From assembly GCF_002709775.1 (NCBI RefSeq), contig NZ_PAQR01000026.1:1-64000 (forward strand): a stretch of DNA of 64,000 bases. Reading direction: 5' to 3'. A program made the position numbers and the translations under genes. Under the pieces are notes generated by a model. That model saw only the letters and a program-made list of their open reading frames with translations, made no database searches and was not told the origin of the DNA. How positions within the stretch are numbered: the stretch's first letter is position 1; each line of letters opens with the position of its first letter. This DNA comes from Thalassospira sp. GTDB taxonomy: Bacteria > Pseudomonadota > Alphaproteobacteria > Rhodospirillales > Thalassospiraceae. This document shows, piece by piece, positions 1 to 64,000 of the stretch.

Positions 1-131
1 GTGCCAATCGGGCGATCAAGGCGCAGAAGTTTCAGATAGGGCCGCACAGCTTCGGGCATGAAACGATCTATCCACCCGTCCTGTGGCATATCGTTTTTGC
101 TATTCTGTATTGGCTGGTTGACCTGTGTCAT
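1..131 (-). CDS. ubiA: 4-hydroxybenzoate polyprenyltransferase UbiA (N-terminal fragment, cut by window edge)
   Basis: Reading the minus strand from an ATG at 131 gives about 43 residues that end in RPYLKLLRLDRPIG. This is the characteristic start of UbiA, the membrane prenyltransferase that attaches the polyprenyl tail to 4-hydroxybenzoate in ubiquinone synthesis. The rest of the gene, including the aspartate-rich prenyl-diphosphate motifs, lies outside the window. It is divergent from rsmE, so the 60 bases between them must hold both promoters. The call rests on a short but distinctive stretch. Confidence 0.75.
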   Translation of the reverse strand, partial: MTQVNQPIQNSKNDMPQDGWIDRFMPEAVRPYLKLLRLDRPIG

Positions 132-191
132 AATTGGCCTATCTGATGAAAAACTTTTGCAAAACGCCGTAAAACGGCTTTGGGGACCTTT

Positions 192-992
192 ATGACCGCA
201 GATGCCACGCGTGCCCGCCAACGCCTTTTCGTTCGAGATCCTATCACGGCTGATAGTGAAATCGAACTTGCGCCCGAACAGTCTCATTACCTCGAACATG
301 TCATGCGCCTCAAGCCCGGAACGCCGGTAAAAATTTTTAACGGCCTCGATGGGGAGTGGCTAGGCACGATAAGCGAGCTTCGCAAGAAGAAAGGTAGTGT
401 CACAGTCGAGCGCCAATTGCGCGAACAAGGCAATGAGGTCGGTCCGACTCTTGTCTTTGCACCGATCAAAAAACAACGTCTTGATTTCCTGATTGAAAAG
501 GCGGTCGAGCTTGGGGTTGAAAGATTGCAACCGGTCATCACCCAGCATGGCATCACCGACAAGGTTCGCCTTGATCGTTTGCAGTCACAGGTCATTGAGG
601 CGGCTGAGCAGTGTGAGCGCCTGACTGTGCCTGAGGTTTGCGAGCCTGTGCGCCTTCTAGACTGGGTCGCAAATGTACCGGAAAATCACCATCTGCTGTT
701 TTGTGATGAAACCGGTTCCGGGTCACCAATTGGTGAAGTGCTAAGTCAGCTATTGGCAAAGGGCTCTGGCTCGTTTATCGACAATATCAATGTTGTTAAC
801 CATGCAATCGTGATTGGACCCGAGGGCGGCTTTAGCGCCGACGAACTTGAACGTATCCGCAAACAGCCTTTTGCAACGCCTGTAAGTCTCGGTCCGCGTA
901 TTCTGCGTGCCGAAACGGCCGCAATTGCAGCTTTGACCGTATTTCAGGATCGTATCGGCGATTGGTCGCACCGACCCGTTGCGAGAGATTAG
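192..992 (+). CDS. rsmE: 16S rRNA (uracil1498-N3)-methyltransferase RsmE
   Basis: RsmE methylates N3 of U1498 in 16S rRNA using S-adenosylmethionine. The 266-residue product has the family's two parts: an N-terminal PUA-like RNA-binding region (about residues 10-75) and a C-terminal SPOUT domain. The knot motifs are visible as IGPEGGF near residue 209 and [11 protein letters not shown] near residue 233. A TTG at 180 is in frame, but the ATG at 192 is preceded by GGGGA at a good distance and gives the usual RsmE length. Its stop is 11 bases before gshA, so the two genes are probably co-transcribed. Confidence 0.93.
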
Positions 993-1003
993 GGGAAGCC
1001 CTT

Positions 1004-2374
1004 ATGACTGTCAGCGCCTCCACTGGCGATAGCCCGGTAATCGAAAGCCGGCGCCAGCTTGTCGAATGGTTCGAGTCCGGCTGTACGCCGAAAAAAGACT
1101 GGGCCATCGGCACCGAACACGAAAAATTCGCCTTCACCCGCGACGATCTTCGCCCCATCCCCTATGAAGGGGAACGCGGGGTCAAAATGCTGCTTAACGC
1201 CCTGGCCAAGCATTATGACTGGGAGCCGATCATTGAGAACGGCAATGTCATTGCGCTCACCAAGGACAAATGTTCTGTGTCGCTCGAGCCGGGCGGGCAG
1301 ATCGAGCTTTCCGGTGCGCCGCTTAAAAACATTCACCAGACATGTGGTGAAGTGCACACGCATCTGCACGAAGTGCGCGAGATTTGCGACGGGCTTGGCA
1401 TTGATATGCTCGGCGTCGGTCACAATCCGAAATGGAAGCGTGAAGACATCCCGTGGATGCCCAAGGGCCGCTACAAGATCATGGGTGAATATATGCCCAA
1501 GGTCGGAAGCCTTGGCCTGGACATGATGCTGCGGACTTCGACAATTCAGGTCAATCTCGACTTTAGCTCCGAAGCCGACATGATCAAGAAGTTCAAAACG
1601 TCGCTGGCCCTTCAGCCGGTGGCGACCGCGCTCTTTGCAGCGTCGCCCTTTGTTGACGGAAAGCCAAGCGGCTTCCTGTCGGCACGTTCGAACGTCTGGA
1701 CCGATACCGATCCGGATCGTTGCGGCATGCTGCCGTTCGTGTTCGAAGACGGTTTCGGCTTTGAACGTTATGTCGACTACATGCTCAATGTGCCGATGTA
1801 TTTCGTCTATCGCGACGGCAAATACATTGATGCGGCAGGAAAGTCGTTCCGTGATTTCTTGGATGGGAAGCTTGATGTGGTGCCGGGTGAACGCCCGACC
1901 ATGAATGACTGGTCAGATCACATGACCACGGCCTTCCCGGAAGTGCGTCTGAAGAAGTTCCTTGAAATGCGTGGTGCTGATGGTGGCCCGTGGAAACGCA
2001 TCTGTGCGCTGCCGGCTCTTTGGGTTGGTCTGCTGTATGATGACGCAGCCCTTGATGCCGCTTGGGATCTGGTCAAGGATCTGTCGGTCGAGGAACGCGA
2101 AGCCCTTCGTAACGATGTTCCGCGTACCGCCCTTGCCACCAAATTCAAGAACGGCACGGTTCAGGACCTGTCCAAAGAGGTTCTGGCGATTTCCCGTCAG
2201 GGCCTTAAAAACCGTGGCCGCATGGATGGCTATGGCGATGATGAAAGCCACTTCCTTGACAGCCTTGATGACGTTGCCGAAAGCGGCCGTACCCTGGCTG
2301 AGGAATTCCTTGATAAGTATGAAACCGAATGGAACGGTTCGGTTGATCCGCTGTTTAAGGAATATGCCTATTAA
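1004..2374 (+). CDS. gshA: Glutamate-cysteine ligase (plant/alphaproteobacterial type)
   Basis: This enzyme makes gamma-glutamylcysteine from glutamate, cysteine and ATP, the first step of glutathione synthesis. The 456-residue protein carries the GCS2-type signatures [10 protein letters not shown] near residue 38 and [14 protein letters not shown] near residue 90, the form typical of plants and alphaproteobacteria rather than the E. coli enzyme. The ATG at 1004 is chosen over an upstream TTG because AGGGGAAG sits just before it. It follows rsmE closely and ends just before an intrinsic terminator. Glutathione reductase is also in the window, about 32 kb away. Confidence 0.95.
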
Positions 2375-2398
2375 GGCCGTCAATCAGTTCGCAAAAAA

Positions 2399-2426
2399 GG
2401 GCAGTGATTACACTGCCCTTTTTTTT
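2399..2426. terminator. Bidirectional intrinsic terminator between gshA and glpD
   Basis: An 8-bp perfect stem (GGGCAGTG / CACTGCCC) with an ATTA loop is followed by eight T on the plus strand. On the minus strand the same stem is followed by six T. It can therefore stop both gshA and the convergent glpD operon. Confidence 0.9.
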
Positions 2427-2454
2427 CATGTCTGCTGTTTGCTCGTTGCAAGAA

Positions 2455-3975
2455 TTACTGTGCAGCCCGGTCAAGCCGGGTTTGGGCGGCAAACCATTTT
2501 TCGATGGCTTCGACCTGATCAGGCTGCATCCCGATGCCAAGCTTGGTTCTGCGCCACAGAACATCATCTGCGTTGCATGCCCATTCATTGGTCATCAGGT
2601 AGTGAAGTTCAGCTTCGTACAGGTTCGGGGCGACTTCCGTGCCCAAATCACCAAGTGATGCCGCCGTACCAATGATCTGACGGATCGCAGTGCCGTAGCT
2701 GCGCACAAAGCGATGGAGCAATGCTTCGGGCAACCAGTCATAGGTCAGCTTGGTCTTGGCTAGGAACGCGTCAAAATCGCCGTCTGGCATGTCACCGCCG
2801 GGCAGACCCGCATTGGCTGTCCAATCCTTGGCGTCGTTGCCCAGAACCGGGGCCAGCTTTTGCATCGCATGTTCGGCCAGCCTGCGATAGGTCGTGATCT
2901 TGCCGCCATAGATCGACAGGATCGGGGCGGCGTTGCCGCTATCCCCCGTATCAAGATCAAACACGTAATCGCGGGTGACTGCGGACGCATTGGCGTTCTT
3001 GTCATCATAGAGCGGACGTACACCGGAATAGTCCCAAACCACGTCCTTGCGGCCGAGCGGCTTGGCGAGATAGCCATTTACCAGATCGAGCAGATAGTCG
3101 ACTTCCTGATCACTGATTTTGACCTGTGCCGGGTCCCCGGTATAGGCAACATCGGTGGTCCCGATCAGGGTGTATTCCTGCTGATAGGGGATGGCAAAGG
3201 CAATGCGCCCGTCACCATTCTGGAAGATATAGCAATGGTCATGGTCGTGAATGCGCGGCACCACGATGTGGCTGCCCTTGACCAGTCGAAGACCGGCGGC
3301 CTTTTGGCCAAGTCCGGCATTTTCAACCATCTCGGTCACCCAGGGACCCGCGGCATTGACCACGGCCTTGGCGCGGACAGATTGCGGCGTGCCATCCGTG
3401 CCGATCAGTTCCGCATTCCAGTGATCATGATGACGGACCAGCGATGCACATTTGGTCTGCGTGCGGATTTCAGCACCGCGTGCCTGTGCATCCTGGGCAT
3501 TCAGAACAACAAGTCTGGCATCATCTACCCAGCAATCGGAATAGGAAAAGCCGCCTGCAAAGTCGGGTTTCAACGGTTCGCCTTCCGGTGTGCCCTTGAA
3601 GGAAACGGCACGTGATCCCGGCAGGCGTTTGCGTTTCGCCAGATGGTCATAAAGGAACAACCCGGCCCGCAGCATCCATTTCGGACGTAAACCCTTGTGA
3701 TGTGGCAGGACGAACGTCAAAGGCCAGATGATATGCGGGGCCGCGGCCAAAAGAACTTCGCGTTCCTGAAGCGCTTCACGCACCAGCCGGAACTCGTAAT
3801 GTTCAAGATATCGAAGGCCGCCATGGATGAGTTTGGTCGAGGAGGAAGACGTTGCCGAGGCCAGGTCGCGCTGTTCGACCAAAAGAACAGAAAGACCGCG
3901 ACCGGCGGCATCACGGGCAATACCAGCCCCGTTGATGCCGCCGCCTACGACAAGAAGGTCGTATGTTTTGGTCAC
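2455..3975 (-). CDS. glpD: Aerobic glycerol-3-phosphate dehydrogenase GlpD
   Basis: GlpD is a membrane-associated FAD enzyme that oxidises sn-glycerol 3-phosphate to dihydroxyacetone phosphate and passes electrons to quinone. The 506-residue protein opens with an FAD dinucleotide fold (GGGINGAGIARDAAGRG, residues 11-27), followed by TSSSSTKLIHGGLRYLE, both diagnostic. The start is GTG, with AAGGTGA just upstream inside the preceding phnE. Only one base separates the phnE stop codon from this start, so translation is probably coupled. The placement ties the enzyme to the Phn-type importer rather than to a glpK/glpF cluster, which is unusual. Confidence 0.95.
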   Translation of the reverse strand: MTKTYDLLVVGGGINGAGIARDAAGRGLSVLLVEQRDLASATSSSSTKLIHGGLRYLEHYEFRLVREALQEREVLLAAAPHIIWPLTFVLPHHKGLRPKWMLRAGLFLYDHLAKRKRLPGSRAVSFKGTPEGEPLKPDFAGGFSYSDCWVDDARLVVLNAQDAQARGAEIRTQTKCASLVRHHDHWNAELIGTDGTPQSVRAKAVVNAAGPWVTEMVENAGLGQKAAGLRLVKGSHIVVPRIHDHDHCYIFQNGDGRIAFAIPYQQEYTLIGTTDVAYTGDPAQVKISDQEVDYLLDLVNGYLAKPLGRKDVVWDYSGVRPLYDDKNANASAVTRDYVFDLDTGDSGNAAPILSIYGGKITTYRRLAEHAMQKLAPVLGNDAKDWTANAGLPGGDMPDGDFDAFLAKTKLTYDWLPEALLHRFVRSYGTAIRQIIGTAASLGDLGTEVAPNLYEAELHYLMTNEWACNADDVLWRRTKLGIGMQPDQVEAIEKWFAAQTRLDRAAQ

Positions 3976-3976
3976 G

Positions 3977-4801
3977 TCAGATCACCTTTTTGCGCAGGTA
4001 AGCTGAAATGGCTTCACCGACAATGACCAGACCAATGATTGCAAGAAGGATGGTGGCAACCGTCTGCCAGGCAAAGGTATCAATTGCCCCCTGAAGGATG
4101 ATACCAATACCGCCAGCACCAACCAGACCCAGAACCGTACTTTCACGCAGGTTGATGTCCCAGCGCAGAATGGATACGGCAAAGAAGGTCGGCATGACTT
4201 GCGGAATGACACCATAGACCAGAATCTTGAAGCGCGATGCGCCAACAGATTCAAGGGCCTCAATCGGGGCACGGTCGATTTCCTCGATCGCCTCGCCCAG
4301 CAATTTGCCAAGGAAGCCAAGCGATCTGAAAATGATCGCAAGGATACCGGCCAGAACACCCGGTCCGAACACGGCAACAAACAGCAACGCCCAGATGATG
4401 GTGTTGACCGAACGCGACGACACCAGAATGAAACGGCCAAGCCACAGCGTGAAACGGTTCGGCGTGGTGTTCTGGGCCGCGATCAAGGCAATCGGCAGGG
4501 ACAGGAACACGGCAAAGAAAGTCGCAATCGTTGCGATATTGACCGTTTCAAGCAGCGTCCAGCCGATTTCCTGCCAGCCTTCAAGGGATGGCGGGAACAT
4601 GCGGGCAAACAGATCGCCCATCTGTTCGGGTGCATCCCAAAGCCATGGCCAGATGATGTTGATGGTCGAAAGCGACCAGACAACCGCCAGCGCGACCAGT
4701 GCGGTCAGGCCATAGCGACGCCAGCGTTCCTTGGTGTTGTAGCGGGACCATTCGCGATTGGCGATTGCTTCCGGTCCGGTAGGTTGGGTGGTGGCTACCA
4801 T
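3977..4801 (-). CDS. phnE: Phosphonate-type ABC transporter permease (second PhnE)
   Basis: Inner-membrane permease of a PhnCDE-family importer, 274 residues with about six membrane segments. The permease-ATPase coupling (EAA-like) loop is visible as IEALESVGASRFKILVYGVIPQVMP, beginning about two thirds along. I chose the ATG at 4801 because AGGAGG lies directly upstream; an in-frame extension to 4861 would overlap the previous gene by over 60 bases and lacks such a site. It overlaps the first phnE by 7 bases and is followed by glpD after one base. It is a diverged paralogue of its neighbour, so the pore is probably a heterodimer. Confidence 0.9.
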   Translation of the reverse strand: MVATTQPTGPEAIANREWSRYNTKERWRRYGLTALVALAVVWSLSTINIIWPWLWDAPEQMGDLFARMFPPSLEGWQEIGWTLLETVNIATIATFFAVFLSLPIALIAAQNTTPNRFTLWLGRFILVSSRSVNTIIWALLFVAVFGPGVLAGILAIIFRSLGFLGKLLGEAIEEIDRAPIEALESVGASRFKILVYGVIPQVMPTFFAVSILRWDINLRESTVLGLVGAGGIGIILQGAIDTFAWQTVATILLAIIGLVIVGEAISAYLRKKVI

Positions 4802-5601
4802 AGGTTCCTCCTGATCCGGCCGCTGATGGCCTCGCTGACAAGGATTACACCGATGATGCAAAGGGTAATCGCCAGCGCAAAGTCGTAGTCATAACGCCCG
4901 AAGGCATTAAGAAGGGTCGATCCGATGCCGCCCGCACCAACGATGCCAACAATGGCAGATGCGCGCAGGTTACTATCAAGCTGATAGATCGAAAGACCGA
5001 TCTGACGGGGCATGATCTGCGGGATCACGGCATAGAGAAGGGTGACAAACGTCGCCCCGCCAGCAGCACGGATCGCCTCGACCTGACCCCAGTCGATTTC
5101 CTCGATCCGTTCGGCCAGCATTTTGGCAACGAAACCGATGGAATAGACCGTAAGCGTCAGAATGCCAGCCAGCGGGCCAAAGCCGACAGCTTTGACAAAC
5201 AGGATGGCGACAATGACCGGGTGGAAGGAGCGGGCAACGATGATGACGCCACGCCCGATGGTATAAAGCCATTTGGGCGCGATGTTTGAGGCGGATGCAA
5301 AGGCAATCGGAACGCTCAGCGCCAGACCCAGCAGGGTCGAGACGATGGCGATCTTGATGCTTTCCATAAAGCCGTCAAACAGCAGCTCGCCACGGATGAA
5401 GCTCGGCGGGAAGGCGCCCTTGAAGATACGGATCGCGCGCGGGACACCGTCCTGGATGCGATCCCAGTCGAATGGCAGGGTTGTTATGGCCCACCAGACA
5501 TAGGCAAACACAGCAATCAGAAGACCCCAGCGCAACACCGGGTTGGCTATAAAGGGGGGCTTCTTCCATGTGCGGCCCGTTGGTTGAACGGTGCTGCTCA
5601 T
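4795..5601 (-). CDS. phnE: Phosphonate-type ABC transporter permease (first PhnE)
   Basis: A 268-residue inner-membrane permease of the PhnE family. It shows about six hydrophobic segments and a coupling loop (VEAIRAAGGATFVTLLYAVIPQ). The start overlaps the phnC stop by 4 bases (ATGA), and the end overlaps the second phnE by 7 bases, so all three are translationally coupled. Systems with two PhnE proteins are common in alphaproteobacteria. The family moves phosphonates, phosphite or phosphate esters; the substrate cannot be read from the permease alone. Confidence 0.92.
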   Translation of the reverse strand: MSSTVQPTGRTWKKPPFIANPVLRWGLLIAVFAYVWWAITTLPFDWDRIQDGVPRAIRIFKGAFPPSFIRGELLFDGFMESIKIAIVSTLLGLALSVPIAFASASNIAPKWLYTIGRGVIIVARSFHPVIVAILFVKAVGFGPLAGILTLTVYSIGFVAKMLAERIEEIDWGQVEAIRAAGGATFVTLLYAVIPQIMPRQIGLSIYQLDSNLRASAIVGIVGAGGIGSTLLNAFGRYDYDFALAITLCIIGVILVSEAISGRIRRNLW

Positions 5602-6395
5602 CGTGCGGCGACCTCGCGCAGGTGGTTGCTGCTTTCGGCACCGCCGCGTTCTTCGGCCGGGACGCCGGCATAAATTTCATCCATCGCGTCATTGTTCAGA
5701 TCAACGGGTTCGCCGTCGAAAATGATGCGGCCAAAGCGCATGCCAACGATACGCTGGGTATATTCCTTGGCTTCGTTGACGTTGTGGATGTTGATCAGAA
5801 CCGGCAGGTGCAGCTCGGATGCGAGCGCGCGCAGCAGTTCCATGATCTGACGCGATGTTTTCGGGTCAAGCGACGCGGTCGGTTCATCGGCCAGCAGGAT
5901 TTCAGGTTCCTGCATCAGGGCGCGTACCACACCAACACGCTGGCGTTCACCGCCGGAAAGTTCATCGGCACGTTTGTCGGCGTAGTGGGCGATGCCAACG
6001 CGCTCCATCAGATGGAAGGCGCGGTCGATATCTTCCTGCGGATATTTGCGCGTTACGGCGCGCCACGCCGGAAGATAGCCCAGACGGCCGGACTGGACAT
6101 TTTCCATGACCGTCAGGCGGTCAATCAGGTTGAAGCCCTGAAACACCATGCCGATGCGGCGACGTGCCAGACGCAGCGCCTTGCCTTCAAGCTTGGTCAG
6201 TTCAGTGCCATTGAGTTCGATGGAGCCCGAAGACGGTTCCACCAGACGGTTGATACAGCGCAGCAGGGTACTTTTACCCGCGCCTGACGCACCGATGATG
6301 GAAACAACACTTTCGCCCGGCACTTCAAGGTTCAGGTTCTTCAACACTGCCTTTTCGTCGCCATAGCGTTTTACAAGTTCTTTGATACGCAGCAT
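5598..6395 (-). CDS. phnC: Phosphonate-type ABC transporter ATPase PhnC
   Basis: A 265-residue ATP-binding subunit with Walker A GASGAGKST near residue 35, the Q-loop in VFQGFNLIDR, the ABC signature LSGGERQRV, and Walker B ILLADEPTASLD. The length and the RRIGMVFQGFNLIDRLTV stretch are typical of PhnC. It powers import through the two PhnE proteins. A strong hairpin lies in the 82-base gap between phnD and this gene. No C-P lyase genes (phnG-M) or other phosphonate-degrading genes are in the window. Confidence 0.93.
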   Translation of the reverse strand: MLRIKELVKRYGDEKAVLKNLNLEVPGESVVSIIGASGAGKSTLLRCINRLVEPSSGSIELNGTELTKLEGKALRLARRRIGMVFQGFNLIDRLTVMENVQSGRLGYLPAWRAVTRKYPQEDIDRAFHLMERVGIAHYADKRADELSGGERQRVGVVRALMQEPEILLADEPTASLDPKTSRQIMELLRALASELHLPVLINIHNVNEAKEYTQRIVGMRFGRIIFDGEPVDLNNDAMDEIYAGVPAEERGGAESSNHLREVAAR

Positions 6396-6423
6396 TGCGT
6401 TACCCCGAATAAAATGGGTGGCA

Positions 6424-6447
6424 CAGGGCCTGCCAAGGCAGGCCCTG
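6424..6447. repeat. Intercistronic GC hairpin between phnD and phnC
   Basis: A perfect inverted repeat, CAGGGCCTGCC / GGCAGGCCCTG, separated by two bases, lies between the phnD stop and the phnC start. No T-run follows on either strand, so it looks like an mRNA-stabilising or partial-attenuation hairpin that would favour the binding protein over the membrane subunits, rather than a full terminator. Confidence 0.75.
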
Positions 6448-6477
6448 CAAAGTTCGGATCGATTGGAAAGTCAGAAA

Positions 6478-7476
6478 TTACTTCAGGTTGTCCGGGGTGT
6501 ATTTCACGCCGTTTGCGGCCTGAATTTCACGGATAACCGCCCAGTCGTCCTGATAGGTGACCGGCAGGAACTTCGACACACCCTTGAATTCTTCACCAAG
6601 GGCGGTGCCCTTCATGTCAAAGGTAAAGAAGGCTTCCTTGATCTTTTCGATCAGTTCCGGTTTCAGGTTGTAGGCATAGTTGAACGAAGTGGTCGGGAAA
6701 GGCTTGCTTTCGTAGATGATTTTAACTTCGTTCGGATCATAGAGATCACGCTGGGCCATACGTTCGACAACTTCGGATGCAACTGGGGCTGCGTCATAGT
6801 CACCGGCAACAACGCCCAGGATCGACTGGTCGTGCGAACCGGAATAGACAACTTCGTAATCCTGTTCCGGAACGATGCCCTGACCCGGAAGCAGTGCACG
6901 CGGTGCAAGGTTGCCCGAGTTCGAAGTCGGCGAGGTGTGGGCAACGCGTTTGCCCTTGAGGTCCGCAGGGGTGTTGATGCCGCTATCAACGCGGGTGTAA
7001 AGCTGCAGGGTGTAACCAAAACGACCATCATCCGCACCCATCAGGGCGAACGGAACCGCACCGGCAAGGTTCACGGCAAACGGGGTCGGGCCGGTCGAGA
7101 AGCCGGCAACGTGCAGGCGACCTGAACGCATGGCTTCAACTTCTGCCGAGTTCGACTGAACGGCAAAGAAGTGAACGTCCTTGCCAGTTACTTTTTCGAG
7201 ATGCTGCAGGAACGGGTCCCAGATATCGGCGTAAACCGCCGGGTCTTCAACCGGGGTGTAGGCAAAGACAAGGGTGTCCGGATCAACCAGCTCGTCGGCT
7301 GCCGGTGCATCGGCAACAAGGTCGCCGTCCATGTCGCAATACATCGGGTCAAGATCGCCGCGCGCGATGCAGTCATCTGCTGCAGCGGCCGGGGTGGATG
7401 CCATGCCGACCATGCCGATTGCGGCAAGGAGGGTGGTGAGTTTTAAACTGTCGGTTTTTTTCGGATATGAAAACAC
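6478..7476 (-). CDS. phnD: Phosphonate-type ABC transporter periplasmic binding protein PhnD
   Basis: A 332-residue exported binding protein. A signal peptide ends near STPAAAADD (about residue 33). The mature part follows the PhnD family pattern, with FAYTPVEDPAVYADIWDPF, the AVQSNSAEVEAMRSG region and HTSPTSNSGNLAPRALL. The mature N-terminus carries two cysteines around an acidic DMDGD segment (residues about 35-60), perhaps a disulfide and a metal site. The start is GTG, with AGAAAGG about 10 bases upstream. It is the first gene of phnD-phnC-phnE-phnE-glpD and divergent from the DeoR-type regulator. GlpD in the operon suggests a glycerol-phosphate or related ester as ligand, but this is inference. 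Confidence 0.92.
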   Translation of the reverse strand: MFSYPKKTDSLKLTTLLAAIGMVGMASTPAAAADDCIARGDLDPMYCDMDGDLVADAPAADELVDPDTLVFAYTPVEDPAVYADIWDPFLQHLEKVTGKDVHFFAVQSNSAEVEAMRSGRLHVAGFSTGPTPFAVNLAGAVPFALMGADDGRFGYTLQLYTRVDSGINTPADLKGKRVAHTSPTSNSGNLAPRALLPGQGIVPEQDYEVVYSGSHDQSILGVVAGDYDAAPVASEVVERMAQRDLYDPNEVKIIYESKPFPTTSFNYAYNLKPELIEKIKEAFFTFDMKGTALGEEFKGVSKFLPVTYQDDWAVIREIQAANGVKYTPDNLK

Positions 7477-7680
7477 TGTTTTCGAACCTTTCTTCCCTGT
7501 GACTGACGGTTTTCCGCCGTTTTGAATGTGGTTTTGTTGTTTTTATTGTTGCTTTAACCAACATTATGAATTTGAAAAAGTTGGAAAATCAACACAAAAC
7601 TGTAACAAAAGGTTTCAGTCAGTGTTGCTAAGATGGCTGTCTTCGGCACAAAACCGGCCATAATTGAGGGGGATGTGGCT

Positions 7681-8478
7681 TTGCGTTTGGGAAAAAAAGA
7701 GCGCCAGCAACGTATTTTGCAAGAGTTACAAGTCCACCCTCATGTGAGAGTTGCCACACTTGCAGAACGATTCGATGTTGCAACTGAAACCATCCGTCGC
7801 GATCTGGATGCGCTGAGCAGTGATGGGCTGATCAAACGTGAATTTGGTGGCGCATCCGCGCGCCCGATGGGCCATCAGCCCGATCTGGCTGAACGCCAGC
7901 TTTCTGCTGTTGCCGGGTTTGAGCGGATTGGCATGTTGGCGGCTGACATGGTGCGGTCCGGTGATGTTGCGATGATCGATGCCGGATCAACGGTGGCCCA
8001 GATTGCGCCGTTTCTGGCGGCCCGCACAACGAAACTTCCGCGCACCTTTCTGACCAATTGCTATGCGGTGGTGCACGGCATGGCCGAGCTTGCCGATCAT
8101 GATGACGTCCTGATGTGTCCGGGGCAGTTTGACCGGCGCGAAAATGCGGTCTATGGCAATGACACCATCGAATATCTGCGCCGTTTCCACGCCAATATCG
8201 CCTTTATCGGTGCATCGGGGATTTCCCGGCAGGGCTTTAGCGACGTCAATCGTCGCGCGGTGGCGGTCAAGCGCGCGATGATGGAACGCTCGGACGAAAC
8301 CTGGTTGATGGTCGATCATACGAAGTTTGATCAACGCTATCTGGAAAATGTCGCACCGCTTGAAATGCTGACCGGCATTATCACTGACCGCCAGCCGGAA
8401 CCGGAATTTGCATCCCAGCTTGAACGGGCCGGCATCCGGCTTTTGGCGTGGCGCGATGACAGGCAGTGCGCGGGTTAG
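7681..8478 (+). CDS. DeoR/GlpR-family transcriptional regulator
   Basis: An N-terminal winged helix with recognition region LAERFDVATETIRRDLDAL is followed by a DeoR C-terminal sensor domain containing IDAGSTVAQIAPFL, LTNCYAVV and FIGASGIS. In this family (for example GlpR) the sensor binds phosphorylated sugars. I prefer the TTG at 7681, eight bases after GAGGGGG; a GTG at 7675 and an ATG at 7633 are in frame and possible. It is divergent from phnD, so it probably controls the phn-glpD operon. Glycerol 3-phosphate would be a natural effector, but no experiment or recognised GlpR box supports that. I saw no convincing Pho box in the intergenic region. Confidence 0.85.
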   Translation: MRLGKKERQQRILQELQVHPHVRVATLAERFDVATETIRRDLDALSSDGLIKREFGGASARPMGHQPDLAERQLSAVAGFERIGMLAADMVRSGDVAMIDAGSTVAQIAPFLAARTTKLPRTFLTNCYAVVHGMAELADHDDVLMCPGQFDRRENAVYGNDTIEYLRRFHANIAFIGASGISRQGFSDVNRRAVAVKRAMMERSDETWLMVDHTKFDQRYLENVAPLEMLTGIITDRQPEPEFASQLERAGIRLLAWRDDRQCAG

Positions 8479-8631
8479 CGCACCAGCGAATTATTGAAAA
8501 TAAGATTTGTTCGCAATTGAGTTTGCGTTCCCCCTGATTCCAAACCATATTTCCCGTCGCAGCGCGTTATTGTGTTGTATGCCGGGTTCCCGCCCCGGTC
8601 AGTATTGTCTCTGACACGGAGGATTTTGATC

Positions 8632-10023
8632 GTGACCAATCCAGTGACCACCCGTACCGAACAGGACACCATGGGCGAAATTGATGTGCCCGCTGACCGG
8701 TATTGGGGGGCGCAAACCCAGCGATCCAGACAGAATTTCCGCATTGGTGGCGAACGCATGCCTGATGCCCTGATCAAGGCGTTCGGGGTTCAGAAACTGG
8801 CTGCTGCGCGTGCCAATGCCGCCCTTGATAATCTTGATCCCGAATTGGCCAAGGCGATTGAAGCTGCCGCCACCGAAGTGGCCGAGGGCAAGCTTCTCGA
8901 TCATTTCCCGTTGGTTGTCTGGCAGACCGGATCAGGTACCCAGACCAACATGAATACCAACGAAGTGATCGCCAACCGTGCGTGCGAGATCCTTGGCAAG
9001 CCAATGGGAGAGCGCGAACCGGTCCATCCCAACGATCACGTCAACCGTGGACAGTCATCCAATGACAGCTTCCCGGCCGCCATGCATATCGCCGCCGTGG
9101 TCGAGATCGAGGAAAAGCTGAAACCGGCCCTTAAGCATCTGCGGGCAACCCTTGATGCCAAGGTCGAGGCATTTGGCGATATCGTCAAAATCGGCCGCAC
9201 CCACATGCAGGATGCGGTTCCCCTGACACTTGGGCAGGAGTTTTCTGGCTATGCCGCGCAAATCGCACTTGGCCTGGATCGTATTGAAGATGCGCTAAAG
9301 CGCCTTCGCAAACTCGCACAGGGTGGCACTGCCCTTGGTACCGGTTTGAATGCGCCCGATGGCTTTGATGTCGAATTTGCCAAGCAGGTTTCAAAAATCA
9401 CAGGTCTTGAGTTTGAGACGGCCGAGAACAAGTTCGAAGCGCTTGCCGCCCATGATGCCTGCGTTGAAATGTCGGGTGTGATGAATGTGCTGGCGACGTC
9501 GTTGATGAAAATCGGCAACGATATTCGCCTGCTCGGTTCCGGTCCGCGTTGTGGGCTTGGCGAGCTTGTCCTACCGGCCAACGAGCCGGGATCATCGATC
9601 ATGCCGGGCAAGGTCAACCCGACCCAGGCGGAGGCATTGACCATGGTCTGCGCACAGGTGATGGGTAATCATGTTGCCGTTACGGTTGGCGGATCAAACG
9701 GTCATCTTGACCTGAACGTGTTCAAGCCGGTGATTATTTATAACCTGCTGCAATCGGTGCGTCTGATTTCTGATGCGGCGGTCAGCTTTGCTGATAACTG
9801 CATTGCCGGGCTAGAGGCCGATCAGGAAAAGATCGACCAGTATGTTGAACAAAGCCTGATGCTGGTGACTGCCTTGGCCCCGCATATTGGCTATGACAAC
9901 GCCGCTGCGGTCGCCAAAAAGGCGCACAAGGAACGCAGCAGCCTGAAAGAAGCCTGCATCTCGCTTGGTTTCCTTGATGGCGGTCGGTTTGACGAATTGG
10001 TTCAGGCACGCGACATGATCTGA
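8632..10023 (+). CDS. fumC: Class II fumarate hydratase FumC
   Basis: FumC hydrates fumarate to malate in the TCA cycle without an iron-sulfur cluster. The 463-residue protein has the superfamily signature [11 protein letters not shown], with GQSSNDSFP and [10 protein letters not shown] earlier in the chain, all expected active-site loops. The start is the GTG at 8632, preceded by CGGAGGA at the proper distance; an in-frame TTG further upstream would add non-conserved residues. It is a single-gene unit closed by a terminator shared with the convergent DUF2867 gene. Confidence 0.96.
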
Positions 10024-10047
10024 TCACGTGTGTTGAAATGTTTTAAA

Positions 10048-10074
10048 GGGCCGGATATTCCATCCGGCCCTTTT
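10048..10074. terminator. Intrinsic terminator after fumC
   Basis: A 9-bp perfect stem, GGGCCGGAT / ATCCGGCCC, with a 5-base loop is followed by TTTT. It lies between the convergent fumC and DUF2867 genes; three A before the stem give only a weak tail on the minus strand. Confidence 0.85.
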
Positions 10075-10077
10075 CCA

Positions 10078-10557
10078 TTATGCCGCATACGCCGAATTGA
10101 GCATAGCCGGGACAATCCGGTTATGGAAAGGCGTAATGGTCGCCAGATAAAGGCGACCGAATATGTTGTGGCGCTTTACGATTGTTATGGCGTGGATATG
10201 CGTTTGTTCACCTGAGGTCGGCTCAAGTTCGATCACCAGCCGGAAATCAAGATGCCGATCATTGAGGCCAAGCGTAATGGATGTGTTGTCGCGTGCAATC
10301 ACCGGAAATATTCCAATTACATCGGCATTGTCGGGCTCGTGCATTCCCGATTTCAACCCGAAAGGGCGCATCAGAAAATCGCGCATCAACATTAATCGGA
10401 CGACCCAGTTGGGCCTTGAACCCATAATTTGTCGGGCCGCGATTTCAGGTGTCAGGCCGGAAGCTGATGTTGTGATCGAAAAGCAGTCACCCCAATCACC
10501 CTCGGGCATAGCGGGATGGGGAATAGAAACGGGACGCATAGAAGCACGGTGGCGCAT
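10078..10557 (-). CDS. DUF2867 family protein
   Basis: A 159-residue protein of unknown function. The C-terminal part reads RHNIFGRLYLATITPFHNRIV, the hallmark end of DUF2867 proteins, and the middle contains a WVVRLMLMRDFLMRPFGLKSG stretch also typical of the family. I use the ATG at 10557 (MRHRASM) because GGAAC lies upstream; the frame stays open to 10617. It stands alone between convergent fumC and divergent copper-related genes, so context gives no role. Confidence 0.75.
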   Translation of the reverse strand: MRHRASMRPVSIPHPAMPEGDWGDCFSITTSASGLTPEIAARQIMGSRPNWVVRLMLMRDFLMRPFGLKSGMHEPDNADVIGIFPVIARDNTSITLGLNDRHLDFRLVIELEPTSGEQTHIHAITIVKRHNIFGRLYLATITPFHNRIVPAMLNSAYAA

Positions 10558-10664
10558 ATCATTTGTTCCGTAATATGGAAGTCGCCGGATAGTTACCCGG
10601 TAACTATAGCATTGCAATGATCAATGTCATTGCAGCCATGGTTTAAATCGGGCATATCCAACCT

Positions 10665-11138
10665 ATGATTACGCACAAGCGCCATAACCGCCGGGCAGGC
10701 GGGCTTTCGCTTCGCCGTGTCGTTCAGACATGGCTGGTGGCGTTTGTTGTCCTGTTTGCGGGCGTCACCCAGTCCGGACTGGTTCCGGCATTGCTGAGCG
10801 GACAGGCAAGCGGCATTTCAACCGCGTCGGCTGCCGAAATTGCACCGGGCGGTGATTATCTTCTGATTTGTACGCCTGCGGGCATCAAGCTCGTATCGGT
10901 TGATACGCTTGAAGGTGTGGTCACATCGGGATCATCCGATACGACGGATGAAATGCCTGCCCACGCGTTTTGCCCGCTATGTGCCAACCATCATGGTGCG
11001 GTGGCAGCGATTGACCTGCCTTACAATGCGCCTAAGCCGATTACCCATGACGTCAGCTACGCCAAGGCAACTGTTTTTGCCACGGGTAACGATGTTCTGC
11101 GTGTTCGCCATTCCCGGGCACCCCCGGTTTCCATCTGA
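10665..11138 (+). CDS. DUF2946 family exported protein, probably copper related
   Basis: A 157-residue protein with a basic N-terminus and one hydrophobic segment (about residues 20-50), then a HAFCPLCANHH stretch carrying a CxxC pair flanked by histidines, and a C-terminal RAPP motif. This Cys/His-rich layout is that of DUF2946, often encoded beside copper chaperones and copper-linked TonB receptors. The next gene, 75 bases downstream, is a PCuAC copper chaperone, which supports a periplasmic copper role. The exact function is not known. Confidence 0.75.
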   Translation: MITHKRHNRRAGGLSLRRVVQTWLVAFVVLFAGVTQSGLVPALLSGQASGISTASAAEIAPGGDYLLICTPAGIKLVSVDTLEGVVTSGSSDTTDEMPAHAFCPLCANHHGAVAAIDLPYNAPKPITHDVSYAKATVFATGNDVLRVRHSRAPPVSI

Positions 11139-11213
11139 TTTCACAGACTGATCAAAACACGACTACTGAAATCTCAGACCTGCAGATGCAGGCTGCAAAA
11201 TGGATGGAATATC

Positions 11214-11729
11214 ATGAAAAAGCTTTTCGCAATTGTTGCGACCGTTGCGTCGCTGTTCGTCGTTACCAACGCCTTTGCCGCTGATATCGAAGTCAAGGAT
11301 GCCTGGGCCAAGGCATCCAAGGGCATGGTGCGCAATGGCGCAGCCTTCTTTGATGTGATCAACAGTGGTGATGCCGATCGCATTGTCGGTGTGCGCAGTG
11401 ATCTTGCCGATCGTACTGAGCTGCACACCCACATCATGGAAAACAATGTCATGAAGATGCGTGAAGTGCAGGGCGGCGTTGAAGTGCCGATGCATGGCAG
11501 CGTTCATTTCAAACCGGGCAGCTATCACGTCATGTTCATTGGTCTGAACAAGGCGCTTGAAGAAGGCCAGAAAATCGACATCACCCTTGAATTCGAAAAG
11601 GCTGGCGACATTCCGGTGACCATTGATGTGCTTAACACCATGTCCATGGGCCCGAACGGTGGTGCGGGTATGGGGCACGGCATGGGCCATGGCCAGAAAC
11701 AGAACAAGATGCAAATGAACAGCAACTAG
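11214..11729 (+). CDS. Periplasmic copper chaperone PCuAC
   Basis: PCuAC proteins carry Cu(I) to cytochrome c oxidase in the periplasm. A clear signal peptide ends at NAFAADIEV (about residue 22). The copper-binding pattern, a His/Met-rich loop (ELHTHIMENNVMKMREV, about residues 70-86) and a downstream HVM in GSYHVMFIGL, is present. The C-terminus carries an additional Met/His-rich tail (MGHGMGHG, ending NKMQMNSN), likely a second copper site. It pairs with the upstream DUF2946 gene and ends before a strong terminator. Confidence 0.93.
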   Translation: MKKLFAIVATVASLFVVTNAFAADIEVKDAWAKASKGMVRNGAAFFDVINSGDADRIVGVRSDLADRTELHTHIMENNVMKMREVQGGVEVPMHGSVHFKPGSYHVMFIGLNKALEEGQKIDITLEFEKAGDIPVTIDVLNTMSMGPNGGAGMGHGMGHGQKQNKMQMNSN

Positions 11730-11754
11730 GATTTGCTGTTTGGGAGTATCCAAA

Positions 11755-11784
11755 GGGGGATGGTTTGCGCCGTCCCCCTTTTTT
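11755..11784 (+). terminator. Intrinsic terminator after the PCuAC gene
   Basis: A 9-bp stem (GGGGGATGG / CCGTCCCCC, one T-G wobble) with a TTTGCG loop is followed by six T. It separates the copper pair from the cupin gene. Confidence 0.9.
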
Positions 11785-11829
11785 CGTCATGATGGCCTAA
11801 ACAAGATACTTGGTTACAGGGAGCCCATC

Positions 11830-12333
11830 ATGTCAGACGACATCAACATTGACGATTTGATCGCCAAGCTTGGCCTCCAGCCGCACCCGGAAGGTGGCTA
11901 CTACGCCGAGACTTTCCGGGCGTTTGAAACCTGTAATCCCGGTAATCGGTATCTTGGTGTGCGCAGCACGGGCACCGCGATCTATTACCTTCTGACGCCT
12001 GATACTTTTTCGGGCATGCATATCCTGACCAGTGACGAGATTTTCCATCACTACATCGGCGATGCTGTCGAACAGCTTCAGCTGTTTGAAGACGGCACGC
12101 ACCGGAAGGTGGAAATTGGCAAGGACCTGCTGGCGGGGCAAAAGCCACAAATGGTCGTGCCGAATAATGTCTGGCAGGGGGCGCGTCTTAAACCCGGTGG
12201 CAAGTTCGCACTTTTGGGGTGCACCGTGGCACCGGGCTTTGATTTTGCCGATTTCTCGATGGGGAAACGCACCGCCCTTAAGGCAAAGTGGCCGGCGGCA
12301 TCCGAGATGATTACGGCATTGACGCGTGACTGA
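11830..12333 (+). CDS. DUF985 cupin-fold protein
   Basis: A 167-residue single-domain cupin. The start of the domain, LGLQPHPEGGYYAETFR, and the later DEIFHHYIGDAVEQLQLFEDG are hallmark DUF985 (Cupin_5) segments. The ATG at 11830 follows an ACAGGGA site; the longer upstream frame runs through the terminator and is not coding. The reaction catalysed by this family is not settled. It stands alone between the terminator and the LysE-type gene. Confidence 0.85.
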   Translation: MSDDINIDDLIAKLGLQPHPEGGYYAETFRAFETCNPGNRYLGVRSTGTAIYYLLTPDTFSGMHILTSDEIFHHYIGDAVEQLQLFEDGTHRKVEIGKDLLAGQKPQMVVPNNVWQGARLKPGGKFALLGCTVAPGFDFADFSMGKRTALKAKWPAASEMITALTRD

Positions 12334-12415
12334 ATTTCGGGCGATATCTTCGTGATACCAACCAAGGATTGGCAATGCCAATTCTTGCGCTACCACGAAA
12401 TACAGGATTTGCCCC

Positions 12416-13063
12416 ATGCAGTTCGATACCTGGCTTCTGTTTGCCGGGGCGGCAATCGCGTTGGCGATGGCACCCGGCCCCAATAACCTTCTCGCGATCT
12501 TTAATGGCGCGCGCTATGGCGTGTCATCTGCAGCGGTGGGCGGTATCGGCCGTGTTGTGGCGTTTGTGCTTATGATTGGCGTGACTGCAGCCGGGCTTGG
12601 CGTGGTTCTGGCAGCCAGTGAAACGGCCTTCCTGATCATCAAATGGGGTGGGGCGGTCTATCTGGTCTGGCTTGGCATCAAAAGCTGGTTCGCCAAGGTC
12701 AATGAGGATACCGGTGATCTCGGCCAGACGGCCCTGATGGTCAATCCGGGGCCCTTCAAACTTGCCAAGACCGAGTTTCTGACAGCCATTGGCAATCCAA
12801 AGGCCATCCTGATTTTTACGGCATTTTTCCCACAGTTCCTTGATCCGGCCGAGGCCTATGGCCAGCAATTCCTGATCATGGGTGTGACCTTTATCGCCAT
12901 GGAAGTCAGCGTTTTGCTGGGCTATGGGCTTTTGGGTGGGCAGGTCAAAGGACTGATCAAGTCGGCCCGCCACATGCGTATTCTCAACCGTATTTCGGGA
13001 TCGCTTCTGGTTGGGGCTGGTGTGTTGCTTGCCCTGACCGACCGGTCGCGCACAGCGGCCTAG
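12416..13063 (+). CDS. LysE/RhtB-family amino-acid exporter
   Basis: A 215-residue inner-membrane protein with about six hydrophobic segments. The N-terminal segment contains MAPGPNNLLAIFNGARYG, the LysE/RhtB signature near residue 20, and NPKAILIFTAFFPQF lies near residue 125. Members export amino acids or their derivatives; the substrate here is unknown. It is followed by the convergent dipeptide transporter. A second, distant member of the family lies near 55.5 kb. Confidence 0.9.
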   Translation: MQFDTWLLFAGAAIALAMAPGPNNLLAIFNGARYGVSSAAVGGIGRVVAFVLMIGVTAAGLGVVLAASETAFLIIKWGGAVYLVWLGIKSWFAKVNEDTGDLGQTALMVNPGPFKLAKTEFLTAIGNPKAILIFTAFFPQFLDPAEAYGQQFLIMGVTFIAMEVSVLLGYGLLGGQVKGLIKSARHMRILNRISGSLLVGAGVLLALTDRSRTAA

Positions 13064-13092
13064 GTCCGCAAACATCCATTTAGAAATGCGCA

Positions 13093-13121
13093 GGGGCGCA
13101 GCTTTTTTCAAAGCGCGCCCC
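13093..13121. terminator. Long hairpin between convergent lysE-type and dppF genes
   Basis: GGGGCGC and GCTTT on the left pair with AAAGC and GCGCCCC on the right, with one bulged A and a TTTC loop, giving about 12 paired bases. No clean T-run follows, so termination is plausible but less certain than at the other sites. A second perfect 8-bp hairpin (ATCGCCTG / CAGGCGAT, 13167-13186) covers the dppF stop codon. Confidence 0.55.
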
Positions 13122-13177
13122 CTTGCTCCCTTGTCTACCTGGAAAACCTGTTAGGCCCTCCGGGCGATCGCCTGTTG

Positions 13178-14173
13178 TCAGGCGATTTCTTCGACCCGAT
13201 GACACGCCACTTCGCGGCCCTCGAAATTGCGCAGTTCCGGGCGAACTTTTGCGCATTCCTCAGTCGCGAACGGGCAGCGTTTATGGAACGCACAGCCCGA
13301 TGGCGGGTTGATCGGTGATGGCAACTCGCCGGTCAGCGGTTCTGCCTTCACACGTTGTGTCGGATCGATCTTTGGTGCCGATGCCAGAAGCGCCCGTGTG
13401 TAAGGATGCAGCGGCTTGGCAAAGATCTCGTCAGTCGGTCCCTTTTCAGCGACGCGACCGAGATACATCACCATGACGTCATCTGCAATATGTCTGACGA
13501 CAGAAAGATCATGCGAGATGAAAACATAGGCGACATTCATCTCTTCCTGCAGGTCCATCATCAGGTTGAGAACCTGTGCCTGGACCGACACATCAAGGGC
13601 AGAAACCGGCTCGTCCGCGACGATGACTTTCGGCTCAAGGATCAGGGCGCGCGCAATCGCGATACGCTGACGCTGACCACCGGAAAACATGTGCGGATAA
13701 CGCTGATAGAATTCCGGGCGCAGGCCAACCTTCGCCATGGTGGCACGCACGCGTTCTTCGCGCTCCTTGCGACCAAGATTATCCATGTTCAGAAGAACCG
13801 GCTCGGCCAGGATCTGACCAACCTTTTTACGCGGGTTCAGCGAACCATACGGGTTCTGGAAGATCATCTGAACCGTGCGACGGAACTGCTTGGCTTCCTT
13901 GTCCGACAGGTGACCAACTTCGGTACCGTTCAGTTTCAGCGCACCCGAGGTCGGCTTTTCAATCAGGGTCAGCTGACGACCAAGGGTCGACTTGCCGCAG
14001 CCCGATTCACCAACAACCGCAAGGGTCTTTTGTGCTTCGAGCGAAAAGGAAACACCATCAAGTGCCTTGACCGTGGCGTTGGGCTTACCAAGGCCACGAT
14101 TGACTTCGTAGTGACGGACAAGATCATCGGATTCCAGAAGCGGAACACCGGGTTTGGCATCCAGAAAACTCAT
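13178..14173 (-). CDS. dppF: Dipeptide/oligopeptide ABC transporter ATPase DppF
   Basis: A 331-residue ATPase with Walker A GESGCGKST, the signature FSGGQRQRI and Walker B KVIVADEPVSALD. The C-terminal PSPINPPSGCAFHKRCPFA contains the cysteine pattern of the OppF/DppF C-terminal extension. The ATG overlaps the dppD stop by one base (TAATG). It is the last gene of a dppA-dppB-dppC-dppD-dppF operon. Members import di- or oligopeptides; the specificity is inferred from the binding protein. Confidence 0.93.
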   Translation of the reverse strand: MSFLDAKPGVPLLESDDLVRHYEVNRGLGKPNATVKALDGVSFSLEAQKTLAVVGESGCGKSTLGRQLTLIEKPTSGALKLNGTEVGHLSDKEAKQFRRTVQMIFQNPYGSLNPRKKVGQILAEPVLLNMDNLGRKEREERVRATMAKVGLRPEFYQRYPHMFSGGQRQRIAIARALILEPKVIVADEPVSALDVSVQAQVLNLMMDLQEEMNVAYVFISHDLSVVRHIADDVMVMYLGRVAEKGPTDEIFAKPLHPYTRALLASAPKIDPTQRVKAEPLTGELPSPINPPSGCAFHKRCPFATEECAKVRPELRNFEGREVACHRVEEIA

Positions 14174-15174
14174 TACACAGTCTCCCCGGTGGCCATGCCA
14201 GTCGGCTGGCCCTGATCATTTAGCGGATAGAAGCAACGCACGTCGCGGCCATTGAAGTCGGAAACTTCCGGGCGCGCTTTGACACAGCTTTCATTGGCAT
14301 AACGGCAACGCGGTGCCAGCAGGCAGCCCGCTGGGCGGTCATACTGACCGGGAACAACACCCGGAATGGTCCGAAGCCTGTCATGACCTTCGGAACGTTC
14401 CGGCAGCGCTTCAAGCAGCGCCTGGGTATAGGGATGGCGCGGTGCGGCAAATATGCTGTCGGCCGGGCCGCTTTCAAACAGCTGACCGGCATACATGACC
14501 TGAATGCGGTTGGCGGCTTCGGACACCAGTGCCAGATCATGGGTGATCAGGATCAGACCCATGTCGCTGTCTTCCTGCAGTTTCAGCAGCAGGTCGATGA
14601 TTTGGGCCTGAATGGTGACATCAAGCGCCGTGGTCGGTTCATCGGCAATCAGAAGGCGCGGTTTGCAGGCAATCGCCATGGCAATGACGATACGCTGGCT
14701 CATGCCGCCCGAAAGCTGATGCGGATAGGCGGTCATACGCGACTTCGGATCGGGAATGCCGACCTGGTTCAGAAGCTCAAGCGTGCGTTCGCGCCGCTGC
14801 TTCTTGTTGCCACCCTCATGGACCTTAAGGGCTTCCATGATCTGGGCTTCGACGGTGAAGCACGGGTTCAGGGCCGACATCGGATCCTGGAAGATCATGG
14901 CGATGTCTTTACCGGTGATTTCACGGCGACGCTTGGCCGGCATGGTAAGCAGGTCCTGACCATCAAAGGTCAGGGAATCTGCGCTCACGCGACCGGGAAA
15001 GTCGATCAGGCCCATCACGGCAAGGGATGACACCGACTTGCCCGAGCCCGATTCACCGACGATGCCAAGGACTTCGCCGCGATCAACGGAATAGCTAACA
15101 GAGTCAACAGCACGAAACGGCTTGTCTTCGGAGCCGAACTCGACTGTCAGGTTTTTTACTTCGAGAAGAGCCAT
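14173..15174 (-). CDS. dppD: Dipeptide/oligopeptide ABC transporter ATPase DppD
   Basis: A 333-residue ATPase, partner of DppF. Walker [10 protein letters not shown], signature LSGGMSQRI and Walker [14 protein letters not shown] are present, and the C-terminus has the family cysteine motif ([17 protein letters not shown]). Only three bases separate it from dppC upstream, and it overlaps dppF by one base downstream. The two different ATPases form the heterodimer expected for this transporter class. Confidence 0.94.
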
Positions 15175-15177
15175 GAC

Positions 15178-16113
15178 TTACCGTTTCATCTTGGGATCAA
15201 GGGCATCGCGCAGGCCATCACCCATCAGGTTGAAGGCAAGCACGGTGACAAGGATGCAAAGGCCGGGGAAGGTAATCACCCACCAAGCCGAACCCACGAA
15301 TTCACGGGCCTCGGACAGCATGGTGCCCCATTCCGGCAGCGGCGGCTGTGCCCCAAGGCCAAGGAAGCCAAGGGCGGCAGCATCAAGGATCGCACTCGAA
15401 ATACCAAGCGTGCCTTGCACGATCAGCGGCGCCATGCAGTTCGGCAGGATGTTAACAAACATCTGACGGACGTGACCGGCACCGGCAATCTGCGATGCGA
15501 TGACATATTCCTTGTTAAGTTCCGATACGACTGACGCACGGGTCAGGCGCACATAATGCGGCAACTGAACAATCGCGATGGCCAGCATGGCGTTTTCAAG
15601 ACCCGGGCCGAGAATGGCAACAATCGCCAGCGCCATGATCAGGCTGGGCAAGGCCAGCATGATGTCCATCAGGCGCATGACGCCGACTTCGACCCAGCCC
15701 CGGAAGTAACCGGCAACCATGCCAAGAGCGATGCCGGCAATCATCGACAGGATCACGACGACGACACCGATGGAAACCGACAGCTGCGCACCGTGGATCA
15801 GGCGCGACAGGATGTCACGGCCAACGGCATCGGTGCCAAGGATGTAGCGCGGGTCGGCACCTTCCATCCAGATCGGCGGTTTGAGGAACGCGGTACGGTC
15901 CTGTGCCACCGGATCAAACGGGGCGACCCACTGGGCGGTCAGGGCCAGGAACAGGATGATCGCAATGACGATCAAACCGGCCAGGGCACCACGGTTCTTT
16001 TTGAAATAGTCCCAAGTCTCGCGCAGCGGGCTTGGCGGTGCGCCGATCGGCTCAACGGCTGCTTCGGCAACGTTTGAGGCGTGCGCTGCGGACGGGGTGG
16101 TATTCTCGCTCAT
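15178..16113 (-). CDS. dppC: Dipeptide/oligopeptide ABC transporter permease DppC
   Basis: A 311-residue permease. A cytoplasmic N-terminus of about 35 residues leads to a first membrane segment and a periplasmic stretch with DPVAQD and ILGTDAVGRDILSRLIHGA, the OppC/DppC hallmark near residue 95. Five more membrane segments follow, with a coupling loop near LNKEYVIASQIAGAG. It begins 14 bases after dppB and ends three bases before dppD. Confidence 0.94.
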   Translation of the reverse strand: MSENTTPSAAHASNVAEAAVEPIGAPPSPLRETWDYFKKNRGALAGLIVIAIILFLALTAQWVAPFDPVAQDRTAFLKPPIWMEGADPRYILGTDAVGRDILSRLIHGAQLSVSIGVVVVILSMIAGIALGMVAGYFRGWVEVGVMRLMDIMLALPSLIMALAIVAILGPGLENAMLAIAIVQLPHYVRLTRASVVSELNKEYVIASQIAGAGHVRQMFVNILPNCMAPLIVQGTLGISSAILDAAALGFLGLGAQPPLPEWGTMLSEAREFVGSAWWVITFPGLCILVTVLAFNLMGDGLRDALDPKMKR

Positions 16114-16127
16114 TTTTCGCAGCTCCC

Positions 16128-17138
16128 TTAACGCTTGTGCCGGATACGGGGGTTCACGACCCCGTATAGCAGGTCAACGATCAGGTTCACGGCCATGACA
16201 AGGAAGGCAATCATCAGAATGCCGCCCTGAATGGTCGGATAGTCGCGACGGTTCATGGCCTCAATGATCCATTTGCCAATACCCGGCCAAGAGAAGATCG
16301 TCTCGGTCAGGATTGCACCGGCCAGCAGCACACCAACCTGAAGACCGATCACCGTAATTACCGGGATCAGGGCATTGCGCAGGGCATGGACCATGATCAC
16401 ACGGATCGGTGCCAGACCCTTGGCGCGGGCAACACGGATGTATTCCTCGCCAAGGACTTCCAACATGGAGGAGCGCGTCATTCGCGCAATCACCGCCATC
16501 GGGATCGTCCCCAAGGCCACGGTTGGCAGGATCAGGTGACTTACTGCACTTGAAAAAGCACCTTTTTCGCCACTCAGCAGGCTGTCGATCAACATGAAGC
16601 CGGTCACCGGCTCAAAGAAGAACATGACCGAGATGCGCCCGGAAACCGGCGTCCAGCCCAAAGTGGTCGAAAAGAACATGATCAGAAGAAGGGCCCACCA
16701 GAAGATCGGCATCGAATAGCCCGTAAGCGATAACGACATCGTCAGGTGATCAATCCACTTTCCGCGATGGATTGCAGCCAGAACCCCGAATGGAACCCCG
16801 AGTATCACCGCAAACAGGATGCCCATGATGGCCAGTTCTACCGTTGCCGGGAACAGGGTCAGGAATTCATCAAGGACAGGCCTTTTGGTCACAAAGGACT
16901 TGCCAAGATCGCCTTGGAATACACCCACCAGGTAATCGAAATACTGGACAATAATCGGCTGATCAAAGCCGTATTGAGCCTGAAGTTCAGCGTATCGTTC
17001 CGCATCGACACCACGTTCACCGGCCAACATCAAGATTGGATCGCCGGGAATAAGGCGGATCAGGAAAAATACCAGAAGGGTGACACCGAAGAAGGTCGGG
17101 ATGATGTCCCCCAAACGGCGAAACAGGAATCCTAGCAT
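16128..17138 (-). CDS. dppB: Dipeptide/oligopeptide ABC transporter permease DppB
   Basis: A 336-residue permease that starts with the OppB/DppB pattern LGFLFRRLGDIIPTFFGVTLLVFFL. It contains IPGDPILMLAGERG near residue 30 and a coupling loop at GEEYIRVARAKGL. About six membrane segments are visible, ending in NLIVDLLYGVVNPRIRHKR, the usual C-terminus. It follows dppA after a 112-base gap that contains a strong hairpin. Confidence 0.94.
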   Translation of the reverse strand: MLGFLFRRLGDIIPTFFGVTLLVFFLIRLIPGDPILMLAGERGVDAERYAELQAQYGFDQPIIVQYFDYLVGVFQGDLGKSFVTKRPVLDEFLTLFPATVELAIMGILFAVILGVPFGVLAAIHRGKWIDHLTMSLSLTGYSMPIFWWALLLIMFFSTTLGWTPVSGRISVMFFFEPVTGFMLIDSLLSGEKGAFSSAVSHLILPTVALGTIPMAVIARMTRSSMLEVLGEEYIRVARAKGLAPIRVIMVHALRNALIPVITVIGLQVGVLLAGAILTETIFSWPGIGKWIIEAMNRRDYPTIQGGILMIAFLVMAVNLIVDLLYGVVNPRIRHKR

Positions 17139-17206
17139 GCCATCGGGCCTTTTTATCTCCGGGCGGTTTGTCCGTCCGGATGTCTCTCTCTTTTACGAAA
17201 TTGCAA

Positions 17207-17230
17207 AGAGGCCCGGAAAACCGGGCCTCT
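17207..17230. repeat. Intercistronic GC hairpin between dppA and dppB
   Basis: A perfect 10-bp inverted repeat, AGAGGCCCGG / CCGGGCCTCT, with an AAAA loop. In the direction of transcription (minus) only a short TT follows, so it probably stabilises the dppA message or attenuates read-through into dppB rather than ending the operon. Confidence 0.8.
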
Positions 17231-17250
17231 CTGACTAGATTTTGGTGCGA

Positions 17251-18858
17251 TTACTCAGCGAGATCTACACCGTAGAAGATGTGACCACCGAACGGATCGA
17301 TTTTGTAGTCAACAACTTCGTTACGGACCGGCTCAAATACGATCGAGTGTGCAATGGTTGCCCACGGTGCTTCGCGTTTGAAGACCAGCTGTGCTTCTTC
17401 GTACAGACGGGTACGCTCGAGAACGTCCGAGGTGGTTTTCGCCTGCTGGATCAGCTGTTCGAATTCGTCGTTGCAGAAACGAGCGCGGTTCGAACCGCCA
17501 ACACCGTCACAGCCGAGAAGAACTGCAAGGAAGTTGTCGGGGTCGCCGTTATCACCAGTCCAACCGAGCATGAAGGTACCCTGTTCACCTTTTTTGGTGC
17601 GATCAAGGTATTCACCCCACTCGTAGGAAACGATCTCGGCATTGACGCCAATCGCAGCCCAGTCAGCCTGAATCAGCTCTGCCATACGGCGAGCATTCGG
17701 GTTGTAAGGACGCTGAACCGGCATGGCCCAGATGTCGGTGGTGAAGCCGTCCGGGTAACCAGCTTCTGCCAGCATGGCTTTGGCTGCTTCCGGATCATAC
17801 GGGTCATCAACGGTGTCGTTGTTGTAAGACCAGATGGTCGGCGGGATCGGGTTTTTCGCAGCAGAACCTGCACCCTGGTAAACACCTTCGATGATGGCGT
17901 CTTTGTTGATCGCCATGTTCAGTGCTTTACGAACTTTCGGATCGGTGAACGGCTCTTTCTCGGTGTTGTAACCGAGGTAACCAACGTTCAGACCTTCCTG
18001 GCTCAGCAGGTTGACATCTGCGTCTGCGTCCATTTCTTCCAGATCAGCCGGGTTCGGGTACGGCATGACATGGCATTCGCCAGCTTTAAGCTTCTGGTAG
18101 CGAACGGTGCTGTCCGGCGTGATCGCGAAGATCAGGTTGTCGATCGCTGCTTTGCCTTCCCAGTATTCCGGGAATGCTTTGTAACGGATAACCGCATCTT
18201 TCTGATAAGCGACCAGCTGGAACGGACCGGTGCCGACCGGGTTCAGGTCAACATTTTCCGGGGTGCCGGCTTCCATCATCGCGTCGGCGTATTCAGCCGA
18301 AAGAACCGATGCAAAGTCCATCGCCATGTTGGCAATGAACGGAGCTTCCGGGCGGTTCAGGACGAACTTGACGGTGTAGTCGTCAACCTTGACGATGTCC
18401 TTGATCAGGTCCGGCATGGACATGCCGTTGAAGTACTCGTAAGAGCCACCGGAAACGCCGTGATACGGATGCTCTTTGTCAAACTGACGCATGAAGGTGA
18501 AGATCACGTCATCAGCATTGAAATCACGGGTCGGGGTGAAATCTTCGGTGGTGTGGAACTTCACACCTTTGCGCAGGTTGAAGGTATATTCCAGACCATC
18601 AGCCGAAACGTCCCAGCTGGTCGCAAGACCCGGAACGATGGTGGTGGTGCCGCGCTTGAACTGTACCAGGCGGTTGAAAACCTGACGCGAGGACGCATCA
18701 AAGGTCGTGCCTGCGGTGTAAAGCGACGGGTTGAAGCCTTCCGGGCTACCTTCCGAGCAATATACCAGAGTTTTTGCCGAAGCGGCAGTCGGAGCAGCAA
18801 GTGCGGTGGCTGCAAGCAGGCCTGCACCAAGTGCCACTTTGACGAAATTCGCTTTCAT
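17251..18858 (-). CDS. dppA: Dipeptide-binding periplasmic protein (SBP family 5, DppA type)
   Basis: A 535-residue exported binding protein, the substrate-recognition part of the importer. The signal peptide ends near TAASAKTLVYCSEGSPEGFNP; that last segment, with its early cysteine, matches DppA. Further on it has LRKGVKFH, NPVGTGPFQL and GWTGDNGDPDNFL, all DppA-type family 5 landmarks. As first gene of the operon it has its own promoter region (18859-19262). The whole gene is also open in the antisense direction, which I regard as codon-usage shadow. Confidence 0.94.
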   Translation of the reverse strand: MKANFVKVALGAGLLAATALAAPTAASAKTLVYCSEGSPEGFNPSLYTAGTTFDASSRQVFNRLVQFKRGTTTIVPGLATSWDVSADGLEYTFNLRKGVKFHTTEDFTPTRDFNADDVIFTFMRQFDKEHPYHGVSGGSYEYFNGMSMPDLIKDIVKVDDYTVKFVLNRPEAPFIANMAMDFASVLSAEYADAMMEAGTPENVDLNPVGTGPFQLVAYQKDAVIRYKAFPEYWEGKAAIDNLIFAITPDSTVRYQKLKAGECHVMPYPNPADLEEMDADADVNLLSQEGLNVGYLGYNTEKEPFTDPKVRKALNMAINKDAIIEGVYQGAGSAAKNPIPPTIWSYNNDTVDDPYDPEAAKAMLAEAGYPDGFTTDIWAMPVQRPYNPNARRMAELIQADWAAIGVNAEIVSYEWGEYLDRTKKGEQGTFMLGWTGDNGDPDNFLAVLLGCDGVGGSNRARFCNDEFEQLIQQAKTTSDVLERTRLYEEAQLVFKREAPWATIAHSIVFEPVRNEVVDYKIDPFGGHIFYGVDLAE

Positions 18859-19262
18859 TAAATGCCTCCCTCAAGGCTGGTCCGAACAAATCGATGCTGT
18901 CTGCGTGACATTTTTTGGTCACGCTTGACGGTGCATCTTGCAACGGACGGGGTTTACCCGATCCAACAGGTATGAATGTTGGCAATCGACGAGGGAAAGT
19001 AATCAGGGTTTCTACGTATCGTCAACGGTTCCTGCGGGATTTTACGTAGCCTGAGGAGGGGCGGAAATGATGAATTTAAGTCAAGTGTTTGTTATTTTTA
19101 TGAAATTCACTGTCCACTTTCGTCGGGGCAGCTGTGCATTTTTTTCAAAGCTCGGTGGGTGAAATCGTTAAATCACGTGTTTGAAATGTGCTTTCAAACG
19201 ATTCATATCTTATTGAAACATAATGATTCGTTTGATTTCACCCCGGCTTTTTGTGTGAATTT
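18859..19262. other. Non-coding region between dppA and the threonine aldolases
   Basis: These 404 bases hold no credible gene. The part next to dppA must carry its promoter and ribosome site (GGGAGGCATTT before the ATG on the minus strand). The part next to the threonine aldolase stop is AT-rich and contains the nested palindromes listed separately at 19157-19243. Confidence 0.6.
19157..19243. repeat. Nested inverted repeats downstream of the threonine aldolase pair
   Basis: An outer 10-bp inverted repeat (GGGTGAAATC, 19157-19166, with GATTTCACCC, 19234-19243) encloses two further ones: TTTGAAA / TTTCAAA (19180-19186 with 19192-19198) and CAAACGATTCAT / ATGATTCGTTTG (19195-19206 with 19223-19234, one mismatch). 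The inner arms overlap, so the two inner stems would exclude each other. It may act as a terminator-like or switch-like RNA structure, or as a DNA-binding region for dppA. No known riboswitch class is recognised. Confidence 0.55.
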
Positions 19263-20282
19263 CTACCCTAGGGTGGTTTTGAGTTTGGTGATTTGCACGA
19301 TATCCGTGTTCCAGGCCGCGACAAATCGATAAACATCAGCACCAAGCGATGGCCATCCGTGGAACATCAGGCCAGCATCACGCAGTTTGCTGGCAAGTTC
19401 TGGCGCCATTTTGACGAATAGCTCATTCCCCTCTGCCGCGTGCGCCAGTTCTGCGCCTTGTGAGACGAGAACGTCGGCAAGTGCCTGTGCCGCTTTATTG
19501 GCATGGGCTGCATTTTTCAGCCAGACATCATCCTTGATATAGGCCAGAAGCTGAGTTGCGAGATAACGATGCTTGGAATGCAGATGGCCGCTGCGTTTGC
19601 GGGCCTGTTCGATCCGGGCTTTCAGGCTTGTGTCAAAAAGAACAATCGCATCGACCGCCATGGCACCGTTTTTGGTCGCGCCAAAGCTGATGGCATCAAC
19701 ACCGGCCTTCCAGGTGATATCGGCCGGATGACATTTCAGATGGGCCATCGCATTGGCAAAACGCGCACCATCCATGAACAGGCGCAAGTCATGCTTGCGA
19801 CAGACATCGCCAATCGCTGTGACCTCATCAATAGTGTAAACCGCACCCAGTTCGGTCGCCTGGGTAATTGCCACACATTCCGGGGCGACAGAATGCACGC
19901 CCCGATCAACAAGGCCGGAGATAAAGGCATCGAGATCGCCTGCTTCCAGCTTGGCGGCCGGGCCATCCATAGGCAAAAGCTTCGCGCCGCCGGTAAAGAA
20001 GGCAACACCGGTGCTTTCATCTTCATTGATGTGCGCTTCGTGGTGACAGACGACCCCGCCATAGGGCGACACAAGTGCGGATAGGCTGATGCAGTTTGCC
20101 GCGGTGCCGGTTGCCACCGGAATAACGGCAACGTCCTTGCCAAACAGCTCGGAAAAGGCAGCATCAAGTTTCTGGCTGATATTGTCGCTACCATAGGCCG
20201 GGGCGTTGGCCGATGCGTCCTTTGTCAGGGCTTCAAGTACTTCCGGGCAAAAGGGCGATACATTGTCCGAGGCAAAATTCAT
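19263..20282 (-). CDS. ltaE: Low-specificity threonine aldolase, copy 1
   Basis: A PLP enzyme of fold type I, 339 residues, that cleaves threonine or allo-threonine to glycine and acetaldehyde. The N-terminus is MNFASDNVSPFCPEVLEAL; the PLP lysine sits in SFGATKNGAMAVDA, and PVATGTAANCISLSALV is the cofactor-phosphate region. The ATG at 20282 gives an end-to-end match with the neighbouring paralogue; the frame runs open to 20327. It is the downstream member of a tandem pair with 74 bases between them, both on the minus strand, consistent with gene duplication. Confidence 0.9.
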   Translation of the reverse strand: MNFASDNVSPFCPEVLEALTKDASANAPAYGSDNISQKLDAAFSELFGKDVAVIPVATGTAANCISLSALVSPYGGVVCHHEAHINEDESTGVAFFTGGAKLLPMDGPAAKLEAGDLDAFISGLVDRGVHSVAPECVAITQATELGAVYTIDEVTAIGDVCRKHDLRLFMDGARFANAMAHLKCHPADITWKAGVDAISFGATKNGAMAVDAIVLFDTSLKARIEQARKRSGHLHSKHRYLATQLLAYIKDDVWLKNAAHANKAAQALADVLVSQGAELAHAAEGNELFVKMAPELASKLRDAGLMFHGWPSLGADVYRFVAAWNTDIVQITKLKTTLG

Positions 20283-20356
20283 CTTAAATCTCGTTATTTT
20301 TCGGTGGCATTCGGGCGGTGATATCATACGTAACCGCGCAATGTTGCAAGGTGGGG

Positions 20357-21379
20357 CTAAACACCAATGGTATCTGGCAGGACCTTGATCATTTCAATCG
20401 GGCTGTTCCAGGCACATACAAATCGATAGGCATCCGGGCCAAGCGAAGGCCATGGACGAAATACGATACCTGCGTCGCGCAGCTTTGCAGCCAGTCGACC
20501 ATCCATGTGAATAAACAGCTCGTTGCCCTGTGGGGCAAAGGCCGGCGTTGCGTCCAATCCTGATAGAGATTTGGCAAGTGCCGTTGCAGCTTCATTGGCA
20601 TGACGGGCATTTCGCAGCCACAGATCATCTTTAAGATAGGCCAGAAGTTGTGCCGCTAGATAGCGATGCTTGGAAAACAGATGGCCGCCGCGCTTGCGGT
20701 TTTGTTCCGTTTTCCGCCGGAGTTCCGGATCAAACAGAATAATGGCATCGACCGCGAGTGCGCCGTTTTTGGTCGCGCCGAAGCTCAGGACGTCGACACC
20801 GGCTTTTGATGTAATTTCGGACGGATGGCAATCAAGGGCTGCAACCGCATTGGCAAAGCGTGCCCCATCCATGAAAAGCCGCATTTGATGGTTCTGGCAA
20901 ACCGATCCAATCGCCTGAATTTCGTCAACGCTGTAAACGGTTCCAAATTCCGTACTTTGAGTGATTGCGACACATTCGGGATCGACGGAATGCATGCCGT
21001 TTGGCACATGGCTGGTCAAATAGGCATCCAGCGCATCAGCCTCGATCTTTGCTGACGGGCCGTCCATGCAAAGCAATTTCGCCCCGCCGCCGTAAAACGC
21101 AACGCCGGTTGATTCCGTAACATTGATATGGGCGTGATGATGGCACACCACACCACCAAATGGTGACACCAGCCCCGATAGCCCGATAACATTTGCCGCA
21201 GTTCCGGTTGCAACCGGTACAACGCAAACCTCTGTCCCGAACAGTTTTGAAAATGCGTCATCAAGCTGTTGGCTTTTGTCATCTACGCCATAGGGCAGGG
21301 CGCTTGCATCGCTTTCGGCGACAATCGCGGCAAGGATTTCCGGACAGATCGGTGTCACATTGTCAGATGAAAAGTTCAT
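20357..21379 (-). CDS. ltaE: Low-specificity threonine aldolase, copy 2
   Basis: A 340-residue paralogue of the next gene, aligned over its full length with the same landmarks: FSSDNVTPICPEIL at the start, VPVATGTAANVIGLSGLVSPFGGVVCHH, and SFGATKNGALAVDA with the PLP lysine. The ATG at 21379 matches the paralogue's start; an upstream in-frame start at 21430 would add a non-conserved stretch. The two copies differ at many positions, so the duplication is not recent and they may differ in substrate or regulation. Confidence 0.9.
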   Translation of the reverse strand: MNFSSDNVTPICPEILAAIVAESDASALPYGVDDKSQQLDDAFSKLFGTEVCVVPVATGTAANVIGLSGLVSPFGGVVCHHHAHINVTESTGVAFYGGGAKLLCMDGPSAKIEADALDAYLTSHVPNGMHSVDPECVAITQSTEFGTVYSVDEIQAIGSVCQNHQMRLFMDGARFANAVAALDCHPSEITSKAGVDVLSFGATKNGALAVDAIILFDPELRRKTEQNRKRGGHLFSKHRYLAAQLLAYLKDDLWLRNARHANEAATALAKSLSGLDATPAFAPQGNELFIHMDGRLAAKLRDAGIVFRPWPSLGPDAYRFVCAWNSPIEMIKVLPDTIGV

Positions 21380-21480
21380 TGGGGCCTCAACGGGATCGGG
21401 CAAAAGCGAGTTTAGATGCAAGAAGGTCATGCTTGGTGGTGGGCCAAGAGTGTTTGGATTTTACCCGCTTGGCAAGTTCG

Positions 21481-23763
21481 CTATTTGCTGGTGGCGATAA
21501 AGACACCATCCCAATCGGTTGGTGGCGGTGTGTCTTTGAATAGCGCAATCCGCTCAGCATAAAGATTATAAAGGCCATCAAGCGATGCGAATTCGTGCGA
21601 TGCTTCCCGGCATTTTTCGATCAATCCTTCGGCGTCTTCCCAACCTTGAGTACGATAAGCAACAAGCATCGCCGCATGCAGATCAGCAAAGGTTTTGAAC
21701 GGATCAGTGGCTGCCATGGCCTTATCGCCCAGCAGGGCAAAGATATGCACGGCCTCGCTTTTGCCTTTCACTGCAATCAGGTCCAGTTCAATAACCGCGA
21801 AGTCATCGCCGACCCGTTTGACAACATCCTCGCCCAACACAACATCGACGCCATAATTCTTTGACTGGCCTTCAAGGCGGGAGGCAAGATTGACCGCATC
21901 GCCGAGCACGGAATAGTCAAAGCGCTGATCAGAGCCCATATTGCCGACAAGGCAATCACCGCAATTGATCCCGATGCCGACATTGAGTGGCAGGAAGGTC
22001 TCATTGGCTTCGTCGGCTTCAAGTTTGCGGACATCATTCAATTGTTTCAAGGCGTTTCGCATGGCAAGGGCGCCGTCGCAGGCATGGTGGGCATGGTTTT
22101 CAACATCAAGCGGGGCGTTCCAGAACGCCATGATGCAGTCGCCCATATATTTGTCGATCGTGCCTTCCCGGTCGAGGATGCACTCGGTCAATGGCGTTAG
22201 AAGCCGGTTGATCAGACGGGTCAGGCCTTGCGGATTGGATTTGAAGCCCTCCGAGATCGCCGTAAATCCGCGAACATCGCAGAACATCAAGGTCAAGTCA
22301 CGGGTCTCGCCACCAAGCTTGAGGCGCTCGGGATGTTCGGCCAGTTGCGCGACAAGCGCGGGGGACAGATAGTTGGCAAATGCTGCACGTACCTGACGGC
22401 GCTCACCCTCTGTCCGCATGAACCCAAGGGAGCTGGTCGCAAGGTACACGGCTGCCAAACCGACAATCGGATAAAGCGGATCAATCAGGATAAGTTCGTG
22501 TGTGTATGCCCACCAAGAAACGCCAAGCGCACTGGCCGCGATCGCAAAACCGATAACAGCCGGCCAGACCGCGCCAAGGCGTGGAACGGTCAAAACAAAG
22601 AATATGCCAACGATCAGAAGGACGAGCATCTCGACCTCCGCCGCCCAATAGGGACGGGTGAGGAAATGCTCCAAAAGCATCTGTTCGAGCATTTCGGCGT
22701 GGATTTCCACCCCCGGGATAATCCGGTCAAGCGGGGTTGAACGCAAATCAAGCAGGCCGGCAGCACTGGTTCCCAGAAGAACCATCTTGTTTTGCAAAAT
22801 GTTGCGGCCAACGGTGCCTTCAAGGACATCGGTTGCCGACAAGTAGCGATCATTCTGATGACCGGTAAAATGCACCCACATATTGCCAGCATGATCTGTC
22901 GGGATGGTCACGGCACCAACGCGAACCGATGCAATACCTTCCGAACTGGTCCAGCGCGTACTGCCGCTGGCACCGGACATGCGCACCAGCATGGTCTTGG
23001 GGGCGTTTTGCAAAACACGCAGCATTTCAAGGGTTAGCGTTGGATAGACGGGTTTGCCAATGACCGGCTGCTCATGGTCGATCGCGGCCAGCAACGGAAC
23101 ACGGCGCACAACCCCGTCCTGACCGGGCGAAACATTCACCAACGCATTACCAGTTGCCGCCGCCTCGATCACATCAAGGTTCTTGGCCGCACTTGGCAAA
23201 ACCGGGACAAAGTCGGAAAGCTTGCGGCCGGCTTCGCCAGCGGCACTGAAATTGCCAACCTGACGGGGCAGGGCTTCAAACTTCCCGTTACGCAGTTGGA
23301 CGGCGGTGATGACATTGCCGGTGCCTTCAATGAAGCGGGCGAAAAGCTCGTCATGGTCCGGCAGTGCTTCGGCCATTTCCGCTATGCGGTCGTTGTCCGG
23401 GCCTTGAGGCCAATCCTTGATCACGCGTGATGGCGATGTACGATCCGGCTCGGCAAAAACCATATCAAAGCCGACAACCAAAGCCCCGTTGGAGCGGAGG
23501 CGATATAAAAGTTCCGAGAGCTTCGTGCGTGGCCATGGCCACTGGCCTTCTTCCTGCAAACTGCGCTCGTCGATATCGACAATCCGAACACCAACGTCTT
23601 CAAATTCTCGCGGGGAAATCTGCTGATAAAGATCGAAAACCGTCAAACGCAACTGATCAATCACCGGCACATTCTGCCAGCGCAAAACGATGCAGGTGAA
23701 CAGAATGCCCAGTGGAACAAGATATTGCAGCCCGGTCAGCATGCCGGATTTGCTAAGGCGCAT
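21481..23763 (-). CDS. CHASE2-domain class III adenylate/guanylate cyclase
   Basis: A 760-residue membrane protein. After one N-terminal membrane segment (about residues 12-28) comes a periplasmic CHASE2 sensor domain (roughly 40-350, with DIDERSLQEEGQWPWPR and FDMVFAEPDR). Three more membrane segments (about 370-450) lead to a class III cyclase domain (about 490-680). Both metal-binding aspartates are visible (FCDVRGFT and KYMGDCIMAF), as is VLGDAVNLASRLEG with the catalytic Asn and Arg, so the enzyme should be active. The lysine in DKYMGD favours ATP. It is the third gene of an operon with the FecR and beta-barrel genes and is likely the signal output, making cAMP inside in response to an envelope cue. 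Confidence 0.92.
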   Translation of the reverse strand: MRLSKSGMLTGLQYLVPLGILFTCIVLRWQNVPVIDQLRLTVFDLYQQISPREFEDVGVRIVDIDERSLQEEGQWPWPRTKLSELLYRLRSNGALVVGFDMVFAEPDRTSPSRVIKDWPQGPDNDRIAEMAEALPDHDELFARFIEGTGNVITAVQLRNGKFEALPRQVGNFSAAGEAGRKLSDFVPVLPSAAKNLDVIEAAATGNALVNVSPGQDGVVRRVPLLAAIDHEQPVIGKPVYPTLTLEMLRVLQNAPKTMLVRMSGASGSTRWTSSEGIASVRVGAVTIPTDHAGNMWVHFTGHQNDRYLSATDVLEGTVGRNILQNKMVLLGTSAAGLLDLRSTPLDRIIPGVEIHAEMLEQMLLEHFLTRPYWAAEVEMLVLLIVGIFFVLTVPRLGAVWPAVIGFAIAASALGVSWWAYTHELILIDPLYPIVGLAAVYLATSSLGFMRTEGERRQVRAAFANYLSPALVAQLAEHPERLKLGGETRDLTLMFCDVRGFTAISEGFKSNPQGLTRLINRLLTPLTECILDREGTIDKYMGDCIMAFWNAPLDVENHAHHACDGALAMRNALKQLNDVRKLEADEANETFLPLNVGIGINCGDCLVGNMGSDQRFDYSVLGDAVNLASRLEGQSKNYGVDVVLGEDVVKRVGDDFAVIELDLIAVKGKSEAVHIFALLGDKAMAATDPFKTFADLHAAMLVAYRTQGWEDAEGLIEKCREASHEFASLDGLYNLYAERIALFKDTPPPTDWDGVFIATSK

Positions 23764-23794
23764 CAGGTTTTATGTTTCCGTTTGATCGGCAGGC

Positions 23795-25237
23795 TTATTC
23801 AAGTGTCGCGCTGCCGTCTGTGCCTTCGGAATAGCCGCTGGTCGCCATGTTGAAGTCTACATTGTGGGCGTCTTTAAACGTTGCTGTTGCGCTACAGCCT
23901 AAAGACTGACAGTTGCTATCGTATGAAAAATCACCGCTCGCAAACTTCACATCGCCATTGGTGCCGGAATAGTCGAAAGTGGTGGGGAGGTCTTGGCCGT
24001 TGAGAATGCCGCCTGAACCCACCGGGCCCGCATCGTTTACTTGAACATTCGAAAAGTAGATTTCGATCGTTCGGTTTGCATAGTTCACAGTAGAACGGAA
24101 GCTGTAATCAACATTGGCACCATCAATATCGATCGTTCCAGTCGTTGCTGATCCACTGGTGACTTGTCTGAGGCCATCATAAGTGAAGCCGCTGGAGGAC
24201 GAGCTGTTTTGCGTTGTGTTGTTGTTCAGGATCGACGTGGTTTCAGCCACGTTGGACGCACTGTTGACCGTTCCCATTTGTGCCATGGCGACGTTGATGG
24301 CTTGTGCGCTTGTCGAGCCGGTCTGGTTCTGAGCCTGTCCGGTCTGCTGTTGGGTTACAACCGGTTGCTGGCCGCCCGACGATCCGGATGAAGAGCCATT
24401 GCTGCCCCCCGAGCCGGAACCATCGCTGCCGCGTGATGCGGTACGGACAACATTCGTCGAGAAGTCAAAGGTCGCTGCATCGGTTGGGAAGCGGGTGGGC
24501 GGTGTAACGTTGTTGCTTGAGACAAAAACGCCGAAATTCTCGCCGGTTACGCTTTGTGAGCCACCATTCTGATTAAAGGCGGCAAAAGCCCCCGGGCGCG
24601 AGGTCGTGTCATTACGTGACAGGCCCGGGCCCTGGTTGACCGCCATGAAGACCGGCTGATTGGCTGCATCAGGACTTGATGTATCGAAGCTTCCCGGCAC
24701 GATCTGATTTGCCTGCTCGGCCGTCATCGACCGGATCAGGCCAATTGTGCCGCGAATGCCGATGGAGCCAACCGGCAGGTTCACATCCATGCTTGATGGA
24801 TTGTTGAGCGGAATTTTGCCGGTCACAAAGCGCATAACACCCTTGGCCATGTCGGCAACAATCCGCCCATCACCCGTTGCCGGGTCATATACGAACTCAT
24901 CAATCGCGATGTCGCTGTTCGGGCCGATGGTAAAGACCGTTTCATCAAGCAACAGAACCTGCATGCCTGCACCCGCCGATGTCGTGATGCGATCACCAAG
25001 ATAAACCGGCATGCCGCTTTCAACCAGAATACCGACTTCGCCAGTGACTTTTGCCAGTGTGATTTCACCGGTCACAGCAGCAGATACACCAGCCATTTCG
25101 GCCTGGACTTCTGCCTGTGCCGGTTGCGGTGTGACAAGCGACGTGGCAGCCAGAAACGGCGCGCACAGCAAGGCTGTTGTCGCAAGTCGTCGGATCGATT
25201 TCTTGCAGGTCAGGGGCGAAGTCTTGGCCTTGTACAT
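23795..25237 (-). CDS. Exported FecR-domain protein with beta-rich C-terminus
   Basis: A 480-residue secreted protein of unknown ligand. A signal peptide ends at PQPAQAEV (about residue 43). A FecR-type domain covers roughly 55-165, with VYLGDRITTSAGAG, IGPNSDIAIDEF and IGIRGT. A Ser/Gly/Gln-rich linker (about 255-315) follows. The last 140 residues alternate polar and hydrophobic positions like an antiparallel barrel and contain two cysteines seven residues apart (NCQSLGCSATATF). The ATG at 25237 sits eight bases after GGGAG; a GTG three bases earlier overlaps the upstream stop. No sigma factor or anti-sigma region is present, so it is not a classic FecR regulator. The barrel-like tail and the neighbouring Slam-like gene suggest surface display. 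Confidence 0.85.
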   Translation of the reverse strand: MYKAKTSPLTCKKSIRRLATTALLCAPFLAATSLVTPQPAQAEVQAEMAGVSAAVTGEITLAKVTGEVGILVESGMPVYLGDRITTSAGAGMQVLLLDETVFTIGPNSDIAIDEFVYDPATGDGRIVADMAKGVMRFVTGKIPLNNPSSMDVNLPVGSIGIRGTIGLIRSMTAEQANQIVPGSFDTSSPDAANQPVFMAVNQGPGLSRNDTTSRPGAFAAFNQNGGSQSVTGENFGVFVSSNNVTPPTRFPTDAATFDFSTNVVRTASRGSDGSGSGGSNGSSSGSSGGQQPVVTQQQTGQAQNQTGSTSAQAINVAMAQMGTVNSASNVAETTSILNNNTTQNSSSSSGFTYDGLRQVTSGSATTGTIDIDGANVDYSFRSTVNYANRTIEIYFSNVQVNDAGPVGSGGILNGQDLPTTFDYSGTNGDVKFASGDFSYDSNCQSLGCSATATFKDAHNVDFNMATSGYSEGTDGSATLE

Positions 25238-25239
25238 CA

Positions 25240-26712
25240 CTAGAACTCCCAGCGGCGTGTCAGAAATACCTGCGCACGTGCGTTATGGTATTCGTAGTTG
25301 GGAATGTTTGATTTTGTGTTCAGATACTCGCCCGTGATCGACCAGTTGATCGGTGCCAGAAAGTCAAATATCTGATTTGCCGTTGCGCTATCCCCAAACA
25401 ATTCGGTCGGCAATATCGTTGACAGCGGCGCACCATAGGTCAGGCGTGTTCTTGTACTGCGGTCCGTTCGATGTTGCGGCGAATTGCCGGTCGTCAAAAA
25501 ATCCGGATCGCGGTACTGGTCCATGCCATAGCGGATGCTGCCGCTGATGTAACTTCCCCCACCAAACAGATAAGCATGGATCAGCTCGCCGCTCAAGCTA
25601 TTGTAACTGTAATAGTTTCTCGCGGCATCCTTCATCCCGGCAGACAGGTTAACCGTCGTGCGGTTGTTTGGTGACCAGCTATAGTTTCCGCCAACGCGTG
25701 CGCCATATCTTTGGCCGGAATGCAGGCGAAGGGCGCTCGATTCAGAGGTGTTCTGATAACGCTCGTCGGAATAGCTGACCGCACCATTGAGGTTGAAAAA
25801 CGGGCGGACGTTCCAGTCCAGACGCAGGCGCCCGGTTCTGGCCGTCAGGTACTTTTCTCGCGAAAGCGACTGTGCGGTCTGGCTGAGTGTTGGCGTCAGC
25901 ATCCAGTAGCCGCCACGAATACGTGTACCGATTTCAGCAGAAAATGACCCAAGATCCAGCGCATCCAGTTGAACCTGATCACTGCCATAGCCAGTCACAC
26001 TGGCAAAAATCTCGTGGCCTTCCTGATAACCCAGGTCATAGCTGACGTCATAGCGAAGCGCCCCGATATAGGCGATATCGTTGTTGGGTTTGTCAGCGCT
26101 TGAGGTAATGGCGGTGGGCGTTCCCGTCAGGAGCTGTATCTTGTCGTTGGGGGCCGAATTTCGGTTGCTGTCGATTTGACTGCCCAGAGTCAGGGTTACG
26201 CTTTGCGACAGGCGCTTGCGGCGGCGTTCGATGGCGCTGACATATTGCTGGATGTTGGCTTCGACCTCGGGCGAGATGTTCATCTGCAACAGACGGTCAA
26301 ACTGGGTGCGGGCCTCGTCCAGGCTATCAAGGCGATAAAGCACAATCGCGTAATACAGCCGTACCGGTGCAAGATCCGGATCAAGCACAAGAATACGTTC
26401 GAGCGTTGCCGACGCCCCCCGGACTTCCCCGCGCGCCAATTGCGCCTTGGCCCAGCGGAAGTTCAGAACAATGTCGTCAGGATTGGCGAGAATATCGGCG
26501 TAGGTTATGTCTCCGCCATCATCAGTCCGCAGCAGGAAATTCGCCCGCGCGGTTACGTCGGTCAGCCGTTCGAAATCTTCGGAGAACTGGCGTGCCTCAT
26601 CTGTTCGCACATCAATACTTTGCTGTGCGCGGGCTTCGGCCATTCCGATTGCAAGCACCGTTACACCCGTCATCATCGACGTGGTCACGTACTGCCATAT
26701 GCCTGTCTTCAA
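25240..26712 (-). CDS. TPR and outer-membrane beta-barrel protein (Slam/DUF560-like)
   Basis: A 490-residue protein. A signal peptide (ending near AEARAQQ, about residue 30) is followed by a TPR-like helical region (about 60-170, with LRLYYAIVLYRLDSLDEARTQ-type repeats). The remainder (about 175-490) is rich in alternating aromatic strands (for example YDVSYDLGYQEG, GYWMLTPTLSQT) and ends RRWEF, a typical outer-membrane barrel ending in Phe. Length and order match Slam (surface lipoprotein assembly modulator) and DUF560 proteins, which export barrel-tailed proteins to the cell surface. The start is TTG, seven bases after AGGA. It heads the operon and overlaps or abuts the FecR gene. Confidence 0.75.
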   Translation of the reverse strand: MKTGIWQYVTTSMMTGVTVLAIGMAEARAQQSIDVRTDEARQFSEDFERLTDVTARANFLLRTDDGGDITYADILANPDDIVLNFRWAKAQLARGEVRGASATLERILVLDPDLAPVRLYYAIVLYRLDSLDEARTQFDRLLQMNISPEVEANIQQYVSAIERRRKRLSQSVTLTLGSQIDSNRNSAPNDKIQLLTGTPTAITSSADKPNNDIAYIGALRYDVSYDLGYQEGHEIFASVTGYGSDQVQLDALDLGSFSAEIGTRIRGGYWMLTPTLSQTAQSLSREKYLTARTGRLRLDWNVRPFFNLNGAVSYSDERYQNTSESSALRLHSGQRYGARVGGNYSWSPNNRTTVNLSAGMKDAARNYYSYNSLSGELIHAYLFGGGSYISGSIRYGMDQYRDPDFLTTGNSPQHRTDRSTRTRLTYGAPLSTILPTELFGDSATANQIFDFLAPINWSITGEYLNTKSNIPNYEYHNARAQVFLTRRWEF

Positions 26713-26967
26713 ACTGCTTTCCTACCATTGGCAGGTCATCGCTGTCGCGTTGTCCAAGGAATGTCACGGGCAAAGATTGGTGACGAAACCCGATTGGCGA
26801 CCATAACCTGTTTGGAACCTGTCAAATCAGATTATGGTCTTTGCAAACCAAGGGATAGCCATTCGGCAGGTTGGTGTGGTTGCTCGCTAAGGGATAGGTT
26901 TTTTATCCTTGCGGATGATAAAATTACCGAAAGGTGGTATAGGATTTATCCATAGGTCCATCCACGG

Positions 26968-28401
26968 TTATACGGCGGTGCCGCCAACGGTCAGGCCGTC
27001 AATGCGAAGCGTCGGCTGTCCGACGCCAACCGGAACACCTTGCCCGTCCTTGCCGCAGGTCCCGATGCCGTTATCAAGTTCCATGTCATTGCCGATCATG
27101 GAAACCTTGGTCAGGCTGTCCGGGCCATTGCCAATCAGGGTGGCACCCTTGACCGGTGCGCCAAGCTTACCGTCTTCGATCAAATAGGCTTCAGAGGCCG
27201 AGAACACGAACTTGCCCGACGTGATATCAACCTGACCACCGCCGAAGTTGACCGCGTAAATGCCCTTTTTGACGGATGCCAGAACTTCTTCCGGCTCCTT
27301 GTCGCCACCCAGCATGTAGGTGTTGGTCATGCGCGGCATCGGGGCATGGGCATAGGACTGGCGGCGTCCGTTGCCGGTGGACTTCACCCCGGTCAGGCGG
27401 GCATTGAGGCGGTCCTGCATAAAGCCCTTGAGGATACCGTCCTCGATCAGAACGGTTTGCTGTGTTGGCGTGCCCTCATCATCAATCGAGAGCGATCCGC
27501 GACGGTCATGAATGGTGCCGTCATCGACAACCGTGACACCGGGCGATGCAATCCGTTGGCCCAGAAGACCTGCAAAGGCAGAGGTACCCTTGCGGTTAAA
27601 GTCGCCTTCAAGCCCGTGACCAATGGCCTCGTGCAACAGGATGCCAGGCCAGCCCGGACCAAGCACCACAGTCATTTCACCGGCGGGGGCTGCCACCGAA
27701 TCAAGGTTTACGACCGCCTGACGCAGTGATTCATCAACCGCCTTCTTCCAGGTCTTTTCATCAAAGAACCCGTCATAGCCGATACGGCCACCTTCGCCGT
27801 GTGAACCGGTTTCCATGCGGTCACCCTGTTTGACGACGACCGAGACATTGAACCGCACAAGCGGGCGAATATCGCCAATGCGCTGTCCGCCGGACCGCCA
27901 GATCTGAACCGCCTGCCAATTGCCGGAAATCGATGCCGATACCTGTACAACACGCGGGTCACGTGACCGGGCATAGGCATCAATCTGTGCAAGGAGATCG
28001 ACCTTCGCTTCAAAGGTCGCCTCACCCAACGGGTTCACGTCGGAATAAAGTGAAATGTTTGTGCCGATCGATCCCAGATCGACCTTGCCAGAACGGCCCG
28101 ATCCGACTGCCTTGACCGTTTCGGCCGCGCGTGCGACGGCGTCATTGGACAGTTCGTTGGAATGGGAAAAGGCGGTGGCTTCATCGGCAACAGCACGCAA
28201 GCCAAAGCCCTGTGCGGTGTCAAAGTTCGCACTGCGCAGGCGCCCATCATCCCAGACAAGGCTTTCCGATTGGCGGTATTCAAGGAACAGTTCCCCGTCT
28301 TCAGCCGTGCCAAGCGCATCATTGACCTGTGATTCAAGCCGGTCGCGATCAAGATCACCCTTGGCGAAAAACAGATTGTCGGTGGTGCGAAGATCGGTCA
28401 T
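26968..28401 (-). CDS. tldD: Metalloprotease TldD
   Basis: TldD, with TldE (PmbA), forms a zinc protease that degrades unfolded peptides and matures some peptide antibiotics; TldE is not in this window. The 477-residue protein carries the catalytic HEAIGHGLEGD motif (about residue 260), with the zinc-binding histidines and glutamate intact. Further landmarks are the DRRGSLSIDDEGTPTQ region and the C-terminal TCGKDGQGVPVGVGQPTLRIDGLTVGGTA, typical of the family. It is a single gene, upstream of which DUF3422 is divergent. Confidence 0.95.
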   Translation of the reverse strand: MTDLRTTDNLFFAKGDLDRDRLESQVNDALGTAEDGELFLEYRQSESLVWDDGRLRSANFDTAQGFGLRAVADEATAFSHSNELSNDAVARAAETVKAVGSGRSGKVDLGSIGTNISLYSDVNPLGEATFEAKVDLLAQIDAYARSRDPRVVQVSASISGNWQAVQIWRSGGQRIGDIRPLVRFNVSVVVKQGDRMETGSHGEGGRIGYDGFFDEKTWKKAVDESLRQAVVNLDSVAAPAGEMTVVLGPGWPGILLHEAIGHGLEGDFNRKGTSAFAGLLGQRIASPGVTVVDDGTIHDRRGSLSIDDEGTPTQQTVLIEDGILKGFMQDRLNARLTGVKSTGNGRRQSYAHAPMPRMTNTYMLGGDKEPEEVLASVKKGIYAVNFGGGQVDITSGKFVFSASEAYLIEDGKLGAPVKGATLIGNGPDSLTKVSMIGNDMELDNGIGTCGKDGQGVPVGVGQPTLRIDGLTVGGTAV

Positions 28402-28604
28402 GGAACCTCCTTGGGGCCGGGATTATTCGGCCAGAGAAAATGTCTTTCCCTGCATGATATCTCGGTTGAGGCAGTATTATCCCTTACTCAATTTAGGGTT
28501 TCTGGTGCCTTCAACTTTCGACTATACAGGTACTTGTTCGGGCAAAGGACAAAGCCATGGCCCGAGTGGTTTATATAGACTGCAATAACCAATTATGAAA
28601 GCCC

Positions 28605-29879
28605 GTGGCAATGTTTGTCGAACATCCCCAGCGCGTCGCCCTTCATAATGAAATTCACGCCCGGCCCTTCGGCGGCGTGACCAGTCCTGCGCGCTGTTCC
28701 TGCCTTGCCTTCCAGACGGGCGAAGACCTTGATCAGGCCGTGCGCGACCATTTCACCGCGTTTTGCAATCGCTATAGCCTGACACCACCCGCCCCGGATC
28801 AAAAATATTTCGAGGCCGCCTGTGACGGCTTTTCGGTGATCTGGGAACGCCATGCGGAATTCACGGTCTATGTTTTCAAACGGACCGAGCCGTTCAACAA
28901 TCCGTTCGAAGACCCGGTGATCAATCTTGTGCCGCGTGACTGGCTTGATGAAACGCCAGGCCAATTGATTGTCGGGCTGCACATCGTAGTCGAGAAAACA
29001 GATCGCAGTGATGACGATCTATCGCGGCTGTTTAGTCACAACGGCCTGACAGGCAGCCGGATCCTCGGCGGCACCGCACAGGTCTGGACGGATTTTCGTC
29101 TACATGGCGACGGGTTTGGCCGCATTCTGGTCAAGGATTGTGGCTTGGAGAATCTTCAGGCCGGGCGTCTGGTGCAGCGGCTTAAAGAAATAGAAGTCTA
29201 TCGCATGATGGCGTTGCTGGCCTTTCCACTGGCTCATAGCGCGACGCCAAAGGTATCTGAAATCGATCCCCGCCTGTCGGAAATCACCGCCGAAATGGCC
29301 AGCAAGACGCAAACCAATGACGAAGAAACGCTTGCGAAGCTGACTGATCTCGCCGCCCAGACCGAGGAAATGGCCGCATCGCTGAACTATCGGTTCAGTG
29401 CAGCACGTGCCTATTACCGCATCGTGCAGGCGCGCCTGACCGAGCTTCGCGAAGAACGTATCGAGGGCATGCAAACCATTGCCGAGTTTCTCGAACGTCG
29501 ATTGGCACCGGCCATGCGGACCTGTCAGAATATCGGCGACCGGTTGGAGGTTCTTTCGAAACGTGTCGCGCGCGCCAACAACCTGCTGCGCACCCGTGTA
29601 GATATCCTGCTTGAGGCGCAGAACCGCGACCTTCTGGCCAGTATGGACCGTCGTGTGAAGCTGCAACTGCGTCTGCAGCAAACCGTTGAAGGTCTGTCGG
29701 TCGCGGCCATCACCTACTACGCGGTCGGGCTTCTGGGTTATCTGTTCAAGGCGATCAAGGATGCCGGCGTTCCGATCAATGACCGGGTCGCCACGGGTGT
29801 AGCCGTTCCGCTGGTGCTGGGTGCGATCTGGTTTTCAATGCACCGCATCCGCAAGGCTCTGCACAAGGCAGACGACTAG
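28605..29879 (+). CDS. DUF3422 family membrane protein
   Basis: A 424-residue protein of unknown function. The beginning, HPQRVALHNEIHARPFG, is the DUF3422 hallmark. A long helical, partly coiled-coil region (about 225-370) precedes two hydrophobic segments near the C-terminus (about 365-415), suggesting an inner-membrane protein with its bulk in the cytoplasm. The start is GTG, with an ATG two codons later also possible. The stop overlaps the convergent ctaA stop by four bases. Confidence 0.87.
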   Translation: MAMFVEHPQRVALHNEIHARPFGGVTSPARCSCLAFQTGEDLDQAVRDHFTAFCNRYSLTPPAPDQKYFEAACDGFSVIWERHAEFTVYVFKRTEPFNNPFEDPVINLVPRDWLDETPGQLIVGLHIVVEKTDRSDDDLSRLFSHNGLTGSRILGGTAQVWTDFRLHGDGFGRILVKDCGLENLQAGRLVQRLKEIEVYRMMALLAFPLAHSATPKVSEIDPRLSEITAEMASKTQTNDEETLAKLTDLAAQTEEMAASLNYRFSAARAYYRIVQARLTELREERIEGMQTIAEFLERRLAPAMRTCQNIGDRLEVLSKRVARANNLLRTRVDILLEAQNRDLLASMDRRVKLQLRLQQTVEGLSVAAITYYAVGLLGYLFKAIKDAGVPINDRVATGVAVPLVLGAIWFSMHRIRKALHKADD

Positions 29880-30925
29880 CTTCGAAGCCTATAGGCGGCA
29901 TAGATTGCGGTACCGACCAGAACAACGGCACCGGCCTGATGCGCGACACCAAGCGGTAACCAGACGACGCTCAGAAGAGTTGAAATACCAAGGGTGACCT
30001 GAAGGCAGGCTGCCGCCAGAACCAGATGGGTGGCAAAGCGTTGCTTGGTATCAAGGCCCCATTTGCGAGCGCACCACCAGAAAACCAGCACCATGACAAA
30101 GGTCAGTTTCGCCAGCCAACGATGATCCCACTGCACGGTCATGTGGTCTTCAAAAGGGGCCAGCCAGACCGGATCAAAGACATAAAGCCCATCCGGGATC
30201 AGTTGTCCGTCCATCAGCGGGAAGGTGTTGTAAACATGCCCGGCATTCAGGCCTGCGACAAACCCACCGGACAGGGCCGTAAACACGATCAGGCCCAGTA
30301 GTTGCCAGGCCCGGGTTGATGAGTTGGTCGTCGCTGTACGCGGGCTAAGTTGCTGCAGGCCGACCCACAGAAGGGCGATGAAAATCACCAGCGCCAGTCC
30401 GAAATGGGCAGTCAGGCGATACTGGCTGACATCGGGGCGATCGACCAGACCGCTCATCACCATGTACCAGCCCATCAGGCCCTGCAGACCGCCAAGGATG
30501 AACAGCCCCCAAAGCTTCCACTTGGTCGTACGATCAATCGATTTCTTGGCCAGGAACCAGACGAAGGGCACGAAGAACACGACCCCGATTAACCGCCCCC
30601 AAAGACGGTGGATGAATTCCAGCCAGAAGATGGATTTGAAATCCTCGACCGACATCCAGGCATTGATTTTCTGAAACTCGGGATACTGGCTGTATTTGAT
30701 GTAAAGCGCCTGCCAGTCCGCTGCATTCATCGGCGGGATGATGCCGGTAAAGGGCCGCCATTCGACAATCGAAAGCCCGGACTCGGTCAGGCGCGTCAGG
30801 CCCCCGATCACCACCATGATGAACACCATCGCTGCACAGGAAAACAGCCAGATGGCGACATTTCTGTTGGCTTGTGGTTGCGCAAGGCTGACTTCGGACA
30901 GGGCGGGGGAGGCACTGCTGGACAT
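29876..30925 (-). CDS. ctaA: Heme A synthase CtaA (COX15 type)
   Basis: CtaA oxidises heme O to heme A, the cofactor of aa3-type cytochrome oxidase. The 349-residue protein has about eight membrane segments and the signature VVIGGLTRLTESGLSIVEW, plus FKSIFWLEFIHRLWGR with a heme-ligand His. These are features of the alphaproteobacterial/mitochondrial type. The ATG at 30925 follows GAGAG; the longer upstream frame (to 31060) is not conserved in character. A copper chaperone for the same oxidase is about 19 kb away (PCuAC). Confidence 0.95.
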   Translation of the reverse strand: MSSSASPALSEVSLAQPQANRNVAIWLFSCAAMVFIMVVIGGLTRLTESGLSIVEWRPFTGIIPPMNAADWQALYIKYSQYPEFQKINAWMSVEDFKSIFWLEFIHRLWGRLIGVVFFVPFVWFLAKKSIDRTTKWKLWGLFILGGLQGLMGWYMVMSGLVDRPDVSQYRLTAHFGLALVIFIALLWVGLQQLSPRTATTNSSTRAWQLLGLIVFTALSGGFVAGLNAGHVYNTFPLMDGQLIPDGLYVFDPVWLAPFEDHMTVQWDHRWLAKLTFVMVLVFWWCARKWGLDTKQRFATHLVLAAACLQVTLGISTLLSVVWLPLGVAHQAGAVVLVGTAIYAAYRLRS

Positions 30926-31178
30926 CTGGACGCTCTCTTGACGGTATCTTCTGACGGACGTGTTTTTGAAATTTGGCCCAATATAGGGCGATTTTGCAAA
31001 AATTGCAGGAAAAGCTTTACGGAAAAGTCTGGGGACTTGGATCAGTGTTGGCAGTAGCACTAAATACTTATAATTAGTGTTGTTTGTATATAAAACACAT
31101 AAAAAATGTATTGAATAATTTCATATCCACACTCATAGTGATGGGTAATAGAGAGAAACCCGCATTAGAGGATCGACG

Positions 31179-31739
31179 ATGTTTCCCATCAATCTGGACC
31201 TGACGCGACTTTCGGTCGCTTTGGTCGGCAACGGTCAGGCAACCCTGAACCGTCTGCGCCAGTTTGACGGTGATGGGGCAAAATACGTCACCGTCTACTC
31301 CGAAGACCCGATACCCGAACTGGTCGAACAGGCCGGTGACCGGTTGCAGCGCTATCTGCCGAATTCGGCGGATGTGAATGCTGCTTCCATCATGTTTATC
31401 ATCGACATTGATCTTAAAAAGGCTGCTGAGCTTGCCTCTATCGCCAAGGCGGTTGGCACGATTGCCAATGTCGAGGACGTAAAACAATATTGTGATTTTT
31501 CCTCGCCCGCGCGCATTCAGCGCGGTGATCTGATGATCACTGTATCGACCAACGGGCACAGCCCGCGGCTTGCCGGGCGTATTCGTCGCGCGCTTGAAAA
31601 ATGGCTGGTGCCAAGCTGGGACAAACGCCTGCAAGAGCTGTCCAAGCAGCGGGAAAAATGGAAGGCCGACGGGGCTGACATGCAGACCCTTCTGCGCAAG
31701 ACCGATGAATATATCGATCAGCGGAGGTGGCTGCCATGA
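31179..31739 (+). CDS. Precorrin-2 dehydrogenase / ferrochelatase domain (siroheme synthesis)
   Basis: A 186-residue protein resembling the N-terminal half of CysG, which turns precorrin-2 into siroheme. It has the NAD-binding start LSVALVGNGQATLNRL, then VGTIANVEDVKQYCDFSSPARIQRGDLMITVSTNG, matching the CDF...A...RG..I.ISTGG pattern of the family. It lacks the methyltransferase half of full CysG. The stop overlaps the cysH start (ATGA), so the two are translated together; siroheme would serve sulfite reductase. No cysI gene lies in the window. Confidence 0.85.
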   Translation: MFPINLDLTRLSVALVGNGQATLNRLRQFDGDGAKYVTVYSEDPIPELVEQAGDRLQRYLPNSADVNAASIMFIIDIDLKKAAELASIAKAVGTIANVEDVKQYCDFSSPARIQRGDLMITVSTNGHSPRLAGRIRRALEKWLVPSWDKRLQELSKQREKWKADGADMQTLLRKTDEYIDQRRWLP

Positions 31740-32479
31740 ATGTCATGCGTGAAGAAGACATCGTCACCGGCGGCTCCATGTCGGTCGAGGAAGCCACGGA
31801 TCGTGCTGCGCGTTTGCTGGATCAATATGGCCATCTTCAGGGTGTGTCACTGATCGAGCCGATGGTGCATGAGGAATTCAACGGCCGCATCACCATGACC
31901 TCGTCCTTCGGGACAGAGGCCGCAGCCCTTCTGGCACTGGTGGCGGAGGTCGACCGTGACCTGCCGGTGATTTTCCTTGATACCCGCAAGCTGTTTGGTG
32001 AAACCCATACCTATCGCGAACAGCTCGTCGATCAACTGGGCCTGACCAATATCAAGATCATGCGCCCGGACGAGGAAAAGCTTAAGGCCGATGATCCCAA
32101 CGGGATGCTGTTTGCCTCCGACACAGCGAAATGCTGCTACCTGCGCAAGGTGGAGCCGCTTCAGCGTGCGCTTGAGGGGTATGATGCCTGGCTGACCGGT
32201 CGCAAACGTTTTCATGGTGGCGAACGTGATGCTTTGCCGGTGATCGAACCGGCTGGCACCCGGATCAAGATCAATCCGCTGGCGGGCTACAAGCGCGAAG
32301 ATATCGAAGACATCTTTGAGCATCGCGCGCTTCCGCGTCATCCGCTTGAAGCCGAAGGCTTCCTGTCGATTGGCTGCATGCCCTGCACCGAACGTGTTGA
32401 TCCCAATACGACCGACGTCCGCGCCGGACGCTGGGCCGGGCAGGATAAGACCGAGTGCGGCATTCACTACATCATCTAA
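31736..32479 (+). CDS. cysH: Assimilatory adenylylsulfate/phosphoadenylylsulfate reductase CysH
   Basis: CysH reduces activated sulfate to sulfite. The 247-residue product has MTSSFGTEAAALL (nucleotide-binding SFG motif), then CCYLRKVEPL and, near the C-terminus, GCMPCTERVD. The CC plus CxxC cysteines are the [4Fe-4S] ligands found in the APS-specific subgroup, so APS is the likelier substrate. The ATG at 31736 overlaps the preceding gene's stop and follows GGAGG; an in-frame GTG nine bases upstream is less likely. A terminator follows. Confidence 0.94.
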   Translation: MNVMREEDIVTGGSMSVEEATDRAARLLDQYGHLQGVSLIEPMVHEEFNGRITMTSSFGTEAAALLALVAEVDRDLPVIFLDTRKLFGETHTYREQLVDQLGLTNIKIMRPDEEKLKADDPNGMLFASDTAKCCYLRKVEPLQRALEGYDAWLTGRKRFHGGERDALPVIEPAGTRIKINPLAGYKREDIEDIFEHRALPRHPLEAEGFLSIGCMPCTERVDPNTTDVRAGRWAGQDKTECGIHYII

Positions 32480-32499
32480 GCCCGATCAGGCTTTCACGA

Positions 32500-32527
32500 A
32501 AAACCCGGCCAACTGGTCGGGTTTTTT
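32500..32527. terminator. Bidirectional terminator between cysH and dgt
   Basis: AAAACCCGGCC pairs with GGTCGGGTTTT across an AACT loop (one G-T wobble). Six T follow on the plus strand, and the leading AAAA gives a T-rich tail on the minus strand, so it can serve both convergent genes. Confidence 0.85.
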
Positions 32528-32528
32528 G

Positions 32529-33977
32529 TTAGATCGTAATGCCCTGAAGCTTCCTGAACAGGGTCACCGCATAGCGGTCCGTCATGCCGGAAATGTAATC
32601 CATTACCCGCATCAGGCGGCTGTAAAGATCGGGGGCTGCCATCAGTTTGCCCGACAAAAGCTTGTCGATACGGTCGGCCTGTGGCGGCAGGCGTTTGCCG
32701 TGATTTTTATGCTCATCGATGTCGATGGCCGCACGCACAAAGCTGTCCAGCAGGCCGTTAATGACCTCAAACCCGGCCATCTCGATCGGCAGGACATGCG
32801 GCGCGTTATAGATCTTTTGCACAGCCAGTTTCTTGCAGGCCTTGGCATAGGGGCCAAGCGGGGTGTTGGCGAGAAGATCGCCTTCTATCGTGCCAGCGAG
32901 TAACGCGTCTTCATGCTCGATAAAGGCATCAACAGCTGCCTTGACCAGATTGCCAATCGCCTTGCCGCGCAGGAACCCGATCCGGTCGTCTTCGGATTTT
33001 TCGGCATACCAGCCTTCAGAGCGCAGGTCGTTCCAGCGCTGTTCGGCGTCACCATCATATTTTTCCGGGTGGCGGGCAATCGGGGCAAGCGCGCGTTCGA
33101 CCTCCTCGAAACTGACACAACCCAATTCCCAGCCATCTTCCAGATCAACAACGGAATAACAAATGTCATCAGCCGCCTCGACCAGATAGACCAGCGGATG
33201 GCGCCGCCAGGCTCCGTCAAAGCCCTCAAGCGGGGACAGGCCACAAACCTTTGCAATCGCCTGCGCGATATCGCGCTCTGCCTGATAATATCCGGGCTTT
33301 TTAAGGCCGGTATATTCCTTGCGGCGCGCGTCAGGCACGGACGTGCTGCGCGGATATTTGATGAAGCTGCCAAGTGTGCCATAGGTCAGGTTAAGCCCAC
33401 CATCAAAGCGCTTCATTTCAAGCTGGCTGATGATGCGCAAGCCCTGCGCATTGCCTTCGAAATGGCGCAGGTCTTCAAGTTCCGGCCCCGAAAGACGCGA
33501 CGTCAGTTCATCCTTGGCCAGACGCGATGTGGTGAACCATTCATTGATCGCGTCTTCGCCGGAATGCCCAAAAGGCGGGTTGCCGATATCATGCGCAAGG
33601 CAGGCCGCCTGCACCATATAGCCGATATCAGCCACCGTGGTTTCTGAACCCTTTGGCAGGTTTTTGACAATATGCGCACCTGCCATCAGACCAAGCGATT
33701 GCCCGACCGAGCCGACCTCGATCGTGTGGGTCAGGCGGGTATGGACATGGTCATTGTCAGAAAGCGGATGGACCTGCGTTTTGTTTTGCAGGCGCCGGAA
33801 CGAGGATGAGAAGATTACCCGATCCACATCGATCTGAAACGGGCTACGACCGTCGGGCGTGGGATAAGGCGCACCTTCGGGTAGGCGTACCTTGCCACCC
33901 CGGAATTCAAGCCGATGCGAAGAAAGAAGATCTTCCCAGCGCATTTTATCGCCAGACCCTTGTGCAGACGACGCCAC
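32529..33977 (-). CDS. dgt: dGTP triphosphohydrolase-like protein (Dgt, HD domain)
   Basis: A 482-residue HD-superfamily enzyme that hydrolyses dGTP or other dNTPs to nucleoside and triphosphate. It shows FSSSFRRLQNKTQVHPL, HTRLTHTIEVGSVG (metal His), LAHDIGNPPFGHSGEDAINEW (HD pair) and EAADDICYSVVDLEDG (metal Asp), the complete metal site. The GTG at 33977 follows GGGG by six bases; an ATG eleven codons later is an alternative start. Stands alone, closed by the terminator shared with cysH. Confidence 0.92.
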   Translation of the reverse strand: MASSAQGSGDKMRWEDLLSSHRLEFRGGKVRLPEGAPYPTPDGRSPFQIDVDRVIFSSSFRRLQNKTQVHPLSDNDHVHTRLTHTIEVGSVGQSLGLMAGAHIVKNLPKGSETTVADIGYMVQAACLAHDIGNPPFGHSGEDAINEWFTTSRLAKDELTSRLSGPELEDLRHFEGNAQGLRIISQLEMKRFDGGLNLTYGTLGSFIKYPRSTSVPDARRKEYTGLKKPGYYQAERDIAQAIAKVCGLSPLEGFDGAWRRHPLVYLVEAADDICYSVVDLEDGWELGCVSFEEVERALAPIARHPEKYDGDAEQRWNDLRSEGWYAEKSEDDRIGFLRGKAIGNLVKAAVDAFIEHEDALLAGTIEGDLLANTPLGPYAKACKKLAVQKIYNAPHVLPIEMAGFEVINGLLDSFVRAAIDIDEHKNHGKRLPPQADRIDKLLSGKLMAAPDLYSRLMRVMDYISGMTDRYAVTLFRKLQGITI

Positions 33978-34102
33978 TTTTTACCCCTGTCCGTATCGAA
34001 TGTTCTTTTCAGATGTTGTTCTTTGGCAACTTTAACGGGCCGGGGAGTCCGGTGCAATCGGACAAAGGCATTTGCCGCCGATTGCACCAAATTTACGGGC
34101 AA

Positions 34103-34522
34103 TTAGCCAAAGAACCAGCTTTTCGGATTGTCGATCGGGCGTCCGTTAAGCGCGCGCAGAAGACCAATCACATTGCGTCCGACAAACCAGGCGGTGGTGT
34201 AAAGCGCCATCAAGCCGACAACAGCCCAGCCCAGAAGCGGAATCCAGCCAATCACAAAGGTAAAGAAGCCCAGAATGATGGCATAAAGGATGCTGATCCA
34301 GAATGTGCGGATCACGAACGTGTAGTGGCTGTTGGTCCAGTGATTGTCGTTTTCGCGCGCGATATAGGAAACGATCAGCGCGATAAAGCCGGTGGCAAAT
34401 GCGGTAAACAGGGTTGCGATCATCAGCCCGTAACAGACAAGGGCCGTATTCCCGCCGCGCTCGTCAACATAGCGCGGTGCATTGTCAAAAGACGCATCCT
34501 GACCGTGGATATGGTCGTTCAT
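34103..34522 (-). CDS. DUF4870-like small membrane protein
   Basis: A 139-residue protein with an acidic N-terminus and three to four hydrophobic segments: about residues 27-50, 72-95 and 95-115. The pattern, including ENDNHWTNSHYTFVIRTFW between the first and second segments, resembles the DUF4870/Tic20-type membrane protein family. Function unknown. It is divergent from gor and upstream of dgt, with 125 bases before dgt. Confidence 0.75.
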   Translation of the reverse strand: MNDHIHGQDASFDNAPRYVDERGGNTALVCYGLMIATLFTAFATGFIALIVSYIARENDNHWTNSHYTFVIRTFWISILYAIILGFFTFVIGWIPLLGWAVVGLMALYTTAWFVGRNVIGLLRALNGRPIDNPKSWFFG

Positions 34523-34762
34523 GGATAAAATCCTATCAAAGTTGTCGCAATCCCCATCGCGTCTGTCTGATCATATAACCCAAAAGTTTAAAAAAGCTAT
34601 TCCCCCTTGGTGTCTTTATCACCAAAGCCTGTTTGATCCTTATGTTAGCGTCTGCTCACATAAATTTTACGGTCAATTGACCTTGTTTTACCTCGACTCT
34701 TGGTAATTTCGCCCTACATTTGGCGCCATGTTGTCTCACTGAGAAAAAGCAGGAATTTCCGC

Positions 34763-36124
34763 ATGTCGGACTATGATTTTGATTTGTTTGTTGTCGGTGC
34801 CGGTTCGGGTGGCGTGCGCGCAGCGCGCGTGGCATCGGGATATGGCGCAAAGGTCGCCATCGCCGAAGAAAGCCAGGTTGGCGGTACCTGTGTCATCCGG
34901 GGTTGCGTACCCAAAAAGCTTCTGGTCTACGGCGCACATTTTGCCGAGGATTTTGAAGATGCATCGGCTTATGGCTGGACCCTTCCGGGCGAACCCAGCT
35001 TTAGCTGGAAGACCCTGATCGCCAACAAGGATGCCGAGATTGATCGCCTGAACGGCATCTATAAAAAGCTTCTGGCCGGATCAAACGTCGAACTGTTCGA
35101 AAGCCGTGCGGTGCTCAAGGATGCCCATACCCTTGATGTCGGCGGCAAAACGGTCACGGCCGAGCGCATCCTGATTGCGGTTGGTGGCACTCCGGTCATG
35201 CCCGATATCCCGGGCATCGAACATGCGATCTCCTCCAATCAGGCCTTCCATCTTGAAGACCTGCCCGAACGCATCGCGGTCGTCGGTGGTGGCTATATCG
35301 CGGTCGAGTTCGCCGGTATCTTCGCCGGTCTTGGCGCCAACGTGACCCAGTTCTATCGCGGTGATCAGATCCTGCGCGGCTTTGATAACGATATCCGCAA
35401 CCATCTGGCCGAGGAAATCGTCAAAAAAGGCATTGATCTGCGCCTGCATACCAATGTCACGGCGATTTCAAAAAACGATGACGGCTCGCTGACCCTGACG
35501 CTGACCGGTGGTGGTCATCAGGAAGTCGATGCCATCATGTTCGCCACGGGCCGTGAACCGAAAACCCATGGTCTGGGCCTTGAACAAGCCGGTGTTGAAC
35601 TAAACGACAAGGGCGCGATCCTGACCAATGCCGGTCTGCAGACCAGCGTTCCGAACATCTATGCGGTTGGTGACGTGCGCGATCACGTCCAGCTGACCCC
35701 GGTCGCGATCAAGGAAGGCATGTCATTTGCCGATACCGTCTATGGCGGCAAGCCTTGGTCGATGGCCTATCAGGCCATCCCGACCGCCGTCTTTAGCCAG
35801 CCGCCGGTCGGTACCGTCGGCCTGTCAGAGGAAGAGGCACGCGCAAAAGGCAAGGATATCGATATCTATAAATCGACCTTCAAACCGATGCGCCACACCC
35901 TGTCGGGCCGCGATGAAAAAACGCTGATGAAGCTGATCGTCGATAAAACCACCGACGTGGTGCTTGGCGCGCATATGGTCGGCCCGGATGCGGCCGAAAT
36001 CATTCAGGGCATCGGCATTGCCGTGCGTATGGGTGCGACCAAGGCCCAATTCGATCAGACCGTCGCCGTCCATCCGTCAGCGGCCGAGGAATTTGTCACC
36101 ATGCGAACGCCTGTTTCGGACTGA
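34763..36124 (+). CDS. gor: Glutathione reductase
   Basis: An NADPH-dependent flavoenzyme that reduces glutathione disulfide. The 453-residue protein has the FAD fold FVVGAGSGGVRAARVA, the redox-active disulfide GGTCVIRGCVPKKLL (CxxxxC), an NADPH-binding fold (VVGGGYIAVEFAGIFAGLG) and the C-terminal VHPSAAEEFVTM with the catalytic His-Glu pair. The ATG at 34763 follows CAGGA; an in-frame start at 34700 is possible but lacks a site. It is monocistronic, with a strong terminator behind it. Confidence 0.96.
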   Translation: MSDYDFDLFVVGAGSGGVRAARVASGYGAKVAIAEESQVGGTCVIRGCVPKKLLVYGAHFAEDFEDASAYGWTLPGEPSFSWKTLIANKDAEIDRLNGIYKKLLAGSNVELFESRAVLKDAHTLDVGGKTVTAERILIAVGGTPVMPDIPGIEHAISSNQAFHLEDLPERIAVVGGGYIAVEFAGIFAGLGANVTQFYRGDQILRGFDNDIRNHLAEEIVKKGIDLRLHTNVTAISKNDDGSLTLTLTGGGHQEVDAIMFATGREPKTHGLGLEQAGVELNDKGAILTNAGLQTSVPNIYAVGDVRDHVQLTPVAIKEGMSFADTVYGGKPWSMAYQAIPTAVFSQPPVGTVGLSEEEARAKGKDIDIYKSTFKPMRHTLSGRDEKTLMKLIVDKTTDVVLGAHMVGPDAAEIIQGIGIAVRMGATKAQFDQTVAVHPSAAEEFVTMRTPVSD

Positions 36125-36150
36125 TCCTGTTTGCATGAGCTGAAAGTAAT

Positions 36151-36185
36151 CGGGCGGTGCCATGTGGCACCGCCCGTTTCTTTTT
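36151..36185. terminator. Intrinsic terminator between gor and the enolase-family gene
   Basis: A perfect 11-bp stem, CGGGCGGTGCC / GGCACCGCCCG, with an ATGT loop is followed by TTTCTTTTT. It lies between convergent gor and the sugar-acid operon. Confidence 0.9.
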
Positions 36186-36188
36186 GGG

Positions 36189-37391
36189 TCAGTCGGCGAC
36201 CGATTTTCGGCGCGAAACCGTAAATACCTTGCCAAGGTCAGGATTGAGTTCGGTGCCCAGACCCGGTCCTTCCGGGATGGTGATCATGCCGTTTTTGACG
36301 GTCGGCAGTTTGGTCACCAGATCGCGATACCAGGTGTTGTAAAATGCGCGCACGCTTTCCTGCACCATTGCATTGGGTGCGTTCAGCGAGAGATGTGTGG
36401 AGGCGGTCAAGACAATAGGGCCGGTGCAATCATGTGGGGCGACGGGCAGGTGCCAGGCTTCTGCCATGGCCGCAATCTTGCGGGCCTCAGAAAGTCCGCC
36501 GCACCAGCTGAGGTCCAGCATGACCACGCCGGCGGCATTGGTTTCGAGTAAGTCACGGAATGCCCAGCGCGACCCCAGCGTTTCCGATGCACAGATCGGG
36601 GCGGGGGAAACTTCGGCATAGCGTTTCAGGCTTGAAAGGCTATCCATCTTGATCGGGTCTTCGTGCCAGAAGGTCTGATAGGGCGTCAGTGCCTTGGCGA
36701 TTTGCTGGGCGGGCAGAAGCTGCCACATCGAATGGAACTCGACCATGATGTCGATCTTGTCACCGACCGCTTTGCGGATTTTCTCAAACGGCTCGAGACA
36801 GGATTTAAGATCCGGCAGCGAGATATATTGCCCGCGGGTTTTCTCCGCTGCGATGTCAAACGGCCAGATTTTCATCGCCGTGATGCCATCCGCCAGAAGG
36901 GATTCTGCAAGTTCATCGGCGCGATACAGGAACCCGTTCAGATCGTCATAATCCTTGGCCGATTTGGCATTAAGGTCATAATTGGCTGTGGTCTGGCCGG
37001 TGGCCTTCTTGATGTATTCGGTGCCCGCACAGGTGTTGTAAGTGCGAATTTCAGATCGCGAGAACCCACCCAGAAGCTGGGTGATCGGAAGGTTGGTTGC
37101 CTTGCCAAAGATATCCCAAAGCGCGATGTCAAAGGCGGAATTGCCGCGCACCTCGGCACCCGATGACCGAAAACCGACATAGCCCACCAGATCAGCAGAC
37201 AGCAGATCAATCTGCAGCGGATCGCGCCCGATCACGCGCGGTGCGACATATTCATGCAAATAGGCCTCGACGGTTTCAGACATAAAGAATGTCTCGCCCA
37301 GGCCAGTAATGCCCTCATCGGTGTGAACTTCGACCCAAAGCAGGTTGGGGCGTTCGGCAATGCGCACGGTTTCAATTGCGGTGATTTTCAT
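36189..37391 (-). CDS. Enolase-superfamily sugar-acid dehydratase/racemase (MR-type)
   Basis: A 400-residue mandelate-racemase/muconate-lactonizing-type protein. The three metal ligands can be seen as E218 (in MVEFHSMW), E244 (in WHEDP) and E270 (in CASETLG), with K174 (AMKIWPF), H220, D293 and H320 (APHDCTGP) as candidate catalytic residues. This set fits an acid-sugar dehydratase rather than enolase. The ATG at 37391 follows GAGG. The gene is last in gntK-TRAP-enolase, so the substrate is likely an aldonic or uronic acid brought in by the TRAP system. The exact substrate cannot be told. Confidence 0.85.
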   Translation of the reverse strand: MKITAIETVRIAERPNLLWVEVHTDEGITGLGETFFMSETVEAYLHEYVAPRVIGRDPLQIDLLSADLVGYVGFRSSGAEVRGNSAFDIALWDIFGKATNLPITQLLGGFSRSEIRTYNTCAGTEYIKKATGQTTANYDLNAKSAKDYDDLNGFLYRADELAESLLADGITAMKIWPFDIAAEKTRGQYISLPDLKSCLEPFEKIRKAVGDKIDIMVEFHSMWQLLPAQQIAKALTPYQTFWHEDPIKMDSLSSLKRYAEVSPAPICASETLGSRWAFRDLLETNAAGVVMLDLSWCGGLSEARKIAAMAEAWHLPVAPHDCTGPIVLTASTHLSLNAPNAMVQESVRAFYNTWYRDLVTKLPTVKNGMITIPEGPGLGTELNPDLGKVFTVSRRKSVAD

Positions 37392-37451
37392 GTCAAACCT
37401 CAAAACGCAAAAGACGGAGCCGATTGGCTCCGTCCTGAACAATGTCGGTTG

Positions 37452-38759
37452 TTAGCGTCCGGTAATGCCCGGGAAGATGATCAACAGGGCAACCGCCAAA
37501 ATCTGCAGGCAGATGAAGGGCAGGAGTGCCTTGAAAATATCGCCCAGTGATATGTCCGGTGGTGCCACGGACTTCAGGTAAAACGCGGCAGGTCCGAATG
37601 GCGGAGACAGGAAGCTCACCTGCATGTTCATGGCAAACAGCACCCCGAACCAGACCGGGTCAAAGCCAAGCTGTTTAACGATTGGCACAAAGATCGGCAT
37701 GGTCAGAAGCGCGATACCCACCCAATCAAGGAACATGCCCAGCACAAACAGGATCAGCATCATGAACAGGATGATGATGGTCGGATCATCGGAAATGCCG
37801 GTGATCAGGCCCGATACAAACTTGATCCCGCCCATGAGGTTAAACACGCCAACAAGGGCCGATGCCCCGATACCGATCCAGACAATCATGCCACAGGTCG
37901 ACAGCGTCTGAATGGCGGCAGCTTTGAGCATTGAGACTGAAAATTCACGGCGCAGAATGGTGGATGCGATCACACCTGCGACACCAACGGCTGATGCCTC
38001 TGTCACGGAGGCAATCCCGCCATAGATCGATCCCAGGACGCAGAACACGACCAAAATCGGCAGGAAAAGGCCCTTGAGAAGGCGCATCTTTTCCGCGTGC
38101 GGGATTTTCTCGGTCTGGGGCGGCGGGGCGATATTGTTGCCGGTGTAGGACCGAAACAGGATATAGGCGACGTAAAAACCGGCCAGCATGAAGCCCGGGA
38201 TAAAGGCCGACGTAAACAGATCGCCGATCGAGACGTTGGCGGTCAGACCATAAATGATCAGAACGATCGATGGTGGCACCATGGTGCCCAGCGACCCACC
38301 GGCACAAACCACACCGATGGCAAGGTTCTTGTCATAGCCCTGACGCAACATCTGGGGCAGGGCGATCAGGCCAAGCAGCACAATCTCGCCGCCGATGATG
38401 CCGCTCATGGCGGCCAGGATCACGGCAACAAAGATCGTCTGAACGGCAACACCACCCCTAAGTCTGCCGCCAAACAGCCGCATGGCATCAAACAGATCGC
38501 GGGCAATCCCCGACCGATCGAGGATCGCTGCCATCAGGACGAACATCGGCACCGAGACAAAGACAAAGGATGAAACGAATGAATAGACGCGGCTGGTAAT
38601 CAGCGGGACGGCCATCGGGCCAAACCAGCCCAGCGTGAAAATCAGTGCGATCAGCAGCGTGACAAACGCCAGCGGCATCCCGGTGATAAGAAAACCAAGC
38701 AGCATGACGAACATGGCAAGCGTGCCGTATTCAATGCCAAGGGACTGTAAATCAAACAT
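37452..38759 (-). CDS. TRAP transporter large permease (DctM/SiaM type)
   Basis: A 435-residue membrane protein with about 12 hydrophobic segments, among them FLITGMPLAFVTLLIALIF, SGIIGGEIVLLGLIALPQML and GGSLGTMVPPSIVLIIYG. The latter two are DctM hallmarks and line the sodium/substrate path. The ATG at 38759 follows AGGA; a TTG one codon earlier is also open. It works with the small permease upstream and the DctP-type binding protein. Confidence 0.93.
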   Translation of the reverse strand: MFDLQSLGIEYGTLAMFVMLLGFLITGMPLAFVTLLIALIFTLGWFGPMAVPLITSRVYSFVSSFVFVSVPMFVLMAAILDRSGIARDLFDAMRLFGGRLRGGVAVQTIFVAVILAAMSGIIGGEIVLLGLIALPQMLRQGYDKNLAIGVVCAGGSLGTMVPPSIVLIIYGLTANVSIGDLFTSAFIPGFMLAGFYVAYILFRSYTGNNIAPPPQTEKIPHAEKMRLLKGLFLPILVVFCVLGSIYGGIASVTEASAVGVAGVIASTILRREFSVSMLKAAAIQTLSTCGMIVWIGIGASALVGVFNLMGGIKFVSGLITGISDDPTIIILFMMLILFVLGMFLDWVGIALLTMPIFVPIVKQLGFDPVWFGVLFAMNMQVSFLSPPFGPAAFYLKSVAPPDISLGDIFKALLPFICLQILAVALLIIFPGITGR

Positions 38760-38822
38760 CAAGCCGGTTCCTGAGTGCGCGTGTTCGCATGTCGAATTTC
38801 AAATGATTTCGGGATTGCTGCG

Positions 38823-39404
38823 TTACTCGGTGGCGTCTTTGCCGCCAAGGCCGCGCATGTAATTGATCGCAAGAATGATGAACTGCACGGTGAGTGCGAT
38901 CATCACGATCAGCAAAAAGATCTTAAGCAGCGACGGAAATGGCGGGTTCCATGCCGATCCGCTGGTTTCAAGTCGAACGGAGCCATCCGGGGCAAAGGCA
39001 GCCCGACCGACCATCAGCCATGCCGCCCAGGCAAAGAAGCCCGACGCCACCGCACAGATCAGCGAGATCGCAATATCAAGGAAGCGGCGCAGCTTCGGGC
39101 CGGCAATGTCATAAATAATGACCACACGGATATGCTTGTCACGCGATGCACAGAAAAGGCCACCAAACACAAAACCGATCCCGCACAGGAAGGTCGTGGT
39201 TTCATGGGCCCAGAGTGTCGGGCTGTCAAAGACGTGCCGCATGACGATTTCAATGATCAGAACACTCATCGAGCCCAGAAAGCCGATGGCAAAGATAGTG
39301 CCGGTTTTATCGACCATTTTGCCAAAAAGGCCCGACACCGCCGGGACGGTTGCTGTTTCCGGTTCTGGCAGGATCGGTGCGTTCTGTTCCGCGGGATGGG
39401 TCAT
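38823..39404 (-). CDS. TRAP transporter small permease (DctQ type)
   Basis: A 193-residue protein with four hydrophobic segments (about residues 30-50, 68-90, 110-130 and 160-180). The RHVFDSPTLWAHETTTFLCGIGFVFGG and DKHIRVVIIYD stretches match DctQ. It is separated from the binding-protein gene by a 467-base palindromic region, an unusual gap in an otherwise tight operon, and lies 63 bases before dctM. Confidence 0.9.
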   Translation of the reverse strand: MTHPAEQNAPILPEPETATVPAVSGLFGKMVDKTGTIFAIGFLGSMSVLIIEIVMRHVFDSPTLWAHETTTFLCGIGFVFGGLFCASRDKHIRVVIIYDIAGPKLRRFLDIAISLICAVASGFFAWAAWLMVGRAAFAPDGSVRLETSGSAWNPPFPSLLKIFLLIVMIALTVQFIILAINYMRGLGGKDATE

Positions 39405-39424
39405 TTTAATTATCCTTGGGAGCT

Positions 39425-39689
39425 GGGGTCAGGACTTACTAATTTGGTTTGAATGGTCGATCAGATTTGTGCAGATACGCGAAGCAAAGCCGCCGGAAGA
39501 TGCGGATCTTTCAAGGTTTTGCGACAAAGTAGCCTGTGCAAATCTGATCGATCCGTAGGACAGAGTTTCTGCTTGTGAACTCCGACGTCAAAACCCTTGC
39601 CCGGGATGCCGACCCGCGCGGCGGGTCTTTCCTTGGATTTCACAAACATAAACTCTGCCATTCCAATCAAATTAGTAAGTCTTGACCCC
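39425..39689. mobile_element. MITE-like element with 32-bp terminal inverted repeats
   Basis: The arms at 39425-39456 and 39658-39689 match as inverted repeats at 29 of 32 positions (start GGGGTCAGGACTTACTAATT on one side). Just inside the left arm, TCGATCAGATTTGTGCA (39457-39473) pairs with 39535-39551 at 15 of 17 positions. The element is about 265 bp and has no transposase; the only open frame inside (66 codons on the minus strand) is unconvincing. GGGGTCA-type ends are also seen around REP-associated transposase elements, so a MITE mobilised by such an enzyme is a reasonable guess. I saw no clear target-site duplication. Confidence 0.65.
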
Positions 39690-39780
39690 CGAAACAGCCT
39701 GCAATCTGGCAGCGGGGGAGGCCGCGTTCCAATCACGTCGTCTCAAAACGTGATGAGATGCCAGATTGCATCGGGGCGAC
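39685..39780. repeat. Second folded repeat next to the MITE-like element
   Basis: Outer arms ACCCCCGA (39685-39692) and TCGGGG near 39773-39778 enclose CTGCAATCTGGCA (39698-39710), which pairs with TGCCAGATTGCA near 39759-39770, and an inner ATCACGT / ACGTGAT hairpin. Together they would form one long folded arm. It directly abuts the element's right end and may be part of the same mobile unit. Confidence 0.5.
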
Positions 39781-39821
39781 AAATTCGAGTTTGCACAACC
39801 GTCATCCCCGCAGGCTGCCGT

Positions 39822-39857
39822 GATCCGGGCAAGGGATCAGGGTTTCTTGCCCGGATC
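39822..39857. repeat. REP-like hairpin after the TRAP binding-protein gene
   Basis: A perfect 12-bp inverted repeat, GATCCGGGCAAG / CTTGCCCGGATC, with a 12-base loop lies 14 bases after the dctP-type stop codon on the minus strand. The neighbouring GTCATCCCCGCAGG sequence resembles the start of common proteobacterial REP elements. It probably protects the 3' end of the binding-protein message or ends part of its transcripts. Confidence 0.65.
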
Positions 39858-39871
39858 GGGTGCTTCGGGTC

Positions 39872-40900
39872 TTAGATCATGCCCTGCGAGGTCAGATATT
39901 CCATCAGGGTATCATAAACCTTTTTGGCATTCTCGGAACGCTCAGCAGCCTTTTCCCACTGTTTGGTGGCAATGGCGCGGAACTTGTTGCGTTCTTCCTG
40001 CGACCAGTTGTGGATGGTGATGTCACCCTTGGCGCGGGCTTCGGCAACCGCCTTCATGTCCTTGGCAACCAGCTGGGAAACTTCATCCTGTGCAAGGTCG
40101 CGTACCGAAACGGTCAGGATTTCCTGAAGGTCGGCCGGCATGCTGTCCCACTTGGTCTTGTTCATCGAAACTTCAACCAGCGGCATGGAATGGAAGCCCG
40201 GATAGACCGGATGCTTGGCAATGTCGTGCAGGCCTTGTGCCTGGTTGGTCGAGAACACGGTATAGTCGGCAGCCTCGATCACTTTTTTATCGAGCGACGT
40301 AAAGACTTCCGAGCCCGGAATGTTGACCGGGGTTGCACCGGCTGCGGCAAACACTTCGTTCACCATGCCTTCCGGGGCGCGCATTTTAAGACCCTTAAGG
40401 TCATCAACGCCATCAAGCGGGACGGCGGAAACGAATGCTTCAAGGCCCGGGGTGGTCGCACCGATGAAGTGCAGGCCATAAGGTTCGACCAGCGAATTCA
40501 TCAGCTCCTTACCGCCACCATATTCCATGAAACGGAACATTTCCTGCGGATCGGACCATGCGCCAACCGGGTTCGCGATCAGGCCGAATGCCGGATCCTT
40601 GCCCGAAAAATAGCTGGTGTCGGTGATGTGACCATCAAGAATGCCAGCGGCAATCGCATCCTGGGTTTCGTTGTGTTCGACAACCGAACCTACCGGCAGC
40701 ATCTCGATCGAAATGCGGCCACCGGTCAGGGTACCAACACGTTCTGCCCATTCCTGCTGAATGATGAAGTTCGGGTTGCCGGCCGGATCACTCGACTGGA
40801 ATTTAAGCGCGTAATCCTGGGCATTTGCCGCAAAGGGTGCGGTGGTGGTCATGGTGATGGCAAGCGCTGCGCCAGCCAGTGTTTTCAAGGACATTTTCAT
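39872..40900 (-). CDS. TRAP transporter substrate-binding protein (DctP family)
   Basis: A 342-residue periplasmic protein with a signal peptide ending near PFAANAQDYALKF (about residue 27). The LKGLKMRAPEGMVNEVFAAAGA stretch contains the conserved arginine that binds the substrate carboxylate, so an organic or sugar acid is expected. The start lies 20 bases after gntK and has GGGAG upstream. It is separated from the two membrane components by the palindromic gap, which is unusual. Confidence 0.92.
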   Translation of the reverse strand: MKMSLKTLAGAALAITMTTTAPFAANAQDYALKFQSSDPAGNPNFIIQQEWAERVGTLTGGRISIEMLPVGSVVEHNETQDAIAAGILDGHITDTSYFSGKDPAFGLIANPVGAWSDPQEMFRFMEYGGGKELMNSLVEPYGLHFIGATTPGLEAFVSAVPLDGVDDLKGLKMRAPEGMVNEVFAAAGATPVNIPGSEVFTSLDKKVIEAADYTVFSTNQAQGLHDIAKHPVYPGFHSMPLVEVSMNKTKWDSMPADLQEILTVSVRDLAQDEVSQLVAKDMKAVAEARAKGDITIHNWSQEERNKFRAIATKQWEKAAERSENAKKVYDTLMEYLTSQGMI

Positions 40901-40920
40901 CTGTTTTCTCCCTGGGTTGA

Positions 40921-41511
40921 TTATTTTACGTCAGTGCCGGGTGCCAATCTGGCATCGGATGCTGCGTAACGCTGCTTCAAACCCGAAACAGCGGTTTGGA
41001 CGATGTCTTCAAGCGGGCCTTCGATTGAGACAGCCAGCGGGTCTTCATCGGGGCCCGGCGGTTCAAGATCGTGAAGCTGACTGTCAAGAAGTTGCGAGGG
41101 CATGAAGTGGCCAGCACGGCTGTTCATGCGCTCGAATATCAAATCACGGGGACCATTGAGGAAAACGAAGCTGACCTCTCCCAGACGCGTACGCAGATAA
41201 TCGCGATAGCGACGCTTGAGCGCCGAGCAGGCGATAAAAACGGTTCCGGGAAACGGATTGCCGCGCGGTGTCGTCGGATCGGTGGATTGGCCAACATGCT
41301 CGGCTGCGGTGGAAACGGCGTCCAGCCACGGCCAGCGCATTTCATCATTAAGCGGCAGCCCACGGCTCATATGCTCAACATTGGCCTTTGGGTGATGGTC
41401 GTCTGCATCCAGCCACGCATTATCCGTGGCTGCTGCAAGGCGCCGTGCCGTTTCGGTTTTGCCCGATCCGCACACGCCCATGACGACAACATATCTGGTC
41501 TGCCGGTTCAT
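40921..41511 (-). CDS. gntK: Gluconokinase GntK
   Basis: GntK phosphorylates gluconate to 6-phosphogluconate, which enters the Entner-Doudoroff or pentose-phosphate route. The 196-residue protein has the P-loop VMGVCGSGKTETA, DADDHHPKANVEHMSRGLPLNDEMRWPWL, and FIACSALKRRYRDYLR, all GntK landmarks. I use the ATG at 41511; a GTG six codons upstream is also possible. First gene of the operon, next to the twin operators and divergent from the LacI-type regulator, so gluconate or a related acid is the probable inducer. Confidence 0.93.
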   Translation of the reverse strand: MNRQTRYVVVMGVCGSGKTETARRLAAATDNAWLDADDHHPKANVEHMSRGLPLNDEMRWPWLDAVSTAAEHVGQSTDPTTPRGNPFPGTVFIACSALKRRYRDYLRTRLGEVSFVFLNGPRDLIFERMNSRAGHFMPSQLLDSQLHDLEPPGPDEDPLAVSIEGPLEDIVQTAVSGLKQRYAASDARLAPGTDVK

Positions 41512-41577
41512 AAGGTTCTTCGTTCTCACTGGTTTTCAGGGCTTGGTTTTACTCTTGGACAGCCCTGTTGTGTTATG

Positions 41578-41610
41578 ATGTTAGCGCTAACATAATGTTA
41601 GCGCTAACAT
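41578..41610. promoter_or_regulatory. Tandem perfect operators for a LacI-family regulator
   Basis: Two identical 16-bp palindromes, ATGTTAGCGCTAACAT, at 41578-41593 and 41595-41610, one base apart and 17 bp centre to centre. Both halves and the CG centre are typical of LacI-family sites such as those of GntR. They lie between gntK and the divergent LacI-type gene, so one repressor could control both directions. The spacing puts two dimers about 1.6 helical turns apart. Confidence 0.88.
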
Positions 41611-41684
41611 CACGTCAACACCCTATTTCACAGGAAGGCACAAGGTGCTTGTCGCTACGGAAAAGACGTAATAAATGTAAGGGT

Positions 41685-42710
41685 ATGAGGAAGCGCAAAG
41701 GGGCCGGGCGGCCAACCATTTCTGACGTTGCCGAAAAGGCCGGGGTCAGCACCATCACCGTTTCACGTGCCTTGCGTGATCCGTCAAAGGTGTCCGATCA
41801 CCTGCGCCGCAAGATCGATAACGCGGTGAAAAAGCTCAATTATGTGCCGCATTCCCATGCCAGCGCGCTGGCATCGACTCGCTCCAACATTATTGGTGTG
41901 ATCGTGCCGTCACTCACCAACAACGTTTTTGCCGATACGCTTCGCGCGATTTATGACGCCTTTGATCAGGGCGTCTATCAGGTGCAACTTGGTAATTCGC
42001 GCTATGTCGCGAAAGAGGAAGAACGCCTTGTGCGCACCTTCCTCGGTCAGGGGCCATCGGCGATGATCATCGCCGGTACCGATCAGACCGAAATCACGCG
42101 CGAACTTCTTGAAAGCGCGCCGTGCCCGGTGGTGCAGATTATGGAAATCGGCGATGACCCGATCGACATGATGGTCGGCTTTTCGCATTTCGAAGGTGGC
42201 CGTGCTGCGGGCATTCATCTGGTGCAAAAGGGCTATAAACGCATCGGGTTTTTGGGCGCGCGCATGGATCCGCGTTCGCACCGCCGTATGGAAGGCTTCA
42301 AGGAAGCCATGCGATCAGGGGGCCGGTATGACCCCGACCTGATCATGACAACCACGACGTCTTCCAGTGTCACTCTTGGTGCTGAACTGATCGGGCAACT
42401 GCGCGCACGTCGCCCGGACCTTGATGCCGTGTTTTGCAACAACGATGACTTGGCGCTTGGTGCGCTGTTTGGCTGTCAGAAGGCGGGGATTTCTGTGCCT
42501 GATGATATGGGGATTATCGGCTTTAACGATCTTGAGATGATGGCGGCAAGCTACCCGTCCCTGACTTCAATCCGTACAGACCGCTATGCGATCGGTAAGC
42601 ATGCGGTGGCCATGATTCAAAGTGCGCTTGATAGCGAAATGCCTGACCAGAAGATCATTGATGTTGGGTTTGAATTGCAGCAGCGCGAGAGCACATCGCG
42701 CAAGCGCTAG
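41685..42710 (+). CDS. LacI-family transcriptional regulator (GntR-like)
   Basis: A 341-residue regulator. A LacI-type helix-turn-helix covers about residues 10-35 (TISDVAEKAGVSTITVSRALRD), a hinge with YVPHSHASALAS follows, and then a periplasmic-binding-protein-like sensor (about 65-335, with GVIVPSLTNNVFADTL, VFCNNDDLALGALFG and GIIGFNDLEM). The ATG at 41685 gives the usual distance to the HTH, although its AAGGG is very close; a TTG near 41649 is an alternative. Divergent from gntK with the twin operators between, it probably represses the sugar-acid operon and itself. Confidence 0.9.
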   Translation: MRKRKGAGRPTISDVAEKAGVSTITVSRALRDPSKVSDHLRRKIDNAVKKLNYVPHSHASALASTRSNIIGVIVPSLTNNVFADTLRAIYDAFDQGVYQVQLGNSRYVAKEEERLVRTFLGQGPSAMIIAGTDQTEITRELLESAPCPVVQIMEIGDDPIDMMVGFSHFEGGRAAGIHLVQKGYKRIGFLGARMDPRSHRRMEGFKEAMRSGGRYDPDLIMTTTTSSSVTLGAELIGQLRARRPDLDAVFCNNDDLALGALFGCQKAGISVPDDMGIIGFNDLEMMAASYPSLTSIRTDRYAIGKHAVAMIQSALDSEMPDQKIIDVGFELQQRESTSRKR

Positions 42711-42724
42711 GGACTTGTCCGTAC

Positions 42725-43303
42725 TTAATCTTGCTCAGCTTCCGGCAATGGAAACCGTTCGGCCAATTCGGCCAGTTCGGCGCGTGGCCCGGTGATCTTG
42801 ATATGCGTGCCATCGGTATCAAACTGACGATCCAGAATGGTGATGCCGTCCTGTGAGCAGGCTTGTTCCAGCGTTCCGGCATCGGAAAACCCGGCAAACA
42901 GTTCGGCTTCGCCTTGCGGAATATAGTCAATGATCTCGGCAACGTCACAGACGGCATTGGCCGCCCCGCTATAGGCGCGCACCAACCCGCCAGTGCCCAG
43001 TTTTGTGCCACCAAAATAGCGCGTCACGATGACGGCCACATTAATGAGATCACGCCCCTGAAGCACCTTTAAGCACGGAATGCCTGACGTGCCTGATGGT
43101 TCGCCGTCATCCTTGCCGTGCTCGATCAGCTGGTCTTCGTCATTAAGATAGCGATAGGCGTTCACATGGTGATTGGCCTTGGGATGAAGGGCGCGCAATT
43201 CATCAATCCGGTTGGCGAGATCGTCATGAAAAACGAGTTCGGCCAGAAAACGCGATTTCTTTTCTTCGGTTTCTGCAAAGGCGGGGTGGGCGATGGTTTT
43301 CAT
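42725..43303 (-). CDS. YigZ/IMPACT family protein
   Basis: A 192-residue protein of the UPF0029/YigZ family. The N-terminal domain has KSRFLAEL, HHVNAYR and GEPSGTSGIPCLKVLQG, followed by IVTRYFGGTKLGTGGLVRAY, the defining IMPACT signature. The C-terminal domain (about 130-185) is ferredoxin-like. A role in translation or ribosome response has been suggested for the family but is not established. It is convergent with the LacI-type gene. Confidence 0.9.
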   Translation of the reverse strand: MKTIAHPAFAETEEKKSRFLAELVFHDDLANRIDELRALHPKANHHVNAYRYLNDEDQLIEHGKDDGEPSGTSGIPCLKVLQGRDLINVAVIVTRYFGGTKLGTGGLVRAYSGAANAVCDVAEIIDYIPQGEAELFAGFSDAGTLEQACSQDGITILDRQFDTDGTHIKITGPRAELAELAERFPLPEAEQD

Positions 43304-43368
43304 GATGGTTTGCTATCAGAAAGCAGCTTGAAGTGCCAGACGACATCTTGTGCGCCGATTGGCTCTGG

Positions 43369-44115
43369 TCATCCTGCCGTAAACAGTTTACCGACCAGAA
43401 TGACGCCAAAAATGATCAGCATGATCAGGACGACCTTGCGGAAGGTTTCGGCATCCATGCGGTCGCGCACCTGCGTGCCCAGTTTGGTGCCAAGATAGAC
43501 CGGCACCAGCCCGGCCAGCGAGATCCAGAGCGTATCAAGCGTGAACATCCCAAGCCGCGCCAAGCCAAGCGCCATCACGATGCTTGAAAGGCTGAACGAG
43601 ATATTGATGGCCGTCAGGAAGCGTTTGGGGTCAAGGCGCAAGGAAAGCAGGAAGGGTAGGACCGGCATAACCTGCGATCCGGTGATGCCGTTGATCAGGC
43701 CGGTGGCAAAGCCCGACACGGGGGCGAGGACTTTGGCAAGCCTGTCAGACATCGGTTTGCCATGGCGAAACAGGGTAATCGCGCCGTAATTCATCAGTAC
43801 CAGCCCCAGCGCTGCACCGGCGAGAATGCTGTCGACCAGTTCCAGCACGGCAAGCCCGATCAGGATGCCGGGAATGGTGGCAAGAAACATCGGCCAGAAC
43901 CGGCTGACGGTTTCACGAAAATGGCCTGCCTGGGCCATGATGATGGAGTTGCTGACCAGTGACGGAATGATCACAAGCGGCATCCCGGCCTTAAGCCCAA
44001 GGCCAAGGGCAAGGATCGGCAGGGCAGATGTCGAAAACCCCAGACCCGTTGCCCCTTTGACGAAGGCCGCGACGAAATAGGCGCAGGCAATGATGGCAAT
44101 CGTTTCAAGGGGCAT
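43369..44115 (-). CDS. TauE/SafE-family membrane exporter
   Basis: A 248-residue inner-membrane protein with about eight hydrophobic segments. The repeated GATGLGFS near residue 20 and GFATGLINGITGSQVMPVLPF near residue 125 are the two half-site signatures of the family, which exports sulfite, sulfonates or organic acids. The ATG at 44115 follows GGAATC; upstream in-frame residues (to 44238) are not membrane-like and probably not coding. No neighbouring gene indicates the substrate. Confidence 0.85.
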   Translation of the reverse strand: MPLETIAIIACAYFVAAFVKGATGLGFSTSALPILALGLGLKAGMPLVIIPSLVSNSIIMAQAGHFRETVSRFWPMFLATIPGILIGLAVLELVDSILAGAALGLVLMNYGAITLFRHGKPMSDRLAKVLAPVSGFATGLINGITGSQVMPVLPFLLSLRLDPKRFLTAINISFSLSSIVMALGLARLGMFTLDTLWISLAGLVPVYLGTKLGTQVRDRMDAETFRKVVLIMLIIFGVILVGKLFTAG

Positions 44116-44483
44116 GGAGATTCCGGGGCTTTGGTGATGGCGTGCGCAGTGTGCCCGCAAATGTTGCCCCACGCAAATGATCTGATGAATGGACTGGCCG
44201 GATTCGCATCGCGATATTAAGTATGACCATACGGTCATCGAACGGCAGACTTGTATAATGTGGCAGTTATGGGTGGAATTTTGCGTCGAATTTTGACGGT
44301 TTGGTAAAAATTTGCGGAAAAATCACCTGCGCATGTCGACAAGGGGTGGAAATGCGTGTGCAAAACCCGTATCAAGTTTGGCCCGGTTAAATGACCGGTC
44401 AAGCGGGCGGAATTCCGCCACATAGCCGAATATATGATATAATGGCGGCATGATGAAGAACATGCCGGATTGAGAGGAAGCAA
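44116..44483. other. Intergenic region upstream of the DAHP synthase gene
   Basis: These 368 bases hold no credible gene. The right half carries a TATAAT (44438-44443), about 40 bases before the start codon, and two perfect palindromes just upstream, TGACCGGTCA (44392-44401) and GGCGGAATTCCGCC (44406-44419). The second touches the expected -35 position. No tryptophan-, phenylalanine- or tyrosine-rich leader peptide is visible, so control by attenuation is not supported. Confidence 0.6.
44406..44443 (+). promoter_or_regulatory. Candidate promoter with overlapping palindrome before DAHP synthase
   Basis: TATAAT at 44438-44443 is a full -10 match. At the expected distance the -35 region is poor and is covered by the palindrome GGCGGAATTCCGCC, so an activator or repressor may bind there. 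Inferred from position only. Confidence 0.5.
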
Positions 44484-45869
44484 ATGAGCAAGAGCTGGAG
44501 CATTGAAAGCTGGCGCAACCTGCCGATCAAACAGGTGCCATCTTATCCTGATGCACAGGCCTTAAAGGCCGTAGAGCAAGAGCTCGGCAGCTATCCTCCT
44601 TTGGTGTTTGCTGGCGAGGCGCGTGCGCTTAAGGAAAAGCTTGGAGAAGTCGCAGAAGGCAAGGCCTTCCTGCTGCAGGGCGGCGACTGCGCTGAAAGCT
44701 TCAAGGAATTTCATCCGAACAATATTCGCGACACCTTCAAGGTGATGCTGCAGATGGCGGTTGTCCTGACCTATGGTGCGGCCTGCCCGGTGGTCAAGGT
44801 TGGCCGAATGGCTGGTCAGTTTGCCAAGCCGCGCTCGTCTGACACCGAAACCATCAATGGTGTTGAACTGCCAAGCTATCGCGGTGATGTGGTCAATGGC
44901 ATCGAGTTCACCGAAGAAGCCCGTATCCCGGATCCGCAGCGCCAGATCCGCGCCTATAACCAGTCGGCTGCGACCCTTAACCTGCTGCGTGCCTTTGCAC
45001 AGGGCGGTTTTGCCGATCTGACCAAGATCCATCGCTGGAACCTGTCCTTTGTTGATGGCAGCCCGGCGGCAGAGCGTTACAGCAAGCTGACCACCCAGAT
45101 TGATGAAGCAGTCGCCTTCATGCAGGCCTGTGGCATCACGGCGGAAAGCGCGCCGCAACTGCGCGAGACGGATTTCTATACCTCGCACGAAGCATTGTTG
45201 CTCGGCTATGAGCAGGCGCTCACCCGTCAGGACAGTCTGACCGGCGAATGGTATGACTGTTCTTCGCATATGCTGTGGATTGGTGATCGTACCCGTCAGG
45301 CCGATCATGCGCATGTTGAATTCCTGCGCGGGGTGAAAAACCCGATCGGCATGAAATGCGGCCCGACCATGGATGAGGATGACCTGATCCGTCTGATCGA
45401 TATCCTCAACCCGGAAAACGAGGCCGGTCGCCTGACCCTTATCGCGCGTATGGGGGCCGACAAGGTATTTGATAACCTGCCGCGTCTGGTCAAACGGGTT
45501 AAGGCCGAAGGCCGCAAGGTCGTCTGGTCGTGCGATCCGATGCATGGCAACACGATCAAGGCATCGACGGGTTACAAAACCCGTCCGTTCGACGCGATCC
45601 TGTCCGAGGTCAAAAACTTCTTTGACGTGCACAAGGCCGAAGGCACCCATGCCGGCGGCGTTCACTTCGAGATGACCGGAACCGACGTCACCGAGTGCAT
45701 CGGTGGTGCCCGCGAAGTCACCGAAGAGGCGCTTTCGGATCGCTACCACACTCATTGCGACCCGCGCCTCAATGGCGGACAGGCCCTTGAGCTTGCCTTC
45801 CTGATGGCCGAAATGATCAAAAAGGAACGCGACAGCGTCCGGGCAGAGCAGATGGCTGCTTCTGCCTGA
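44484..45869 (+). CDS. aroG: Class II 3-deoxy-7-phosphoheptulonate (DAHP) synthase
   Basis: This enzyme joins phosphoenolpyruvate and erythrose 4-phosphate, the first step of the shikimate pathway. The 461-residue product begins [19 protein letters not shown] and has [25 protein letters not shown] and MKCGPTM, landmarks of the class II (plant-like) family, unrelated in sequence to E. coli AroF/G/H. The ATG follows GAGGAAG. It is a single-gene unit closed by an intrinsic terminator. Confidence 0.95.
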
Positions 45870-45895
45870 TCACAGGTCCAGCAAATTAGATGATC

Positions 45896-45927
45896 AAAGG
45901 TGCCCGGTAAACTGCCGGGCACCTTTT
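45896..45927 (+). terminator. Intrinsic terminator after DAHP synthase
   Basis: A perfect stem, AAAGGTGCCCGG pairing with CCGGGCACCTTT, with a 7-base loop, followed by TTCTT. Confidence 0.85.
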
Positions 45928-46104
45928 CTTATGGGGCACAAGTTTGCCAAAAGGGCCTTCTAAATTAGCTTTTGGCGCATTTTGTTACACAATCAGTATG
46001 ATTTGACGAAAAAACATCTACCAATGACCATCAAATATTCTTAAGTATGGGTAATTGCGGGATGTTCCTGACAAATCGAATAAGGGCGAGGGGTCGCAAC
46101 GGGT

Positions 46105-46590
46105 ATGGTGGACGACGCTGAATTCAGCGCATGGCAAAAGAAGGTAGAGGGAACCAATATTTCCTCGACCACGCTTTTGGCGACCGACTATCTGAACCAT
46201 TTCAACGAGATCGTCATGTTGCTCGAAATGGTGCCCGACATGCCCGACATGATCGAGGACTGCAAGGAATGGGCGCCGAAAAGCTATCAGGAGCATTTTC
46301 GCGATAGTGCTTTTTCCGACAAGGAACTGGCGATCGAGGCCTACGAACATGTGCCGCCGAAATTCCGCCGTCCGTTCGAAGAAACCATCGAGCATCTCAA
46401 TACCATCGTGAGACACGCGGTTTCGCAGCTTGAAGCCATTATCGAGACCGGTGATGAGGATCTTCTGCGCGTTACGGCAAGTGCGGTGACGACCTCGCTC
46501 CAGAAATTCATGGATGTCGCGAGTGGCATTATCCACGGTTCGGCCAAAACCATGAGCCAGGATGAGATCGACGCGGCACTTGCACTTTAA
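46105..46590 (+). CDS. Conserved-looking alpha-helical protein of unknown function
   Basis: A 161-residue acidic protein with no signal peptide, membrane segment or recognised domain. Predicted helices dominate, with segments such as LNHFNEIVMLLEMVPDMPDMIEDC and FEETIEHLNTIVRHAVSQLEAI that could form a helical bundle. Codon use resembles its neighbours, so it is probably real. Its ribosome site is weak. It lies between the DAHP synthase terminator and nadE, without an obvious operon partner. Confidence 0.65.
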   Translation: MVDDAEFSAWQKKVEGTNISSTTLLATDYLNHFNEIVMLLEMVPDMPDMIEDCKEWAPKSYQEHFRDSAFSDKELAIEAYEHVPPKFRRPFEETIEHLNTIVRHAVSQLEAIIETGDEDLLRVTASAVTTSLQKFMDVASGIIHGSAKTMSQDEIDAALAL

Positions 46591-46656
46591 GCGCTGCCTC
46601 TGACGTACTTTTTACCGGAAATTCGTCCGCAAACGGCTGCATTGCCCATTCCGCAA

Positions 46657-46691
46657 TTGACAGCGCGCGGGGGCAATCCTATTCCAACATC
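46657..46691 (+). promoter_or_regulatory. nadE promoter predicting a leaderless message
   Basis: TTGACA (46657-46662) and TATTCC (46680-46685) with a 17-base spacer lie directly before the nadE ATG at 46692. A start of transcription six to seven bases after the -10 would fall on or next to the ATG. No ribosome-binding sequence is seen in the short stretch between. Confidence 0.55.
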
Positions 46692-48368
46692 ATGACAAAC
46701 AAGCTTGCCATTGCGATTGCCCAGCTAAACCCGATTGTCGGTGATGTCACCGGAAACCGGGACAAGGTTGTGGCTGCCTGGGAAACTGCGGCCGAGAAGG
46801 GCGCGGAGATTGTTCTGTATTCCGAACTGGTTCTCTCGGGCTATCCGCCCGAAGATCTGGTGATGAAGCCGGCCTTCATGCGCCATCTGCATGATGCCGT
46901 GGAGTTTATCTGCGACCATACGGCGAAACGTGATGGTGGTCCGGCCTTGCTGTTGACCACGCCATGGGAAGTCGAAGGCACGCGCCATAACGCGGTCCTG
47001 CTGATTGATCAGGGCAAGATCGTTGATGTGCGCGTCAAAAATGATCTGCCGAACTATGGCGTGTTTGATGAAAAACGCGTCTTTGCTGCTGGCCCGATGC
47101 CAACCCCGATTTCGTTCAAGGGTGTGAAGCTTGGTGTGCCGATCTGTGAAGATGTCTGGACGCCGCATGTGGTTGCCCATCTGGCGGATGCCGGGGCGGA
47201 GATATTCCTTGTGCCGAACGGCTCACCGTTTGAGGCCGATAAAAGTGGGCTGCGCCGCAAGCTGATCGAAGATCGTGTGCGCGAAAGCCATGTGCCGATG
47301 ATCTATTGCAACGAAGTCGGCGGTCAGGATGAGTTGGTCTTTGACGGCGGATCATTTGGCCTGAATGGCGATGGATCGCTTGCGGTGGCCCTTCCGGCTT
47401 TTGCCGAGGATGTGGTGGTGACCACCTGGCAGAAGGCTGATAACGGCAAATGGCATTGTAGCGATGACGCGCCAAAGGCGGAATATCCCAACGGGCTTGA
47501 TGCGATTTATCAGGCATTGGTTCTGGGCCTGCGCGATTATGTCAACAAGAACGGTTTCCCCGGTGTCGTGATCGGCATGTCGGGTGGGATCGACAGTGCG
47601 CTTTCGGCTGCTGTTGCCGTCGATGCGCTGGGTGAGGCGCGCGTGCGTCTGGTGATGATGCCGTCGCCTTATACCTCGGCCGAGAGCCTTGAGGATGCCG
47701 AGCTTTGCGCAGGGATGCTTGGGACCGGGATTGAAAGCATCAATATCGGGCCGGCCATGGCCGCGTTCGAGCAGATGCTGGCACCCGCATTCGAAGGTCG
47801 GGATGCCGACATTACCGAAGAAAACATTCAGGCCCGTTCGCGCGGGATCATCCTGATGGGGCTTTCAAACAAGTTTGGCTACATGGTGCTGACCACGGGC
47901 AACAAGTCCGAAATGTCGGTCGGCTATGCCACGCTGTATGGTGACATGTGCGGTGGTTATTCAGTTCTGAAAGACCTTTATAAAACAACCGTGTTCAATC
48001 TGTGCCACTGGCGCAATGAACACAAACCAACGGGCGCGATGGGCCCGGAGGGCATGGTTATCCCGGAACGGATCATTACCAAGCCGCCCTCTGCCGAGCT
48101 GCGCCCGGATCAGAAAGACGAAGATAGTCTGCCGCCTTATGATGTTCTCGATGATATTCTTCATCAGATGATTGAAGGTGAGCGGTCTGTACGCGATATC
48201 GTTGATAGTGGTCATGACGAGGCAACAGTACGCCGGGTCTGGCGGTTGCTTGATCGGGCGGAATATAAACGCCGTCAGGCGCCCCCGGGGGTCAAGATTA
48301 CCCCGCGTGCCTTTGGCCGTGACCGTCGCTATCCGATTACCAATGGCTTCACGAACCTTGTTACGTGA
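46692..48368 (+). CDS. nadE: Glutamine-dependent NAD+ synthetase NadE
   Basis: NadE amidates nicotinic acid adenine dinucleotide to NAD+ using glutamine. The 558-residue protein has an N-terminal nitrilase-type glutaminase with its E (SELVLSGYPPEDL), K (VKNDLPNYGVFDEKR) and C (VPICEDVW) triad, and a C-terminal synthetase with the P-loop GMSGGIDSAL (about residue 295) and TTGNKSEMSVGYATLYGD. It is followed after 14 bases by gltX. No ribosome site is apparent in front of the ATG. Confidence 0.96.
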   Translation: MTNKLAIAIAQLNPIVGDVTGNRDKVVAAWETAAEKGAEIVLYSELVLSGYPPEDLVMKPAFMRHLHDAVEFICDHTAKRDGGPALLLTTPWEVEGTRHNAVLLIDQGKIVDVRVKNDLPNYGVFDEKRVFAAGPMPTPISFKGVKLGVPICEDVWTPHVVAHLADAGAEIFLVPNGSPFEADKSGLRRKLIEDRVRESHVPMIYCNEVGGQDELVFDGGSFGLNGDGSLAVALPAFAEDVVVTTWQKADNGKWHCSDDAPKAEYPNGLDAIYQALVLGLRDYVNKNGFPGVVIGMSGGIDSALSAAVAVDALGEARVRLVMMPSPYTSAESLEDAELCAGMLGTGIESINIGPAMAAFEQMLAPAFEGRDADITEENIQARSRGIILMGLSNKFGYMVLTTGNKSEMSVGYATLYGDMCGGYSVLKDLYKTTVFNLCHWRNEHKPTGAMGPEGMVIPERIITKPPSAELRPDQKDEDSLPPYDVLDDILHQMIEGERSVRDIVDSGHDEATVRRVWRLLDRAEYKRRQAPPGVKITPRAFGRDRRYPITNGFTNLVT

Positions 48369-48382
48369 TTGAAAAGTTTGAA

Positions 48383-49735
48383 ATGACAAAACCTGTTCTG
48401 CGATTTGCCCCCAGCCCGACCGGGCTTCTTCACGTCGGTAACGCCCGTGTGGCGCTGATGAACTGGCTTTATGCCCGGAAATCAGGCGGGAAATTCATCC
48501 TGCGCTTTGACGATACCGACCCGGCGCGTTCCAAAGACGAATATGTCGATGCGATCCGTGAAGACCTGACATGGCTTGGCATCGACTGGGATCAGGAAGA
48601 ACGCCAAAGCCTGCGTCTTGATAAATATGACGCGGCGATTGCAGACCTCAAAAAGCGCGAAATGCTGTATCCGTGCTACGAGACCGAAGGTGAACTGAAC
48701 TGGAAGCGCAAGGCCGCCCGCCAGCGCCATCAGCCGTTCATCTATGACCGCAAGGCATTGACCCTTACCGATGAAGAAATCGCAGCCCTTGAAGCCGAAG
48801 GCCGCAAGCCGCATTGGCGTTTCCTTCTGACCGATGGCTTGGTGGAATGGGATGACCTGACGCGTGGTGTGTGCTCGTTCGATACCGAACACGTGTCTGA
48901 CCCGGTTCTGATCCGTGAAGACGGATCGCTGCTTTATATGCTGGGCTCGGTCGTGGATGATCTTGAGATGGGTGTTACCCACATCATCCGCGGTGAAGAT
49001 CACGTGACCAATACCGTGTCGCAGATCCTGCTGTATCTCGCCCTTGGCGGGAAGCCGGGCGCGCTTGAATTTGCCCATATGCCGCTTTTGGCAGGGCCGG
49101 GTGGTTCGCAGCTTTCAAAACGTTTGGGCAGTCTTTCGCTGCGCGAGCTGCGTAATGACGGGTTTGAGGTCGAGGCACTTGTCGGTCTTCTGACCGGTCT
49201 TGGTGCATCGGACAAGATCGAGCCAGCGAACCTTTCCCAGGTTCTTGATAAATTCGATCTTGATCATTATGGCCGATCCACACCGAAATTCGATCCGGCA
49301 GAACTCGCAAGCCTTAATGAAAAAGTCATTCACGACATGTCGTTTGAGGCCGCCAAGCCAAAGCTTGAAGCCGCGGGCATGGCAGATGCTGACGAGATGT
49401 TCTGGAATGCGGTGCGCGGCAATTGCTGGCGCGTGGCAGAGGCACTCGAATGGTGGGATGTGATCCACAAAAACGTCATTCCGGAAATCGATGCAGAAGA
49501 TGCCGAGTTCCTGAAGCAGGCGGCAGGAATGCTGCCTGAAGGCGAGCTTGATGGTACGAGCTGGAAAACCTGGACCACGGCGCTTAAAGAAGAAACCGGG
49601 CGCAAGGGCAAGCAGCTTTTCATGCCGCTTCGCAAGGCGTTGACCGCGCGTGAACATGGTCCGGAAATGTCGACGATGCTGGTTCTGATCGGGTCTGAAA
49701 AGGCACGTGACCGGTTGTGTGGGAAGGCGGTCTAA
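48383..49735 (+). CDS. gltX: Glutamate-tRNA ligase GltX
   Basis: A 450-residue class I synthetase. The HIGH-type motif is in RFAPSPTGLLHVGNARVALMN and the KMSKS-type motif is the variant QLSKRLGSLSL near residue 245. The ATG at 48383 gives the standard start; the in-frame start six codons earlier overlaps nadE. Many alphaproteobacteria have two GltX proteins, one of them sometimes charging only certain tRNAs; which one this is cannot be settled here. Confidence 0.94.
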   Translation: MTKPVLRFAPSPTGLLHVGNARVALMNWLYARKSGGKFILRFDDTDPARSKDEYVDAIREDLTWLGIDWDQEERQSLRLDKYDAAIADLKKREMLYPCYETEGELNWKRKAARQRHQPFIYDRKALTLTDEEIAALEAEGRKPHWRFLLTDGLVEWDDLTRGVCSFDTEHVSDPVLIREDGSLLYMLGSVVDDLEMGVTHIIRGEDHVTNTVSQILLYLALGGKPGALEFAHMPLLAGPGGSQLSKRLGSLSLRELRNDGFEVEALVGLLTGLGASDKIEPANLSQVLDKFDLDHYGRSTPKFDPAELASLNEKVIHDMSFEAAKPKLEAAGMADADEMFWNAVRGNCWRVAEALEWWDVIHKNVIPEIDAEDAEFLKQAAGMLPEGELDGTSWKTWTTALKEETGRKGKQLFMPLRKALTAREHGPEMSTMLVLIGSEKARDRLCGKAV

Positions 49736-49802
49736 GCATCTGCTTTGATCGCCGGAAAATGTACGCATTTGACCCGATACCACAGCCAAACGGACGTTTG
49801 AA

Positions 49803-51179
49803 ATGACCAAGACCCTTCGTATTTTTGACACGCTGACCCGCGAAAAGCAGGTGTTTGAGCCGATCGACCCCGATCACGTGCGCCTCTATGTCTGCGGCCC
49901 GACGGTCTATGACTATGCCCATGTCGGTAATGCCCGGCCCGTGGTGGTGTTTGATACGCTGGTGCGCGTGTTGCGCCATATCTACCCAAAAGTGACCTAC
50001 GTTCGGAACGTCACGGACGTTGATGACAAGATCAATGCACGCGCCAAGGAAAGTGGTGAGCCGATTTCGGAAATCACCAAGCGTACGCATCAGGCCTATC
50101 TGGATGACATGGGCGCTCTTAATGCCGCCAAGGCTGATATCGAGCCGCGCGCAACCGAACATATCGCCGAAATGATCGCCATGTGCGAAAGCCTGATCGA
50201 ACAGGGCTTTGCCTATGCTGCCGAGGGGCATGTGCTGTTTTCGGTCGAGAAGTTCGATGAGTACGGCAAGCTGTCGCGCCGTGATCGCAAGGAAATGATC
50301 GCCGGTGCGCGTGTCGAAGTCGCGCCCTATAAAAAAGATCCGGCTGATTTTGTGCTGTGGAAACCGTCAAGCGATGACATTCCGGGATGGGATAGCCCGT
50401 GGGGCCGTGGTCGCCCGGGGTGGCATATTGAATGCTCGGCCATGTCGACGCGTTATCTCGGTGAAAACTTTGATATTCACGGCGGTGGTTCGGATCTGGT
50501 GTTCCCGCATCATGAAAACGAACTGGCACAAAGCTGCTGCGCCAATAAGGGCTCAAGCTACGCCAAATACTGGATGCATAACGGCCATCTGATGGTTGAG
50601 GGCGAAAAGATGTCCAAGTCGCTGGGCAATTTCGTAACCGTGCATGAGCTGCTTGAAAAATGGCCGGGTGAGGCGATCCGTCTGGCGATGATGGGAACCC
50701 ATTACCATCAGCCGATCAACTGGACGGAAGAAAACCTGCGTCAGGCCAAAGAGGCGCTGGATCGTTTCTATACCGCCCTTCGTCAGAGTGCGGATGTCAC
50801 GCCCGAAGCGATGCCAGTGCCGCGTGCGGTGTTGGATGCGCTGTGTGATGATTTGAATACGCCGCTTGCGATTTCGGAATTCCATAACCTTGTGACCAAG
50901 TTCAACAAGGCGGAAAAGAAATTCGAACGCGCGGAAGCCAAAGGTGAAATCCTTGCTGCGGCCAAGCTTCTTGGCATTCTGGAATGCGATCCGGAAGCCT
51001 GGTTTACCGGGTCGGCCGATGAAGACGAGGCCGCTGAAATCGAAGGGCTGATCGCCCAGCGTGCGGACGCCAAGAAGAACAAGGATTTCGCAACCGCCGA
51101 TAAAATCCGTGATGACCTTCTGTCGCGCGGCATCATCCTTGAAGACTTCAAGGAAGGTACCAGCTGGAAGCGTGTATAA
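49803..51179 (+). CDS. cysS: Cysteine-tRNA ligase CysS
   Basis: A 458-residue class I synthetase that begins at the family start LRIFDTLTREKQVFEP. It has the zinc-binding cysteine in YVCGPTVYDYAHVGNARP (HIGH motif HVGN), RPGWHIECSAMS and FPHHENELAQS with the other zinc ligands, and GEKMSKSLGN (KMSKS). It lies 67 bases after gltX and is closed by a strong terminator. Confidence 0.96.
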   Translation: MTKTLRIFDTLTREKQVFEPIDPDHVRLYVCGPTVYDYAHVGNARPVVVFDTLVRVLRHIYPKVTYVRNVTDVDDKINARAKESGEPISEITKRTHQAYLDDMGALNAAKADIEPRATEHIAEMIAMCESLIEQGFAYAAEGHVLFSVEKFDEYGKLSRRDRKEMIAGARVEVAPYKKDPADFVLWKPSSDDIPGWDSPWGRGRPGWHIECSAMSTRYLGENFDIHGGGSDLVFPHHENELAQSCCANKGSSYAKYWMHNGHLMVEGEKMSKSLGNFVTVHELLEKWPGEAIRLAMMGTHYHQPINWTEENLRQAKEALDRFYTALRQSADVTPEAMPVPRAVLDALCDDLNTPLAISEFHNLVTKFNKAEKKFERAEAKGEILAAAKLLGILECDPEAWFTGSADEDEAAEIEGLIAQRADAKKNKDFATADKIRDDLLSRGIILEDFKEGTSWKRV

Positions 51180-51203
51180 GCGCGAAGCGACAATCGAGAT
51201 CAG

Positions 51204-51236
51204 AAAGGGCCGCAGTTCCAAGCTGCGGCCCTTTTT
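51204..51236. terminator. Intrinsic terminator after cysS
   Basis: A perfect 12-bp stem, AAAGGGCCGCAG / CTGCGGCCCTTT, with a 7-base loop and a T-rich tail. It lies between convergent cysS and the CMD gene, so may act in both directions. Confidence 0.9.
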
Positions 51237-51253
51237 CTTTGGCTGTTCGGGAT

Positions 51254-51664
51254 TTAACCCTGATTGGCATCAAGTTCTTCAAAAACGTCGCGCGCGGCAT
51301 TGAGGCCATTGATCGCGGCGGGAAGTCCGCCATAGACGGCCATTTGCCAGACGGCTTCGATGATTTCGGTGCGCGAGGCACCGGCAGCTAGTGTGTGGTG
51401 AATGTTGATCTTAAGCTGCGGGGCAGTCTGACCACCAAGAACTGTTAGTGCAGAAATCGTGCAAAGTTGGCGGGTTTTAAGATCAAGACCCGATCGGGCG
51501 TAATGACGACCATAGGCCCATTCAACAAGGCTTTCGGCAAAGTCCGGAACAAGGGCGTCATATTTTTCGGCAAGTTGCGCCTCAAGCGGCGGGTTGAGTT
51601 GGGCGACAATATCACGGCCTTTTTCAAGGGCGCTGGCTCGGACGGTGGTGACGGGATTGCTCAT
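51254..51664 (-). CDS. Carboxymuconolactone-decarboxylase family protein
   Basis: A 136-residue single-domain all-helical protein of the CMD family. It has RQLCTISALTVLGGQTAPQLKINIHHTLAAGASRTEI, the family core with a Cys and His pair, but lacks the CxxC of AhpD-type peroxidases, so a lactone-decarboxylase or other small-molecule role is likelier. The ATG at 51664 overlaps the merR stop by four bases, so the two are translationally coupled and induced together. Confidence 0.87.
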   Translation of the reverse strand: MSNPVTTVRASALEKGRDIVAQLNPPLEAQLAEKYDALVPDFAESLVEWAYGRHYARSGLDLKTRQLCTISALTVLGGQTAPQLKINIHHTLAAGASRTEIIEAVWQMAVYGGLPAAINGLNAARDVFEELDANQG

Positions 51665-52032
51665 CGGGATGCTCCATTGCATTTGGCAGCCGTCTCGTAA
51701 GTGGTGATTTTGGCATCAAGGACATCAAGTGTTTCACTGAGACTGGCCACACGTTTGGCCAAGTCATCGCGATAGGTCTGGAGCAATTCCCGACGTTCGG
51801 AAATCGTACTGTCGCCAAGTGCACGCATCTCGGCATATCGCACCCGGTCGCGGATCGGCATGCCGATTTGTTTAAGGCGTTCGACAAATTCAAGCCAAAC
51901 CAGAACATCCGGGCCATAAACCCGTCGTCCACCGGCATCACGCAAGGTTTCCGGCAACAAGCCGATCTTTTCGTAATACCGAAGCGTATGAACACTAAAG
52001 CCGGTCTTTTCAGCCACTTCACCAATCATCAT
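51661..52032 (-). CDS. MerR-family regulator (NmlR/AdhR-like)
   Basis: A 123-residue regulator beginning MMIGEVAEKTGFSVHTLRYYEKIGLLP, the MerR helix-turn-helix, followed by a DNA-binding wing (RVYGPDVLVWLEFVERLKQIGMPI) and a C-terminal dimerisation helix of about 45 residues. Its own promoter carries the MerR-type palindrome in a 19-base spacer. Only one cysteine is present near the C-terminus (AAKCNGASR). I use the ATG at 52032; ATGs at 52044 and 52047 are also in frame. It probably controls its own operon and the divergent aldo-keto reductase, responding to electrophiles or thiol stress. Confidence 0.88.
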   Translation of the reverse strand: MMIGEVAEKTGFSVHTLRYYEKIGLLPETLRDAGGRRVYGPDVLVWLEFVERLKQIGMPIRDRVRYAEMRALGDSTISERRELLQTYRDDLAKRVASLSETLDVLDAKITTYETAAKCNGASR

Positions 52033-52073
52033 GACGGTCACCATCATTTGGAAGGGGTATGCAGTCCCGAAGG

Positions 52074-52104
52074 AAGCTAGGTGATAGAGTGCACTCTAGG
52101 TCAA
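52074..52104 (-). promoter_or_regulatory. MerR-type promoter with a 19-bp spacer and palindromic operator
   Basis: On the minus strand, TTGACC (-35) and TAGCTT (-10) are separated by exactly 19 bases that contain the perfect palindrome TAGAGTGCACTCTA (52085-52098). An over-long spacer with a palindrome inside is the hallmark of promoters activated by MerR-family regulators, and TTGAC-x-AGTGCACT resembles NmlR/AdhR boxes. It would drive merR and the CMD gene. The divergent aldo-keto reductase lies 130 bases away and may share it. Confidence 0.85.
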
Positions 52105-52237
52105 GCATTAATCCAGCAATCCCGAACAGGGGCAAAGAGATGTTGGTCATTAAATTGCATTGCCGGAAACAGGTGGGCAGATTTTTGCCAAATTCCTGAT
52201 TGAAGATGATCCGCGAACCACAAGGATTGAACGAACC

Positions 52238-53194
52238 ATGTCAGATCTTGATCGTCGGAAGTTCCTGAAATCGGCGGGGGCTATTGCTGCCCTTGGTGGG
52301 CTTGGTGTGCTTGGGGCGGGGACAAACAGGCCTGCCTTTGCTCAATCCAGTACCAAAAGCGACCTTCCGGATATTATTCAGAAAACAATCCCGTCGACGG
52401 GTGAAACAATTCCGGCAGTCGGGCTTGGCAGCTGGATCACGTTCAATGTCGGCAATGACATGGAATTGCGCGATCAGTGCGCGGATGTGATGTCGGCCTT
52501 TTTCAAGGCTGGTGGGCGCATGATCGACAGTTCACCGATGTATGGTTCCGCGCAGGATGTGATTGGTTATGGGCTTGATGCGCTGGGTGCGCATGACAAG
52601 GTATTTTCGACCGACAAGGTCTGGACATCGGGCGACGGGGCCGATCAGATCGCCGAAACGTCGGATCGCTGGAAGGTCGAGCAGTTTGATCTTTTGCAGG
52701 TTCATAACCTGCTGGGCATCAATGACAATTTACCCCTTCTGTTTCGCATGAAAGATGCCGGGCAGTTGCGCTATGTCGGTGTGACGACGTCGCATGGGCG
52801 ACGGACCGATGACCTGATGGCCGTGATGAAGAATGAGCGGCTTGATTTCGTGCAGGTGACCTATAACCCGGTTGATCGCAAGGTTGAGGAATATCTACTG
52901 CCGCTGGCCTATGATCGTGGCATTGCTGTGATCGTTAATCGGCCGTTTCGCGGTGGTAGTCTGACGGAACGATTGGAAGGACAGCCCTTGCCGGAATTTG
53001 CCCGTGAGCTTGAAGTCAAAAGCTGGGCGCAGCTGATTTTGAAATATCTGATCGCCCATCCGGCGGTAACGTGCCCGATCCCGGCCACGACCAAACCGGC
53101 CCATGCGGCGGAAAACATGGCAGCAGCAACCGGGCCGTTGCCCGATGATAAAATGCGCGAGCAGATCGCAGCCGTGATCGGCGTTTTGGTGTGA
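52238..53194 (+). CDS. Tat-exported aldo/keto reductase
   Basis: A 318-residue protein. The N-terminus has a twin-arginine signal (DRRKFLKSAGA) and a hydrophobic core ending near AFAQSS (about residue 37). The mature part is an aldo/keto reductase barrel. The catalytic tetrad is visible as Asp and Tyr in MIDSSPMYG, Lys in STDKVW and His in LLQVHNLLG. Export with a complete NADPH-type active site is odd, because the periplasm lacks free NADPH; the cofactor would have to be bound before Tat export. The ATG at 52238 follows AAGGA. It is divergent from the MerR gene, which suggests inducible expression. Confidence 0.9.
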   Translation: MSDLDRRKFLKSAGAIAALGGLGVLGAGTNRPAFAQSSTKSDLPDIIQKTIPSTGETIPAVGLGSWITFNVGNDMELRDQCADVMSAFFKAGGRMIDSSPMYGSAQDVIGYGLDALGAHDKVFSTDKVWTSGDGADQIAETSDRWKVEQFDLLQVHNLLGINDNLPLLFRMKDAGQLRYVGVTTSHGRRTDDLMAVMKNERLDFVQVTYNPVDRKVEEYLLPLAYDRGIAVIVNRPFRGGSLTERLEGQPLPEFARELEVKSWAQLILKYLIAHPAVTCPIPATTKPAHAAENMAAATGPLPDDKMREQIAAVIGVLV

Positions 53195-53219
53195 GCGATG
53201 CAAGTGCGGGGCAAACAGC

Positions 53220-53936
53220 ATGAGTGAATGGTGGGATTACGGACTGGCGGATTTGTTGCTGTTTTCGCCGCGCGTCTATTACCGGCTGTTTGAAACCATG
53301 AACAGCACCTGGTGGCTGGTGGTTGCCAGTGCGGTCATCGCCGGCCTGATCGCATCGGGCCTGGCACTTCGGCACGGTTTTCGAGGCAACCGGGTTATTC
53401 TGGTGCTGTTGGCGCTGGTTTGGGCGTGGTGTGGTTATGGTTTCCTTTGGCAATATTATCAGCCGATCAACTGGGCCATTCCGTATCTGTTGCCGGGCTT
53501 TGCCCTTCAGGTCGTGTTGTTTGCCATCTTTGCCGCACGGCCATTGCCGCTTCGCTTTGGCTGGCGGGGTGATCTTTCCAGTTATGTCGGGCTGACATTG
53601 GTGGCCTTTGCCCTGATTGCCTACCCGTTTATCGGATTGATCGAAGGGCGCGATTTGCTGCAGGCGGAGCTGTTTGGCAGTGCGGCGGACCCGACCGCAC
53701 TTGGTACCCTGGGGTTTGTGTTGCTGTCGCGCGGGACGTGGCGCTGGGTTCTTTTGCCTGTACCTTTGATCTGGTGCGTGATTTCAGCCGGGACGCTGTG
53801 GGTGATGGATCAACAGGTTGCAATGGTGATGCTGGCGGCGGTCTGGATCACGGTTTTCTGCGGCTGGCTTGATCTTAAGAACGGGGTGACCACCAAGCGC
53901 CTGACAGAGGCGGAAATCAGAGACCCGGCAGCCTAG
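53220..53936 (+). CDS. DUF6064-like multi-pass membrane protein
   Basis: A 238-residue protein with six to seven hydrophobic segments. The FLWQYYQPINWAIPYLLPGF stretch near residue 75 is characteristic of the DUF6064 family. Function unknown. It begins 25 bases after the aldo/keto reductase and is probably co-transcribed with it. A terminator-like hairpin follows. Confidence 0.77.
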   Translation: MSEWWDYGLADLLLFSPRVYYRLFETMNSTWWLVVASAVIAGLIASGLALRHGFRGNRVILVLLALVWAWCGYGFLWQYYQPINWAIPYLLPGFALQVVLFAIFAARPLPLRFGWRGDLSSYVGLTLVAFALIAYPFIGLIEGRDLLQAELFGSAADPTALGTLGFVLLSRGTWRWVLLPVPLIWCVISAGTLWVMDQQVAMVMLAAVWITVFCGWLDLKNGVTTKRLTEAEIRDPAA

Positions 53937-53970
53937 GCCAAAAAATTCCCTTCATGGACAAAAAAGTCTG

Positions 53971-54005
53971 GAAACCACCGTCAATCGGTGGTTTCGTACT
54001 TTTTG
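53971..54005 (+). terminator. Intrinsic terminator after the DUF6064 gene
   Basis: A perfect 10-bp stem, GAAACCACCG / CGGTGGTTTC, with a TCAAT loop, followed by GTACTTTTT. It separates the aldo/keto reductase unit from the MFS gene. Confidence 0.75.
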
Positions 54006-54109
54006 CTGAAACAAGTCGTTTGTCTGAACCAATCCTGCATCAGGCCGAGACGCAGTGAGCACAGACAAGAATGACTTTTCGGTAATCCCCAAGCGTGAAA
54101 GGGCGAGCC

Positions 54110-55456
54110 ATGATCCAGGTTTTAACCAGTGTCTGGGCACTTCTTATTGGTGTTGTCCTGATCATGCTGGGCAATGGCATGCATTTCACACTGATTGGTC
54201 TGCGCGGCGGCATCGAAGGATTTTCCTCGGCCGAGCTTGCGATTGTGACATCGGGGTATTTTGCAGGCTTCCTGTCCGGGGCGCGACTGACGCCGCGCAT
54301 GATCAAGCGTGTTGGCCATGTCCGCGTCTTTGCCGCCCTTGGCAGCTTTACCTCTGCCGGGTTGATTGCCTTTCCACTGATTGCCGAACCCTGGGCCTGG
54401 ACGGCGTTACGTGTGATTTTGGGCTTTTGCATGTCGGGCATTTATGTCACGGCGGAAAGCTGGCTTAATGATTCTTCGACCAACGAAACCCGTGGCAAGG
54501 TTCTGTCGGCCTATATGATTGCCCAGACGCTTGGCATTATTGGCGCGCAGGGTCTGTTGACCCTGGGGGATGCCGGAACCTCGGCGCTGTTTATTGTCGC
54601 CTCTATCCTGGTTTCGATTTCCTTTGCACCGATCCTGCTTTCGGCATCTTCGGTGCCGGTGACCGAGGCCGCCCGTCCGATGGGGTTGAAGGAGCTGTTT
54701 TCGGGATCGCCGCTAAGTACCGTGGGTATCTTCCTTCTGGGCTGTGTCTATGCCACCCAGACCGGTATGGCGGCGGTTTATGGCACCCAGATCGAAATGA
54801 CGACGGTACAGATCGCGACCTTTGTCGCGATGCTGTTTGCCGGCGCCTTGGTGTTTCAGTTCCCGATTGGCTGGCTTTCCGACCGCATGGATCGCCGCAA
54901 ACTGATTTTTGGTGCCTCGATGGTGGCGATGGCGGCCTGTACGTTGGGATGGATATCGGGGAACAACCTGATGTTTATGATGTCGGCGGCCTTTGTCGCG
55001 GGCGGCATGACCACCCCGCTTTATGCGCTGTTTCTGGCCTATACCAACGATTTCCTGCCGCTTGAAGATATGCCGGCCGCCTCAGGCGGTCTGGTGCTGA
55101 CCTTCGGGGTGGGCGCAATTTTGGGCCCGCTTATCGCTGGTTGGTCGATGGAGCATCTTGGTGCGCAATCGTTCTGGCTGGTTCTGGCAATGACGTTTGC
55201 GGTGATTGCGGTTTATGCGCTTTATCGCATGACGCGCCGTGAAGCCCTGCCGGTTGAAGAAACCGAAAGCTATGTCAGTGTCCTGCCGACGGCATCACCG
55301 ATGGCAGTTGAAACCGCCGGTGTGTGGGCAGCCGAACAGGCGGAGGCAGAAGCTGAAGCCGCCGCAGAAGAAGCGGCGGCCGAGGAAGCTGCAGCCGAAG
55401 AGGCGGTCGCCAACTCAGAGGGTGACGCGACCAAGGACGAAACGCCTAAAGCTTAG
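54110..55456 (+). CDS. MFS transporter (YcaD-like) with Glu/Ala-rich tail
   Basis: A 448-residue major-facilitator protein with about 12 hydrophobic segments. GLRGGIEGFSSAELAIVTSGYFAGFLSG, RVILGFCMSGIYVTAESWLND and FPIGWLSDRMDRRKL match the YcaD branch of the family, whose substrates are unknown. The last 50 residues form a low-complexity Glu/Ala-rich tail, unusual for the family and probably cytoplasmic. The ATG at 54110 follows GAAAGG. The frame downstream of a terminator suggests its own promoter. Confidence 0.9.
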   Translation: MIQVLTSVWALLIGVVLIMLGNGMHFTLIGLRGGIEGFSSAELAIVTSGYFAGFLSGARLTPRMIKRVGHVRVFAALGSFTSAGLIAFPLIAEPWAWTALRVILGFCMSGIYVTAESWLNDSSTNETRGKVLSAYMIAQTLGIIGAQGLLTLGDAGTSALFIVASILVSISFAPILLSASSVPVTEAARPMGLKELFSGSPLSTVGIFLLGCVYATQTGMAAVYGTQIEMTTVQIATFVAMLFAGALVFQFPIGWLSDRMDRRKLIFGASMVAMAACTLGWISGNNLMFMMSAAFVAGGMTTPLYALFLAYTNDFLPLEDMPAASGGLVLTFGVGAILGPLIAGWSMEHLGAQSFWLVLAMTFAVIAVYALYRMTRREALPVEETESYVSVLPTASPMAVETAGVWAAEQAEAEAEAAAEEAAAEEAAAEEAVANSEGDATKDETPKA

Positions 55457-55470
55457 GTCAGTTGGCAGGT

Positions 55471-56127
55471 TTATCGGTTAAACAGCAAACGCAAACCGAC
55501 AGCGGCAAAGAACACACCAAGCAAGCCGTTGATCCAGCTTGCCGCCCGGCGATAGATTGAAATGGCCGGTGCGGTGGAAAACGCGGTTGCATAAAGCAAA
55601 TGCGTGCTGGTCGAAATCAGCCCGCAGCCAATGACGATTGCAGCCCCGACCCAAAGCGGCGCACCTTCCTGAAACCCGATGGAAATAATGGCGATCCAGG
55701 TCAGGATGGCCTTCGGGTTGGTCAGGTGCAGGCCAAGACCGCGAAAGTAATAGCCACGTCCCGAGATTTGCCGGGGATCAACGGCGATCTGGACGTCCGC
55801 ACTGTTTGGGGCCTTGCGAAATGCGGTTCGAAATGCGCGGTAAGACATCCAAAGCAAATAAAGCCCGCCAAAAATCCGAATGGCGGTCATTGCATCGGCG
55901 TAGGTCGCCAACACAGCCGACAAGCCGGTCAGGGTCAGAAGACCGATCGAGAACGATCCGGTTCCAATGCCAAGGGCAAAATGCTGTCCGGCACGGCGGC
56001 CCTGATCAAGGGAAACGCCCATCAAGCCCAGAAGGGCAGGGCCGGGGCTGATGAGCCCGACAAGCAAAGCGGCGTAAGATAGCAATATCCCGGGAAGATA
56101 CTGCCCGATTTCGGTGAAACTGATCAT
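55471..56127 (-). CDS. LysE-family amino-acid exporter
   Basis: A 218-residue membrane protein with about six hydrophobic segments. LISPGPALLGLMGVSLDQGRRAG near residue 27 is the LysE-family signature, and NPKAILTWIAIISIGF lies near residue 135. It resembles the member near 12.4 kb only distantly. The substrate is unknown. It is convergent with the MFS gene. Confidence 0.9.
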   Translation of the reverse strand: MISFTEIGQYLPGILLSYAALLVGLISPGPALLGLMGVSLDQGRRAGQHFALGIGTGSFSIGLLTLTGLSAVLATYADAMTAIRIFGGLYLLWMSYRAFRTAFRKAPNSADVQIAVDPRQISGRGYYFRGLGLHLTNPKAILTWIAIISIGFQEGAPLWVGAAIVIGCGLISTSTHLLYATAFSTAPAISIYRRAASWINGLLGVFFAAVGLRLLFNR

Positions 56128-56193
56128 GGGGCGTTTCCTTTGGTGGTGGCAAAGTCAGCCTAGATCAGTGGTTGAATTCTGTCGAGCGGAACG

Positions 56194-56223
56194 AAAAAGC
56201 CCGATCCAAAGGGACCGGGCTTT
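56194..56223 (-). terminator. Intrinsic terminator after the FrnE-like gene
   Basis: On the minus strand AAAGCCCGGTCC pairs with GGATCGGGCTTT across a CTTT loop (one G-T wobble), followed by TTTTTCG. It stops the DsbA-family gene before the LysE-type gene. Confidence 0.85.
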
Positions 56224-56250
56224 GATCGTTTGTCTGGCGGGTGCCGATAA

Positions 56251-56946
56251 TCAGGCGTCGTTCTGGGCTTCGGCCAGGATTTCATCCCCCTGACGGGCGA
56301 TTTCCGAAAGGGCCTGTTCAAAGACCTCTGGCGGGTGGCCACCGGAAATGGCGAATTTGCCATTCACGACATAGGTTGGCACAGAACTGATGCCGGCATC
56401 GCCGAACTCGTCTTCTTCGGCCCGGACTTCCTTGGCGAATTCGTCACTGGCGAGGATTTCGGCCGCACGATCCGGGGAAAGACCGACTTCCTCGGCCGCG
56501 CGTTTCAGGACACCGTGATCGGCGGTGTTGTCCCCGCCCTGGAAATAGGCAGCAAACAGATTGAGTTTCAGCGCGGTCTGCTGACCATATTCGCCTTCCT
56601 TGCCGGCCCAGTAAAGCAGGCGGTGCGCATCAAAGGTGTTGTAGATGCGTGAATCCGAACTGAAATGGATCGGGAAGCCGACATTTTCACCCATCATGGT
56701 GATGCGTGCACGGTTATCGGCACTCTGGTCGGCGGTAAGACCGTATTTTTCGTTGATATGTTCCGACAGGTCCTGGCCTTCGGGCGGCATATCACGGTTC
56801 AGTTCAAACGGGTGCCAGCGCAGGGTGACGTCAATTTCACCGTCGAGACGGCTGATGGCATCTTCGAGATTCTTGTAACCGATGATGCACCACGGACAGA
56901 CGACGTCCGAAACAATGTCGATCTGCATGGGAATGGCTTTAGTCAT
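56251..56946 (-). CDS. DsbA-family oxidoreductase, FrnE-like
   Basis: A 231-residue thioredoxin-fold protein without a signal peptide, so cytoplasmic. The active site is CPWC in SDVVCPWCIIGYKNLEDAI, and RWHPFELNRDMPPEG and GISSVPTYVVNGKFAISG (cis-proline region) are the FrnE/2-hydroxychromene-2-carboxylate-isomerase-like pattern. The ATG at 56946 is used; an ATG six codons later (MQIDIVSD) is also plausible. Members help with oxidative stress or disulfide handling. Confidence 0.9.
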   Translation of the reverse strand: MTKAIPMQIDIVSDVVCPWCIIGYKNLEDAISRLDGEIDVTLRWHPFELNRDMPPEGQDLSEHINEKYGLTADQSADNRARITMMGENVGFPIHFSSDSRIYNTFDAHRLLYWAGKEGEYGQQTALKLNLFAAYFQGGDNTADHGVLKRAAEEVGLSPDRAAEILASDEFAKEVRAEEDEFGDAGISSVPTYVVNGKFAISGGHPPEVFEQALSEIARQGDEILAEAQNDA

Positions 56947-57098
56947 TGGATAGAATTGCCTTGGGTTATGTAACGTTACGCTACCCCAACACATAATCGA
57001 CATGACGTCAAACGCAAGGAAAAGACTGGCCTTACGCGTCCTAAACGGTCGTTTTATCAGTTTTTTCTGATTTTTCCGGGGTGAGCCGGGCGTAATGT

Positions 57099-57347
57099 TC
57101 AGTTCGGTTGCCGCCGGGCGTTATCGACCATGTATTCGGCAAAGGTTTCCAGGATCGGGCAGGACCATTCCGCGCGGGTCAGTTCACCGTCGCGTTCCCA
57201 GTCGCCGTACCAGCGTTCGTCAATGTCGCGGAAAATGGTGTAGCGGGCGAAGCGATCCGATGCTGTCCAGCAATTCCGACCGGTACGTTCCCATGTCAGA
57301 CCGGCAAGCATCATGATGTCAACGCTGGTGGTGGCGTCATTTACCAT
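57099..57347 (-). CDS. Small protein of unknown function
   Basis: An 82-residue soluble protein, tryptophan- and arginine-rich (GRNCWTASDRFARYTIF, RWYGDWERDG). The ATG follows GGGAAC by nine bases. No domain is recognised. Codon use looks like coding sequence and no overlapping gene explains it, so I think it real, but evidence is limited. Confidence 0.5.
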   Translation of the reverse strand: MVNDATTSVDIMMLAGLTWERTGRNCWTASDRFARYTIFRDIDERWYGDWERDGELTRAEWSCPILETFAEYMVDNARRQPN

Positions 57348-57684
57348 TTTTATTGTTCCCGGACGTCGCGCGATCAGTGTGTGTATTTGTTTTTGGGCAA
57401 GAGGGCGATCACGCAGCCTATGATTTAGTAAAGTTAATCATCGGGTAGTGGGGGTTACAATCATTCAAGGGGACAGGCTTGCTATCCTAAAGGTGGGTAA
57501 TTTCTTAAAATAGAGTGGAAATTGCCCTGAATGCGTCAAATTTAGCAATGCTGTTGCGCTAAGGGCTGTTTTGCGGCAATTTGCCAGACCCGCAGCGGAT
57601 ATGGGCATATCCCCCGCGCGGGAAGAACAGAGGCGGTAATAACAGCGCCGCCCCAAGAGAGACTATCGATCAGTTGGAATGAAA
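57348..57684. other. Intergenic region with inverted repeats upstream of cimA
   Basis: These 337 bases contain no credible gene. AAATTGCC near 57518 pairs with GGCAATTT near 57574-57581, and GGATATG (57597-57603) pairs with CATATCC (57606-57612). They may form a structured leader or an operator for cimA. A clear promoter was not identified. Confidence 0.5.
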
Positions 57685-59298
57685 ATGTCAGACAAGCGCG
57701 TCTATCTCTATGACAGTACCCTGCGCGACGGGCAGCAGACCCAGGGCGTGGATTTTTCGGCCGCGGATAAAACCGCGATTGCCAAGGCGCTGGACGAATT
57801 GTCGATTGACTATATTGAGGGCGGCTGGCCCGGGGCAAACCCGACCGACGACGCATTTTTTGCCAACCCGCCGAAGCTCAAGAATTCCAAACTGACGGCT
57901 TTTGGCATGACACGTCGTGCCGGGCGTTCGGCATCCAACGATCCGGGGCTGACCAGCCTGGCGCAAAATGCGCCGATCGTGTGCATGGTTGGCAAAAGCT
58001 GGGATTTTCAGGTGACCGAGGCACTCGGGATTGAGCTTGATGAAAACCTTGCGATGATCTCGGATTCTATCGCGCATCTGAAAACCAAGGTTTCCGAAGT
58101 CATGTTCGATGCCGAGCATTTCTTTGACGGCTACAAGGCCAATCGGGAATACGCGCTTTCGGCGATCAAGGCGGCATATGATGCCGGTGCGCGCTGGGTT
58201 GTTTTGTGTGACACCAACGGCGGTACGCTGCCCGACGAAATTTTTGACATTGTCACCGATGTCTGCAGCCAGATCCCCGGTACGCATGTCGGCATTCATT
58301 GCCATAATGATACGGAAAATGCGGTCGCGAACTCATTGGCGGCGGTGCGCGCTGGTGCGCGTCAGGTGCAGGGTACCTTGAACGGTCTTGGTGAGCGCTG
58401 TGGCAATGCCAACCTGATTTCGATCATTCCGACCCTGATGCTCAAAATGGGGTATGACGTTGGTATTTCCCATGCCCAGCTGACCAGCCTTCGCCGCATC
58501 TCGCACATCCTTGACGAGCGCCTGAACCGTGAACCGCTGCGCCAAGCCGCCTATGTCGGTGACAGCGCTTTTGCCCATAAGGGCGGCTTGCATGTTTCAG
58601 CCGTCGAAAAGAACCCGACTTGTTACGAGCATGTCGAGCCGCATCTGGTTGGCAATCAGCGTCATATCCTTGTTTCGGATCAGGCGGGCCGATCCAACAT
58701 TCTGGCGCGTTTCCGTGAAATCGGTGTCGATGTTGATCCGAAATCGGAAGCCGTCGGCAAACTGGTCGAGACCGTCAAACAGCGTGAATTTGATGGCTTT
58801 GCCTATGACGGGGCCGAGGCCAGCTTTGAATTGCTGGCGCGCAAAGCCATGGGTGAGCTTGATCGCTATTTCCGCGTGACATCGTTCCGCGTGATTGACG
58901 AACGTCGCTGGGTCGATGAACAGGACGAGCAGGTCATCACCATGTCGGAAGCCACCGTCAAGGTCGTGGTCGGCGATGACCAGTTCATGTCGGTTGCCGA
59001 AGGGAATGGTCCGGTCAACGCCCTTGATGCAGCACTTCGCAAGGTTCTTCTGACCGTGCCGGAATACCGCGAAGCGGTCGAGCAGATCGAACTGATCGAT
59101 TATAAGGTCCGGATCATAACACGAGGCGATGGCACACGTGCAGTAACCCGCGTCATGATCGAAAGCCGTGATGCGGAAGGCAACAATTGGGCGACCGTGG
59201 GTGTTTCAACCAACATCATCGAGGCGTCCTATAACGCGCTGCGTGACTCCATAACCTATAAGCTGTTCAAGTCGGGCGTGCGCAGCCAGCACGCGTGA
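57685..59298 (+). CDS. cimA: (R)-citramalate synthase CimA
   Basis: CimA condenses pyruvate and acetyl-CoA to citramalate, a threonine-independent route to isoleucine. The 537-residue protein begins with LYDSTLRDGQQTQGVDFS (catalytic Arg-Asp), and HCHNDTENAVANSLAA plus GTLNGLGERCGNANL follow, the DRE-TIM metal-site region. A C-terminal LeuA-type regulatory domain (about 395-530) would bind isoleucine. The ATG at 57685 follows TTGGA at a better distance than the ATG two codons earlier. The length and GGWPGANPTDDAFF favour CimA over 2-isopropylmalate synthase. Confidence 0.93.
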   Translation: MSDKRVYLYDSTLRDGQQTQGVDFSAADKTAIAKALDELSIDYIEGGWPGANPTDDAFFANPPKLKNSKLTAFGMTRRAGRSASNDPGLTSLAQNAPIVCMVGKSWDFQVTEALGIELDENLAMISDSIAHLKTKVSEVMFDAEHFFDGYKANREYALSAIKAAYDAGARWVVLCDTNGGTLPDEIFDIVTDVCSQIPGTHVGIHCHNDTENAVANSLAAVRAGARQVQGTLNGLGERCGNANLISIIPTLMLKMGYDVGISHAQLTSLRRISHILDERLNREPLRQAAYVGDSAFAHKGGLHVSAVEKNPTCYEHVEPHLVGNQRHILVSDQAGRSNILARFREIGVDVDPKSEAVGKLVETVKQREFDGFAYDGAEASFELLARKAMGELDRYFRVTSFRVIDERRWVDEQDEQVITMSEATVKVVVGDDQFMSVAEGNGPVNALDAALRKVLLTVPEYREAVEQIELIDYKVRIITRGDGTRAVTRVMIESRDAEGNNWATVGVSTNIIEASYNALRDSITYKLFKSGVRSQHA

Positions 59299-59320
59299 TC
59301 AACAGATCAAGTTTTAGACG

Positions 59321-59351
59321 CAGCCGGGTCTTGTAAAGGTCCGGCTGTTTT
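59321..59351 (+). terminator. Intrinsic terminator after cimA
   Basis: CAGCCGG pairs with CCGGCTG (7 bp) across a 13-base loop, followed by TTTTC. The long loop makes it weaker than the others. Confidence 0.65.
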
Positions 59352-59457
59352 CGTTCGAGACATGGAGGCTGGCGCGAACGGTTGGCTTTTGCTAAGTAAG
59401 CGCCAATATGGACGGGAATGCCCGTCACCCTTCCTTTGACGATCGGAGTTTAGCGCG

Positions 59458-60234
59458 ATGAGCGAGCCCATCGGCAGTGCCAAGCCTGAAACAGGCGGGA
59501 TTGCCAATCCACCCGTGATCATTCTGATCGAACCGCAGCTTGGCGATAATATCGGCAAGGCAGCGCGCGCGATGTTGAATTGCGGGTTGGTGGATTTGCG
59601 TCTGGTGCGTCCGCGCGATGGCTGGCCGAATGAACGGGCAACCGCCAATGCGTCGGGTGCCGACATCGTCATTGATAATACCAAGGTGTTCGAGCGCGAA
59701 GAAGATGCGCTTGCTGATCTCAACCGGGTGTATGTTACCACAGCCCGCACGCGCGATGCCATCAAGCCTGTCTTTACCCCCAAGGGGTTGGCACCGGAAA
59801 TGCGCAGCGTGGTTGCGCGTGGCGAGAAAGTCGGCGTGATGTTTGGCCCGGAGCGCACTGGTGTGCGCAACGAACATATCGCCATGGGCGATGCGGTGGT
59901 CACTGTGCCGCTTAATCCCGGTTTTACCTCGCTCAATCTGGCGCAGGCGGTGTTGCTGATCGGCTATGAATGGTGGCAGGCGGGCGTTGATGTGCCCGAT
60001 TATCAATTGATGATGGCCGACACCTTCCCGGCGACCAAGGATGATATGGAACGTCTGTTCGTGCATCTTGAGAACGAGCTTGATGAGTCCGGTTTCTTCC
60101 GGGTGGCCGAAAAACGCCCCGGCATGGCGCGCAATATCCGCAATATCTTTAACCGTGCCAACCTGACCCATCAGGAAGTCCAGACGCTGCGCGGCATGAT
60201 CGTTGCCATGCGCGGCGGCAAGCACAAGCCGTAA
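59458..60234 (+). CDS. trmJ: tRNA 2'-O-methyltransferase TrmJ
   Basis: A 258-residue SPOUT methyltransferase that modifies the ribose at position 32 in tRNA anticodon loops. VIILIEPQLGDNIGKAARAMLNCG is the N-terminal landmark, and the knot motifs are VMFGPERTGVRNEHI and VPLNPGFTSLNLAQAV. A C-terminal helical region (about 185-258) follows. Starts after a short gap from cimA's terminator and ends in its own terminator. Confidence 0.93.
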   Translation: MSEPIGSAKPETGGIANPPVIILIEPQLGDNIGKAARAMLNCGLVDLRLVRPRDGWPNERATANASGADIVIDNTKVFEREEDALADLNRVYVTTARTRDAIKPVFTPKGLAPEMRSVVARGEKVGVMFGPERTGVRNEHIAMGDAVVTVPLNPGFTSLNLAQAVLLIGYEWWQAGVDVPDYQLMMADTFPATKDDMERLFVHLENELDESGFFRVAEKRPGMARNIRNIFNRANLTHQEVQTLRGMIVAMRGGKHKP

Positions 60235-60260
60235 CGCTTGCGTGGTTTGATATCGAAAAT

Positions 60261-60301
60261 AAAGGGCTCTCCGATCTTGGTCAGGGAGCCCTTATTGTTT
60301 T
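60261..60301 (+). terminator. Intrinsic terminator after trmJ
   Basis: AAGGGCTC pairs with GAGCCCTT, with further partial pairing (TCC with GG) toward the loop, followed by ATTGTTTTT. Confidence 0.75.
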
Positions 60302-60340
60302 TGGCGGGGGGCACTTGGCGAAGTGCCAAGCTGGGCGGCC

Positions 60341-60925
60341 TTATGGCCGATCTAGGCGATAGATCTTGTCCGGGTTCGGTTTGCTTTGCCAGGGCAGGCC
60401 GTCATTCTGCCAGCCATTGAGCAGGCGCAGGCCTTTTTGCGGGCCTTCCTTGATAGCACTGCCCTGAAAGCCGTGAACGACATAGCGGGCATTGGCGAAG
60501 CCGTTTTCCTGCAGGAAGGCGGCACTTGGTTTGCCGCGTTCGCTGCCGGACCGGCACATGGTGATTATGGTGGCGTTCTTATCCATGCCGCGTGCCTTAA
60601 GGGCCGCTTCGATCTCGGCGGCAAAGTTCGGGTTGCGATAAAGCCGGAACCGGCCCTTTTCTGCGTCCCATTGGCTTCGATCCACCATCAGATAGGGGAT
60701 GTTGATATCCACCGCATCAGTGAAGCCGATAAACAGGATTTCCACCGGATCGCGGACATCGACAAACAGCACGTTCTCCTGCTGCGATGAAAGTTCGAGG
60801 GCCTCTTGAGTGGAAATTCCCAGCTCATCTGCCTTGGCGGATGCCGGTACTGCGGCGGAAAGGGCGATGGCAGCAAGCAAAGCCAGACCTGCCATAACGG
60901 GGCGCATTTTAAGCATGTTCATCAT
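60341..60925 (-). CDS. Periplasmic rhodanese-like sulfurtransferase
   Basis: A 194-residue protein with a signal peptide ending near SAKADELGIST (about residue 33) and one rhodanese domain. The active-site cysteine is in IITMCRSGSERGKPSA; the rest follows the single-domain type, with DVRDPVEILFIGF as the first motif. It may carry sulfur from persulfides in the periplasm. The DsrE-family gene starts upstream, 17 bases away, so they form an operon. Confidence 0.9.
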   Translation of the reverse strand: MMNMLKMRPVMAGLALLAAIALSAAVPASAKADELGISTQEALELSSQQENVLFVDVRDPVEILFIGFTDAVDINIPYLMVDRSQWDAEKGRFRLYRNPNFAAEIEAALKARGMDKNATIITMCRSGSERGKPSAAFLQENGFANARYVVHGFQGSAIKEGPQKGLRLLNGWQNDGLPWQSKPNPDKIYRLDRP

Positions 60926-60942
60926 CGTGGGGTCCTTGGGGC

Positions 60943-61413
60943 TTAGAACGAGAAGACGCGGGTATCTTCGTCAACCATCATCTTGGCCATGGCCGGCGGG
61001 GTTGCGACACCAACGCCATCGCGAAGCGCAGTTTGATCATGTGAACTGTTGGGCAGATAAAGCGCGCAAACATTGACCGAGGCACCGCCGCTCATCAATT
61101 TGGTCAGAAGCTGCTCGGGGGTGACCCTTTTCGGCTCAAGGGCGGGGCTTTGGGTGGCGCTGAGTGCCAGGTCGCCTGCCTTGTCACACAGAAGAACATC
61201 GACCCGGACACCTTGCGCCTGCATGGTGTTGCCAAGAACCATCGCCATGCCCTGGGTCTGCAGGGACGGGCTGGTTAGGATGATCAGGGCCTTGTTGATT
61301 TTGTCATCGGATTTATCATCGGCTCGGGCGATGGCGACATTCAAAACAAGAAGAACAGCCATCAGAAGGAACATGAAGGCAAAGCGGACCGGGGTGATTG
61401 TGGATTTATTCAT
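60943..61413 (-). CDS. Exported DsrE-family protein
   Basis: A 156-residue DsrE/DsrF-like protein. A signal peptide or anchor (residues about 8-31, ending near AIARADD) precedes a domain with two candidate redox cysteines, in DVLLCDKAG and SVNVCALYLPN; the second lies at the position of the catalytic Cys of DsrE-type sulfur carriers. Most members are cytoplasmic, so export is unusual, but the periplasmic rhodanese next door fits a sulfur-relay pair. Confidence 0.8.
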   Translation of the reverse strand: MNKSTITPVRFAFMFLLMAVLLVLNVAIARADDKSDDKINKALIILTSPSLQTQGMAMVLGNTMQAQGVRVDVLLCDKAGDLALSATQSPALEPKRVTPEQLLTKLMSGGASVNVCALYLPNSSHDQTALRDGVGVATPPAMAKMMVDEDTRVFSF

Positions 61414-61790
61414 GGGGGCGCTCCAAATTCTGGATAATTAATCAATGATAATATTTTAATTTTGGGGCGCCTCTGGATGATATGACAATCGTCAATGTGG
61501 CGGGAAAACAGGTCTAAGGCCTTGGAATGCCGCCAGATAATCTGTGCTGGTTGGGAAAGGACTTGCGCTGGCATGACAAGCCTTGCGAAAACTGCAGGCA
61601 GTGCTTGCATCGGCAGGTCATGAAAACGGCCATTTTCGTTTGACTCTCGGGCCGTGATCTCTATATTGCGCCTCACTTCCGAGAAAGTGGGTCGAAACAG
61701 GTGGTTTCGTCCCCGTTCCGCATGTCTGGTCTTCAGGCGGTTGGAAACTATCGGGACAATAAGTGATCTTTAAAAAAAGAGAGTTACAAA
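61414..61790. other. Region between the DsrE gene and rpsD
   Basis: These 377 bases hold no credible gene. They contain the AT-rich upstream region of the DsrE operon on the left and the rpsD promoter on the right, with a leader of about 115 bases before the rpsD start. That leader ends in a purine-rich GAGAG ribosome site. Confidence 0.6.
61640..61667 (+). promoter_or_regulatory. Sigma-70-type promoter of rpsD
   Basis: TTGACT (61640-61645) and TATATT (61662-61667) with a 16-base spacer, close to consensus and upstream of a ribosomal-protein gene expected to be strongly expressed. Confidence 0.75.
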
Positions 61791-62408
61791 ATGTCGAAAC
61801 GTATTGCTGCAAAGCATAAGATTGACCGCCGCCTTGGTGTGAACCTTTGGGGCCGTGCTAAGTCGCCGCTGAACAAGCGCGAATATGCACCGGGCATGCA
61901 CGGCGCAACCCGCCGTAAGAAGCCGACCGACTATGGTACCCAGCTGTTTGCTAAACAGCAGCTCAAAGGCTACTACGGCTCGATCTCTGAAAAACAGTTC
62001 CTGCGCTACTACAAAGAAGCTTCCCGTCGTCCGGGCGATACCTCCGAGCATCTGGTTGGTATTCTTGAGCAGCGCCTTGATGCGGTTATCTACCGCATGA
62101 AATTCGTTCCGACCGTGTTTGCTGCACGTCAGTTCGTTAACCACGGCCACATTCTTGTCAACGGCAAGAAAGTAACCATCCCGTCCTACCTTGTTAAAGA
62201 AGGTGACGTTGTCGAAGTGAAATCCGCTTCGCGCGAAATCCCGATGGTTATGGAAGCTGCCAACCTGAACGAACGTGACGTTCCGGAATATCTCGACGTT
62301 GACGCGAAGGCCTTCAAAGGCACCTTCGTTCGCGTACCGAAATTCGCAGAAATTCCGTACCCGGTTCAGATGCAGCCGAACCTGGTCATCGAATTCTACT
62401 CGCGTTAA
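61791..62408 (+). CDS. rpsD: 30S ribosomal protein S4
   Basis: A 205-residue core ribosomal protein. The start [15 protein letters not shown], the [18 protein letters not shown] stretch and the S4 RNA-binding domain (about 95-160, with [27 protein letters not shown]) match S4. The N-terminus lacks the zinc-binding cysteines of some S4 proteins. S4 nucleates 16S rRNA folding and in several bacteria represses its own operon; here it is monocistronic. Confidence 0.97.
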
Positions 62409-62441
62409 TCCTTACGGATTTCGCGACGAACCGATACGAAG

Positions 62442-62469
62442 ACGCCCGCTGGAAACAGCGGGCGTTTTT
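62442..62469. terminator. Intrinsic terminator after rpsD
   Basis: A perfect 9-bp stem, ACGCCCGCT / AGCGGGCGT, with a GGAAAC loop, followed by TTTTGTTTG. It lies between convergent rpsD and the MscS-type gene. Confidence 0.88.
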
Positions 62470-62498
62470 GTTTGTCCGGATTTTGCATGAAACCCCAA

Positions 62499-64000
62499 TC
62501 AGGCGGGCGGCTTGTTAAGCTGCTCGGACGCATGCTGGGCTGCGGCCGCCACAGCTTCCTGCTTTTGTTCCGGCGTCGCATCTGGCGGGACGTCGACCTT
62601 GACGTTGCGCGAGGCCATCTGGATGCCGTTTTCCTTGAACATGGCAAGAACCCGTTGATAGACGGTTTTGCGGATGGTGAACTGTTCGCCGGGCTTTGAT
62701 GTGTATTTCAGCCCGATCACCATGTTGAATTCTTCCATCCTTCGAACACCCTGGGATTTCAGTGGTTCGATGAAGCTGTCGCCAATCAGCGGATCTTCAA
62801 GCAGTTCGGCGGCCAGTTTCTTGACCAGTTTCTTGATTTTGTTCACATCGGTTTCAAACGGGACACGGAATTCCAGTTTGACGATGACCCAGTCGCGGCT
62901 GTGGTTGACGATCGATTTGATTTCGCCAAACGGGACGGTCTGAAGCGGGCCGCGGTGATGGCGCAACTGCATGGAGCGGATCGAGATGTTTTCGACCCGG
63001 CCACGCAGATTATCAACCTCGATATATTCACCCAGCCGGAACGCATCATCGAGCAGGAAGAAAACCCCGGCTACCACATCACGTACCAGCGCCTGACTGC
63101 CAAAGCCAAGGGCAAGGCCGACAACACCGGCACCGGCAATCAGCGGGCCGATATCGACCCCCAGTGCCGAGAGTGTCACCATCGTCACCATGATGATGAT
63201 CACCGTAAGCGCAAAGTTTTTGAGCAGCGGCAGCAGGGTTTCAACCCGCGACAGTCCCGACCCACCGCCTTCATCCCCTGCATTGCCCTGATTGGACGCA
63301 CTCATGCGTTCATCGAGAAACGCCTTGATCAGCGACCAGATCAGGTCGGCGATCAGAAGGATCATGATGATTTCGGTTGAGCTATCAATGATCCGGGCAA
63401 TGATCCCGGCATCGTCAGACTGTGCCAAACGGTCAAAGCCCCAGATGCGCCACATGCTTGCAAGGACAAAAACCAGTGCCAGAAGCCGTACCCCGCGTTT
63501 AAGCACCTTGGTAAAGACCGGTGCCTTGGGTTTGACGGGCTCGAACACCTCGTCATTCTCTTGGGCGATGGCCTCGGCCGCGGCGTTTTGTTCGGCGGCT
63601 TCGTCCTCGGCGATTTGCAGTTTCTTGCGATGCTGGCTTTCGATGATATTGCGCAAGACAACATCAAACAGGCAGGCCAGACCAATGGCGAGAAGCGCCT
63701 TTAGGATCCGCTCGGCGCCGATGATGGCAACGCCACCGACCAGAATGAACCAGCCACAAACAATCACCGGCCAAAGGCGGGCCATCGATGTCGGCAGGGC
63801 CATTTTTTCAACCCCGGTGCTGGTGGTGTGATGGGCGAAGAACCGGCCCAGCCACGCGGTCGCGACGCAAAAGGTCAGTACCGATATTACCACGGCAAGA
63901 TCAAACAGGATGATGTCGCCAGCAACAATCGTCGGTGCAGCACTGAACACGCCGGCAAGCGCAAAGGCAAACAGTGAAATCCCCGACGTCCATGTCAGAC
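62499..64000 (-). CDS. MscS-family mechanosensitive channel (N-terminus cut by window edge)
   Basis: The frame is open to the window edge, so the start is missing; a GTG at 63950 exists but residues upstream of it (ending LFAFALAGVF) are hydrophobic and probably coding. At least 500 residues remain. Several N-terminal membrane segments, a Glu/Ala-rich segment and a further membrane pair lead to the MscS pore helix GVVGLALGFGSQALVRDVVAGVFFLLDD and beta domain (DNLRGRVENISIRSMQLRHHRG). A soluble alpha/beta C-terminal domain completes it. It would open under osmotic downshock. Confidence 0.9.
   Translation of the reverse strand, partial: LTWTSGISLFAFALAGVFSAAPTIVAGDIILFDLAVVISVLTFCVATAWLGRFFAHHTTSTGVEKMALPTSMARLWPVIVCGWFILVGGVAIIGAERILKALLAIGLACLFDVVLRNIIESQHRKKLQIAEDEAAEQNAAAEAIAQENDEVFEPVKPKAPVFTKVLKRGVRLLALVFVLASMWRIWGFDRLAQSDDAGIIARIIDSSTEIIMILLIADLIWSLIKAFLDERMSASNQGNAGDEGGGSGLSRVETLLPLLKNFALTVIIIMVTMVTLSALGVDIGPLIAGAGVVGLALGFGSQALVRDVVAGVFFLLDDAFRLGEYIEVDNLRGRVENISIRSMQLRHHRGPLQTVPFGEIKSIVNHSRDWVIVKLEFRVPFETDVNKIKKLVKKLAAELLEDPLIGDSFIEPLKSQGVRRMEEFNMVIGLKYTSKPGEQFTIRKTVYQRVLAMFKENGIQMASRNVKVDVPPDATPEQKQEAVAAAAQHASEQLNKPPA

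Follow-up and report, generated by a model that had tools for sequence, protein, structure and literature searches.

A divergent Slam-like barrel, a FecR protein with a hypervariable cargo-like domain and a CHASE2 cyclase in Thalassospira: a candidate trans-envelope receptor

At this locus a gene for a Slam-like outer-membrane protein lies beside genes for a FecR protein and a CHASE2 cyclase, which brings together two wider questions: how CHASE2 sensors receive their signals, and what the Slam/type 11 secretion system (T11SS) exports outside animal-associated bacteria. The window, that is, the whole stretch of 64,000 nucleotides of Thalassospira DNA that was analysed, carries the three genes (here A, B and C, in that order) on the minus strand (Table 1). 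Coordinates, strand and order were checked and confirm the single operon described in the earlier note: the GTG start of B, which is immediately followed by an in-frame ATG, overlaps the stop codon of A by one base, and 31 bases (23764-23794) separate B from C. A begins with TTG and ends in ...RRWEF, and the N-termini of A and B resemble signal peptides when judged by eye. The six genes flanking the operon (17251-31060) match other families in a family scan (SBP_bac_5, Beta_elim_lyase twice, PmbA/TldD, DUF3422 and COX15-CtaA), so that neither a sigma factor nor a TonB receptor occurs among the three genes and these six neighbours.

Table 1. Position of the three genes and their predicted domains in the window
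Feature	Coordinates	Strand	Basis
Gene A, putative divergent Slam/T11SS-family outer-membrane protein, candidate signal peptide + TPR + 14-strand barrel, 490 aa	25240..26712	-	
TPR region of A, residues about 60-165	26218..26535	-	Pfam TPR families; helices in model
Predicted outer-membrane barrel of A, 14 main strands, residues 168-489	25246..26211	-	AF2 model, block pLDDT 84-98
Gene B, FecR protein + Slam-cargo-like C-terminal barrel, candidate signal peptide, no lipobox, 481 aa	23795..25240	-	
FecR fold of B, residues 45-265, conserved	24446..25108	-	block pLDDT mostly 72-93
Disordered linker of B, Ser/Gly/Gln/Asn-rich, residues 267-349	24194..24442	-	pLDDT under 50; sequence
C-terminal 8-strand barrel of B, residues 350-481, hypervariable	23798..24193	-	predicted structure, fold search
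Gene C, CHASE2 class III nucleotide cyclase, probably adenylate, 760 aa	21481..23763	-	
CHASE2 periplasmic domain of C, residues 22-388	22600..23700	-	Pfam CHASE2 8.6e-60
Cyclase catalytic domain of C, residues 488-671	21751..22302	-	Guanylate_cyc 1.2e-20; CyaB 3r5g 1.9e-29

CHASE2 is a periplasmic domain, and the hydropathy of C indicates a membrane segment at the N-terminus and about three more in the middle of the protein. Motif positions and alignment to CyaB show the catalytic motifs to be intact (D496, D542, K538, N625, R629), with S618 at the class IIIb position, these residues having what we take to be their usual catalytic roles. Pfam, hydropathy and motifs agree with the earlier reading of C, which is a CHASE2 class III cyclase, probably an adenylate cyclase.

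The FecR domain of B (PF04773, 6.1e-6 in Pfam) has a predicted fold closest to the signalling domain of PupR (6ovk; Z 15.5, 137 aligned residues, 2.6 A). It also resembles the 'cell surface anchoring domain' of an adhesin (5ix9; Z 7.4, 75 aligned, 2.1 A), an entry already present at E 0.047 in a single-protein search of B against solved structures that gave antibody-linker or other weak matches; we count this anchoring likeness for a periplasmic FecR. Beyond the fold, B differs from the FecR of the FecI/FecR/FecA systems, since it starts with a signal peptide and lacks the anti-sigma N-terminus and membrane helix, and no sigma factor or TonB receptor lies in or beside the operon. The earlier statement that this locus is unlike classic FecR systems stands, yet clusters of FecR and CHASE2 cyclase genes are already in print.

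The C-terminal region of B, in which the earlier note had seen alternating strands, is confidently predicted to form a domain with eight strands of at least three residues (364-479). Among the fold matches listed, 44 of 46 rows are fHbp, NHBA, hemophilin, TbpB or LbpB, at Z values of 4.8-7.9, all below 8 and so in the range where the fold tool warns of common arrangements; some of these proteins, such as NHBA, we presume to be Slam-dependent. Structure prediction and fold matches therefore point to a barrel of Slam-cargo fold. Pfam finds TbpB_B_D in none of 42 B proteins, including that of the window, and in four of 11 other FecR proteins TbpB_B_D or FHBP_C matches below the cut-off (best 2e-4) at or near the C-terminus. 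There is no lipobox cysteine at the end of the signal peptide in the window's B, and a loose lipobox pattern occurs in three of 90 B proteins, a set that includes truncated proteins and some genomes twice. In a branch of Rhizobiales and Robiginitomaculum (10 loci), B consists of FecR and a low-complexity tail without the barrel, while A is kept; presence or absence was taken from a scan matching 54 of the 90 B proteins, used as match or no match only (first aligned domain per protein).

The AF2 model of A (pLDDT 87) has a TPR domain and a C-terminal 14-strand barrel, which is the architecture of Slam as defined in the available text of PMC5449769, where the TPR domain is N-terminal and periplasmic. 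The top fold matches of the barrel are CymA and OmpG (Z 20-23), with PelB and BcsC also returned; no solved Slam is in the match lists, and A could therefore be compared only with porins and exporters. TPR_Slam reaches 6.3e-5 on A in Pfam, below the cut-off, and the window's A has no Pfam match to SlipAM (PF04575, DUF560). Among 48 relatives of A, SlipAM matches 21 at E<=0.1 (best 1.4e-7), exceeding the other barrel families listed, DUF2860 (11/48) and BBP2_2 (8/48), both in members matched and in best E-value; when five A proteins were scanned separately, it rose above the cut-off in L097 (7.8e-14) and L090 (1.4e-8). A profile of the barrel alone matches six of seven canonical Slams (E 4e-9 to 5e-4) and misses the seventh, L202; none of 680 decoys falls below 0.028, and two of 14 BBP2_2 porin controls fall below 1e-3, over short stretches only. 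Five of the seven Slams outscore every control, and L203 (4.6e-4) does not outscore the best of them, L233 (2.5e-4).

It might be argued from the CymA, OmpG, PelB and BcsC matches, from the relatives that match DUF2860 and BBP2_2 and from the two BBP2_2 controls that A belongs with ordinary TPR-barrel porins or polysaccharide exporters and that B ends in a generic beta domain, in which case a conventional FecR-CHASE2 sensor would merely have a porin as passenger. We regard this as very improbable: the fold lists contained no solved Slam for A to match, SlipAM leads among its relatives, most canonical Slams surpass all porin controls, and the tail of B has almost nothing but Slam cargo among its listed fold matches. 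On sequence and predicted structure, A is best read as a divergent Slam/type 11 secretion protein, and the unrelated porin family that would have contradicted the earlier note was not borne out. Searches against solved structures returned TPR or other weak matches for A as a single protein and weak TPR matches only for the A-family profile (A2). In one genome, G020, A is split in two pieces.

The three genes are associated beyond chance. Of 29 Thalassospira genomes, 25 have both A and a strong CHASE2 match, and the remaining four lack both. Outside the genus, 23 A loci have at least 4 kb on each side; B is found at 22 of these and C at 19, and none lacks both, while in a wider sample of 30 well-flanked A loci five have neither. 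The cluster recurs in rearranged order in other Alphaproteobacteria and in some metagenome-assembled genomes of other labels, and in most relatives whose flanks are long enough the genes are found together, contrary to the separation that would have refuted the earlier note.

Within Thalassospira, the C-terminal domain of B is hypervariable and has been exchanged between species while FecR is conserved, an observation that is new here. In one example pair this domain is 36% identical, against 97-99% in A and C, and A is 99-100% identical between strains with differing B barrels; the hypervariable stretch of the system consists of the barrel and part of the linker and nothing else. In the barrel tree the groupings L102 with L104 and L099 with L100 and L110 are well supported and that of L105 with L109 is weak (73/58), the p-values for these clades being only indicative as the clades were picked for testing after identities were known. 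The barrels of L099 and L100 differ less (78% identity). The variable barrels of the window and its nearest relative, L098, group together (99/97), so that fast divergence is as likely as replacement for that pair, and the case for exchange rests on other pairs. A search for silent barrel copies found one match per genome in 24 of the 29 Thalassospira genomes and none in five, which implies, at that sensitivity, that donors do not lie in the same genome. Outside Thalassospira the contrast is weaker; L124 and L128, for example, share 92% identity over the last 130 residues of B. The barrel, hypervariable amid a conserved remainder, is probably where the ligand binds, and its variation suggests that recognition is under strong selection.

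In proposing how these proteins might act together, we build on computed domain identities and predicted folds, the conserved gene association and the contrast between a hypervariable C-terminal domain and a conserved FecR. We somewhat favour a model in which A, B and C form one trans-envelope receptor with a surface barrel, a periplasmic FecR and a cAMP cyclase. A would export B as a Slam/T11SS-type protein, setting the C-terminal mini-barrel on the cell surface, while the FecR domain of the unlipidated B would remain in the periplasm, with the disordered linker running through or beside A to connect it to the outer barrel. FecR would contact the periplasmic CHASE2 domain of C, and we infer that the signal runs inwards, ligand binding outside altering synthesis of cAMP as the product inside. 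The barrel is read as exposed because it alone, with part of the linker, is hypervariable. A periplasmic FecR is favoured because FecR-CHASE2 pairs occur without Slam, among them the one-chain S. meliloti protein beside CyaK and the LysM-FecR beside CHASE2 kinases described below, because CHASE2 is periplasmic and because of the topology of NsrA, whose barrel loops alone are outside according to the available text of PMC7529298. On these grounds FecR more probably relays the signal within the periplasm, with sensing at the surface left to the C-terminal barrel. Thalassospira is marine and can be cultured, and with a single exporter, a single cargo that carries a signalling domain and a single cyclase the system lends itself to a direct test.

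The earlier note had A exporting the whole of B, FecR included, which would sense at the surface and signal to C. A Slam-like A and a cargo-type barrel on B are what this requires, and unlipidated Slam cargo is on record for the hemophilins (PMC12282271, available text). A B that was fully outside could not reach a periplasmic CHASE2, however; Slam-free systems also pair FecR with CHASE2; and it is FecR that is conserved in B, which would fit a domain whose internal partner is always the same. We consider whole-protein export unlikely and find the earlier interpretation partly supported: none of the three outcomes named as contradicting it (an unrelated porin, a B tail without a barrel, genes apart in most relatives) was observed, but sensing at the surface by the FecR part itself is not supported. 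Less probable still, B may serve as an export checkpoint, acting on CHASE2 through FecR while periplasmic, until exported through A, so that the cyclase would report on the condition of the outer membrane or the exporter and not on a ligand outside. This is consistent with the gene content, with a cargo bearing a signalling domain and with FecR-CHASE2 pairing, but leaves unexplained why only the C-terminal part of B diversifies and is exchanged. A tentative elaboration of the receptor model, which we think possible but do not favour, is that the Slam pore holds a threaded polymorphic cargo, FecR being both retention plug and transmitter and the mini-barrel a swappable recognition cassette. The latter would recognise self and non-self, phage or diverse ligands, and the conserved cAMP relay would read it; if true, type 11 secretion would here serve signalling, and bacteria would have a receptor for allele recognition.

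The pairing of FecR with CHASE2 is in part already known from print, for Sinorhizobium meliloti NsrA-CyaK, Campylobacterota and Burkholderia. NsrA-CyaK, for which cAMP output is reported (PMC7529298, PMC13001267, available text), likewise combines an outer-membrane barrel, TPR, FecR and CHASE2, with the FecR gene directly before the cyclase gene. The protein encoded immediately upstream of cyaK in S. meliloti (L164, 2403-5975), which we take to be NsrA from this position and its 1190 aa rather than from the record name, has FecR, TPR and a C-terminal barrel in a single chain, whereas here FecR and barrel are on two chains, B and A. Its barrel is larger, it has no cargo-type mini-barrel, and the A-family profile does not match it, though the two may be distantly related; we therefore dropped the idea of a true B+A fusion and treat NsrA as an architectural parallel only. 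The parallel invites the reading that A, like NsrA, acts as the receptor, with B as a FecR adaptor in the periplasm; the tail of B would plug or read A, and its barrel would not be outside; the retention of A where B lacks its C-terminal barrel agrees with this. Against it, the barrel of B is hypervariable and exchanged in Thalassospira between strains whose A is nearly invariant, and its fold matches are almost only exported Slam cargo. We judge this reading to be rather unlikely, although less so than export of the whole of B. Another S. meliloti FecR gene, smc02177, whose locus tag follows cyaD1, was dispensable for the one plant signal assayed (PMC5498481, available text).

Compared with Slam/T11SS systems and their TbpB-type cargo, the receptor model keeps the TPR and 14-strand barrel of A, the 8-strand cargo fold of B and the adjacency of their genes; A is a divergent branch, itself below the Pfam cut-off, and B differs in being unlipidated, in its N-terminal FecR and in the cyclase gene alongside. 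The words FecR and 'cyclase' do not occur in the available text of three Slam papers (PMC5449769, PMC8406197, PMC12282271), and we found no report in print linking Slam to FecR-CHASE2. The Campylobacterota CHASE2 cyclase clusters, likened by their description in the available portions of PMC9239204, are probably this very system or one closely related to it, although they have an additional phosphodiesterase and their TPR protein is not termed Slam there. In the Burkholderia BiofilmReg operon, as far as the available text of PMC5192318 describes it, a FecR protein also adjoins a CHASE2 sensor, but it is a LysM-FecR beside CHASE2 kinases, with histidine kinase output and four genes without an outer-membrane barrel. 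In the phylum sample, 24 of 73 CHASE2 genes have FecR no more than 8 kb away, where 0.96 would be expected, an enrichment that suggests a common receptor logic behind the separate rhizobial, Campylobacterota and Burkholderia reports.

In the window and in the Thalassospira loci compared with it (L098-L116), the C-terminal barrel of B, the 481 aa FecR protein encoded between A (a 490 aa outer-membrane protein) and C (a 760 aa CHASE2 cyclase), is hypervariable and is exchanged between species, and of everything in the system this swapping of the sensor barrel surprises us most. In the closest Thalassospira pairs A, the FecR domain and C are 97-100% identical despite the variable barrel. Between the window and L098, A is 99-100% identical, FecR 99%, CHASE2 98% and the cyclase domain 99%, against 85% for the linker and 58% for the barrel; the barrels of L105 and L106 share 36% (A 99%, FecR 97%, C 97%) and those of L100 and L101 44% (A 100%, FecR 100%, C 97%). 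L105 and L109 present the opposite case, their barrels being 86% identical though A is only 81%. Synonymous divergence jumps in the same place: between the window and L098 it reaches 1.52 (linker) and 1.28 (barrel) compared with 0.15-0.46 in other regions, and in the barrel of L105/L106 it is saturated (not computable) compared with 0.08-0.30 outside linker and barrel. Replacement by diverged alleles therefore contributes to this variability. DNA identity profiles display a single deep valley within about 8 to 9.5 kb at mostly 90-100%, which opens in the linker and closes where B ends or no more than about 150 bases further on; the L100 profile drops a second time past C, where shared gene order stops, and L099/L100 has a shallow valley only (74-79%).

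A, FecR and C give pairwise identities that correlate well with one another (Spearman 0.90-0.93; 18 rows, L114 and L115 left out), and much less with those of the barrel (0.37-0.44). For clades chosen after the pairwise identities had been seen, the barrel tree (16 rows, now without L112 and L113 as well) rejects L105+L106 (AU 0.0019) and L099+L100+L101 (AU 0.0017), and the A tree rejects four groupings of strains with like barrels (AU 1e-4 or less). The variable barrel is single-copy in every Thalassospira genome with a match (24/29); outside the genus FecR is, in most cases though not all, far better conserved than the end of B.

The earlier note had likened A to Slam, the outer-membrane exporter of type 11 secretion (T11SS), and had proposed comparing the tail of B with TbpB barrels; the predicted folds favour both resemblances. 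In Pfam, A of the window shows only TPR matches and a TPR_Slam match under the cut-off, and relatives are the better guide to its family: TPR_Slam is matched by 29 of the 48 A sequences that make up alignment A3 and SlipAM, the Slam barrel family, by 21 of 48 at E<=0.1, and of five A proteins from further afield, L097 and L090 score above the SlipAM cut-off. A barrel-only A profile was run against seven canonical Slams (those scoring >169 bits to SlipAM), 13 other SlipAM proteins, 14 BBP2_2 porins and 680 shuffled decoys. It matched six of the seven canonical Slams (E 4e-9 to 5e-4), missing L202, and matched two porins below 1e-3 over short stretches only, the better of which (2.5e-4) outscores the weakest canonical Slam match (4.6e-4); no decoy fell below 0.028. 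The full A profile placed six of seven canonical Slams near 1e-20 (3e-24 to 1e-19), against two hits among the 14 porins, one at 1e-5 and the other at 4e-4. In the predicted model of A (pLDDT 87), residues 46-165 form TPR-like helices and residues 168-489 contain 14 main strands, and a TPR domain with a 14-strand barrel is the Slam architecture described in an excerpt of PMC5449769. We call A a divergent Slam/T11SS-family protein and putative exporter.

FecR is matched in all 42 B proteins of alignment A4 and TbpB_B_D in none of them; TbpB_B_D appears under the cut-off in four of 11 other FecR proteins of wider relatives, at or near the C-terminus. In the AF2 model of B, residues 45-265 form a FecR fold and residues 350-481 an eight-stranded C-terminal domain, both predicted with confidence, and the linker between them (267-349) is disordered. 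Among the fold matches listed for the C-terminal domain, 44 of 46 are fHbp, NHBA, hemophilin, TbpB or LbpB (3hoe presumably being TbpB and 2lfu NHBA) and the other two one fungal protein; Z scores of 4.8-7.9 are middling by the tool's own grading, and we accept a cargo-type fold because nearly all listed matches are of one functional kind rather than for the size of Z. The FecR part resembles the PupR signalling domain (Z 15.5, 137 aligned, 2.6 A) and also 5ix9, a 'cell surface anchoring domain' (Z 7.4, 75 of its 76 residues) named 'Antifreeze protein' in a separate single-protein structure search, which we take to be the membrane-anchoring domain of a Marinomonas primoryensis adhesin. According to an excerpt of PMC13090378, large adhesins have periplasmic retention domains similar to the anchoring domain first seen in that adhesin. 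B has no lipobox, and a FecR domain kept back in the periplasm would account for its staying attached to the cell.

The coordinates bear out the earlier description of three genes on one strand, the first two touching, and the clustering proved to be conserved. Thalassospira sp. HJ is the closest named relative of the window (A 99% identical). A TldD-type gene adjoins the cluster upstream and two Beta_elim_lyase genes, which we take to be threonine-aldolase-like, lie downstream; judged by gene lengths, this pair does not adjoin C in every Thalassospira.

Coordinates of the features discussed (window unless a locus is named)
Feature	Coordinates	Strand	Remark
A	26712->25240	minus	first gene
B	25240->23795	minus	second gene; shares one base with A
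B C-terminal barrel	23798-24193		hypervariable
C	23763->21481	minus	third gene; 31 bases from B
Beta_elim_lyase pair	19263-21430	minus	tandem, just past C
S. meliloti pSymB FecR/TPR/barrel gene	L164 2403-5975		directly before cyaK
Very long FecR protein	L096 8029-12891		near CHASE2 cyclase

A occurs in 25 of 29 Thalassospira genomes (in two pieces in genome G020), and CHASE2 at E<=5e-58 in the same 25; the four genomes without A have no CHASE2 except for one weak match in G007 (1.7e-6). In 24 of the 25 the A and CHASE2 matches are near each other on a single contig, and in G020 they are on two contigs. At E<=1e-10, 69 of the 385 genomes searched across the class have A. Two samples, which share loci, were read for neighbours. 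From the 72 non-own places listed, 40 were read (A called in 39), and 30 had at least 4 kb on each side; B was near A in 22 of these, C was near it in 17, B and C together in 14 and neither in five. Among 66 named loci (A called in 64), 41 were so flanked; B was present in 39 of them, C was present in 37 and both were in 35, and none lacked both; for the 23 of these outside Thalassospira the figures were 22, 19, 18 and none. The arrangements seen are A-B-C, C-A-B and C divergent from A-B, and that the genes are kept together though order and orientation vary argues for a functional link. Plasmid pAMI5 of Paracoccus aminophilus is annotated with a TPR protein, a FecR protein and a cyclase consecutively. 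Hits labelled Omnitrophota, Elusimicrobia and Chloroflexi are all MAGs and may be mis-binned. Eight loci (L069, L077, L123 (= L065), L132, L133, L143, L148 and L149) have two B-type FecR genes at one A, as if one exporter served two cargo receptors.

The predicted folds, the linkage and the variability suggest a mechanism in which A would be the route by which the barrel of B gets out of the cell, the FecR domain would be retained within the periplasm, and the linker would bridge the two; FecR would then contact CHASE2, with a change in cAMP. This topology is the simplest because CHASE2 is periplasmic, FecR-CHASE2 pairs occur without Slam, and it is the cargo-type barrel that is hypervariable. 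Against it counts one branch of ten loci in which A is kept and B consists of FecR and a low-complexity tail only, so that A there would have to work with the tail alone or itself be the receptor. C combines CHASE2 with a class III cyclase whose motifs are intact; a purine-selecting lysine indicates the substrate in such cyclases, and the residue in C suggests cAMP as product. With ten cNMP_binding matches in the genome, possible cyclic-nucleotide receptors exist.

FecR near CHASE2 is already published, as excerpts of PMC9239204, PMC5192318 and, for the S. meliloti genes, PMC5498481 attest; among the papers listed from the open-access literature searched we found none joining Slam to FecR or CHASE2 signalling. 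In 50 genomes hand-chosen from the phylum sample, one per genus, Pfam FecR lies within 8 kb of 24 of 73 listed CHASE2 genes, against the 0.96 that FecR number and genome size predict; the 73 are the best-scoring and so strong ones, and contig ends conceal some neighbours. Of the 20 regions examined among these 24, seven also contain an A homologue (one weak, one partial), so FecR with CHASE2 seems to be the core, to which the Slam-type pair would provide one outward connection. In S. meliloti a single 1190 aa chain carries FecR, TPR and, at its C-terminus, an outer-membrane barrel; from its place and size it is probably NsrA. The evidence for this barrel is a Pfam match under the cut-off together with an excerpt of PMC7529298, which places the NsrA barrel at 600-1200, and the A-family profile detects no relation of the barrel to A. 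NsrA is described, in excerpts of PMC7529298 and PMC13001267, as an outer-membrane receptor required for cAMP signalling via CyaK.

On Ensifer and Shinella plasmids (L166, L168), FecR/TPR/CHASE2 cyclase genes adjoin, by annotation, NHLP bacteriocin export genes. Very long FecR proteins (about 1450-1620 aa) with large surface parts lie near CHASE2 cyclases in L096, L180 and L191, and L181, L185 and L186 carry FecR-only proteins of 150-162 aa on the strand opposite CHASE2, with no A in the stretch read. SlipAM-positive proteins directly adjoin CHASE2 genes in other Pseudomonadota (L208, L210, L211, L212 and L219), five of the 20 SlipAM loci read with 1.5 kb flanks.
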